IMG/VR virus record: IMGVR_UViG_3300005859_000005
Location: 1-30,373 of that record
Length of the DNA stretch: 30,373 nt
Reading direction: 5' to 3' (one strand)
Source of the DNA: a virus
The notes beneath the pieces are model-generated. The model ran no database searches. It worked only from the letters and a program-made list of their open reading frames with translations, and was not told the origin of the DNA. Numbering within the stretch: the first letter of the stretch is position 1; each line of letters starts with the position of its first letter. The translations under genes and the position numbers were made by a program. Shown one piece after another: positions 1 through 30,373 of the stretch.

Positions 1-26
1 ATTGTAAATACAAAGATAAAGATGTC

Positions 27-42
27 TTTAAATTTGTCATAA
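27..42 (+). promoter_or_regulatory. GTC-type viral promoter for the 70-327 gene
   Basis: TTTAAATTTGTCATAA matches the TATA-plus-GTC box known from SIRV1/2 promoters. The GTC is 32 nt before the ATG at 70. The upstream flank (1-26) closely resembles the flank of the promoter at 1563-1578. Confidence 0.8.
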
Positions 43-69
43 GATATATTAAATTTTAAGTGTTTAAAG

Positions 70-327
70 ATGGTCTTAACTAAAAAGATAGAAAAAGTTG
101 AGACATATTTTTGTGAAAAATGTGGTAAAAAATTGCTAGAAAAATTGTCAAACAAAAATAATATAATTTATGATGGATGTGACCATTACATTTGGTATAT
201 TCTTCCATATGATTATTACGAAAAACAACCGACTGTGGAAGGTAAAAAATATGTAGAATGGTTAAAGAAAAATAAAGAAGTCATGGTATATGCTGGAAAA
301 GAGATATATTTTCTAATGAAAAAGTAA
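70..327 (+). CDS. Small zinc-ribbon-like protein (CxxC...CDHYxW), 85 aa
   Basis: No named family is recognised. The protein has a C15-x2-C18 pair followed by C37-D-H39-Y-x-W, a spacing that suggests one zinc site made of three cysteines and a histidine. The remainder is charged and aromatic-rich with no membrane segment. The same C-x2-C plus C-D-H-Y-x-W layout occurs in the gene at 1094-1435, so the two are likely paralogs. The gene has its own GTC promoter and is followed by a T-run near 336-342 that can terminate transcription. Small proteins of this kind near rudivirus genome ends are often early host-takeover or anti-defence factors, but that is inference from position and promoter only. 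Confidence 0.75.
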   Translation: MVLTKKIEKVETYFCEKCGKKLLEKLSNKNNIIYDGCDHYIWYILPYDYYEKQPTVEGKKYVEWLKKNKEVMVYAGKEIYFLMKK

Positions 328-520
328 TTATAGTTTTTTTGTTTCTAATTTTCAAATTCAGAATTCACATATTTACAGTTTCCAATTTCCTAATTTTGGA
401 AAAATTGAAAGTAGTTTTTCTCAGTTTACAATTCAAAATACTAAGCAGGTCAAAAATATAAGATAACGTTAATGACGTTAAAAATAACGAAAAATGCAAA
501 CGTAAAAAAATAGAGATAAA

Positions 521-528
521 TTTATAAA
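521..528 (+). promoter_or_regulatory. Host-type TATA box for the HTH gene (no GTC)
   Basis: TTTATAAA preceded by GATAAA lies 36-43 nt before the ATG at 564. It lacks the GTC found at most promoters here and resembles the element at 1045-1058 (GATAAATTTAAATAGG), so these two genes may form a separate expression class. Confidence 0.5.
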
Positions 529-563
529 GGGAGAATTACATATGTTATATTGGGGATAAAAAG

Positions 564-731
564 ATGAAAGTTGTACAAGTCGGACAAACAAAATATTACA
601 TACAAACAAAAGATGATTTAATAAACTTAGCTCAACAGCTTACAAGACAAGGCTACAATATTTCACAGATAGCAGATTTATTAGGCGTGACAGAAAGAAC
701 TGTTAAAAGATATTTGTCCGATTGTTGGTAA
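564..731 (+). CDS. 55-aa helix-turn-helix DNA-binding protein
   Basis: The reading frame runs from ATG 564 to TAA 729-731. Residues 32-53 (NISQIADLLGVTERTVKRYL) form a clear helix-turn-helix of the resolvase/HTH_23 type, with the turn at L-G-V and a recognition helix starting T-E-R-T. The N-terminal 25 residues look like a short beta/alpha dimerisation arm ending in a helix. Small HTH proteins of about 55 residues are a recognised conserved rudivirus family, and I believe this is a member. It is expected to be a transcription regulator of viral or host genes. It is the only HTH gene in the left region and is driven by a promoter without the GTC trinucleotide, compatible with early expression by unmodified host machinery (inference). 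A GGGGAT stretch sits 9 nt before the start. Confidence 0.85.
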   Translation: MKVVQVGQTKYYIQTKDDLINLAQQLTRQGYNISQIADLLGVTERTVKRYLSDCW

Positions 732-910
732 GTTAGTAAGTTTTTTATTTTCCAAATTTCAAGTTACCAATTTTTTATTTTCTCATTCTACTTTTTCTTT
801 GTTTTTAATTTACAATATAGCCCAGATTATGGTCAATTTTTCTCCTTTTTGGAATAGGAATACAGTAAAGTCAGAAATTCAAATGTTGCATGCAGATGTG
901 GGTTGCAAGG

Positions 911-927
911 TTGCGAAAAGTTCGCAA
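911..927. repeat. Perfect inverted repeat TTGCGAA-AAG-TTCGCAA
   Basis: Seven-base arms flank a 3-nt loop. It is relatively G/C-rich for this genome and lies between the HTH gene and the zinc-ribbon-like gene. It could be an operator or an RNA hairpin. Confidence 0.6.
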
Positions 928-956
928 ATTGTGAGAGAAATGAAAAATGCTAATTA

Positions 957-982
957 GCAATATGAGCAATATGAGCAATGAG
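957..982. repeat. Short tandem repeat, unit GCAATATGA
   Basis: Two exact copies of GCAATATGA (957-965, 966-974) are followed by a partial third, GCAATGAG. Confidence 0.7.
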
Positions 983-1050
983 AAAATCAAAGTTGAAAAG
1001 TTGAAAGATGAAAATAACGAGAGATAGAAAGATAAAAAGATAAAGATAAA

Positions 1051-1058
1051 TTTAAATA
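1051..1058 (+). promoter_or_regulatory. Host-type TATA box for the 1094-1435 gene
   Basis: TTTAAATA, preceded by GATAAA and followed by GG, resembles the element before the HTH gene. There is no GTC downstream of it. It lies 36-43 nt before the ATG at 1094. Confidence 0.45.
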
Positions 1059-1093
1059 GGAGAAGAGGGATAAATAATAATGGGGATGGGAAA

Positions 1094-1435
1094 ATGAGTA
1101 AAGGAGAAAATGACGAAATAATAATAAAGGAAAAAAGTATTGATAATTCTAGTTATAGATTCAGAAGAGAAATTTACTGTCCAAAATGCCATTGGAGGCT
1201 AATGTCGGCACGTGTTTATATTGATTTAGGAACGCTTGTGATTGATGAAAAATGGGATTGCGATCATTATTATTGGGATATATCGTGGTGTGACCCTAAT
1301 AATTTTGACCCTGATTATTGGAAGTGTAAGCTAATGAAACCGTTATTCGACGAATTAGGGGATAGGATTGTCCTTGTTGTTAGTGCATCAGACGGTTATT
1401 ATTTACTTGTTAAACAGAAGACAAAAAGGAAATAA
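1094..1435 (+). CDS. Zinc-ribbon-like protein (CxxC...CDHYYW), 113 aa
   Basis: No named family is recognised. C29-P-K-C32 and C56-D-H58-Y-Y-W reproduce the motif of the 85-residue protein at 70-327, with two further cysteines at 66 and 78. The first 25 residues are charged and probably flexible; the C-terminus is a beta-rich stretch ending in basic residues (KQKTKRK). A soluble single-domain zinc protein is the best reading. ATG 1094 was chosen because an upstream ATG at 1080 opens only a five-codon frame (MGMGK) whose TGA overlaps this start, which might couple translation. Function is unknown; a nucleic-acid- or protein-binding role is inference from the basic tail and zinc site. Confidence 0.75.
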   Translation: MSKGENDEIIIKEKSIDNSSYRFRREIYCPKCHWRLMSARVYIDLGTLVIDEKWDCDHYYWDISWCDPNNFDPDYWKCKLMKPLFDELGDRIVLVVSASDGYYLLVKQKTKRK

Positions 1436-1562
1436 TATAGTTATAAGAAATAATATTTTTTATTTTCTTAATTTTTAGTTCTAATTCTATCAATAATTTT
1501 TCTCAATTTACAAATATTAATAAAAAGTTAAAGAAAATTGTAAATGTAAAGGTAAAGAAGGT

Positions 1563-1578
1563 TTTAAATTTGTCATAA
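1563..1578 (+). promoter_or_regulatory. GTC-type viral promoter for the 1608-2060 gene
   Basis: TTTAAATTTGTCATAA. Together with its upstream flank (1537-1578) it matches window positions 1-42 at 36 of 42 bases. A strong Shine-Dalgarno sequence, AGGAGG, follows at 1594-1599. Confidence 0.8.
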
Positions 1579-1607
1579 TTTCTATATTCTTTTAGGAGGA
1601 AAAGAAA

Positions 1608-2060
1608 ATGTTGGATTTATCAAAAATAAATGAAATAATTAATCAATTAGAAATACTAAAATGTGAAATTATGGAATTACAAGAACAGATAGAAAATCCA
1701 GAATATATAAAACTTAAACAATATTTATTCGAAAATTTGGCTCAAGTTACGAATGACAAGTATATTGGTTCTGTGATTTTTATCGATAATAATAATGTTA
1801 AATATATAACTTTAAATGACTTAGATTCAGGTGATTTTAATTACATTATCTATAATAATAAGGCATATGATTGGTATAAACGTGAATTTTATGATGGTAA
1901 ACTTGTTATATATTATACCGAAGAATATAACATTCCAGAGAATATTATCATGATACTAAAAACAATTCCAGAATCTATTATCAGTAATGCAAAATATTCA
2001 CATTTTAAATTATATTGCCTTTTGAAAAAAAATTATAAATTTGAATTTGTTAAGGTATAA
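1608..2060 (+). CDS. Hypothetical protein, 150 aa, N-terminal coiled coil
   Basis: Not recognised. Residues 1-30 form an amphipathic helix with heptad-like leucine/isoleucine spacing (INEIINQLEILKCEIMELQEQ), suggesting dimerisation. The rest is a mixed alpha/beta, aromatic- and Asn-rich domain without signal peptide or membrane segment. It has its own GTC promoter and one of the best ribosome-binding sites in the window (AGGAGG, 8 nt before ATG), implying strong translation. It stands alone between T-rich gaps. Function is unknown; its class (small, single-gene unit with viral promoter in the accessory region) is shared with its neighbours. Confidence 0.75.
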   Translation: MLDLSKINEIINQLEILKCEIMELQEQIENPEYIKLKQYLFENLAQVTNDKYIGSVIFIDNNNVKYITLNDLDSGDFNYIIYNNKAYDWYKREFYDGKLVIYYTEEYNIPENIIMILKTIPESIISNAKYSHFKLYCLLKKNYKFEFVKV

Positions 2061-2102
2061 TGTCATTTTTTTGTAATTTTGAAATTTAATGTTAAAAATG
2101 TT

Positions 2103-2118
2103 TTTAAATTTGTCCTAA
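2103..2118 (+). promoter_or_regulatory. GTC-type viral promoter for the 2155-2550 gene
   Basis: TTTAAATTTGTCCTAA, the GTCCTAA variant of the box. The ATG follows at 2155, with purine-rich sequence (AAGAGGGGA) between. Confidence 0.8.
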
Positions 2119-2154
2119 GGGATAAAAGGGTTTAAGAGGGGATTAGAGATAATT

Positions 2155-2550
2155 ATGGATGAAAAGTTTATAACATCATTAAAATTAAAACGGAAAACAT
2201 TAATACCAGATTCTGTTTATTCACAACAATTTATATCATCTTTCTTTTTCAATTTTATCGATAATGAGGATAATTATATTGTTCTAACATTTTTTATGAA
2301 AAATGTATTTAGAATATACTTAGATGTCTGGAGAAAACGGGATGAATTTATCGAATATCTGAGAAAGTTTAAGAATGAATTTGAGGATACATATAACTAT
2401 TATCAAAAGCTTCTATTTACTACAAAACAAAATATATTCGAGAAAACTGGAGCCATAGCATGTTTTTTTACTTTTGATGATGATTTAAGAGAAATTTTAA
2501 CAGTATATGTTAATGAATTATTTTGTAATTTTATTGAAAAGCTAAAATAA
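2155..2550 (+). CDS. Hypothetical protein, 131 aa
   Basis: Not recognised. The protein is soluble and mixed alpha/beta, unusually rich in phenylalanine (SSFFFNFIDNED, FFTFDDD), with a central helix of alternating acidic and basic residues (WRKRDEFIEYLRKFKNEFEDTY). Two FxF-D-DxD/E-like acidic patches (around 35-40 and 105-110) are visible, but I cannot assign them to a catalytic site. Single gene, own GTC promoter, purine-rich leader GAGGGGA. It lies in the left accessory cluster, where each gene has a separate promoter. A role in host takeover or defence evasion would be guesswork. Confidence 0.72.
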   Translation: MDEKFITSLKLKRKTLIPDSVYSQQFISSFFFNFIDNEDNYIVLTFFMKNVFRIYLDVWRKRDEFIEYLRKFKNEFEDTYNYYQKLLFTTKQNIFEKTGAIACFFTFDDDLREILTVYVNELFCNFIEKLK

Positions 2551-2582
2551 AGAAAAAATTATGGCAAAAAGATAAAGATGTT

Positions 2583-2598
2583 TTTAAATTTGTCCTAA
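2583..2598 (+). promoter_or_regulatory. GTC-type viral promoter for the 2628-3338 unit
   Basis: TTTAAATTTGTCCTAA preceded by AAAAGATAAAGATG, the extended upstream motif shared with the promoters at 27-42 and 3711-3726. Confidence 0.8.
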
Positions 2599-2627
2599 AG
2601 AATATACATTTTTAGGTTGATAAAAAG

Positions 2628-3191
2628 ATGGGAAATTTAAGAGTTCAAGTTCAATATAAAGATGGGAAATACCCTTACTTTTTCGATAAGGAGTTAAATA
2701 TAACTGGAATAGGTTCTAGAAATAAAGGTAGAGTTATTTATACGAGCGGGAAATTGGTTAAAGAAGAAAATGGGAAAAGTTATATTGATTTTGAACAGAT
2801 TAGTCCAATAGTTGTTAAACTACAAAATGCTAAAATAACGGTTACACAGTTAGGAACTTTAGTAATAAAACCAGAAGAAGGTTCAACACTTTATGTTGTA
2901 GAAATTCCAGGCGGATATAGGGGAAGTCCTACTACTGAAATTTTATATGGAGATTGCCAGAAGACTAGTATATTAATGTCTCCTGCTGGAAGTTTAGGCG
3001 TTATAGAACATCTTTGGTGTAATGGGAATAGTGAATTTTTGTACAGTATTTCTGGTAGAACTAGGACTGCTGGATTTGGAAGTCTTGTCGATTTATTTGG
3101 AGAAAATTTGAATGGGCGGATAGTAATAAGAGATGGAAATGTTAAGATAACTTATGATAAGGAATTAGATAAATTGTTAGATGATTCTTAA
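2628..3191 (+). CDS. Hypothetical beta-rich protein, 187 aa
   Basis: Not recognised by family. It is rich in glycine, valine and threonine with alternating hydrophobic residues (KLQNAKITVTQLGTLVIKP, GRIVIRDGNVKITYD), indicating a beta-sandwich or beta-barrel. Two cysteines (around residues 109 and 131) and a central Gly/Pro-rich loop (EIPGGYRGSP) are notable. There is no signal peptide or transmembrane helix. It begins a two-gene unit with the 44-codon gene 12 nt downstream. The glycine-rich composition differs from its lysine/asparagine-rich neighbours, suggesting a folded, possibly secreted or structural protein; this is inference. Start ATG 2628 lies 30 nt after the promoter box. Confidence 0.75.
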   Translation: MGNLRVQVQYKDGKYPYFFDKELNITGIGSRNKGRVIYTSGKLVKEENGKSYIDFEQISPIVVKLQNAKITVTQLGTLVIKPEEGSTLYVVEIPGGYRGSPTTEILYGDCQKTSILMSPAGSLGVIEHLWCNGNSEFLYSISGRTRTAGFGSLVDLFGENLNGRIVIRDGNVKITYDKELDKLLDDS

Positions 3192-3203
3192 AGAGGGATA
3201 AAA

Positions 3204-3338
3204 ATGGAAATAAAGATAATTTGTTGGGGAAAAGGTGGAGGATTAGTTTATTGGGCAGAAAATTACGAAGAAGAAAGAAAAATTACGGAATATTGTAAAA
3301 AGGAAGGTTTCGAAATTGAATACGAAATAAAACCGTAA
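3204..3338 (+). CDS. Small hypothetical protein, 44 aa
   Basis: The frame from ATG 3204 to TAA 3336-3338 encodes MEIKIICWGKGGG... with a beta strand, a KGGG loop and an acidic amphipathic helix (YEEERKITEYCKK), ending in a second strand (EIEYEIKP). It follows the 187-residue gene by 12 nt with a purine-rich site (AAAGAGGGAT) in the gap, so it is likely co-translated. The compact beta-alpha-beta layout and good ribosome-binding site argue that it is real despite its length. Function unknown. Confidence 0.6.
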   Translation: MEIKIICWGKGGGLVYWAENYEEERKITEYCKKEGFEIEYEIKP

Positions 3339-3346
3339 GTTAAATG

Positions 3347-3358
3347 TTCTTTTTTTCT
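3347..3358 (+). terminator. T-run terminator after the 2628-3338 unit
   Basis: TTCTTTTTTTCT on the sense strand 9 nt past the stop codon, followed by a second T-run near 3364-3371. U-tract termination without a hairpin is usual in archaea. Confidence 0.5.
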
Positions 3359-3386
3359 ATACCTATTTTTTATCTTCCTGAAAAGA

Positions 3387-3402
3387 TATATATTTGTCAT
3401 AA
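3387..3402 (+). promoter_or_regulatory. GTC-type viral promoter for the 3432-3617 gene
   Basis: TATATATTTGTCATAA, the TATATA variant of the box, 30 nt before the ATG at 3432. It supports this short gene as real. Confidence 0.75.
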
Positions 3403-3431
3403 TTTTTCAATTAATTTGGGATGATGAGAAA

Positions 3432-3617
3432 ATGGTTCTGACCGAGGAACAAAAAGAAATTTTAGAAAGAATGTATAATAGAACAGATTACATTATCCGA
3501 AAATATAAAGAATATTTAGATGCATTATCTGAATTTGATAAAACTGGTATATTGAAAATTCATGGGAAAGTTCTTTATGTAAGAAAATACAATAATCAAG
3601 AAAATGAAAATATGTAA
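3432..3617 (+). CDS. Small helical hypothetical protein, 61 aa
   Basis: Not recognised. Residues 4-36 form a long charged helix (EEQKEILERMYNRTDYIIRK) followed by a short beta hairpin (GILKIHGKVLYVRKY) and a disordered tail. Its first four residues, MVLT, equal those of the 70-327 protein, but no further similarity is evident. The GTC promoter at 3387-3402 and a T-run after the stop delimit a single-gene unit. Possibly a small DNA- or protein-binding factor; function unknown. Confidence 0.65.
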   Translation: MVLTEEQKEILERMYNRTDYIIRKYKEYLDALSEFDKTGILKIHGKVLYVRKYNNQENENM

Positions 3618-3710
3618 TTTTGTTTTCTTTTTTTATGTCAAATTTTTCTCTTGTTTGTTATAATATTACAAATGCTTAAAAAAATTTTGAATTCGAAAGA
3701 TAAAGAGGGT

Positions 3711-3726
3711 TTTATATTTGTCCTAA
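3711..3726 (+). promoter_or_regulatory. GTC-type viral promoter for the 3758-5037 operon
   Basis: TTTATATTTGTCCTAA preceded by AAAGATAAAGAGGG. The ATG follows at 3758 after AGGGGCG. Confidence 0.8.
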
Positions 3727-3757
3727 AAAATATGTAATTTTAGGGGCGAAAAAGCCC

Positions 3758-4486
3758 ATGACACAAGAAACCCAAGATAGGAAGTTTGAGATAAAGACAA
3801 TAAAAGAAGTAAAATATCTTCCTAATGTTTTCCAACTAAGACATCAAAATGGACAAATATCTACAATAACTACAAGTTATGGAGATTTTATAGATTGTAG
3901 ACCGAAAGAAGACAAGTTTTTTGGATGTCTTGAACTAAGAGATTATGAACTTAAGAGAACAAAAAATGTATATTATGTTCCTGGGATTCCGATATTCTAT
4001 ATAACATTTGAGAAAAGTTTATTCCAAAGTAAAAAACATGTAGAACCTATTGTTACAACAATTTTAACAAATTTTGGACTAATTGATAGAAATTTATTAA
4101 TTACATATACTGGACATGAAATACAAATGTATTCAAGATTCCATAAAGCACAATTACATGAATTTCCATTAATTCATGTCCATAAAAATTTAGAATTTTA
4201 CGAAGTTCCAAAAGCAGACCCTAAAGTTGAATATGACTTTGAGGACACAGACACAATAACAATCTATGATTATGAAATTAAATTTCCAGACATAGTTATG
4301 GTCTCGGAATTATATTCGGAGCCAGGGAAAGCATATCTAGTGTATCCAGAGAATAATATGGAAATAATTGTAACATCTTCCAAAAATGAAGGATTTACAA
4401 TTATGTTACATAAAGATAAATATTATCTTATAACTCATCCAGAAATAGAAGAAGAAAATGAAGGTGAAATGAATGGGAATTCTTGA
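3758..4486 (+). CDS. Hypothetical protein, 242 aa
   Basis: Not recognised. The protein is soluble and beta-rich, with recurring strands (FQLRHQNGQISTITTSYGDF, KAYLVYPENNMEIIVTSS, EGFTIMLHKDKYYLITH) that may represent two related beta domains, joined by an acidic linker around residues 150-170 (KADPKVEYDFEDTDTI), and an acidic C-terminal tail. No catalytic signature is seen. It is the first gene of a three-gene operon: its last 14 nt overlap the 4473-4787 gene, and the 4807-5037 gene follows. Overlap implies translational coupling, so the three products may act together, but the function cannot be read from the sequence. Confidence 0.75.
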   Translation: MTQETQDRKFEIKTIKEVKYLPNVFQLRHQNGQISTITTSYGDFIDCRPKEDKFFGCLELRDYELKRTKNVYYVPGIPIFYITFEKSLFQSKKHVEPIVTTILTNFGLIDRNLLITYTGHEIQMYSRFHKAQLHEFPLIHVHKNLEFYEVPKADPKVEYDFEDTDTITIYDYEIKFPDIVMVSELYSEPGKAYLVYPENNMEIIVTSSKNEGFTIMLHKDKYYLITHPEIEEENEGEMNGNS

Positions 4487-4787
4487 TGGAGATGACGATT
4501 TACTTGGAGATATAACAATAAAAAAACACAAAAATTATTTCGAAATTATATTTACTAAGAGTTACAGATGTAGGATTTCAGATTATAAAGAAAATTATTG
4601 TTTAGTAGAACATATAAATAACGACAGCCTTTCTAATGTTTATTTTATTAATTATGAAGATTTAAAAGTAAAAAATCTTGAAGAATTATTTTGTTTATTA
4701 ATAAAAGAACCTAATAAAATGATAAAAGTATTAACAGAGAATGATTTATCAATAGACAAATTTATTATAAAATATTATAAAGATTAA
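4473..4787 (+). CDS. Hypothetical protein, 104 aa
   Basis: Not recognised. It starts inside the end of the preceding gene (ATG 4473, upstream TGA at 4484-4486). The N-terminus is acidic (LDGDDDLLGDI), followed by beta strands (YFEIIFTKSYRCRISDY) and C-terminal helices (EELFCLLIKEPNKMIKVL). Two or three cysteines are present without zinc spacing. Being the middle gene of an overlapping operon, it is likely produced in fixed ratio with its partner. Function unknown. Confidence 0.7.
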   Translation: MGILDGDDDLLGDITIKKHKNYFEIIFTKSYRCRISDYKENYCLVEHINNDSLSNVYFINYEDLKVKNLEELFCLLIKEPNKMIKVLTENDLSIDKFIIKYYKD

Positions 4788-4806
4788 TTCTTTTTTAGGT
4801 GAGATT

Positions 4807-5037
4807 ATGATAGAAAAAGATGAAAATGGTTATCATTTAATTTATGGTCACGGAAAGATAGATTTAGGAACTGATTTACAAAAAACTATTGATAATATAC
4901 TTGAATTATTGATTAAATTGAGAGAAACAGAGAAATTATTAAATGAACTTAAGATTAGTGATATAGATGTAATAGATATAAAACATATGATAGAATTTTA
5001 TAGCTTTGTTTTATTAGAAATTTATAAGAGTTTATAA
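4807..5037 (+). CDS. Small helical hypothetical protein, 76 aa
   Basis: Not recognised. A short N-terminal beta hairpin (GYHLIYGHGKIDLG) precedes two amphipathic helices with leucine/isoleucine heptads (LQKTIDNILELLIKLRETEKLLNEL), suggesting a helical hairpin or coiled-coil dimer. It is the last gene of the 3758 operon, 19 nt after the preceding stop, with AGGTGA 5 nt before the ATG. A T-run terminator follows. Confidence 0.7.
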   Translation: MIEKDENGYHLIYGHGKIDLGTDLQKTIDNILELLIKLRETEKLLNELKISDIDVIDIKHMIEFYSFVLLEIYKSL

Positions 5038-5043
5038 ATCTAA

Positions 5044-5056
5044 TTTTCTTTTTTTC
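5044..5056 (+). terminator. T-run terminator of the 3758-5037 operon
   Basis: TTTTCTTTTTTTC lies immediately after the last stop codon of the operon and before the next GTC promoter. Confidence 0.5.
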
Positions 5057-5085
5057 TGAAATTTGGAAATTATATTATTAAGCAA

Positions 5086-5101
5086 TTTTTTAATTGTCAT
5101 T
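5086..5101 (+). promoter_or_regulatory. GTC-type viral promoter for the 5117-5311 gene
   Basis: TTTTTTAATTGTCATT carries the GTCAT core with a weaker TATA half. It is followed 16 nt later by the ATG at 5117, so the leader must be very short or absent. Confidence 0.6.
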
Positions 5102-5116
5102 TCCTAACTTTAGTTC

Positions 5117-5311
5117 ATGGAATGTGAAATATGGAAATATTTTATTAGTGGAAAAACTCATGACCTTTATGGACTAATAATTCTCTTTATCCTATCTTTT
5201 ATTCTTTATTTTTCAGTTCAAAATGAGTTTCTGAAATTGATTATAGTTTTTCAACTTATAATTATAACTGGAATTTTTGTAGATTTATGGTCTCATTGTT
5301 TTCATCATTAA
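5117..5311 (+). CDS. Small two-helix membrane protein, 64 aa
   Basis: Two hydrophobic segments, roughly residues 17-34 (LYGLIILFILSFILYFSV) and 38-56 (FLKLIIVFQLIIITGIFV), are joined by a short polar turn. The N-terminal 15 residues contain a cysteine and lysines; the tail is WSHCFHH with Cys and three His that could bind metal. It is a predicted membrane hairpin. No homolog is recognised. The GTC promoter upstream supports expression. Candidates for its role include membrane remodelling, superinfection exclusion or egress, all inference. It is not recognisably the SIRV2 pyramid protein P98. Confidence 0.65.
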   Translation: MECEIWKYFISGKTHDLYGLIILFILSFILYFSVQNEFLKLIIVFQLIIITGIFVDLWSHCFHH

Positions 5312-5333
5312 AAAAACAAAAAAATAGATTAGT

Positions 5334-6044
5334 TTAAAATATCTTTTTTAATCTATCTACAATTTTTTCTATATCTTTTACGAACGATTTTACAGTACTT
5401 ACATCACTTTCTGGAAGTTCTAATATTAGTCTTTGCGTAACAATTTGTTCTAGATTATCAACTAAAAATTGATAGCTTTGGATAATGTAAGGGTCTGGAG
5501 GATAATTTACATAAATTCCAGTCTGATATTCATATTCAATAATTTCTGTAAAGTCATAAACTACAGTAAATAGATTCTGATTTAATGGAGTTACTTCCAA
5601 TAATTGTCCAGACAAACTTTGTAGACCAATAAAACCATATTCTGGAGCTATAATTACAGAGTTTGGCGGAATTTGAAAAACAAAAGCTATAGTTCTATTG
5701 TCCAATTTATTCCTTACAATTGCTAAAGAATAAAGTGGAATATTTTGCAAATTAGTTATAAAGTTTGACAAGTCATTGGCAAAATAAACTTCTGCAAAAG
5801 CATTTCCGAATAAATAGTTTGGAATTGTATAAGTCTGACCATTTAACGTTATTTCTGCCCCTCTGAGAAGTGATACAAGTATTGGGGAATTTGTTTTGTT
5901 TTGCATTATCCAATCTACTCTTCCTTGTGATTGATTGTATGTATAATATAGAGCCAATTTTTCATTTTGCCATAATAAGTTTGCATTTTGTGGTATAGAT
6001 GTATTTACTTTAATTTGTTTTATATCTGTATATGTCTTTCTCAT
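5334..6044 (-). CDS. Hypothetical beta-rich protein, 236 aa
   Basis: Not recognised. The body (residues about 20-180) is a series of beta strands with Asn/Gln/Tyr-rich composition (NEKLALYYTYNQSQGRVDWIMQNKTNSP, AEITLNGQTYTIPNYLF, RTIAFVFQIPPNSVII) of the kind seen in extracellular archaeal virus proteins. The C-terminus is helical and ends in an amphipathic helix (KSFVKDIEKIVDRLKKIF). No signal peptide is visible. The composition resembles the P564-like and beta-solenoid proteins more than the Lys-rich accessory proteins, so it may be a virion or surface-binding protein (inference). It has its own divergent GTC promoter at 6067-6082 and ends 22 nt from the opposing 5117-5311 gene. Confidence 0.72.
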   Translation of the reverse strand: MRKTYTDIKQIKVNTSIPQNANLLWQNEKLALYYTYNQSQGRVDWIMQNKTNSPILVSLLRGAEITLNGQTYTIPNYLFGNAFAEVYFANDLSNFITNLQNIPLYSLAIVRNKLDNRTIAFVFQIPPNSVIIAPEYGFIGLQSLSGQLLEVTPLNQNLFTVVYDFTEIIEYEYQTGIYVNYPPDPYIIQSYQFLVDNLEQIVTQRLILELPESDVSTVKSFVKDIEKIVDRLKKIF

Positions 6045-6066
6045 TTTAGTTCAAATTAAGATTAAA

Positions 6067-6082
6067 TTATGACATTTAAAAA
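6067..6082 (-). promoter_or_regulatory. GTC-type viral promoter for the 5334-6044 gene
   Basis: On the minus strand this reads TTTTTAAATGTCATAA. It forms a divergent pair with the plus-strand box at 6108-6123, 25 nt apart. Confidence 0.75.
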
Positions 6083-6107
6083 ACTTGAAAGTAAGGTTAA
6101 AAATATT

Positions 6108-6123
6108 TTTAAATATGTCATAT
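6108..6123 (+). promoter_or_regulatory. GTC-type viral promoter for the 6147-6668 gene
   Basis: TTTAAATATGTCATAT, 24 nt before the ATG at 6147. Confidence 0.75.
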
Positions 6124-6146
6124 TTCTAAACAGAATATGATTAGAT

Positions 6147-6668
6147 ATGTATATAGTTTTACGGGAATTGGATAAAGAAAAGTTTAGAAAAAATGTTATT
6201 ACATGGTTAGATGCGGATAATGTTATTGAAAGTTGTTATACTGATTTTAAGTACATTTTAACAGAAACAATAATCCAAATGATTTCTGAAACTGTAGAAA
6301 AAGATGATTGGAATTTACAATATTTTAATGACAAAGAATTAGAAAAATTGTTTAAAGCGTTTATGGAAAATTCTAAAATTACAGTACAATTAGTTAAACA
6401 GATTAATGAGATAAATTATGCATTTGATGAAATTATTGTTGAATTTGATTTATCAGAATTTGAGAAGAAAGAAATTGCAGAAATATATCTTGATAATATA
6501 CTTAATGAATGTCAATATCTAGAAAGATGTATATTTGATAGTTTGGAGGAAAAAAATGTAGATTTAATAGCAGAACTTCTTAATGACCAGACTTATCAAA
6601 TTCTAAGTCCCGAAGAAATAAAGAACAAATTTAAGAGCAAAATAGAGAAAATTATAAATAACGAATAA
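6147..6668 (+). CDS. Hypothetical protein, 173 aa; tandem paralog of the next gene
   Basis: No named family. A mostly helical, acidic protein. It shares with the 6756-7304 product an ordered series of motifs: LRELDKEKF/LKELDKYKF near the start, ESCYTDFK then TIIQM, a DDW/NDW tryptophan, KxFxAFMENS, and a C-terminal LSPEEI-x3-FKxKIE. Between these, the central strand (FDEIIVEFDLSEFEKKEIA) also matches. The two genes are therefore a tandem duplication that has diverged strongly while both kept separate GTC promoters. The conserved ESCY and AFMENS blocks are the best candidates for a functional surface. No catalytic signature, membrane helix or zinc site is seen. Confidence 0.75.
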   Translation: MYIVLRELDKEKFRKNVITWLDADNVIESCYTDFKYILTETIIQMISETVEKDDWNLQYFNDKELEKLFKAFMENSKITVQLVKQINEINYAFDEIIVEFDLSEFEKKEIAEIYLDNILNECQYLERCIFDSLEEKNVDLIAELLNDQTYQILSPEEIKNKFKSKIEKIINNE

Positions 6669-6710
6669 TTTATATTTTAAAAAATCTCTAAATTAAAATT
6701 CAAAGGCATT

Positions 6711-6726
6711 TTTATATTTGTCATAA
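6711..6726 (+). promoter_or_regulatory. GTC-type viral promoter for the 6756-7304 gene
   Basis: TTTATATTTGTCATAA. With transcription starting about 26 nt after the TATA centre, the ATG at 6756 is downstream of the start site, whereas an in-frame TTG at 6735 would be at or before it. Confidence 0.8.
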
Positions 6727-6755
6727 TTTATAAATTGATTCGAGAGGATAAAAAA

Positions 6756-7304
6756 ATGATAAATCAAATCGAAAATATAGTTTTAAAAGAATTAGATAAA
6801 TATAAATTTAATGAGAATATAGAATCAGGATTAAAATGGGATAATATTAGTGAAAGTTGTTATACAAATTTCAAAGATATTATAGTCAAAACAATAATCC
6901 AAATGGTTCATGAAATTTTAGATGGAAATGATTGGAAAATTAAAGCTTTTGAAAAGAATAAGAAAGAAAAAATATTTAATGCATTTATGGAAAATTCTAG
7001 TTTTGAAGTTTTATTAAGTAAATCAGATAACACATTAAAAAAAGTTATTGTAGAACTTAATTTCACAGAAGACGAGAAAAAGAAAATAGCAAAAACATAC
7101 ATAGACTCATTGTTAGAAGGTTACTATTATTTAGATATATGTATTTTTATTGATTTAGACGAAATAAATGTAAATACAATTTCGAAAGTTTTAAGTGACG
7201 AAGTTTATAGATTGTTAAGTCCAGAAGAAATAATAGAGAAATTTAAAGATAAAATAGAAGAGGCTATTAATGTAATAGAAGGTTATAACGAAGATTTTGA
7301 ATAA
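6756..7304 (+). CDS. Hypothetical protein, 182 aa; tandem paralog of the previous gene
   Basis: Paralog of the 6147-6668 product, sharing LKELDKYKF, ESCYTNFK, KTIIQM, NDW, AFMENS and LSPEEIIEKFKDKIE in the same order. ATG 6756 is preferred to the in-frame TTG 6735 because a purine-rich ribosome-binding site (CGAGAGGA) lies just before the ATG and the promoter position makes the TTG unlikely to be transcribed. The last 22 nt overlap the end of the convergent transglycosylase-like gene. Function unknown. Retention of two diverged copies suggests distinct targets, as often found for host-interaction proteins; that is inference. Confidence 0.75.
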   Translation: MINQIENIVLKELDKYKFNENIESGLKWDNISESCYTNFKDIIVKTIIQMVHEILDGNDWKIKAFEKNKKEKIFNAFMENSSFEVLLSKSDNTLKKVIVELNFTEDEKKKIAKTYIDSLLEGYYYLDICIFIDLDEINVNTISKVLSDEVYRLLSPEEIIEKFKDKIEEAINVIEGYNEDFE

Positions 7305-8230
7305 ATGTTTTTTTCTTTTTCTTTCTTTTTCTTTATCATTTTTTCCTTTAATATATCGTTAGCAATTCTATAATTTCTAATTATTTCTAACGTTAATCTG
7401 TCTAGACCCATTTTCCTTAATTTGTTAGCATATCTTGTATATTTGTTATCTATATTCCATTTGTTGTAAAGTAACATGTAAGCGTTAATCATTTCTAGAA
7501 TTTTTCTATTTGTTAAATCATATTCAAATGGGAAGTGAATCTTGTCTAAAAATTCAAATAATTGTTCTTTTTCTTCTTCCGTAATCTTATACCTTTCCCT
7601 CTCTGTTCTTCTATTTCCTACATATTTTCTTCTTCCGTCGAACCAATAGATGTCTCTATATGCCATAGTCTTTGAATATGACGCTGTATCCATACTATCG
7701 GCAAAGTTAAAAGCTTGTAAAAAATATGGAGCTACCATACCAAGAACGTGAAGATAAGGAACTTTCCGTCTTACGTAATAAACCCATGGAAATGTATAGA
7801 TTAGAACTTTCAATTTTGAAGAAGCTACAAGACCTCCTATTGCAAAATAGTAAGTATATTGTTTATAAAAATCTATAGCTTCGTCTACATCTTGAATTGG
7901 ATAGATATGTATGACGGGAATAATTTTTTCTATCCATTCCATTTTTGTGTAAAGATATTCAAAATATTGAAAATTTCGTTTGTCTAGAGGAGAAAACATA
8001 CTGGCAATATCAAGAGAAAAAAAGGCATAAGCGTCCAATCGTTTATATTTTTCTAGAATATCCTTCACAGAAATATGTAGATTGTAAAGTACAATTTGAT
8101 AGCCCCCGCTATCTACCCATGTCTCATTTTTCCATGTTATTTTTTTGAAACGTAATTGGTTAATTAAAACTGGAAAATTTGTCTTTAAAATATAGGTCGA
8201 TGTTGAGCTTAAACCAAAGACAAGTTTCAT
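7283..8230 (-). CDS. tRNA-guanine transglycosylase-like protein, 315 aa
   Basis: The fold is read from TGT-superfamily motifs in order: V-D40-S-G-G-Y-Q (TGT: DSGGFQ, containing a base-binding Asp), S-L-D74 (second pocket Asp), I-G-G at 131-133, H161-V-L-G-M (TGT: HxxGxG), and F-A-D178-S-x-D181-T-A-S-Y, where the nucleophilic Asp would be expected. TGT enzymes exchange guanine for a 7-deazaguanine in tRNA, and DpdA relatives do so in DNA. The protein has no cysteine at all, so the C-x-C-x2-C zinc site of tRNA TGTs is absent. It ends in a Lys-rich tail (residues 296-309). Rudiviruses are known to carry TGT-like genes, and this is probably that family. Its ATG overlaps the permease stop by one base (TAATG), implying a coupled operon. 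Substrate (tRNA, DNA or none) is undetermined. Confidence 0.72.
   Translation of the reverse strand: MKLVFGLSSTSTYILKTNFPVLINQLRFKKITWKNETWVDSGGYQIVLYNLHISVKDILEKYKRLDAYAFFSLDIASMFSPLDKRNFQYFEYLYTKMEWIEKIIPVIHIYPIQDVDEAIDFYKQYTYYFAIGGLVASSKLKVLIYTFPWVYYVRRKVPYLHVLGMVAPYFLQAFNFADSMDTASYSKTMAYRDIYWFDGRRKYVGNRRTERERYKITEEEKEQLFEFLDKIHFPFEYDLTNRKILEMINAYMLLYNKWNIDNKYTRYANKLRKMGLDRLTLEIIRNYRIANDILKEKMIKKKKEKEKNIYSKSSL
7307..7335 (+). terminator. T-rich terminator lying within the opposing gene
   Basis: An almost pure T/C tract (runs of 7, 5 and 5 T) starts just after the plus-strand stop. On the minus strand the same bases encode the lysine-rich tail of the transglycosylase-like protein, so one sequence serves as terminator and coding sequence. 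Confidence 0.5.
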
Positions 8231-9423
8231 TATTGTTCTCCATTAATCATCTTCTTTCTTAAGACGTATATAATTCCTCCAATTATAGGCAATAATAATA
8301 TTCTTAATATTGTATATATGAGATTTCCTTCTATTACAAAGTTATAGAATACTTGGTTTTGTAGTCCTAGATAAAAGAATATAAATATCTGTAGTGCTAA
8401 ACTTGTTAGTACTATTGTAAATATTAATTTATTATTTGTTAATTTTAAAAATGCAAAACTTACAATAAGGAAATTCCAGAAAATGAATAATATACCAGTA
8501 AATCCAAATGAGATTGTAAATCCTAAAACATTTTCTAAAACATTAGTAATTGTATCAACAATAAAGATTAATAATAAAATGTTAGGCGTTAATTTAGCAA
8601 ATTTTTCTGGGAGAATTCTATCAAATGCAAAGCTTTGAATTAAACGACTTTGAATTAATGAATTTACAAAAAGATAGCTTAGATACCAGATTGGAAATAA
8701 AATAAACAATATATTCAAATTAGAAAAACTATCTAATATTGATAATATTGTAACTACTAAATAACTTCCAAAATATCCAATTTTCATGGCTTTATTTACG
8801 TTTTTTGATTCTCCAGCTATATAACTAATTGCATTTATGAACAGAAACATAGACAAGTCAAATAGTAAGGCTGAAAGTAAAGTATTCGATATTATGAAAC
8901 TTTGAAATTCAAAATGAAAGCCTGAAATTGGAAGAAATATTGATACAAGTATCTGTAGAATAGCTAATCCATCTACTATATATCCATATATTGATTTTTT
9001 AACTATACTGACAAGAGTTATTACAAATAATAATTCTGAAATTAAGAATTTATCAATTAGTGAAATATTAAAATTCATAAGTACCAAATCTGTCAAGACT
9101 GGGGCTGAGAATATATACGTTAGCCATAACGAGATTCCGAAAATTGTATAGAATTTCGGAGAAAATGTATTTCTAATGTAAGCATAATCTCCACCGTTAA
9201 GAGGAATTTTCTTAGTTAGAATATAATACATTACGAGAAGTGGAATTTCAAAAATAGCTCCTAATATTATAGCTAATAATAGATTTACATTTTTCATCAT
9301 TTGAGAGACAAAAATTGGATAACTTATTCCGCTCAAAATTCCCATGTAAAGAAGATTGATAGAAAAAATATCTAATGAATTGAAACTTTTAATAATTCCC
9401 GAACTTTTTCTTTGGAATTCCAT
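8230..9423 (-). CDS. APC-superfamily permease, 397 aa
   Basis: An integral membrane protein with about 11-12 hydrophobic segments spread over the full length (near 18-41, 46-68, 87-112, 123-144, 148-166, 175-200, 213-232, 236-258, 280-300, 304-324, 328-348, 365-387). APC signs are visible: an N-terminal GILSGISYPIFV segment where the broken helix 1 of the family lies, a G-G-D-Y-A-Y-I loop followed by the GISLWLTYIFSAP helix, and near residue 200 the family hallmark A-G-E-S-K-N-V-N-K-A-M. APC carriers move amino acids, polyamines or related compounds; the substrate here is unknown. Length is slightly short of the usual 430-500 residues, but both ends look intact. It is the first gene of a minus operon with the TGT-like gene, under a GTC promoter at 9439-9453. 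A transporter is very unusual for a rod-shaped archaeal virus. Confidence 0.85.
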   Translation of the reverse strand: MEFQRKSSGIIKSFNSLDIFSINLLYMGILSGISYPIFVSQMMKNVNLLLAIILGAIFEIPLLVMYYILTKKIPLNGGDYAYIRNTFSPKFYTIFGISLWLTYIFSAPVLTDLVLMNFNISLIDKFLISELLFVITLVSIVKKSIYGYIVDGLAILQILVSIFLPISGFHFEFQSFIISNTLLSALLFDLSMFLFINAISYIAGESKNVNKAMKIGYFGSYLVVTILSILDSFSNLNILFILFPIWYLSYLFVNSLIQSRLIQSFAFDRILPEKFAKLTPNILLLIFIVDTITNVLENVLGFTISFGFTGILFIFWNFLIVSFAFLKLTNNKLIFTIVLTSLALQIFIFFYLGLQNQVFYNFVIEGNLIYTILRILLLPIIGGIIYVLRKKMINGEQ

Positions 9424-9438
9424 ATTTCAACTCAAGTT

Positions 9439-9453
9439 TTATGACTAATTTAA
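9439..9453 (-). promoter_or_regulatory. GTC-type viral promoter of the permease/transglycosylase operon
   Basis: Reads TTAAATTAGTCATAA on the minus strand, 16 nt before the permease ATG. It shows that the operon is wired into viral transcription rather than being a passive host fragment. It diverges from the box at 9475-9490. Confidence 0.7.
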
Positions 9454-9474
9454 GACTTTCTCAAAATTTAAAGA

Positions 9475-9490
9475 AATAAAAATGTCCTAA
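9475..9490 (+). promoter_or_regulatory. GTC-type viral promoter for the 9507-10077 unit
   Basis: AATAAAAATGTCCTAA carries the GTCCTAA core with a weaker TATA half. The ATG follows at 9507. Confidence 0.65.
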
Positions 9491-9506
9491 AATATATGTA
9501 ATACAT

Positions 9507-9875
9507 ATGATAAGAGAATATAAGTTAAGGGACAACGTAATTGTAAAGATAGATAAAAGTCAAGCTGAAGTAATTGTAAATGACAAATATAGACTTTTTT
9601 TAACGTTAATTACAGATGCAATTATTGTTAGTTATAATGATATGACTTTGTCTATCACTTTTGATAAATTTAATCCAGAAAAGTTGGCTAAAAAAATCCA
9701 TATTATTGTTAGGCAATCTCATAGATTCTCAATAACATTAATTAAGGAAGTTCTAGAATTAATTGTAATTGATAATTTATATAATGATATTATTGAAGAA
9801 ATTAAGAAATTAAAAGAGAAAAAAGATATTAATACATTAAGAAAAGTTTACGATTATTTATCTCGAATGGAGTGA
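9507..9875 (+). CDS. Hypothetical protein, 122 aa
   Basis: Not recognised. An N-terminal beta sheet (NVIVKIDKSQAEVIVNDKYRLFLTLITDAIIVSYND) is followed by helices including a charged C-terminal helix (DIIEEIKKLKEKKDINTLRKVYDYL). Soluble, no zinc or membrane features. It forms a two-gene unit with 9880-10077, which starts 4 nt after its stop. Function unknown. Confidence 0.72.
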   Translation: MIREYKLRDNVIVKIDKSQAEVIVNDKYRLFLTLITDAIIVSYNDMTLSITFDKFNPEKLAKKIHIIVRQSHRFSITLIKEVLELIVIDNLYNDIIEEIKKLKEKKDINTLRKVYDYLSRME

Positions 9876-9879
9876 GATT

Positions 9880-10077
9880 ATGGTAAGTTTTCAGGAACAA
9901 CATATGTTTAGAGTTGAAAAGGAAAAAGATAATGTAATTTTTGCAATCTGTATTAGACATAAACCATTAGAATTTGGTATTGGAATAAGAAAAAATGATT
10001 TAGTTGAAATGATTTATATTGGAAAAGATAAACAATATGCAGAAAAATTATACTCTGATTTAATTCAACAACATTAA
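9880..10077 (+). CDS. Small hypothetical protein, 65 aa
   Basis: Not recognised. A compact alternating beta/alpha sequence (NVIFAICIRHKPLEFGIGIRKNDLVEMIYIGKDKQY) ending in a helix (AEKLYSDLIQQH). It begins 4 nt after the preceding stop with GGAGTGA as ribosome-binding site. Its TAA (10075-10077) overlaps the stop of the convergent glycosyltransferase gene (10074-10076), so no terminator region separates the two. Confidence 0.68.
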   Translation: MVSFQEQHMFRVEKEKDNVIFAICIRHKPLEFGIGIRKNDLVEMIYIGKDKQYAEKLYSDLIQQH

Positions 10078-11138
10078 AGCCCGTCTAAACTATTAAAAAG
10101 TTGTTTTTTTACAATTTCATAACTAAAGTTTTCTATCCAAAAGTTATAATTTTCCTCAATTTTTGCTTTATAATCATCTAGATTGTCTAAAACGTTAAGT
10201 ATTTTGTCCACAGCTTTGTCTACACATATTTCTACACCTTTTCCAATATGGATGGAATTATCTGGGAAAATTGTTGGTTTTCCGCATGAATCCACAAGTA
10301 AATCTTCTAGTTGTGAAGGAAAATATTCTTGCCAAGCTCCGCCTTTTGTAGCTACAACTGGGATTTTTGACACAAAAGCTTCCAGACCATTTAACTCAAA
10401 ACTTCCGCCTCTACTAGTTAACAAATACAAGTCAGATATTCTATACATCTTTACAATATTGTCGAAATCTGTATTTCCAGTAACATTAAACATTTTCAAG
10501 TCTTGGAAATCTGTCCTAGTCCATCCTGACTTGACCAAGAAGTAGATGTCATTTCTTTCTTTCTGGAGTTGTTGAGCTATTCTATGGAATATATCAGCTC
10601 CTTTTCTAAAATCTGAATGCCATAACGATATGAAAATTAGTTTAATTTTCTTCTCATTTTTAATTTTTTCTATATAACGTATTTGTTCATCTACTTTTAA
10701 TTCCTCATCTTTTACTAAAAGTCTTTCTTTGAAATTATGTACAACTTTGAAAATTGGAATTTTTAGTCCAGAGTTTTTGAAAGTATTTACAGACCATTCT
10801 GAATTAACTATTAATCTATCCGCATAATTATTTGCATAATCTATAAATTTTTCAGATATTTTATCACTATCAGCTACTTCAACTCCTACAATTGCACTGG
10901 TTTTTGTTCTATATTGTTCAAAAAACGAAAATTCTACTTTTGTCCATCTCCACATAGAATAGAAAAAGGGATGAATTATTGAGATTGGATATCTAAATGG
11001 TGTAAATTGATAGAAAGATAACGCTGGAATTTCGTAAACTATGTATTTTTCTTTTAGCATTCTCACATGTTCTTTCGCTACAAATTTAAAAGAAACGTCC
11101 TGATGTTGTGGATAAACGTAATAAATTGGAACCGTCAA
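10074..11138 (-). CDS. GT4-type glycosyltransferase, 354 aa
   Basis: A GT-B fold group 1 glycosyltransferase expected to transfer a sugar from a nucleotide donor. The C-terminal half shows the family layout: KLIFISLWHSDFRKGADIF (start of the donor domain), SDLYLLTSRGGSFELNGLEAF (donor-site segment) and KIPVVATKGGAWQEYF. The usual E-x7-E pair is partly altered: the second Glu is present in L-E-A-F but the first position appears to be Gly/Ser. Start is TTG at 11138, preceded at 5 nt by GGTGAGG; the next in-frame ATG is 26 codons on. It is the second gene of an operon with the DxD protein (7-nt gap). SIRV carries a similar-length glycosyltransferase; virion coat glycosylation is a plausible role (inference). 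Confidence 0.82.
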   Translation of the reverse strand: MTVPIYYVYPQHQDVSFKFVAKEHVRMLKEKYIVYEIPALSFYQFTPFRYPISIIHPFFYSMWRWTKVEFSFFEQYRTKTSAIVGVEVADSDKISEKFIDYANNYADRLIVNSEWSVNTFKNSGLKIPIFKVVHNFKERLLVKDEELKVDEQIRYIEKIKNEKKIKLIFISLWHSDFRKGADIFHRIAQQLQKERNDIYFLVKSGWTRTDFQDLKMFNVTGNTDFDNIVKMYRISDLYLLTSRGGSFELNGLEAFVSKIPVVATKGGAWQEYFPSQLEDLLVDSCGKPTIFPDNSIHIGKGVEICVDKAVDKILNVLDNLDDYKAKIEENYNFWIENFSYEIVKKQLFNSLDGL

Positions 11139-11145
11139 TTTGTCC

Positions 11146-11751
11146 TCACCAACTTATTAGAACAAATTCTGGAATATGTTTGAAAATTTGCGGAATATCT
11201 TCAAGTGTAAATTCCATTCTTTTTTCTCCACATGGAGTTTTCACATAATGTACAGTTCCTAATTTCAAGACATTTAAAGGTAGAATATGGTCATGAATAA
11301 AAATGTCTATTGGAATTTCTTTATAATACTCTTTATCAAGATATGTATTTAATACAATTTCTAATATTGGAATTTGATTTTTCCTGAATATGTAATTTGT
11401 TCCAGAACAAAATGGTCTTATTTCGTTAGCCCATGAATAATAAAGCCAATAACATAATGTCATTATTCTATTTCCGAGGTCTATATTACGCAGACCGGGG
11501 ACAATCAAATCACTATCTATAATTGCAAATGTTGTATCGTCTTGATTTTTAGCTACATCTAGAATTTTCAGTAATTGCTTAGCTATTCTAATCCAACGAA
11601 TGTCACTTTTTGTCTCATTCCAGATAATTTTATCTCTAATTTTCTCTTCAATTTCTGGAATTAAATCGTTAAACGTTCTATCAACAACTACATAATCAAA
11701 ATCTAACTCTGGTAAATGTTTTGTATATCCCACAAATGTAAAGACTTTCAT
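11146..11751 (-). CDS. Putative GT-A-type glycosyltransferase, 201 aa
   Basis: Residues 74-85 (TFAIIDSDLIVP) give a hydrophobic strand ending in D79-S-D81, the DxD metal/nucleotide-sugar motif of GT-A enzymes. A later H153-D-H155 could complete a metal site, and an alternating alpha/beta order precedes it (MKVFTFVGYTKHL, FDYVVVDRTF). At 201 residues it is short, close to a minimal GT-A domain. The operon with a GT4 glycosyltransferase supports a glycan role; the two may act in sequence on a virion or host glycan. Family assignment is by motif only. A GTC promoter lies at 11767-11782. Confidence 0.6.
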   Translation of the reverse strand: MKVFTFVGYTKHLPELDFDYVVVDRTFNDLIPEIEEKIRDKIIWNETKSDIRWIRIAKQLLKILDVAKNQDDTTFAIIDSDLIVPGLRNIDLGNRIMTLCYWLYYSWANEIRPFCSGTNYIFRKNQIPILEIVLNTYLDKEYYKEIPIDIFIHDHILPLNVLKLGTVHYVKTPCGEKRMEFTLEDIPQIFKHIPEFVLISW

Positions 11752-11766
11752 AATTATCTCTCAATT

Positions 11767-11782
11767 TCATGACAATTTTAAA
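11767..11782 (-). promoter_or_regulatory. GTC-type viral promoter of the glycosyltransferase operon
   Basis: Reads TTTAAAATTGTCATGA on the minus strand, 16 nt before the ATG at 11751. The 32-nt repeated element at 11812-11843 lies 30 nt further upstream. Confidence 0.7.
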
Positions 11783-11811
11783 TATTTTCAAACAAACATG
11801 AAAATAACCCC

Positions 11812-11843
11812 AATATACCATATAAATAATATAAGGAATATTG
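11812..11843. repeat. 32-nt intergenic element, copy A
   Basis: Starts AATATACCATATAAAT and ends AAGGAATATTG. It is the exact reverse complement of 26155-26186 over all 32 bases, and the copy at 17268-17299 differs from that one at 4 of 32. The core is an imperfect palindrome of the form CC(A/T)TATA...TATA(A/T)GG. It lies between divergent promoters at 11767-11782 and 11925-11940. Confidence 0.85.
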
Positions 11844-11924
11844 TGTTGTTTACATGTTTTCATGGGAATTTAAGAACAATAAGGACAATTAATATACATA
11901 ATATGATATATGAGATATATGGTT

Positions 11925-11940
11925 TTATTTATGTCATTTT
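11925..11940 (+). promoter_or_regulatory. GTC-type viral promoter for the 11955-13255 unit
   Basis: TTATTTATGTCATTTT with a GTCAT core, 15-30 nt before the ATG at 11955. The sequence between copy A and this box (11865-11920) is A/T-rich with ACATAATATGATATATGAGA. Confidence 0.6.
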
Positions 11941-11954
11941 AGAAATTTGAACTT

Positions 11955-12764
11955 ATGAGTGTAACATATACATCTATATCGGAATTATTAGCCTCACCAT
12001 TTCAACGATTAACTTCTAGTATGTGGAATACGGCAATACTTCTTCTAGTTCAACTTTACGAAACAGGGGGAAATACTGTGACATCTATTCTAAAAAATGG
12101 TAATTTAACAATTCCAGGTTCTATAACTGCTAGTTCTGGAAATTTTTACGAAGAAATTTATGTAAATGGTCAGCCAGTTCTTACGGAACAAGACCCGATA
12201 TATATAGCGGGGTTTATTGCCACAGCTAATCAACAGATAAATCAAATTCTATATTCAAATCAACAGTTATACTATTCAATTACCAAACTTCCAAAAGAAA
12301 TTAATAACATAATTACACAGAATTTATATAATCTTTCTGATTCATTATATTCCTCAATTAATTTAATTTCTAAAAAAATATCAATTCCAGTACAAGATAT
12401 AGTTTATTCTATTACCGATTCTTTATCTTATATGCTTACATATGTTTATTTGGCTACAGTTAATTTAGTTAATACATTTAACAAACTTTTTCTATATTTA
12501 TCCCCTCCTACTATAGAAGGTTTACAGTTAGATGTAGATACAATTCCTTCACCTTTATATTCTGGACAAATGTTAGAAACTGTAAGAATAATTTTACAAA
12601 ACTTGAGTAATTATATCATTTATATTGGAAATCAATTATATCATAATTTTCCACTTTTACCTAATGATAGTATAGAATTACACGTAAACAATCCAACTAA
12701 TGTTTATGCTTGGGCTACTGGAAAATGTAAAGTATATGCTTTATTTGAAGTAATACAGAGTTAG
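11955..12764 (+). CDS. Putative minor virion/fibre protein, 269 aa
   Basis: Composition is Ser/Thr/Asn/Tyr/Ile-rich and nearly lysine-free, unlike the accessory proteins and like the large virion proteins here. Residues 60-80 (SGNFYEEIYVNGQPVLTEQDP) resemble the segment around residue 60-75 of the P564-like protein (AKYLYVSALKVNGYNVLYN), suggesting a shared attachment domain. The middle is long helical sequence (QQINQILYSNQQLYYSITKL; NIITQNLYNLSDSLYSSINL) suited to a coiled-coil stalk, and the end is beta-rich. It heads a plus-strand unit with a methyltransferase and sits next to the structural block. A gene of about this length occupies the matching place in SIRV genomes, from memory. Fibre or end-cap function is inference. 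Confidence 0.6.
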   Translation: MSVTYTSISELLASPFQRLTSSMWNTAILLLVQLYETGGNTVTSILKNGNLTIPGSITASSGNFYEEIYVNGQPVLTEQDPIYIAGFIATANQQINQILYSNQQLYYSITKLPKEINNIITQNLYNLSDSLYSSINLISKKISIPVQDIVYSITDSLSYMLTYVYLATVNLVNTFNKLFLYLSPPTIEGLQLDVDTIPSPLYSGQMLETVRIILQNLSNYIIYIGNQLYHNFPLLPNDSIELHVNNPTNVYAWATGKCKVYALFEVIQS

Positions 12765-12772
12765 GTGATATT

Positions 12773-13255
12773 ATGTCTATAAATTTCAAAGACTATTTCT
12801 GTAAGTTAGAATGTTGTTATTGGCATGAATTTGAACAAGCTTATGGAAAATTAAATGTAAAAGATAGAACAGTTACAATAATTGGTAATGATTGTGGAAG
12901 TACGGCGTTATATTTCATTTTACGTAATGCTAAGAAAATCATTGGGTTTGAAAAAGAAGAAAAATTAAATCAATTGTTCAAAGAAAAAGTTTGTAAGGAT
13001 TTTCAGATTTGTGATAAAGTTGAGATACATGGGGGATGGACTGGAAATCAATATCCAAACACTGACATTTTCGTGATTGATTGTGAAGGATGCGAATCAA
13101 AACTTGATATTTCTCAATTACAGAAATATAAACAATTCTGTATAGCTATACATGATTGGACTGAAAATAGATTTGATTTAATGCGAAAATTATACGGAGC
13201 TATCCTAACTTTTATAAGTAAGGATAATAAAGAATTTGTATTTTGTAAATTATGA
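12773..13255 (+). CDS. SAM-dependent methyltransferase (FkbM-like), 160 aa
   Basis: A minimal Rossmann methyltransferase. Motif I is V-T-I-I-G-N-D-C-G-S-T-A at 34-45, an acidic residue ends strand 2 (I-G-F-E60), and D-I-F-V-I-D103-C-E105-G near 98-106 matches the ID-x-EG motif of FkbM-type O-methyltransferases. Eleven cysteines in 160 residues is high, possibly for stabilising disulfides. Rudiviruses encode a conserved small methyltransferase next to their virion genes, and this is very probably that protein; its target is unknown. It starts 9 nt after the 269-residue gene with GGTGAT as ribosome-binding site. Its stop touches that of the convergent solenoid gene. Confidence 0.8.
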   Translation: MSINFKDYFCKLECCYWHEFEQAYGKLNVKDRTVTIIGNDCGSTALYFILRNAKKIIGFEKEEKLNQLFKEKVCKDFQICDKVEIHGGWTGNQYPNTDIFVIDCEGCESKLDISQLQKYKQFCIAIHDWTENRFDLMRKLYGAILTFISKDNKEFVFCKL

Positions 13256-15244
13256 AATACATTGGTTATTTATAATTTTTGCATTTCCATAAATATATAT
13301 TGCACCAGTATTTTGTTTACAAATTAAATTTTCTATTACAGCATTATCATATAAATATATATCACCAACATTATTTTCTATATATAAAGTTTTTATATAT
13401 GCATTATTATATAATTGAATTTTACCATTATTAGTTTCTATATTTAATATGTTTACATATGTATTATTATTTAAATATACATAATTATTTTCTGTTCCTA
13501 TATCAATTGTATTAATAGAAACATTATCTTCTATATTTATTCCGTTATTGTCAATTTCTATATTAATTGAATTTACAGAAGAATAATTTTCTAAAAACAT
13601 TGTTTTATTATTAATCTGAACATTTATTGTATATATTTTAGAATAATCATTTAAATATATGCCTCCATTTTCTTGTTGTACATTAATTATAGTAATAGAA
13701 CTATTGTCATTTAAATCTATTCCGCCATTATCAATTTTTATATTAATTGTTCCGATTAACGTATTATCATTAAGTAATATTGTATTATAATTAACATTTA
13801 TGTTTAATGTATGTATAGAAGAATTGTCATATAATTCAATTAATTCATTATTTGTATTTATATTTAAAAAGTTTATATATGAATTGTTATATGGAAATAT
13901 AAATCCATTATTATAATTAATTATTAAATTTGCAATTGTACCATAAATAAAAATATCACTTGAATTACTATAAATTAAAAAGTTTTTAATATAAATATTT
14001 TGAGAAATTGTAGGACTAATTTGTAAATTTGTAATTAAGACATTCAAAAATGTAGATATCGAATTTAATAAATTATAAAATTCATAGCCATAACAACTAA
14101 ATAAAAAGTATTGATTATAATTAAAAGTTAAAAGTTGATTAACATTATAAACTATATCTACAAATTGTAAAGCTTTCACGATTTCATCAGACTGGACATG
14201 TGAAAGATTTTTTTGTAATTGTATATTAACAAAATTTGCTAATTCTATAATTGCATCAATTAAAGAGTTAAAATAGTCTGCAGTTAATGGAAGTCCTTTT
14301 TTAGCATGAATAAGTGGTTTGAACATGTAAGGTTGGAAATTTTTATAGAAATCATAAAAATCAAGAATTGCATAAGTTATATTTTGCGGATATGGAAATT
14401 GAGACAAATATTTTATGTATTTATAAATACTATAAGCTAGATATAAATCTTGTACAATTTCATTCCAAAGTTTTGAAGATATTATAGAATGTTTTTTTGG
14501 CGGGGTTAATAATTTTTTAATTTGATAGACCGATACACATGAATAATGTTTACAAGATAATGGTGAAACAATATTATATGGAATATTATTTGAATTTAAG
14601 AAATCTATAACTTGTTGGTCTGCAAAAAATACTATTTGTGTATAGGATATTATGCCTGGGTTTGCACATATACCTGATGTTGCAAATTTTACAGTTATAT
14701 TATCTACATATACAAACATTTGGCAAGCTGTTGTTACTAAATAATTATTTAAATTGTTTAGAAAAACTGCTACATAAAAAGTCGAATTATTACAATAATT
14801 TGTTACATTTATTGTTTGGACTTGACAGCCTGAACATGTTCCTACTGTTACCGAATATCCATAGTTACTTTCTATGTTCATATTTTGGATTAGAGAAATT
14901 GTCGTATTTTTAAAAGACATAGTTAAATTTTGTTCGATTTCACAAACATTGGTCTTATATAAATCAATTCCTTGTGGATAAATCATTATTAACATATAAT
15001 ATCCTTTATAATTTGACAAATTTATGTTAAAATCCGTTCCAACTTTAGCAAATCCAAAGGCATCATGATTTATACAAAAAGAACCGGCATTTCCATGACT
15101 AAATGGACATTTTGAGAATAGAAATATAACTAAAGAATTTACAGATAATGAAAATTGTAAAGATGTAAAATTTACAGGATATACTGTAAACATACCAATT
15201 ATTCCAAAATTTTGATTTAATTGTACACAATAATTTGAAGACAT
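13250..15244 (-). CDS. Beta-solenoid putative adhesin/fibre protein, 664 aa
   Basis: Three parts are visible. Residues 1-230 form a Cys-rich beta domain with about 11 cysteines (including C-S-G-C and C-K-H-Y-S-C), suited to disulfide-stabilised extracellular folding. Residues 240-420 are helical (HSIISSKLWNEIVQDLYLAY; DAIIELANFVNIQLQKNLSH). Residues 443-662 are eleven consecutive 20-residue repeats of the form xxxNNGxIxLxDNSxIxTINI, with a degenerate repeat before them; regular 20-residue periodicity with inward Ile/Leu/Val is typical of a right-handed parallel beta-helix. No enzyme motif is seen. Location directly downstream of the P564-like gene suggests a virion surface or receptor-binding protein (inference). 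The start codon is 2 nt after the stop of the predicted frameshift extension of the upstream gene. Confidence 0.75.
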   Translation of the reverse strand: MSSNYCVQLNQNFGIIGMFTVYPVNFTSLQFSLSVNSLVIFLFSKCPFSHGNAGSFCINHDAFGFAKVGTDFNINLSNYKGYYMLIMIYPQGIDLYKTNVCEIEQNLTMSFKNTTISLIQNMNIESNYGYSVTVGTCSGCQVQTINVTNYCNNSTFYVAVFLNNLNNYLVTTACQMFVYVDNITVKFATSGICANPGIISYTQIVFFADQQVIDFLNSNNIPYNIVSPLSCKHYSCVSVYQIKKLLTPPKKHSIISSKLWNEIVQDLYLAYSIYKYIKYLSQFPYPQNITYAILDFYDFYKNFQPYMFKPLIHAKKGLPLTADYFNSLIDAIIELANFVNIQLQKNLSHVQSDEIVKALQFVDIVYNVNQLLTFNYNQYFLFSCYGYEFYNLLNSISTFLNVLITNLQISPTISQNIYIKNFLIYSNSSDIFIYGTIANLIINYNNGFIFPYNNSYINFLNINTNNELIELYDNSSIHTLNINVNYNTILLNDNTLIGTINIKIDNGGIDLNDNSSITIINVQQENGGIYLNDYSKIYTINVQINNKTMFLENYSSVNSINIEIDNNGINIEDNVSINTIDIGTENNYVYLNNNTYVNILNIETNNGKIQLYNNAYIKTLYIENNVGDIYLYDNAVIENLICKQNTGAIYIYGNAKIINNQCIS
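13259..13918 (-). repeat. Coding repeat array: eleven 60-nt units
   Basis: Encodes residues 443-662 of the solenoid protein. Every unit is exactly 20 codons, anchored by an N-N or D-N turn and a T-I-N-I-like strand. The units are diverged at the DNA level, so this is an old array maintained by fold selection. Confidence 0.75.
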
Positions 15245-15246
15245 TA

Positions 15247-15393
15247 CTAAATCATTATATACTTATTTTCGAATAAATACTTTAAATCTATTTCAATATC
15301 TAATACATTATCAATTCCAAAATTAAAAATAGAATTAGGATAAAACAAATTAAGGAATTTTGTATTTAACGTTATTACGCTAGAATTATTGTT
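15247..15393 (-). other. Probable -1 frameshift extension of the P564-like protein (48 codons)
   Basis: In the -1 frame relative to the 593-codon gene, the minus strand stays open from 15423 to the TAG at 15247-15249. It encodes a protein-like segment (NNNSSVITLNTKFLNLF..., ending DLKYLFENKYIMI) with no ATG until two codons before its end. The entry point would be the run of six A on the coding strand (15397-15392, CAA AAA AC): a -1 slip of the AAA codon yields AAC AAT AAT TCT. The stop lies 2 nt before the ATG of the next gene. Either a programmed -1 frameshift or a homopolymer indel in the assembly explains this. The full product would be about 636 residues. Confidence 0.55.
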
Positions 15394-17156
15394 TTTTGTG
15401 GTTGTGAATTTGAAGGCATTACATTATTTGGTGGCAATTTTCTAGCTCTAGTCCAATAGAAATATCCAATATATGTTACATTATATGAATTGTCAAACAT
15501 TATAATTCCTGAACCGTTTGGAGTTATTGTGGAACTCCAGCTTGTTGATAGTTGTAAATTTAATTGTGGTAATTCAATAATTGGTGTTGATATAGAACTA
15601 CCATAAAATTTAATTCCTGAACTTGTTACAATTGCTTGATAGAAATTATAGCCTGAATTTGTAAACATAGAAATTGTACCTGCAGATTCATAATTTCCAT
15701 TATAATAAATATATGAATCATTATAATATGGACATATGTATGTGAAATAATAGTTATAGTTATCAAAATTTCCTAGAAATCCAATACCTTGACATCCACC
15801 TTGTCCATTAAAATATTGTACATTTTCAAAAATTTCATTTACATTATTCGCATTTGAAAAATTTATATAAATCTGTGTGTATGAATTTTGTTGATTATTT
15901 AACATTAAAATATATCCTGGTATCGTTCCATTTTTTGGAATAAATTGAATTGTCGAATATATATCCGAATCAATTTGTAAATTATTAGCAATATATGAAG
16001 TTCCCATGGCATTTATATATGCGTCAAAAACATAATTACCATTATCATATTCTGTATTATAATATGCATTAATTCCAGTATAAGGATATTGAATAGAATT
16101 TCTAACAAACATATAGATTGTCATTGACCCGTTGGCAGGAATTGAATTTGGTAATAATACCCAAATTAAAACATTTGATAAATCTAAATTGTATTGAGAT
16201 ATCCAAGCATATAATGGGGTATTACACCGAACATCTAAACAGAATTGTAGATTTAGAAGTTGAGATGGACTGGATAAAATGTTAGATAAATCCAATTGAA
16301 GAAGTTGTTGAAATTGTAACGGAGTTGGGTCTGGTTCGTTATTTGTTATAGTAATTGTATAAATATTAATAGATGAAGTTGGAGTTGTTGTTTTAGTAAA
16401 AGATGTTATAGTTTCAATAAATTCAATTTCTAAGCCTAATAAAGTAGAAGTTTGTGCTGATAATTGAATTTGTGATAATGAATTTGTTGATAATTCTAAA
16501 CATTTTTTTGGAATTTTTGAAGTTTTAGATATTGATTTATTTCCAAAGAAAGAATTTGATGTTATTTTTAGACAATTTTTAGGCATTAGATAAATAGAAT
16601 TGTTTATTTGAATAGAAGAATTTCCTAGGTTTTTAATAATAATTTCATTCCAATTTTGTAAATATTGTGGATTTAAATAATTTTCAATTAATTGTTGAAC
16701 ATTTACAGTTCCAGAAAATGTAAATTGAGTTCCAGCAATTTGATTAGGAGCTACAATTTTTAGGGTCTTATTAGGAATTAGAAGTTCTATTTGTTTATAT
16801 AATTGTGGTAAATTTATTTCAAAATTTGGAAATTGTAATATAATATTTTCTAATTCTATAGAAGGTTTATTTGACATGTCTAGAAACGGTTGTTGTTTCC
16901 CTTGACCGAAAGTATAAGCTAACGGCTGTGACAGATTGTATAAAACATTATAACCATTTACTTTTAAAGCCGAAACATATAGATATTTTGCAATTACTTT
17001 GTTTAGATTTTGTAAATTCCCATTTTGATAATATTTGAGAAGTTTAGCTGAGCCATATTGGTTTAAAAACAAGAGATTTTTTACAAAGTTATTCCAGTCT
17101 TGTACTGTCAAGTATTCTAATGGAAGTTTAAACTTAACTGGATATGGAGTAGGCAT
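15375..17156 (-). CDS. Minor structural protein, P564-like, 593 aa (possibly 636 with -1 shift)
   Basis: Matches the rudivirus minor virion protein called P564 in SIRV2 by position and character. The N-terminal 100 residues (PVKFKLPLEYLTVQDWNNFV...) form a helical start plus the L-K-V-N-G-Y-N-V-L segment also echoed in the 269-residue protein. The middle is Asn/Gln/Ser-rich beta sequence. From about residue 270 a DUF2341-like domain runs to the signature W568-T-R-A-R-x-L-P-P-N-N-V-M-P581, followed by a beta-sandwich typical of archaeal surface and virion proteins. It probably sits in the terminal fibres or end caps. The in-frame stop comes 12 codons after the DUF2341 signature, while the -1 frame continues for 48 codons to just before the next gene. 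Transcription is from a GTC-type box at 17190-17205. Confidence 0.75.
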   Translation of the reverse strand: MPTPYPVKFKLPLEYLTVQDWNNFVKNLLFLNQYGSAKLLKYYQNGNLQNLNKVIAKYLYVSALKVNGYNVLYNLSQPLAYTFGQGKQQPFLDMSNKPSIELENIILQFPNFEINLPQLYKQIELLIPNKTLKIVAPNQIAGTQFTFSGTVNVQQLIENYLNPQYLQNWNEIIIKNLGNSSIQINNSIYLMPKNCLKITSNSFFGNKSISKTSKIPKKCLELSTNSLSQIQLSAQTSTLLGLEIEFIETITSFTKTTTPTSSINIYTITITNNEPDPTPLQFQQLLQLDLSNILSSPSQLLNLQFCLDVRCNTPLYAWISQYNLDLSNVLIWVLLPNSIPANGSMTIYMFVRNSIQYPYTGINAYYNTEYDNGNYVFDAYINAMGTSYIANNLQIDSDIYSTIQFIPKNGTIPGYILMLNNQQNSYTQIYINFSNANNVNEIFENVQYFNGQGGCQGIGFLGNFDNYNYYFTYICPYYNDSYIYYNGNYESAGTISMFTNSGYNFYQAIVTSSGIKFYGSSISTPIIELPQLNLQLSTSWSSTITPNGSGIIMFDNSYNVTYIGYFYWTRARKLPPNNVMPSNSQPQKTIILA

Positions 17157-17189
17157 TAATTATAATTTAAAAATTGTTAAAAATAAAGT

Positions 17190-17205
17190 GACATAACTTA
17201 TATAC
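17190..17205 (-). promoter_or_regulatory. GTC-type viral promoter for the P564-like gene
   Basis: Minus strand reads GTATATAAGTTATGTC. It lies 34-49 nt before the ATG at 17156. Just upstream, 17212-17222 carries ATGTATATTAT, also found in the capsid gene upstream region (30322-30332). Confidence 0.6.
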
Positions 17206-17267
17206 AATATTATGTATATTATGTGATGTTATTGTTCTTAACTTTTTACGTTTAATCAAAAACAACA

Positions 17268-17299
17268 CAATATACCTTATATTATATATATGGCATATG
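17268..17299. repeat. 32-nt intergenic element, copy B
   Basis: CAATATACCTTATATT... matches the 26155-26186 copy in the same orientation at 28 of 32 bases. It lies in the 150-nt gap upstream of the P564-like gene, about 65 nt from its promoter box. Confidence 0.75.
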
Positions 17300-17306
17300 A
17301 GTTACG

Positions 17307-18125
17307 TTATGTTACTTTGAAATTTTTCATATATTCTATAACTTTCATAATATCAAGATGTGTATCTTTTTGGATTTGTAATATGTAATTTTGGTCTTGT
17401 AAAATCTGTAATATTTTATCTTTGTTTTGTACAAAGAAATTATAGAGTTCTGGATGATTTTGATACCAATCATTTTTTCCATTTTTCAAGTCATTATCAA
17501 TTTCTCCAAGAAGAAACGCTAATTGTTTAGTATCAATTTCTTTTCTAATTGGTTTAAATATTACACCAAGTACAGAGAAATAGGGTTTATATTTGAAAAG
17601 ACACATGTTAAAATTTCTTCCTTCTTTACAACTTATTTTCTTTGGATTGTAAATTTTAGCTACTAAGCCCTCAAGTCTTTCTTTAGTTATAACATTGATT
17701 AAATCATCTACATTAAGATAAATTTCTGGAAACCAATTCCAAATTCTACTGTCAATCCTTAAAGGGTGTACATATTTTCCAAGTTCTTTGTCAAAGACAT
17801 CATAGATGATAAATTGCGGAATTTCATTTTGATGGATTTGTAATGCTGACGTCTTTTTATGTACAAGTTCTCCATGAATAATATAGTTTTCATGGTCTTT
17901 TAAATAGTTAATAACTTCCTCAATTCCTGGAACTTTCATAAAGAGTTCTTGGAAAGATTTGTCATGTGGAATATCTTTTCTAGTGTGAATTTTTAATTCA
18001 TTTTCATATTTCAAACATATATGTGTTCCATCATATTTTATTTGATAATATGACTTTTCTTCTAGATTTTTTAAGTCTTGATAACTTATACTTTCCGCTT
18101 CGTAACGACATGGATTCAGTTCCAT
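17307..18125 (-). CDS. Covalent nucleotidyltransferase: ATP-dependent DNA/RNA ligase, 272 aa
   Basis: All core motifs of the ligase/capping superfamily appear in order: motif I K30-Y-D-G-T (K30 the adenylated lysine), a motif Ia-like H-T-R-K50, motif III I-H-G-E86-L, motif IIIa F-I-I-Y-D-V-F at 105-111, motif IV E152-G-L-V-A-K157, and motif V L-F-K178-Y-K180-P. About 90 helical residues follow motif V; they do not look like the OB fold of DNA ligases, which favours an RNA-ligase (Rnl2-like) architecture, though a minimal DNA ligase cannot be excluded. The enzyme would seal nicks via an AMP-lysine intermediate. It sits between the P1070- and P564-like virion genes with its own GTC promoter, like an inserted cargo gene. 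I know of no ligase in SIRV1/SIRV2. Confidence 0.8.
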   Translation of the reverse strand: MELNPCRYEAESISYQDLKNLEEKSYYQIKYDGTHICLKYENELKIHTRKDIPHDKSFQELFMKVPGIEEVINYLKDHENYIIHGELVHKKTSALQIHQNEIPQFIIYDVFDKELGKYVHPLRIDSRIWNWFPEIYLNVDDLINVITKERLEGLVAKIYNPKKISCKEGRNFNMCLFKYKPYFSVLGVIFKPIRKEIDTKQLAFLLGEIDNDLKNGKNDWYQNHPELYNFFVQNKDKILQILQDQNYILQIQKDTHLDIMKVIEYMKNFKVT

Positions 18126-18141
18126 GGATAAGAATAAAAAA

Positions 18142-18160
18142 TTATGACAAATATATTTAA
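18142..18160 (-). promoter_or_regulatory. GTC-type viral promoter for the ligase gene
   Basis: Minus strand reads TTAAATATATTTGTCATAA, a full match to the viral consensus, 17 nt before the ATG at 18125. The ligase is therefore expressed independently of the virion genes around it. Confidence 0.75.
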
Positions 18161-18264
18161 TAATTTGTATGTAGTGAAGCCAAATTAGGAATTCTTTTTT
18201 TCTAAATTAAGGCTGAACTAGCGAAAGTTTGGAATTAAATATTTAAAGAAAAATTATTTTGAAT

Positions 18265-21200
18265 TCAGTAATTTGAGCGTAATTGCCAATTTAATAGAAT
18301 TAACTGTATTTCATCATCTGTTAATCCGTACTTTTTAAGTTGTTGTAATAAAGATTGTGCTGTATCTAATCCTATTTTATGTTTCTCAAACAACAAGTTA
18401 ATTGTTTCTATAATTTGACTTACATATCTACTTACTCTTCTATTTCTAGCATATTCCATGTAAGTATTCTGTAAATCTGGTGGAATTTGAAATTCTGAAA
18501 ATACTTTTTGTAGAAGTTGATTTGGATTTGATATATATTCCGAAATTTCAAGTGCTTTAGAAGGAGTAATGTAAAGTTCTGCATATCCTCTTATTATTTT
18601 CTTAATCTGAGCTGAAAGTTTTAGAACTCCTAAAAATGTGTCAGTAAATCCGTACTGTTTCATTAAATTTTCTAATTGTGTATTCTGGATTCCGTAAATT
18701 ATTGTATCTATATATTCCGTCTTTAAAGTATGTACATAAACGCCTATAAGTTCATGTTGATAAACATCTAGATATAGATTTATAAATTCTGAAGGAATAA
18801 ATGATAACTCTACAAGTTTCTGAATTGGATAATTATACTTAAATGCCTTTTCTATTTCTTCAATTTTCGGGATATATCTTTTCCAAAGTTCTAGACCAAA
18901 ACTAGTTACATATTGGTCTAACAAAATCTTTATTTGATTGTCTGGAATTCCTAATTTTTTCAATTCAGATTCTGCATTTCCTAAGTTTACGGGAATTTTT
19001 CCGACTTTGTAAAGTTGTCCTTCTATAATATTTCTAATAATTGTATGTATATCAAAGAATGTAGGAGTATAAGTTTGTACAAACAAATTAGCTATATTCT
19101 TTTCCATTCCTAACTTCTCTAACTCTTTGACAGCATTATCAGGTTTAATTTCTAGATGTTCTAATAATCTTTTTATGTATTCAAGTCCTATTTCAAGTTG
19201 ATAAATTTGTGTTTCTGGTATAATTTCAAATTCCACGATTTCCTTTGGTAATTTCTTGACATCTGTAACTATACCATGTCTAGCTAAAGTTTTATGATAT
19301 TCCACAATTTTTGGAAATACATATTCAAAGTAGAATTTTTGTGAATATAAATCAATAGCCGTTTTATCTTTTAAAATCTTGGATAATTCTGTCATAAGTT
19401 GTTTTTCGTCATAATATAAATTCCTAGCTAAAGTTTCTATATACGATAAATGTAATTTAGTAATTGGAATATTATAATCGTTTTGAATTATCTCATTTAT
19501 AAGATAATCGTTAATTTTCAACTTTCTTAATTCAGAATCTATAATTTTTGAATCTATTAGGAAATTTCTCAATTGTTCTTTTATAATTGATAATGTCGTA
19601 GATATTGAAATTTCTTGATTTACATAACTAGAAAATATATCTTCGAATTCTTTAATAACTCCGATTCCATGTAATTGTTTCCTAATCTCGTCAATTGACA
19701 AATATCCTTTCTTTCCAAGATTTTCTATTTGTGAAATCTGGTATTTTATTAAAGGAGCTATTTGATATTCAAAAATTACCTCAGAAATTATCGAAGAATT
19801 AAATCCAATAGACTTTAAATCCTTTTCTGCATTTCCAGGAGTAATAACAAAATTTTCTAGTTTAAATTGAAATTCCTTTAGAAGATATTGTAATCTAACA
19901 TATTCTAGCTCAAAGTTAAGAATTTCAAGAGCAACTTTTTCATTAAATTTATTATCTTTTAATGTTTCTTTTATCTTTTTTTCGTTAAATATTCCTAATC
20001 TAGTAATTTGTTGTAATTGTCTAAGTAAAAGTTCATTAGTATAAACTAGTTGTGATTGTTCTATCATTACATCAAAAACATCTTGGACTTCTTTAGGATA
20101 ATTTAACTCCTTAAATAATTTCTTGATTGTAGATTCTAAAAACTTTAAGTCTACATAAGGTCTTCCAAAATTCGATAAGGCACGTGATAATAAACTTCTA
20201 AGGAATTGTCTAACAATTCTCTGTACAGCATATTTATATTCAAGAGAGAAAACTTTTAGAAATAAATCTCTACCAGCTAAATTAACGTTCTGTATAATCT
20301 CATTATAAGCATCTTCTGGGCTTACTACGAATTGTCTAATTCCTTGTTCTACAGCTCTTTGTAGAAGTTTGGCGGTTTGATTTTGATACATTAGTTTGGC
20401 AGTTTTTGGAGTAATCAGATTGTTATATGCATATTGGGAAACAGCTCCAATATCTAAAATTCCATATTGAGAAGCTTGAATAACATCTCTAATTTTGACA
20501 GAAGTAAATAATGGATTTTTTGGTACAAAATCGTCTATTGGAGGCTCAAGATATGCATTAGTAAACCATGCGGGATAACCCGTGAGCAAAATTGTTTCTT
20601 TAAGATGGTCTTTAATTTCCTCGAAACTTCTTACAGCTACCCAGTTAGCAATTAAGCGAAAAGGCGGGTCTGCAAACGGGAAATCGCCAAGACCAATTTC
20701 GTTAAAAATTTCTCTAATTGAAATCTTGAAATCTGAAATAAATGGTTCTTTAATAAATTCTCTAAGTGTTTTTTGAGCTTCCTCTCTAACTTCATTTAAA
20801 AAGTCTACAGCAGAATCAGCAAATGCCTCTACAATTTCTCCGAATTTTATAGGTATTTTCCCGCCTAAACCTACTGGGGATAAGTCGATTTCAATTTCTG
20901 GAAGAATTTTCGATAATTTTTCCGTAATTTTTGGTAAAAACTTTCCAAGAACAATTGGTGTAGCAAAAGGGGTCAAAAATTGGGCAATTTGGGAAATTCC
21001 AGCTCCAATATGACTCATATTTTGTCCAAATCCAATCAAAAAATCTACAGTAATGTTAGCTAGTATTTGTGAAAATGAATTAGCTATACCAGAGAAAAAT
21101 CCATAAGCATTATTAACAAATTGAGATGCTATATTTGCTAGGTCTTGGAATATGCTTACAATTTGTTGTTCAAGCCATGTTAAAAATCCAGTTATTACGG

Positions 21201-21441
21201 GAATTGCGGTTTGTACAAAATTTTGTAAAATTTCTAAGAAATTGTTAGCAATTTTTTGCATAAATGTGGGAATATCTGAAATTGCTTGACCTAAGAAACT
21301 TACAATATTTTCAATATCTTTAACTACAGTATTAAAAAAGTTTATAAAGTCAGAAGCTAAAAAATTTGTAAAATTTTCAAGAGCTGACAATTCATCTGAA
21401 AAAAATGTTCCTAAATCTCCTAAATCCAATATGAAACTCAT
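18265..21441 (-). CDS. Large minor structural protein, P1070-like, 1058 aa
   Basis: Corresponds in length and position to SIRV2 P1070, a minor virion protein. Residues 1-180 are Phe-rich amphipathic helices (LENFTNFLASDFINFFNTVV, NNFLEILQNFVQTAIPVITG) with possible membrane affinity. From about 400 the protein is almost wholly helical and contains a recurring module of the form (P/G)xxAxxxLxxLG-x(4-6)-I-x(3)-L-x2-Y, seen near 534-558, 629-653, 766-790, 819-844 and 1024-1050. These may build an elongated solenoid or coiled rod in the virion ends. No catalytic motif is present. There is no clear GTC box upstream; a perfect palindrome TTTCACGTGAAA (21476-21487) lies 35 nt before the start. A late, activator-dependent promoter is inferred. 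Confidence 0.82.
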   Translation of the reverse strand: MSFILDLGDLGTFFSDELSALENFTNFLASDFINFFNTVVKDIENIVSFLGQAISDIPTFMQKIANNFLEILQNFVQTAIPVITGFLTWLEQQIVSIFQDLANIASQFVNNAYGFFSGIANSFSQILANITVDFLIGFGQNMSHIGAGISQIAQFLTPFATPIVLGKFLPKITEKLSKILPEIEIDLSPVGLGGKIPIKFGEIVEAFADSAVDFLNEVREEAQKTLREFIKEPFISDFKISIREIFNEIGLGDFPFADPPFRLIANWVAVRSFEEIKDHLKETILLTGYPAWFTNAYLEPPIDDFVPKNPLFTSVKIRDVIQASQYGILDIGAVSQYAYNNLITPKTAKLMYQNQTAKLLQRAVEQGIRQFVVSPEDAYNEIIQNVNLAGRDLFLKVFSLEYKYAVQRIVRQFLRSLLSRALSNFGRPYVDLKFLESTIKKLFKELNYPKEVQDVFDVMIEQSQLVYTNELLLRQLQQITRLGIFNEKKIKETLKDNKFNEKVALEILNFELEYVRLQYLLKEFQFKLENFVITPGNAEKDLKSIGFNSSIISEVIFEYQIAPLIKYQISQIENLGKKGYLSIDEIRKQLHGIGVIKEFEDIFSSYVNQEISISTTLSIIKEQLRNFLIDSKIIDSELRKLKINDYLINEIIQNDYNIPITKLHLSYIETLARNLYYDEKQLMTELSKILKDKTAIDLYSQKFYFEYVFPKIVEYHKTLARHGIVTDVKKLPKEIVEFEIIPETQIYQLEIGLEYIKRLLEHLEIKPDNAVKELEKLGMEKNIANLFVQTYTPTFFDIHTIIRNIIEGQLYKVGKIPVNLGNAESELKKLGIPDNQIKILLDQYVTSFGLELWKRYIPKIEEIEKAFKYNYPIQKLVELSFIPSEFINLYLDVYQHELIGVYVHTLKTEYIDTIIYGIQNTQLENLMKQYGFTDTFLGVLKLSAQIKKIIRGYAELYITPSKALEISEYISNPNQLLQKVFSEFQIPPDLQNTYMEYARNRRVSRYVSQIIETINLLFEKHKIGLDTAQSLLQQLKKYGLTDDEIQLILLNWQLRSNY

Positions 21442-21475
21442 ACTGTTATTATACTTGTATTGTTAATATTAATTT

Positions 21476-21487
21476 TTTCACGTGAAA
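21476..21487. promoter_or_regulatory. Perfect 12-bp palindrome upstream of the P1070-like gene
   Basis: TTTCACGTGAAA, fully self-complementary, 35-46 nt upstream of the ATG at 21441, just where a TATA/activator region would lie. It is a candidate binding site for a dimeric regulator. Confidence 0.45.
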
Positions 21488-21732
21488 GTAAAGATTTGAA
21501 AATGTCAAAAAATACAAAATTGTCTTTTCTTTCAATTCTTCATATGATATTTTTTCTCAGATTGTGTGAAAAAAATTGTAATGGTAAATATATAAATCAC
21601 CTTTTAAACTTTTACCAAAATATTTTTAAACCCTTATCTCTCGTTATTTTTATTTTTACAAACGTTAATTTACGTAAAATAACGACGTAAAGACATTTAA
21701 ATATAAAAAAAATTTAACACAAATGGGTTATC

Positions 21733-21787
21733 CCGTGAGACAAATCTTTGAAATTTGAAATAAATCCAAAATATCTCACGGTGTGAG
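21733..21787. repeat. Inverted and direct GTGAG repeats
   Basis: CCGTGAGA and its exact complement TCTCACGG stand 33 nt apart. The right arm overlaps a second small hairpin, CTCAC-GGT-GTGAG. The two alternative pairings are mutually exclusive, as in a switchable RNA fold. Confidence 0.5.
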
Positions 21788-22124
21788 GCAAATTTACAAA
21801 CTTCTAATTTCAGAATTAAAGCCGAACGAACTGGAAACTTAATTCCAAACATAAAAATTTTGAATTTGTTTCCATCCCAAATTTGTTATCTCTTTAAACT
21901 GAAATTTTTCCAAAATGTCTCGTCATTTGAAAAATTAATTCTAAATTGGAAAAAATTGGAATTGTTTTTATTGTCAATTAAAAATTGTAAGAAATTAAAA
22001 CAAGTAAATTTTGTTGATTATACATATAATAAACATTATGAATATATCTTTTTGTCAAATATTTAATTTTAAAAATGTAATGTTAAAAAAATGAAAAAAA
22101 TTGAAATTTAGGATTTGTCTTTAA

Positions 22125-22403
22125 TTAAGGCTTTTTTTTGTTATTATATAATTCTTTTAATATTTTTACGAAATCCTCTAGAAGACCGTCATTATCAATT
22201 ACGGCACTTAGTAAATAAGCCATATAAATAAGGAATGGAAACATTTCTATTTTTCCATCTGGATAACTTTTTAACATTTCCCGTATTTTATCATCTAAAT
22301 AATTTACTTGGCTTTCTATTTCTTTCATTCTTTTATTGTTAATGTTATATTTTAATTTTATTAAATTTAGATATGCCTTCAGACCTTCTTTAAATTTACC
22401 CAT
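22125..22403 (-). CDS. Hypothetical protein, 92 aa; paralog of the 22994-23275 product
   Basis: No named family. It shares with the 93-residue protein at 22994-23275 the pattern QVNYLD-x6-L-x2-Y-x2-G, then I-x-Y-x2-Y-x-L and a D-(N/D)-x3-L-E-x-F-x3-L-x3-Y tail, so the two are paralogs lying on opposite strands around the Hjc operon. The fold is predicted helical with a basic N-terminus (KFKEGLKAYLNLIKLKYNINNKR). It is the third gene of the Hjc operon, overlapping the middle gene by 8 nt. The association suggests a DNA-processing accessory role, which is inference. Confidence 0.75.
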   Translation of the reverse strand: MGKFKEGLKAYLNLIKLKYNINNKRMKEIESQVNYLDDKIREMLKSYPDGKIEMFPFLIYMAYLLSAVIDNDGLLEDFVKILKELYNNKKKP

Positions 22404-22605
22404 CTTTCTCTTCCTCCACTTTTACTTGCATTTTTCTCATTTCTTTTACAATTTTCACTACTTCTAAGGCTTTTTGAAAAACTTCACTTTTTCTAACATG
22501 TTCATCATCACATGTCGCTAAAGCCATAGTCAAATCGTCAAGAGCTAGATATAGCTTAGCTATTGTCTCTGTATTCGAATTTGACTTTCTTTTGTTTTCT
22601 GACAT
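22396..22605 (-). CDS. Small helical protein in the Hjc operon, 69 aa
   Basis: Not recognised. It consists almost entirely of helix: a polar N-terminus (SENKRKSNSNTET), then amphipathic helices (IAKLYLALDDLTMALATCDD; FQKALEVVKIVKEMRKMQVKVEE) with coiled-coil character. It starts 50 nt inside the end of the Hjc gene and overlaps the following gene by 8 nt. Such deep overlap indicates a tightly coupled operon. It could be a partner or modulator of the resolvase; no direct evidence. Confidence 0.7.
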   Translation of the reverse strand: MSENKRKSNSNTETIAKLYLALDDLTMALATCDDEHVRKSEVFQKALEVVKIVKEMRKMQVKVEEEKDG

Positions 22606-22921
22606 CTTGACCTAATTTGTATATTCTGACACTTTTATGTCTTTTATAATGTACAATTACCAAAGGCTGACATGAACAAAAATTAAATATTTCACAAAAT
22701 TCAAACAGTTTTTCTATTTGAAAAATATCTACAATAACAAAATCTTTGGATGTAGATTTAACTTCTATTGGATAAATTGTATTGTCTTTCGTAGCTATAA
22801 TATCTGGAATTGCCTGTTTTCCAGTTCCAGATACTGGTATCCTAATAGCGTTATAACCATTTTTATCTAAAAACTCTAATGTTTTATATTCATAATATTT
22901 GCCAGATTGTCTAATATTCAT
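22556..22921 (-). CDS. hjc: Hjc-type Holliday junction resolvase, 121 aa
   Basis: An archaeal Hjc resolvase that cuts four-way junctions; in rudiviruses it is thought to resolve replication intermediates and concatemers of the covalently closed linear genome. Catalytic layout is clear: R4-Q-S-G-K-Y-Y-E11 (N-terminal Glu), I-P-V-S31-G-T-G-K (loop), I-P-D40 and I-E53-V-K55, the PD-ExK nuclease core, followed by a helix and C-terminal strands. ATG 22921 is chosen over the TTG three bases upstream; this gives 121 residues, the length of the SIRV enzyme. The GTC promoter places transcription start close to this ATG, so the mRNA may be leaderless. It heads an overlapping three-gene operon. Confidence 0.92.
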   Translation of the reverse strand: MNIRQSGKYYEYKTLEFLDKNGYNAIRIPVSGTGKQAIPDIIATKDNTIYPIEVKSTSKDFVIVDIFQIEKLFEFCEIFNFCSCQPLVIVHYKRHKSVRIYKLGQDVRKQKKVKFEYRDNS

Positions 22922-22938
22922 CAAAACAAATTTAGAGA

Positions 22939-22954
22939 TTATGACATATTTATG
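22939..22954 (-). promoter_or_regulatory. GTC-type viral promoter of the Hjc operon
   Basis: Minus strand reads CATAAATATGTCATAA. It abuts the plus-strand box 22955-22970, the two together forming a near-perfect 32-bp palindrome. Confidence 0.8.
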
Positions 22955-22970
22955 TTTAAATATGTCATAA
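22955..22970 (+). promoter_or_regulatory. GTC-type viral promoter for the 22994-23275 gene
   Basis: TTTAAATATGTCATAA, back-to-back with the Hjc promoter. The ATG follows at 22994. Confidence 0.8.
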
Positions 22971-22993
22971 AGAATTTTTTATAATGATTAGAT

Positions 22994-23275
22994 ATGAATA
23001 AGGATTTGGAAAAAATAATAGAAACTTTTAAAGAAACGTTTGGTTTTAATGAAAAAGATTTAGAAGAAATAAGGAAACAAGTTAATTATTTAGATTATTC
23101 ATTTTTTGATATATTGTCAAATTATAAAGAAGGACAAATGCGGTTATCTTCTATAATTATTTATTTTGGATATATTTTAGGTTCAATCTTAGATGACAAG
23201 AATTCACTTGAAATATTTCTATCAGTACTTGAGGCTGTATATATGGTTAAAAAATTTAGAGAAAAAATGAAATAA
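22994..23275 (+). CDS. Hypothetical protein, 93 aa; paralog of the 22125-22403 product
   Basis: Helical protein with KQVNYLDYSFFDILSNYKEG and ILGSILDDKNSLEIFLSVLEAVY, matching the order of motifs in the 92-residue protein of the Hjc operon. It is transcribed divergently from Hjc from the abutting promoter half. A tyrosine- and aspartate-rich centre and hydrophobic helix (IIIYFGYILGSIL) are conserved between the two, pointing to a dimerisation core. Function unknown. The convergent gene 23280-23567 ends 4 nt after its stop. Confidence 0.75.
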   Translation: MNKDLEKIIETFKETFGFNEKDLEEIRKQVNYLDYSFFDILSNYKEGQMRLSSIIIYFGYILGSILDDKNSLEIFLSVLEAVYMVKKFREKMK

Positions 23276-23279
23276 TTTT

Positions 23280-23567
23280 TTATTCTTGTGTACAAAGCTT
23301 ATATTTTCCGTCTTTGTAAACAAATATATAAATTGCATTTTCCAGATATTTTTTAAAGTCTTCTTCATTTAAAGTTAATCTTTTTATATGTTTATCTTCT
23401 ATTTCTTCCCATGTTTTATCACTTATATTTATAGCAAATTCATCTACAATATCATCATCTGTTAAAACGCTTATAACATCCAAATATAAATCGTAATTTC
23501 CTTCCTTATAACATTCTAGATTTTCAAGTTCTTTATCTATAATTACAATAGATGTCACTTTAACCAC
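23280..23567 (-). CDS. Hypothetical acidic protein, 95 aa
   Basis: Not recognised. Strongly acidic (VLTDDDIVDEFAINISDKTWEEIEDK), with an N-terminal strand (KVTSIVIIDKELENLEC) and a C-terminal strand pair (YIFVYKDGKYKLCTQE). The start is GTG at 23567, inside the last 13 nt of the GNAT gene, so the two are translationally coupled. The acidic surface could mimic DNA or bind a basic protein, but this is only suggested by composition. Confidence 0.68.
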   Translation of the reverse strand: MVKVTSIVIIDKELENLECYKEGNYDLYLDVISVLTDDDIVDEFAINISDKTWEEIEDKHIKRLTLNEEDFKKYLENAIYIFVYKDGKYKLCTQE

Positions 23568-24016
23568 TTAACGAAAACTGGATGTCCAGTTCTGTTTGTC
23601 TTTCCTACTTCTTGAAATCCAGCTTTCTTATATAAAGCATTAGAATGACCTGGAAACCCAAGTGTCCAAATTACTTCAAATCCATCATTCTTTAGTTTGT
23701 TAGCTAAATCAATTAGAAAATTTACAGCATAATCGCCTGGAGCTGTTTTCGTAACTCTTCTAATGAAATATGACCTATCAGATGGAATATTATAATGTTG
23801 AGCTATATAACGGAAAGGAGTATTGTCATGAAGCCATGCAACTGCAACTACGAAATCTTGTTCTCCGTCGTTAGCTATATACATGAAATATCTAGAATTT
23901 TTTCCTGCCCCTCCTCCCATTGGCATTTTTTGAGAATGATAATAGTTTATTAACATTCTAACAAATTTTATTAACTCTTTACTTTCTGCCTCTACAATTC
24001 TAAACTTTAACTCCAT
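23555..24016 (-). CDS. GNAT-like acetyltransferase, 153 aa
   Basis: A compact GNAT fold: N-terminal strand and helix (KFRIVEAESKELIKFVRMLI), central strand (DFVVAVAWLH), an R-R-V-T-K-T-A-P-G-D-Y-A segment at the usual acetyl-CoA loop position, the long helix FLIDLANKLKNDG, then VIWTLGFPGHSNALYKKAGFQEVGK, the typical N-x-x-A-x-x-x-Y-x-K-x-G-F end of GNAT domains. An unusual Gly-rich, Met-rich insert (KMPMGGGAGKNSRYF, about 30-45) is present. Rudiviruses carry a similar protein of about 154 residues. It would transfer an acetyl group to a protein or small amine; the substrate is unknown. It heads a two-gene unit under the GTC box at 24034-24049. Confidence 0.72.
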   Translation of the reverse strand: MELKFRIVEAESKELIKFVRMLINYYHSQKMPMGGGAGKNSRYFMYIANDGEQDFVVAVAWLHDNTPFRYIAQHYNIPSDRSYFIRRVTKTAPGDYAVNFLIDLANKLKNDGFEVIWTLGFPGHSNALYKKAGFQEVGKTNRTGHPVFVKWLK

Positions 24017-24020
24017 TAAT

Positions 24021-24082
24021 AATTAGTACAAATTATGACAAATATATACTTATTGTTATGAATATAATTAGGACAAATTATG
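24021..24082. repeat. Direct repeat of 17 nt between the GNAT and P488-like genes
   Basis: AATTAG-N-ACAAATTATG occurs at 24021-24037 (N=T) and 24066-24082 (N=G), 45 bp apart. Both copies read on the minus strand as CATAATTTGTNCTAATT, similar to a GTC box, but only the second has GTC. Candidate regulator sites for the divergent pair. Confidence 0.55.
24034..24049 (-). promoter_or_regulatory. GTC-type viral promoter for the GNAT unit
   Basis: Minus strand reads TATATATTTGTCATAA, 18 nt before the ATG at 24016. Confidence 0.75.
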
Positions 24083-24089
24083 TTTTCTC

Positions 24090-24101
24090 TTTAAAATTTA
24101 T
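24090..24101 (+). promoter_or_regulatory. TATA region of the P488-like gene
   Basis: TTTAAAATTTAT, 26 nt before the ATG at 24127, without a GTC. The predicted start site is close to the ATG, so the mRNA would be nearly leaderless. The absence of GTC matches the P1070-like and capsid genes. Confidence 0.45.
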
Positions 24102-24126
24102 GTAAGTTTTCAATAATATTTCAATT

Positions 24127-25539
24127 ATGGGAAGAAGAAAAGGTAATAGAAACATAGCATCTATGAAATATCATCTATATAACAAAGTGTTAAATAGAAA
24201 TAATTTCCCAGCTTTTTCTGTAATGTTTAACGCTGGAGTTGAATCTGTTCTTCCAACTCCGTTAGAGAATATTCAAGTCCCACTTGGTATAAATACTAAT
24301 TATGGAATTGCTTACACTACAATTATTTCATCTTTACTTTCTACATTAAACAATCTAGCAATTTCTACGTTTAACAAAAATACAAATGTGCAAAGTTTTC
24401 TACAATTAGGACAAAGTCCAATTTTTAGTTCAAATTTTGGTCAAACTTCTGGGCTTGATTTCGTTAATAAATTTACACAACTTTACGATTATTATGTAGA
24501 CCTTTGTAAAGTTTTATATCAGCCTGCTGTTTTTGATGAAACATATTTTGACCTCTCAGTTTTCCAGCCAGCCTTAACAATTGAAAATAGAAATGAGGCA
24601 TGTAAAAAACTGGAGAAATATTTTGATAGTTTAACAACTACAAACGTTTCTATAGACTTATCAAACTTAGGATTTGGATATACTAATATTCCAAATATAG
24701 ACAATTATTCACTTTCCAATATTCAGAATACTGGAATTTCAGATTTACTAAATACGTTAAATCTTAATTTTAATCAACTTCCAGATTTAGCTAAATTTAT
24801 AGTCTCATTTATTCCGAATCTAAATAAGATAATAGACAGTGGATTTGCTTTAGATGTCGGATGGTTAGACAGATGTGTCTTAGTTCCTGAAAATGAAAAT
24901 TCACAAGAATACAAAGTTAAGTTACAAAATGGTATGATTTTACAAAACTTTGCTAATGTTTTCGGTATGATTTTAGATTATACTCCTCTTGACTTAGCAA
25001 TTTTAATTCCAGAATTTAATCCAAATGATATAACTCTTGATAATTTGATAGCAATTTTATCAGCTGATAAAACTGTAATTTCTATTTTTGGAAATCTATT
25101 CAAACTACATTTATATGACCCATCTCCTGGCGGAGTAAATATAACATATAGTTCAGAAATCGAAAATTATGCTGTTACATATCAACAATATTTACAAGTA
25201 CAAAAAGTTGTAAATAGAAAATATTCGAATGTTTGGTATGCTAAAATGATAGCCTCAGCAATTATAGAAATTGCAAGATATCCATATCAACAAAATTACA
25301 GTTATCAAACTGGTAAAAGGACACTTCCATATCCCGAGTTTCTGAATTATTGGAAAACAAAATGGAAATTCTATGGTATTTCAGATGAGGATTTACAATT
25401 TGCTCAGCAATATGGTGAGATGTTACAAGGACAAGCTAAAATTGAGAATTCCTTAAAATTAGCTCAAAAAAGTGCAAAAACTAAAGAATATAAGCCAATC
25501 TTTTACTACAAAAACTTTAAAAATATAGCTCAGAGATAA
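24127..25539 (+). CDS. Minor structural protein, P488-like, 470 aa
   Basis: Corresponds by length, place (beside the GNAT and Hjc genes) and Asn/Gln/Leu-rich composition to SIRV2 P488, one of the minor virion proteins. The N-terminus is basic (GRRKGNRNIASMKYHLYNKV), which could contact DNA or the capsid inner face. The middle alternates helices and short strands with many N-L-x-F repeats (IDLSNLGFGYTNIPNIDNYS; LNTLNLNFNQLPDLAKF). The C-terminal 60 residues are basic and helical. No membrane segment or catalytic motif is seen. Two very small genes follow with 4- and 9-nt gaps. Confidence 0.75.
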   Translation: MGRRKGNRNIASMKYHLYNKVLNRNNFPAFSVMFNAGVESVLPTPLENIQVPLGINTNYGIAYTTIISSLLSTLNNLAISTFNKNTNVQSFLQLGQSPIFSSNFGQTSGLDFVNKFTQLYDYYVDLCKVLYQPAVFDETYFDLSVFQPALTIENRNEACKKLEKYFDSLTTTNVSIDLSNLGFGYTNIPNIDNYSLSNIQNTGISDLLNTLNLNFNQLPDLAKFIVSFIPNLNKIIDSGFALDVGWLDRCVLVPENENSQEYKVKLQNGMILQNFANVFGMILDYTPLDLAILIPEFNPNDITLDNLIAILSADKTVISIFGNLFKLHLYDPSPGGVNITYSSEIENYAVTYQQYLQVQKVVNRKYSNVWYAKMIASAIIEIARYPYQQNYSYQTGKRTLPYPEFLNYWKTKWKFYGISDEDLQFAQQYGEMLQGQAKIENSLKLAQKSAKTKEYKPIFYYKNFKNIAQR

Positions 25540-25543
25540 AGAG

Positions 25544-25666
25544 ATGATAGACATGATAATTAAGAAGAAAAAAGGTTGGAATTTTGACCCGAATACATGG
25601 AATTATAAATTTTATATTCCTTGTAAAATTGATAAAAAGAAAATTGAGGAAATTTTAACTAGCTAA
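25544..25666 (+). CDS. Tiny basic protein, 40 aa
   Basis: ATG 25544 to TAA 25664-25666, starting 4 nt after the P488-like stop with an AAAGAG ribosome-binding site. The product has a basic start (MIIKKKKGWNFDPNTWNYKF) and a short C-terminal helix (KIDKKKIEEILTS). An alternative ATG lies at 25553. The tryptophan/aromatic N-x-W-N pattern and tight spacing suggest a real, co-translated gene. Function unknown. Confidence 0.5.
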   Translation: MIDMIIKKKKGWNFDPNTWNYKFYIPCKIDKKKIEEILTS

Positions 25667-25675
25667 ATAGATAAG

Positions 25676-25813
25676 ATGAGAGTCATGAGAATTATAAAAG
25701 ACGGAGAATATTATTTTTTGGAAATTGAAAATAAACAAGAATTGAAGAAACTAAAAGAAGATATATTAAAGAAGATAAAAGAAAAAAAAGATAAAGATAC
25801 AAATATTATTTAA
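25676..25813 (+). CDS. Tiny helical protein, 45 aa
   Basis: ATG 25676 to TAA 25811-25813, nine bases after the previous stop. A short strand pair (MRIIKDGEYYFLEIEN) leads into a highly charged helix (KQELKKLKEDILKKIKEKKD). The layout resembles small viral DNA- or capsid-binding factors, but no family is recognised. Likely the last gene of the P488 unit. Confidence 0.5.
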   Translation: MRVMRIIKDGEYYFLEIENKQELKKLKEDILKKIKEKKDKDTNII

Positions 25814-25857
25814 AAGTTGAGAAAAATTAAACATAAAAAAATAAAATTAACTTAAAG

Positions 25858-26091
25858 TTATCTTTTCATATTTCTTAAATCGGTTACTACAGTTTTGTAA
25901 AAAAGAACTAAAAGTTTAAACTTGTTATGATTAAAAATTATTTTTTCGTTATAGGTAAGATTAGGAATTATATATTTTTCAAATTCAGTTGTCTTCATTT
26001 GTAACGCTTTTTCTCCATAACTTTGTACAAACATATGTGCAAGCTCAACAATTTTTTGTTCTATTTTTCCCATACTCATTTTTTTCCCCAT
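25858..26091 (-). CDS. Small helical hypothetical protein, 77 aa
   Basis: Not recognised. Predicted all-helical and basic (IEQKIVELAHMFVQSYGEKA; FNHNKFKLLVLFYKTVVTDLRNMKR). ATG 26091 and ATG 26079 (MSMGK) are both possible; a minus-strand TATA (TTTTTATATG, 26108-26117) predicts transcription starting close to 26091, favouring a leaderless or near-leaderless mRNA. There is no GTC box. The 32-nt element (26155-26186) lies upstream. On the opposite strand a long frame overlaps, but it has no start signals there. Confidence 0.6.
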   Translation of the reverse strand: MGKKMSMGKIEQKIVELAHMFVQSYGEKALQMKTTEFEKYIIPNLTYNEKIIFNHNKFKLLVLFYKTVVTDLRNMKR

Positions 26092-26154
26092 TATATATTT
26101 CGATATTCACATATAAAAATCTTTCGATTATCTTTTACATATTATTCCTCAAAG

Positions 26155-26186
26155 CAATATTCCTTATATTATTTATATGGTATATT
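26155..26186. repeat. 32-nt intergenic element, copy C
   Basis: CAATATTCCTTATATT... is the exact reverse complement of 11812-11843 over 32 bases. Its right end runs into the promoter of the 26229 gene (TATATTAGATTTGTC), so a bound protein could control that promoter directly. Confidence 0.85.
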
Positions 26187-26195
26187 AGATTTGTC
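26180..26195 (+). promoter_or_regulatory. GTC-type promoter for the 26229-26811 unit
   Basis: GTATATTAGATTTGTC, with the GTC at 26193-26195. The ATG follows at 26229. It partly overlaps the 32-nt element. Confidence 0.55.
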
Positions 26196-26228
26196 TCTTT
26201 TTATTACACATTTTGTAAAAAAATAATT

Positions 26229-26597
26229 ATGTCAGTTAAAGATGAATTTTTAAATATTTTCGGACCTGTAAGAATTGCAATAGATAAGATTAGAGAACTA
26301 GAAAATAGAGGACAGATTTACGGTCTATCTCGTTATTTACCACATTCAATTATTGTTTTAAAAAATGCAGAAATACCTATGGTAGTAGATTTATATATAC
26401 CAGGATTTACTTTCTATTTCCAGTTTCTTATAGCAAAAGATAAGAAAACTAACACAATTTTTATAGCAGATTTTCGAGTAGTTTATCCACAGCCTTACGC
26501 TAAACAAGTAGACTCAACATATCAGAAATTCAGTGAAACTGATGATACGAATTTAGATAATTTAAGAGATGAGATGGAGGGATTAGAAGATGAATGA
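26229..26597 (+). CDS. Hypothetical protein, 122 aa
   Basis: Not recognised. N-terminal helix (EFLNIFGPVRIAIDKIRELE), a beta core (HSIIVLKNAEIPMVVDLYIPGFTFYFQFLIA, NTIFIADFRVVYPQ) and an acidic helical tail (ETDDTNLDNLRDEMEGLEDE). ATG 26229 is chosen because promoter copy C lies just upstream; an in-frame extension back to 25989 would cross that promoter and encodes low-complexity Phe/Tyr sequence. Its end overlaps the membrane/coiled-coil gene by 8 nt, so both are made together. The mixed beta core could be a small virion or membrane-partner protein. Confidence 0.7.
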   Translation: MSVKDEFLNIFGPVRIAIDKIRELENRGQIYGLSRYLPHSIIVLKNAEIPMVVDLYIPGFTFYFQFLIAKDKKTNTIFIADFRVVYPQPYAKQVDSTYQKFSETDDTNLDNLRDEMEGLEDE

Positions 26598-26811
26598 GAT
26601 AACTCTTATTCTCACAATAATTTCTACATTTGTAACTACATTATTCGCAATTGTACAACTTTATATAAAAATAAAACAAGCTCTAAAAGATGCTGTAAAA
26701 GAAATAGTAAATTCTGAACTACAAAATCTAAAATCGGAAATTGAAGAATTAAAGATAAATCAAAATGAACTTAAACAACAAATTGAGGAATTAAAAAAGA
26801 AATTGGACTAA
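26590..26811 (+). CDS. Membrane-anchored coiled-coil protein, 73 aa
   Basis: One N-terminal hydrophobic helix (LILTIISTFVTTLFAIVQLY, residues 5-24) is followed by a long continuous charged helix with regular heptads (IKQALKDAVKEIVNSELQNL; KSEIEELKINQNELKQQIEE). This is a type of anchored coiled coil with the helix probably on the cytoplasmic side. The general layout (N-terminal membrane helix plus long helix) resembles the SIRV2 pyramid-forming protein P98, but at 73 residues it is shorter and I see no sequence match, so this is only an analogy. It starts inside the end of the 122-residue gene, which may be its partner. Confidence 0.75.
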   Translation: MNEITLILTIISTFVTTLFAIVQLYIKIKQALKDAVKEIVNSELQNLKSEIEELKINQNELKQQIEELKKKLD

Positions 26812-26824
26812 GATTTTATAATAT

Positions 26825-26840
26825 TTTATATTTGTCCTAT
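26825..26840 (+). promoter_or_regulatory. GTC-type viral promoter for the 26867-27850 unit
   Basis: TTTATATTTGTCCTAT, 27 nt before the ATG at 26867. Confidence 0.75.
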
Positions 26841-26866
26841 TTTATCCTTTTACATGGTTAAAAAAA

Positions 26867-27292
26867 ATGGAAGAAAAATGTCTTGTAGTTACAAGACATG
26901 AATTAATATCCAAACAAATTGAAGATATTAAGAAAGTTTGTAAATCCATAGATATAATACCAGCTCTTCCAACAGAATTTGAGAAATTAAAAGAACAATT
27001 AAAAGAATATAATACTGTAATTGCAAATTTGCCAATTCCAATAATTTTAACAATTCTACAATTAAAGAAAAATGTCTATACATTTAAAATTGAAAATCTC
27101 GAAACTGTAAAATATGAATCTGATTACGAACTTGAAAAACAAAAAATTCTCGAAAAATATAAAGATATTAAAGATTTATTAATTATACAAGACCCTGATT
27201 TAAAAACTAAAACATTTAGAATTTCAAAATATACAGGATTACAGAAAATTATTAAGATTGATATAATTACAAATGATATAACGAAATGGTGA
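26867..27292 (+). CDS. Hypothetical protein, 141 aa
   Basis: Not recognised with confidence. The order of strands and helices is Rossmann-like: KCLVVTRHELISKQIEDIKK, IDIIPALPTEFEKLKEQLKE, NTVIANLPIPIILTILQLKK, NVYTFKIENLE. This resembles a small nucleotide- or ligand-binding alpha/beta domain, but no specific motif (such as GxGxxG) is seen. A C-terminal strand set follows (FRISKYTGLQKIIKIDIITND). It is the first gene of a three-gene unit, overlapping the 70-residue gene by 7 nt. Confidence 0.68.
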   Translation: MEEKCLVVTRHELISKQIEDIKKVCKSIDIIPALPTEFEKLKEQLKEYNTVIANLPIPIILTILQLKKNVYTFKIENLETVKYESDYELEKQKILEKYKDIKDLLIIQDPDLKTKTFRISKYTGLQKIIKIDIITNDITKW

Positions 27293-27498
27293 AAAAAATG
27301 GTAAGAGAAATAGATTTGATAAAAATCGAAGTTCTTCTACAACTTCAATTAGGATTAATTGAGGAACTTTTTGATAATGAAAATTTTACAGAAGATGATA
27401 AATTAACAGTTCTGGAAATGATTAAAAATTTGTCTGAAGAAATTAGTAAAGATATAGCAGTTATATTAAAACAAAATAAAGAAAATAAACAAACATAA
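27286..27498 (+). CDS. Small helical protein, 70 aa
   Basis: Not recognised. Acidic helical hairpin (IDLIKIEVLLQLQLGLIEEL; EDDKLTVLEMIKNLSEEISK) with a disordered basic tail. Starts at ATG 27286, overlapping the previous gene; a second in-frame ATG at 27298 is possible. Leucine-rich spacing suggests helix packing as a dimer. Middle gene of the unit ending with the winged-helix protein. Confidence 0.68.
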   Translation: MVKKMVREIDLIKIEVLLQLQLGLIEELFDNENFTEDDKLTVLEMIKNLSEEISKDIAVILKQNKENKQT

Positions 27499-27514
27499 AA
27501 ACGGTGAAGTTATA

Positions 27515-27850
27515 ATGGAAATTATAAAAGATTATACTTTAGATGATTTAGATATGTTAATAATTTTAGCAATTGATAAAAAAGAAAATTCTAGTAAAAA
27601 AATTCATGAAACAGTTATAAAACTTTCAAAATTATTGAATATTAAACTTGATTGTATTGATAGTTATTGTGAAGATATTATTGAAAGATTAAATTCAAGG
27701 TCTAGAATACCATTTTGGATTAAGAGAAATTATAAATATAAATTAACAGAATTAGGAAGGAAAACGTATACCGAATTGATAGAAATATTAAAGAAAAAAG
27801 AAAGATGGGATATATTGAAAATATTAAATGGAAATAAAAATAAAAAATAA
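27515..27850 (+). CDS. Winged-helix DNA-binding protein, 111 aa
   Basis: The order of elements fits a winged helix: helix 1 (LDDLDMLIILAIDKKE), helix 2 (KIHETVIKLSKLLNI), recognition helix (DCIDSYCEDIIERLNSRS), and a wing at NYKYKLTELGRKTYTELIEI, where K-L-T-E-L-G-R-K is the strand-turn typical of archaeal PadR/MarR-like regulators. The C-terminal helix is basic and could dimerise. It is likely a viral transcription regulator. It is the last gene of the 26867 unit, 16 nt after the previous stop with GGTGAAG before the ATG. Target sites are unknown; the 32-nt element and nearby palindromes are candidates (inference). Confidence 0.7.
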   Translation: MEIIKDYTLDDLDMLIILAIDKKENSSKKIHETVIKLSKLLNIKLDCIDSYCEDIIERLNSRSRIPFWIKRNYKYKLTELGRKTYTELIEILKKKERWDILKILNGNKNKK

Positions 27851-27867
27851 ATAAGTAAAGAAAAAAG

Positions 27868-28185
27868 TTATAATTTTTTAACCAAATCCCTTATTAAACT
27901 TTTATCTGCAATTGTAAGTTTTAATTCTGGATTGTTAAGGATACTTGTACTTCCTGATTCCTTAACAAGTATAGCTAAATCCCTATGTAATAATCTTGAA
28001 CGATTAGGTCTAATATGATAAAACTCCAGATGAATAGATAGTCTACCAGTTTTCATTCCGCATATTGGACATCTGTAATTGTCAAAGTGTTTTTCCATAT
28101 GTCTCTTAAATTCTGTTTCGTTCTTTAATTCTATCTTACATAAATAACAATAGAATTTTTTCGGAACTCCTTTTATAGCTCCCAT
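27868..28185 (-). CDS. Two-finger C2H2 zinc-finger protein, 105 aa
   Basis: Two classical fingers: C13-x2-C16-x12-H29-x3-H33 and C39-x2-C42-x9-H52-x4-H57, followed by a conserved block H57-I-R-P-x2-S-R-L-L-x-R-D-L-A-I-L-V-K-E. The gene upstream (28204-28521) encodes a paralog with every zinc ligand in the same place and the same C-terminal block. Expected to bind DNA or RNA as a regulator. A TATA-like TTTTATAAG (28195-28203, minus) overlaps the end of the paralog gene and may give it a separate promoter; otherwise it is read through from 28537-28552. Confidence 0.82.
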   Translation of the reverse strand: MGAIKGVPKKFYCYLCKIELKNETEFKRHMEKHFDNYRCPICGMKTGRLSIHLEFYHIRPNRSRLLHRDLAILVKESGSTSILNNPELKLTIADKSLIRDLVKKL

Positions 28186-28203
28186 GGTTTATCACTTATA
28201 AAA

Positions 28204-28521
28204 TCATAATTTTTTCGAAAAATACCAAATTCTTTCTTTTTGTGAATGTGTTAATTCTATATTTAATTCCTTTAAGATTTTTGTAGTCCCGGCTTCCTTA
28301 ACAAGTATTGCTAAATCTCTGTATAACAGTCTAGAATGACTAGGTCTAATATGGAAAAGTGTGAGATGTTTCGATAAATCTCCAGTTGGAAATAGGCATA
28401 ATGGACATCTTAAATTGTCGTAATGGTTATATATATGTTTCTTAAATTCTTTTATAGACTTAACTTCTGTCTTACAAATTGGGCAATAATATATTTTTTT
28501 CATTCCCTTACCTATTCCCAT
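28204..28521 (-). CDS. Two-finger C2H2 zinc-finger protein, 105 aa; paralog
   Basis: Fingers C13-x2-C16-x12-H29-x3-H33 and C39-x2-C42-x9-H52-x4-H57, then H-I-R-P-S-H-S-R-L-L-Y-R-D-L-A-I-L-V-K-E. The start is set at ATG 28521, because an upstream in-frame ATG (28545) lies inside the promoter's GTCAT and because this start gives the same length and N-terminus (MGIGKGMKK against MGAIKGVPKK) as the paralog. The 18-nt gap and shared organisation indicate a tandem duplication. A regulatory, nucleic-acid-binding role is expected from the fingers; targets unknown. Confidence 0.82.
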   Translation of the reverse strand: MGIGKGMKKIYYCPICKTEVKSIKEFKKHIYNHYDNLRCPLCLFPTGDLSKHLTLFHIRPSHSRLLYRDLAILVKEAGTTKILKELNIELTHSQKERIWYFSKKL

Positions 28522-28536
28522 AAAATATATTATTTT

Positions 28537-28552
28537 ATATGACATTTATAAA
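28537..28552 (-). promoter_or_regulatory. GTC-type viral promoter of the zinc-finger pair
   Basis: Minus strand reads TTTATAAATGTCATAT, 16 nt before ATG 28521. Confidence 0.75.
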
Positions 28553-28575
28553 TGTTTTTTTACTTTTCGATTTTT

Positions 28576-29583
28576 TTATTCCAGAAATCTAACGTATAAA
28601 TTATTAATATCATATTTCTTGACTAATTCCCTTAGATTCTTACTTCTTTCTTCTCTATCTTGTAATTCTGTAGTTATTAATATTGCATTTATCATATCTT
28701 GAATGTCGAACTTATGAATTCTCCATTTTTGACCGTTATTCTTATCATAATATTCCTCAACTTCTGAAGATTTTATTAAGAGGTTCCACTGCCAACTTGT
28801 AAATTCGTCAAATGGAGGCATAAGTTGATGGATAACCGGAGTTCCCATAGCCATACTTTCCAAAACTGGCATTCCAAATCCTTCAGTTCCTGACGGCACA
28901 ATTGTATAGTCCATAACTCTATAAAATGCAAAAATATATTCTCTAGGATTTAGTCCAAATTCTGAAACAAAATGTACATTTCCAGGAACTTCCAAATCTT
29001 TGAATTGTTTATGAGAAATTACAAAAAAGTGGACTTTTTTAGCCAAATCTGGAACTTTTTTATTTAATTCTTGGAAAACTTTTACCATTAAATCCATATT
29101 CTTTCTCTTTGTCATCCCTGAAACTATTCCAAATTTCACAGTATTCGGAAAGTCTTTATCTAGTTTCTGTTTAAGTTGTGGAGCTAATTGTTCTGCTTTT
29201 TCTACAATTTCGAAATTAATACCATGAAAGACTGGTAAATCAACTTCCAAATTAACTTGTTGTAGATTTTGAGCTGAAAATTTAGAATTTGGAATAAATT
29301 TTATACCTTTTAATAGATATTGATTTACGATATTTATATTTGGAATTCCGTCACATGTTGTATAGAAATATTTCTTACCTTTGAATTGTTGATAAGCTAA
29401 AAGATATGGATTCAAAGATGGCGGATGAAATGGAATAAAAACAACAAGTTTTTCAGATTGTGGTAATATATACGGATTAGTTGAAATTGTTACATCTTCA
29501 CCATTTTTTCTAAGAACATATGCTATATCTTCTGTCACATTTCTTATAGATGAGTAATTCATAGTCAAAATTACAGTTTTCAT
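28576..29583 (-). CDS. GT4-type glycosyltransferase, 335 aa
   Basis: A GT-B glycosyltransferase with the donor-domain layout V-K-F-G-I-V-S-G-M-T-x-R-K-N (about 149-162) and the E-x7-E motif intact in T-E-G-F-G-M-P-V-L-E-S-M-A-M-G-T-P-V-I. The N-terminal acceptor domain begins TVILTMNYSSIRNVTEDIA. Same length as the SIRV glycosyltransferase that lies near the capsid gene, to the best of my memory. It may glycosylate the capsid or another virion protein encoded next door (inference). Expressed from the bidirectional promoter at 29589-29617 shared with a zinc-finger gene. Confidence 0.85.
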   Translation of the reverse strand: MKTVILTMNYSSIRNVTEDIAYVLRKNGEDVTISTNPYILPQSEKLVVFIPFHPPSLNPYLLAYQQFKGKKYFYTTCDGIPNINIVNQYLLKGIKFIPNSKFSAQNLQQVNLEVDLPVFHGINFEIVEKAEQLAPQLKQKLDKDFPNTVKFGIVSGMTKRKNMDLMVKVFQELNKKVPDLAKKVHFFVISHKQFKDLEVPGNVHFVSEFGLNPREYIFAFYRVMDYTIVPSGTEGFGMPVLESMAMGTPVIHQLMPPFDEFTSWQWNLLIKSSEVEEYYDKNNGQKWRIHKFDIQDMINAILITTELQDREERSKNLRELVKKYDINNLYVRFLE

Positions 29584-29588
29584 AGAAG

Positions 29589-29617
29589 TTTTATAATTGT
29601 CATGACACTAATAAATT
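29589..29617. promoter_or_regulatory. Bidirectional promoter sharing one GTCATGAC core
   Basis: The plus box TTTTATAATTGTCATG (29589-29604) and the minus box reading AAATTTATTAGTGTCATG share the self-complementary GTCATGAC at 29599-29606. ATG starts lie about equally far on each side (29620 plus, 29583 minus). Confidence 0.65.
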
Positions 29618-29619
29618 TC

Positions 29620-29790
29620 ATGGGTTTGTTAATTTATGAATGCCCATATTGTAAGAAAGTTTACAAAACTGTAAACAGTATGAAAGCACATTTGAGAAAA
29701 TATCATGGAGTTTCCAGAATGGATAACGTAAAAAGAATTTCGACAAGAACATATAATTATGTAGAAACAAAAATTGAAGATAATGATTAA
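29620..29790 (+). CDS. Single C2H2 zinc-finger protein, 56 aa
   Basis: One classical finger, C8-x2-C11-x12-H24-x4-H29, with the usual hydrophobic core (Y-x-C...V-Y-K...M-x-A-H-L) and a basic C-terminus (RMDNVKRISTRTYNYVETK). ATG 29620 is chosen because the ATG at 29602 lies inside the GTCATGAC promoter core. Single-finger C2H2 proteins of 55-60 residues next to the capsid and glycosyltransferase genes are typical of rudiviruses. It is a likely DNA-binding regulator, divergent from the glycosyltransferase gene. Confidence 0.8.
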   Translation: MGLLIYECPYCKKVYKTVNSMKAHLRKYHGVSRMDNVKRISTRTYNYVETKIEDND

Positions 29791-29854
29791 TTCTAAATTT
29801 GAAAATAGAAAAAACGAAAAAAGGAAAATAGCTTATAAGGAAATCTATAGTTTT

Positions 29855-30259
29855 TTAGCTTACGTATCCGTTAGGATTGCCTACAATTATATTAGTTACA
29901 GCATCAAGAATTTCTGGATTAGCGTTAAAAGCTGATATATAGTAAGCCTTTAATCCAGCTATCATATTCGTTAATGCTTGTCCGCCTCCAAGCCTATTTA
30001 AAGCTCTAGCAATTTTCATACCATAACCCTGATAAATTGCCCTACTAGGCCCAGTAACACCGTATTCAGAAAGTACGGCAGATACTTGTTCATTTACAGC
30101 TACGAATTTAGGAGCATTGGCTTGGAAGTTTTGCTGGGCTATTGGAGCTACATTAGTCAATATTGTGTTAGCTACAGTTGGATTGGAAAATGCTGTAAAT
30201 TTGGCTTGCCATTTCGCATATCTTTGTGCATAATCTCTTGGGGTATGACCTCTTGCCAT
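29855..30259 (-). CDS. Major capsid protein, 134 aa
   Basis: I recognise the rudivirus coat protein: the same length as SIRV P134 and the characteristic stretches ARGHTPRDYAQRYAKWQAKF, TAFSNPTVANTIL, VNEQVSAVLSEYGVTGPSRA, IYQGYGMKIARALNRLGGGQ and the C-terminal GNPNGYVS. The protein is all-helical; in rudiviruses dimers wrap the DNA in A-form inside the rod. The basic N-terminal segment faces DNA in known structures. Codon use is richer in G/C than the neighbours, as expected of a very highly expressed gene. The promoter has a TATA at 30286-30298 and an upstream palindrome at 30313-30336, but no GTC. Confidence 0.95.
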   Translation of the reverse strand: MARGHTPRDYAQRYAKWQAKFTAFSNPTVANTILTNVAPIAQQNFQANAPKFVAVNEQVSAVLSEYGVTGPSRAIYQGYGMKIARALNRLGGGQALTNMIAGLKAYYISAFNANPEILDAVTNIIVGNPNGYVS

Positions 30260-30285
30260 GTCTGTTCAATTTACAATTTTTCTTC

Positions 30286-30298
30286 CTAAAATTTAAAT
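30286..30298 (-). promoter_or_regulatory. TATA region of the capsid gene
   Basis: Minus strand reads TTTAAATTTTAGG, 27-39 nt before the ATG at 30259, with no GTC following. A late promoter dependent on an activator is inferred. Confidence 0.5.
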
Positions 30299-30312
30299 TT
30301 TCACGTTCTATA

Positions 30313-30336
30313 ACAAATATAATGTATATTATTTGT
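30313..30336. promoter_or_regulatory. Imperfect palindrome upstream of the capsid TATA
   Basis: Seven-base arms ACAAATA/TATTTGT are perfect, and 9 of 12 positions pair overall. It lies 15-38 nt upstream of the TATA, the normal place for an archaeal activator. Its core ATGTATATTAT recurs at 17212-17222 upstream of the P564-like gene. Confidence 0.55.
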
Positions 30337-30373
30337 ACAAATTGAGGAAAATTTAAAATTCGAAATTTTTACG

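Follow-up and report, generated by a model that had tools for sequence, protein, structure and literature searches.

A DpdA-like transglycosylase gene beside an APC-type permease gene in a SIRV-type rudivirus, and related gene clusters on host chromosomes

A permease gene and a TGT-like gene in a rod-shaped archaeal virus

The window analyzed here, i.e. the whole stretch of DNA, comprises 30,373 bases and corresponds to an entire IMG/VR record for a virus. It encodes a major coat protein at 29855–30259 (Pfam Sulf_coat_C, E 7e-72), and its DNA resembles that of SIRV-type rudiviruses, with SIRV8 as the best match (78% across most of the query region). The virus is a rod-shaped archaeal virus of a hot spring, and the nearest relative found is another IMG/VR contig (3300005859_000008), with 89–90% identity in enzyme and permease alike. 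The features of the locus are:

7283..8230, minus strand: DpdA/TGT-like base transglycosylase, 315 aa (phrog_887, AlphaFold2 model, fold and profile matches)
7688..7690, minus strand: D181, predicted nucleophile, in D-T-A/S-S/T-Y (arcTGT Asp249 equivalent; alignment)
7748..7750, minus strand: H161, equivalent of a conserved DpdA histidine (9g H196; alignment)
8096..8113, minus strand: motif D40-S-G-G-Y-Q, base pocket and predicted general-base Asp (arcTGT Asp95 equivalent; alignment)
8228..8241, minus strand: junction GGAGAACAATAATG, with a Shine-Dalgarno-like GGAG and a 1-nt stop/start overlap (sequence)
8230..9423, minus strand: APC-superfamily amino-acid-type permease, 397 aa (phrog_8289, Pfam and PDB profile matches)
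9443..9453, minus strand: promoter-like element TTAAATTAGTC upstream of the permease (kept in most related upstream regions)

Both open reading frames lie at the coordinates given in the initial annotation, whose observation is confirmed. The longest reading frame in 40 dinucleotide shuffles of the window is 137 aa, and therefore neither the 315-aa nor the 397-aa frame is due to chance. The two had been described as fused at TAATG; the genes do overlap by one base, with position 8230 common to the enzyme-side ATG and the permease TAA stop, but the proteins are not fused. A GGAG lies 7 nt upstream of the ATG and, together with the stop/start overlap, would suit translational coupling of the two genes. 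The exact TAATG overlap is not conserved among the SIRV-group relatives compared; the arrangement as same-strand neighbors is kept across the group, with gene spacings of −4, −1, +2, and +8. At the other end of the pair, two tandem and apparently paralogous small reading frames lie on the plus strand (6147–6668 and 6735–7304), the second of which runs toward the DpdA-like gene and overlaps its 3′ end.

The pair had also been placed under a viral GTC promoter. The GTC motif AAATTAGTC is located at 9443–9451, 19 nt ahead of the permease start codon, and is not rare by count, with 3 occurrences in the window vs 1.8 expected (i.e. not enriched). Its position is what stands: TTAAATTRGTCATAA is kept at the equivalent place in most of 12 aligned permease upstream regions that are otherwise divergent, with SIRV1 and SIRV2 carrying a diverged form.

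The gene pair is not new, as it is already annotated in all SIRV-type rudivirus records. Specifically, the neighboring genes of SIRV1 to SIRV11 carry the RefSeq names "queuine tRNA-ribosyltransferase" and "aminoacid permease" (e.g. gp13 = ORF310 and gp14 = ORF399 in SIRV2). These pairs are orthologous to that of the window and share its order and strand, differing only in sequence (66–80% amino acid identity) and in stop/start spacing; across SIRV-group homologues, identity is 65–90% for each protein. Beyond the SIRVs, both genes have homologues in SBRV1 and SRV, with further permease homologues in SSRV1 and ARV2 and further enzyme homologues in STSV1, STSV2, and STSV4. A published account calls gp13–14 absent from SRV (PMC6315595), contrary to the diverged homologues we find in that genome (7486–9607). 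The view that it is exceptional for a rod-shaped archaeal virus to carry a transporter is wrong, as 34 database records contain a permease of this family. A count of archaeal viruses that have DpdA-like or G+ genes included 12 Ligamenvirales and 2 Bicaudaviridae (Hutinet et al. 2019; PMC6884629), with the SIRV proteins presumably among them; the mass spectrometry in Table 2 of that study covers no rudivirus and none of those Ligamenvirales or Bicaudaviridae.

Relationship of the viral enzyme to phage DpdA and to arcTGT

Assignment of the 315-aa protein to the TGT superfamily is borne out by an AlphaFold2 model, fold search, profile alignment, and two aspartates. The protein matches phrog_887 (E 4.7e-62), as do the DpdA proteins of phages 9g and MS1. 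It has no match in Pfam, NCBIfam, or PADLOC, including the DpdA models of NCBIfam and PADLOC, which match even 9g DpdA only weakly. Sequence searches of the PDB gave no usable match either, and the fold search alone succeeded. The model, built with 20 viral sequences (pLDDT 89.3, pTM 0.87), has the (beta/alpha)8 catalytic fold of TGTs, and the best 50 solved structures listed are all TGTs. Pyrococcus arcTGT (1iq8/1j2b) and human QTRT1 (7nq4) align with VIA Z scores of 20.9–21.1 and an rmsd of 2.9–3.5 over ~260 residues, the match to arcTGT being confined to residues 1–281. The fold search cannot favor DpdA, because no DpdA appeared among the solved structures.

Sequence profiles place the enzyme closer to the DpdA of phages than to the arcTGT of hosts. 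Using hhalign, the probability is 97.4 for phage DpdA (E 1.2e-11, 205 columns) vs 83.6 for Sulfolobales arcTGT (146 columns), and the profile of the viral family (A1) finds the DpdA of MS1 (1.6e-8) and 9g (8.4e-6) and no host arcTGT reading frame in the same sequence set. The sequence similarity to DpdA is remote nonetheless; tblastn to MS1 DpdA yields E 1 and 22.6% identity.

The residues predicted to be catalytic point to the same superfamily. D40 is invariant in the viral, host, and phage DpdA rows, and its motif aligns to DSGAYQ of host arcTGT. D181, equally invariant, aligns with the aspartate in FDSASY of arcTGT and in ADSTS and CDSSS of DpdA; its role as nucleophile is that of established TGT chemistry. 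H161 corresponds to the conserved DpdA histidine named in phage 9g (H196; PMC6884629). Host arcTGT has a histidine at this position too, and H161 alone does not separate DpdA from arcTGT.

The likeness to phage DpdA (9g, Dp-1/MS1) extends to length (311–317 aa), PHROG family, and the equivalents of D40, D74, H108, H161, and D181, all of which the enzyme has in common with both 9g and MS1 DpdA. The differences are that 9g and MS1 have preQ0 synthesis genes beside dpdA, while none is recognized beside the window gene, and that modification is documented in phages, while the rudivirus counterpart is known here from genes. With arcTGT, the viral enzyme shares the catalytic core fold and the Asp pair. 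Host arcTGT proteins are, however, ~500 aa long and score above the Pfam TGT cut-off. The viral enzyme contains no cysteine, and therefore has no Cys-Zn site of the tRNA-acting arcTGT/QTRT type; the PUA-containing C-terminal part of arcTGT is also absent from it (no Pfam match). An identity as a split ArcS N-domain was considered and dropped, the enzyme having kept the TGT aspartates, which ArcS is not known to have.

Membership of the TGT superfamily, with phage DpdA as nearest relative, makes DNA base modification the best guess for the activity of the enzyme. The enzyme tree sets the rudiviral proteins off as a clade distinct from one that unites host and STSV proteins (93/87 and 85/94), and their capture by rudiviruses is thus either old or from an unsampled source.

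A chromosomal cluster with the enzyme homologue in Sulfolobaceae

Host genomes were reached by a scan for Sso7d, and 31 Sulfolobaceae genomes were compared. Of the 31, 18 have a full-length homologue (~290 aa) of the viral enzyme on the chromosome (profile A1, E 1e-86 to 1e-111), and a 19th match is a fragment. In all 12 loci first examined, a DUF5591-cluster protein is encoded within a few kb of the enzyme, mostly overlapping or adjoining it. DUF5591 forms the core of ArcS, the archaeosine synthase (NF040592, E about 1e-20); when Thermoproteota were searched for true ArcS, no match over the cut-off was obtained. In STSV2 and STSV4, too, the enzyme gene has a DUF5591 gene as its neighbor.

Among 14 loci examined in depth, 9 have this pair followed by four co-directional genes in one operon, namely a HerA-type ATPase (PF01935), a ~1015-aa BrxC/D-like ATPase, a coiled-coil protein, and NurA (PF09376). 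The BrxC/D match of the ~1015-aa protein is weak (E 5e-4, below cut-off). In each of 6 unlinked cases examined, HerA, the ATPase, and NurA occur together elsewhere on the genome, with the fourth gene recognized or positionally equivalent. HerA-NurA also serves ordinary DNA repair.

The 18 of 31 genomes with the BrxC/D-like ATPase are precisely those with the enzyme homologue, and in a 300-genome sample of the phylum this ATPase is found solely in genomes with that homologue. Identical sets would arise by chance with a probability of 4.8e-9 when phylogeny is ignored. On the arcTGT tree, the trait changes 4 times on the best tree and 2 times on well-supported branches, and a phylogeny-corrected test cannot reach significance because there are too few independent changes. 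Seven Saccharolobus-like genomes of the SIRV host group (Sso7d 97–100% identical, both parts full) all carry the enzyme and the ATPase.

The resemblance between this cluster and the window lies in the enzyme family. The copies of hosts and STSV fall in a clade of their own and have a DUF5591 partner, whereas the rudivirus has the enzyme alone. The host operon, new here, is a candidate undescribed defense or DNA-modification system; a literature search revealed nothing pairing DUF5591 with HerA-NurA, and with most subscription journals outside that search, "undescribed" is provisional.

Proposed roles of the enzyme and the permease

Considering the fold, homology, catalytic residues, adjacency, and co-occurrence together, we lean slightly toward an enzyme of the DpdA type that marks DNA and is connected to a modification-restriction-like system of the host, with the permease as a separate passenger. 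In such a scheme, the viral enzyme would take preQ0 or a derivative from the host archaeosine pathway and would probably swap guanine for a 7-deazaguanine in viral DNA, which the viral copy would thereby either mask or label with the mark of the host itself. The host module looks like a modification-dependent DNA-degradation (defense) system, and HerA/NurA would read the host mark that the virus may imitate. The permease would share the operon of the enzyme in the SIRV lineage only. Phage data fall on both sides: in favor, CAjan loses its modification upon deletion of dpdA, and the modification protects phage DNA; against, DpdA-only phages have trace 7-deazaguanine (7–11 and 50 per million nt) or none (Orion) (PMC6884629).

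A fuller version is a Sulfolobaceae 7-deazaguanine modification-restriction system, where DpdA-like and DUF5591 proteins mark DNA, HerA/BrxC-D-like/NurA degrade unmarked DNA, and rudiviruses and STSV-type viruses carry the marker to pass as self. We regard this as a tentative proposal, with somewhat less than an even chance of being right. Should the favored reading be right, the SIRV protein that has long been annotated, but not studied, as a "queuine tRNA-ribosyltransferase" would mark DNA, and the paralogue in the hosts would indicate a defense cluster on archaeal chromosomes in which 7-deazaguanine marking is combined with HerA-NurA.

Among the strongest facts against a DNA-marking or defense function is the normal growth of mutant SIRV2MII, which lost 5678–8557, i.e. 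gp13 and nearly all of gp14. All mutants of that study except the last propagate like SIRV2, and in S. islandicus LAL14/1 delta-arrays SIRV2MII replicates as the wild type does (PMC6315595). The gene pair is therefore dispensable in SIRV2 in the laboratory. The cluster is present in 7 of 7 Sso7d-like genomes of the host group of LAL14/1, a set that LAL14/1 itself is outside. The host enzyme may thus act in trans for the mutant, or the cluster may not restrict.

Action on host tRNA is an unlikely alternative to DNA marking by the viral enzyme. The protein would then be a small paralogue of arcTGT, lacking PUA and zinc, that changes decoding or tRNA stability during infection, consistent with its TGT fold and with tRNA enzymes as its best structural matches. 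The STSV2 protein also matches arcTGT weakly (TIGR00432, E 1.8e-4), and the DUF5591 encoded next to the enzyme in STSV and hosts forms the core of the tRNA enzyme ArcS. However, full-length arcTGT is already encoded, in one copy each, in 29 of 31 Sulfolobaceae genomes, and this separate host enzyme means that tRNA archaeosine is already covered. The proximity of the enzyme profile to phage DpdA, its missing Cys-Zn site and PUA part, and the chromosomal homologues that travel with HerA/NurA DNA-processing genes all argue against a tRNA substrate.

The initial annotation further proposed one pathway for both genes, with the permease importing a base precursor or cofactor for the enzyme. The APC-type assignment of the permease itself is upheld, as phrog_8289 matches with E 5.2e-189, the sole Pfam match is AA_permease_2 (E 2.5e-5, below cut-off), and its profile (A2) aligns over nearly the full length with GkApcT (6f34/5oqt, E 1.5e-6/4.8e-6) and also matches AdiC (3ncy, 5e-4). 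NCBIfam and PADLOC yield no match to the permease. The AlphaFold model is helix-rich and, with a pLDDT of 42, too poor for use in judging a LeuT-type fold with 12 TM helices. Paralogues in Sulfolobaceae (E ≤ 1e-86) are 478–512 aa long, compared with 397 aa for the viral permease, and the permease tree separates viral from host sequences weakly (61/51). A profile search of genome contigs with the permease alignment yielded no match, and the neighbors of host permease genes gave no clear hint of a substrate.

A shared pathway would fit the adjacency of the pair on one strand across the whole SIRV group and the joint loss of both genes in SIRV2MII. A transporter-DpdA operon also has a precedent in Streptococcus virus MS1 (2749–4352), where a gene for a Vut_1-domain (QPTR-type) transporter overlaps the start of the DpdA gene. 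Outside the SIRV group, however, the linkage that had been expected does not hold. The permease occurs without the enzyme in SSRV1 and ARV2, where it adjoins a TFB gene, and the enzyme occurs without the permease in STSV1, STSV2, and STSV4. When both are present, they lie on opposite strands, adjacent and converging in SRV (7486–9607) and nearly 5 kb apart in SBRV1. The hosts also encode preQ0 genes: QueC and GAT-QueC-length proteins are found in 6 of 6 host genomes, and all G+ pathway genes are reported in Sulfolobi (Hutinet et al.; PMC6884629). With these proteins and arcTGT in the hosts, preQ0 should be in the cell and an importer is not needed. Finally, the preQ0/preQ1 transporter families are QPTR, QrtT, UPS, HlyIII, and MFS, with APC not listed (PMC11130926), and the permease, with AA_permease_2 alone in Pfam, falls in none of these five. 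We therefore consider one pathway for both genes improbable and the importer idea weakly supported, and infer that the permease acts as an APC amino-acid carrier, related to those of the hosts, separately from and independently of the enzyme; the initial interpretation as a whole is partly supported.

Least probable of all is a viral enzyme that is no working transglycosylase but a decoy or competitor that disturbs the host cluster, e.g. by titrating out a partner such as DUF5591 or the ATPase; rudiviruses do have the enzyme alone, without DUF5591 and the HerA-NurA module, but the catalytic residues are invariant across virus clades, and a decoy would not need them.

Other reading frames of the window, all on the minus strand, include a 272-aa RNA/DNA-ligase-like nucleotidyltransferase (17307–18125; PF09414 E 3e-7 and PF01068 E 2e-6, both above cut-off). 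An unnamed reading frame of similar size is at the same place on the SIRV8 map, and none is there on the SIRV2 map. The C-terminal half of a 664-aa protein (13250–15244) consists of short, imperfect, N/I/Y-rich repeats; this protein looks like a beta-helix and is possibly a fiber or adhesin. Two paralogous C2H2-type zinc-finger proteins are encoded in tandem at 27868–28185 and 28204–28545.
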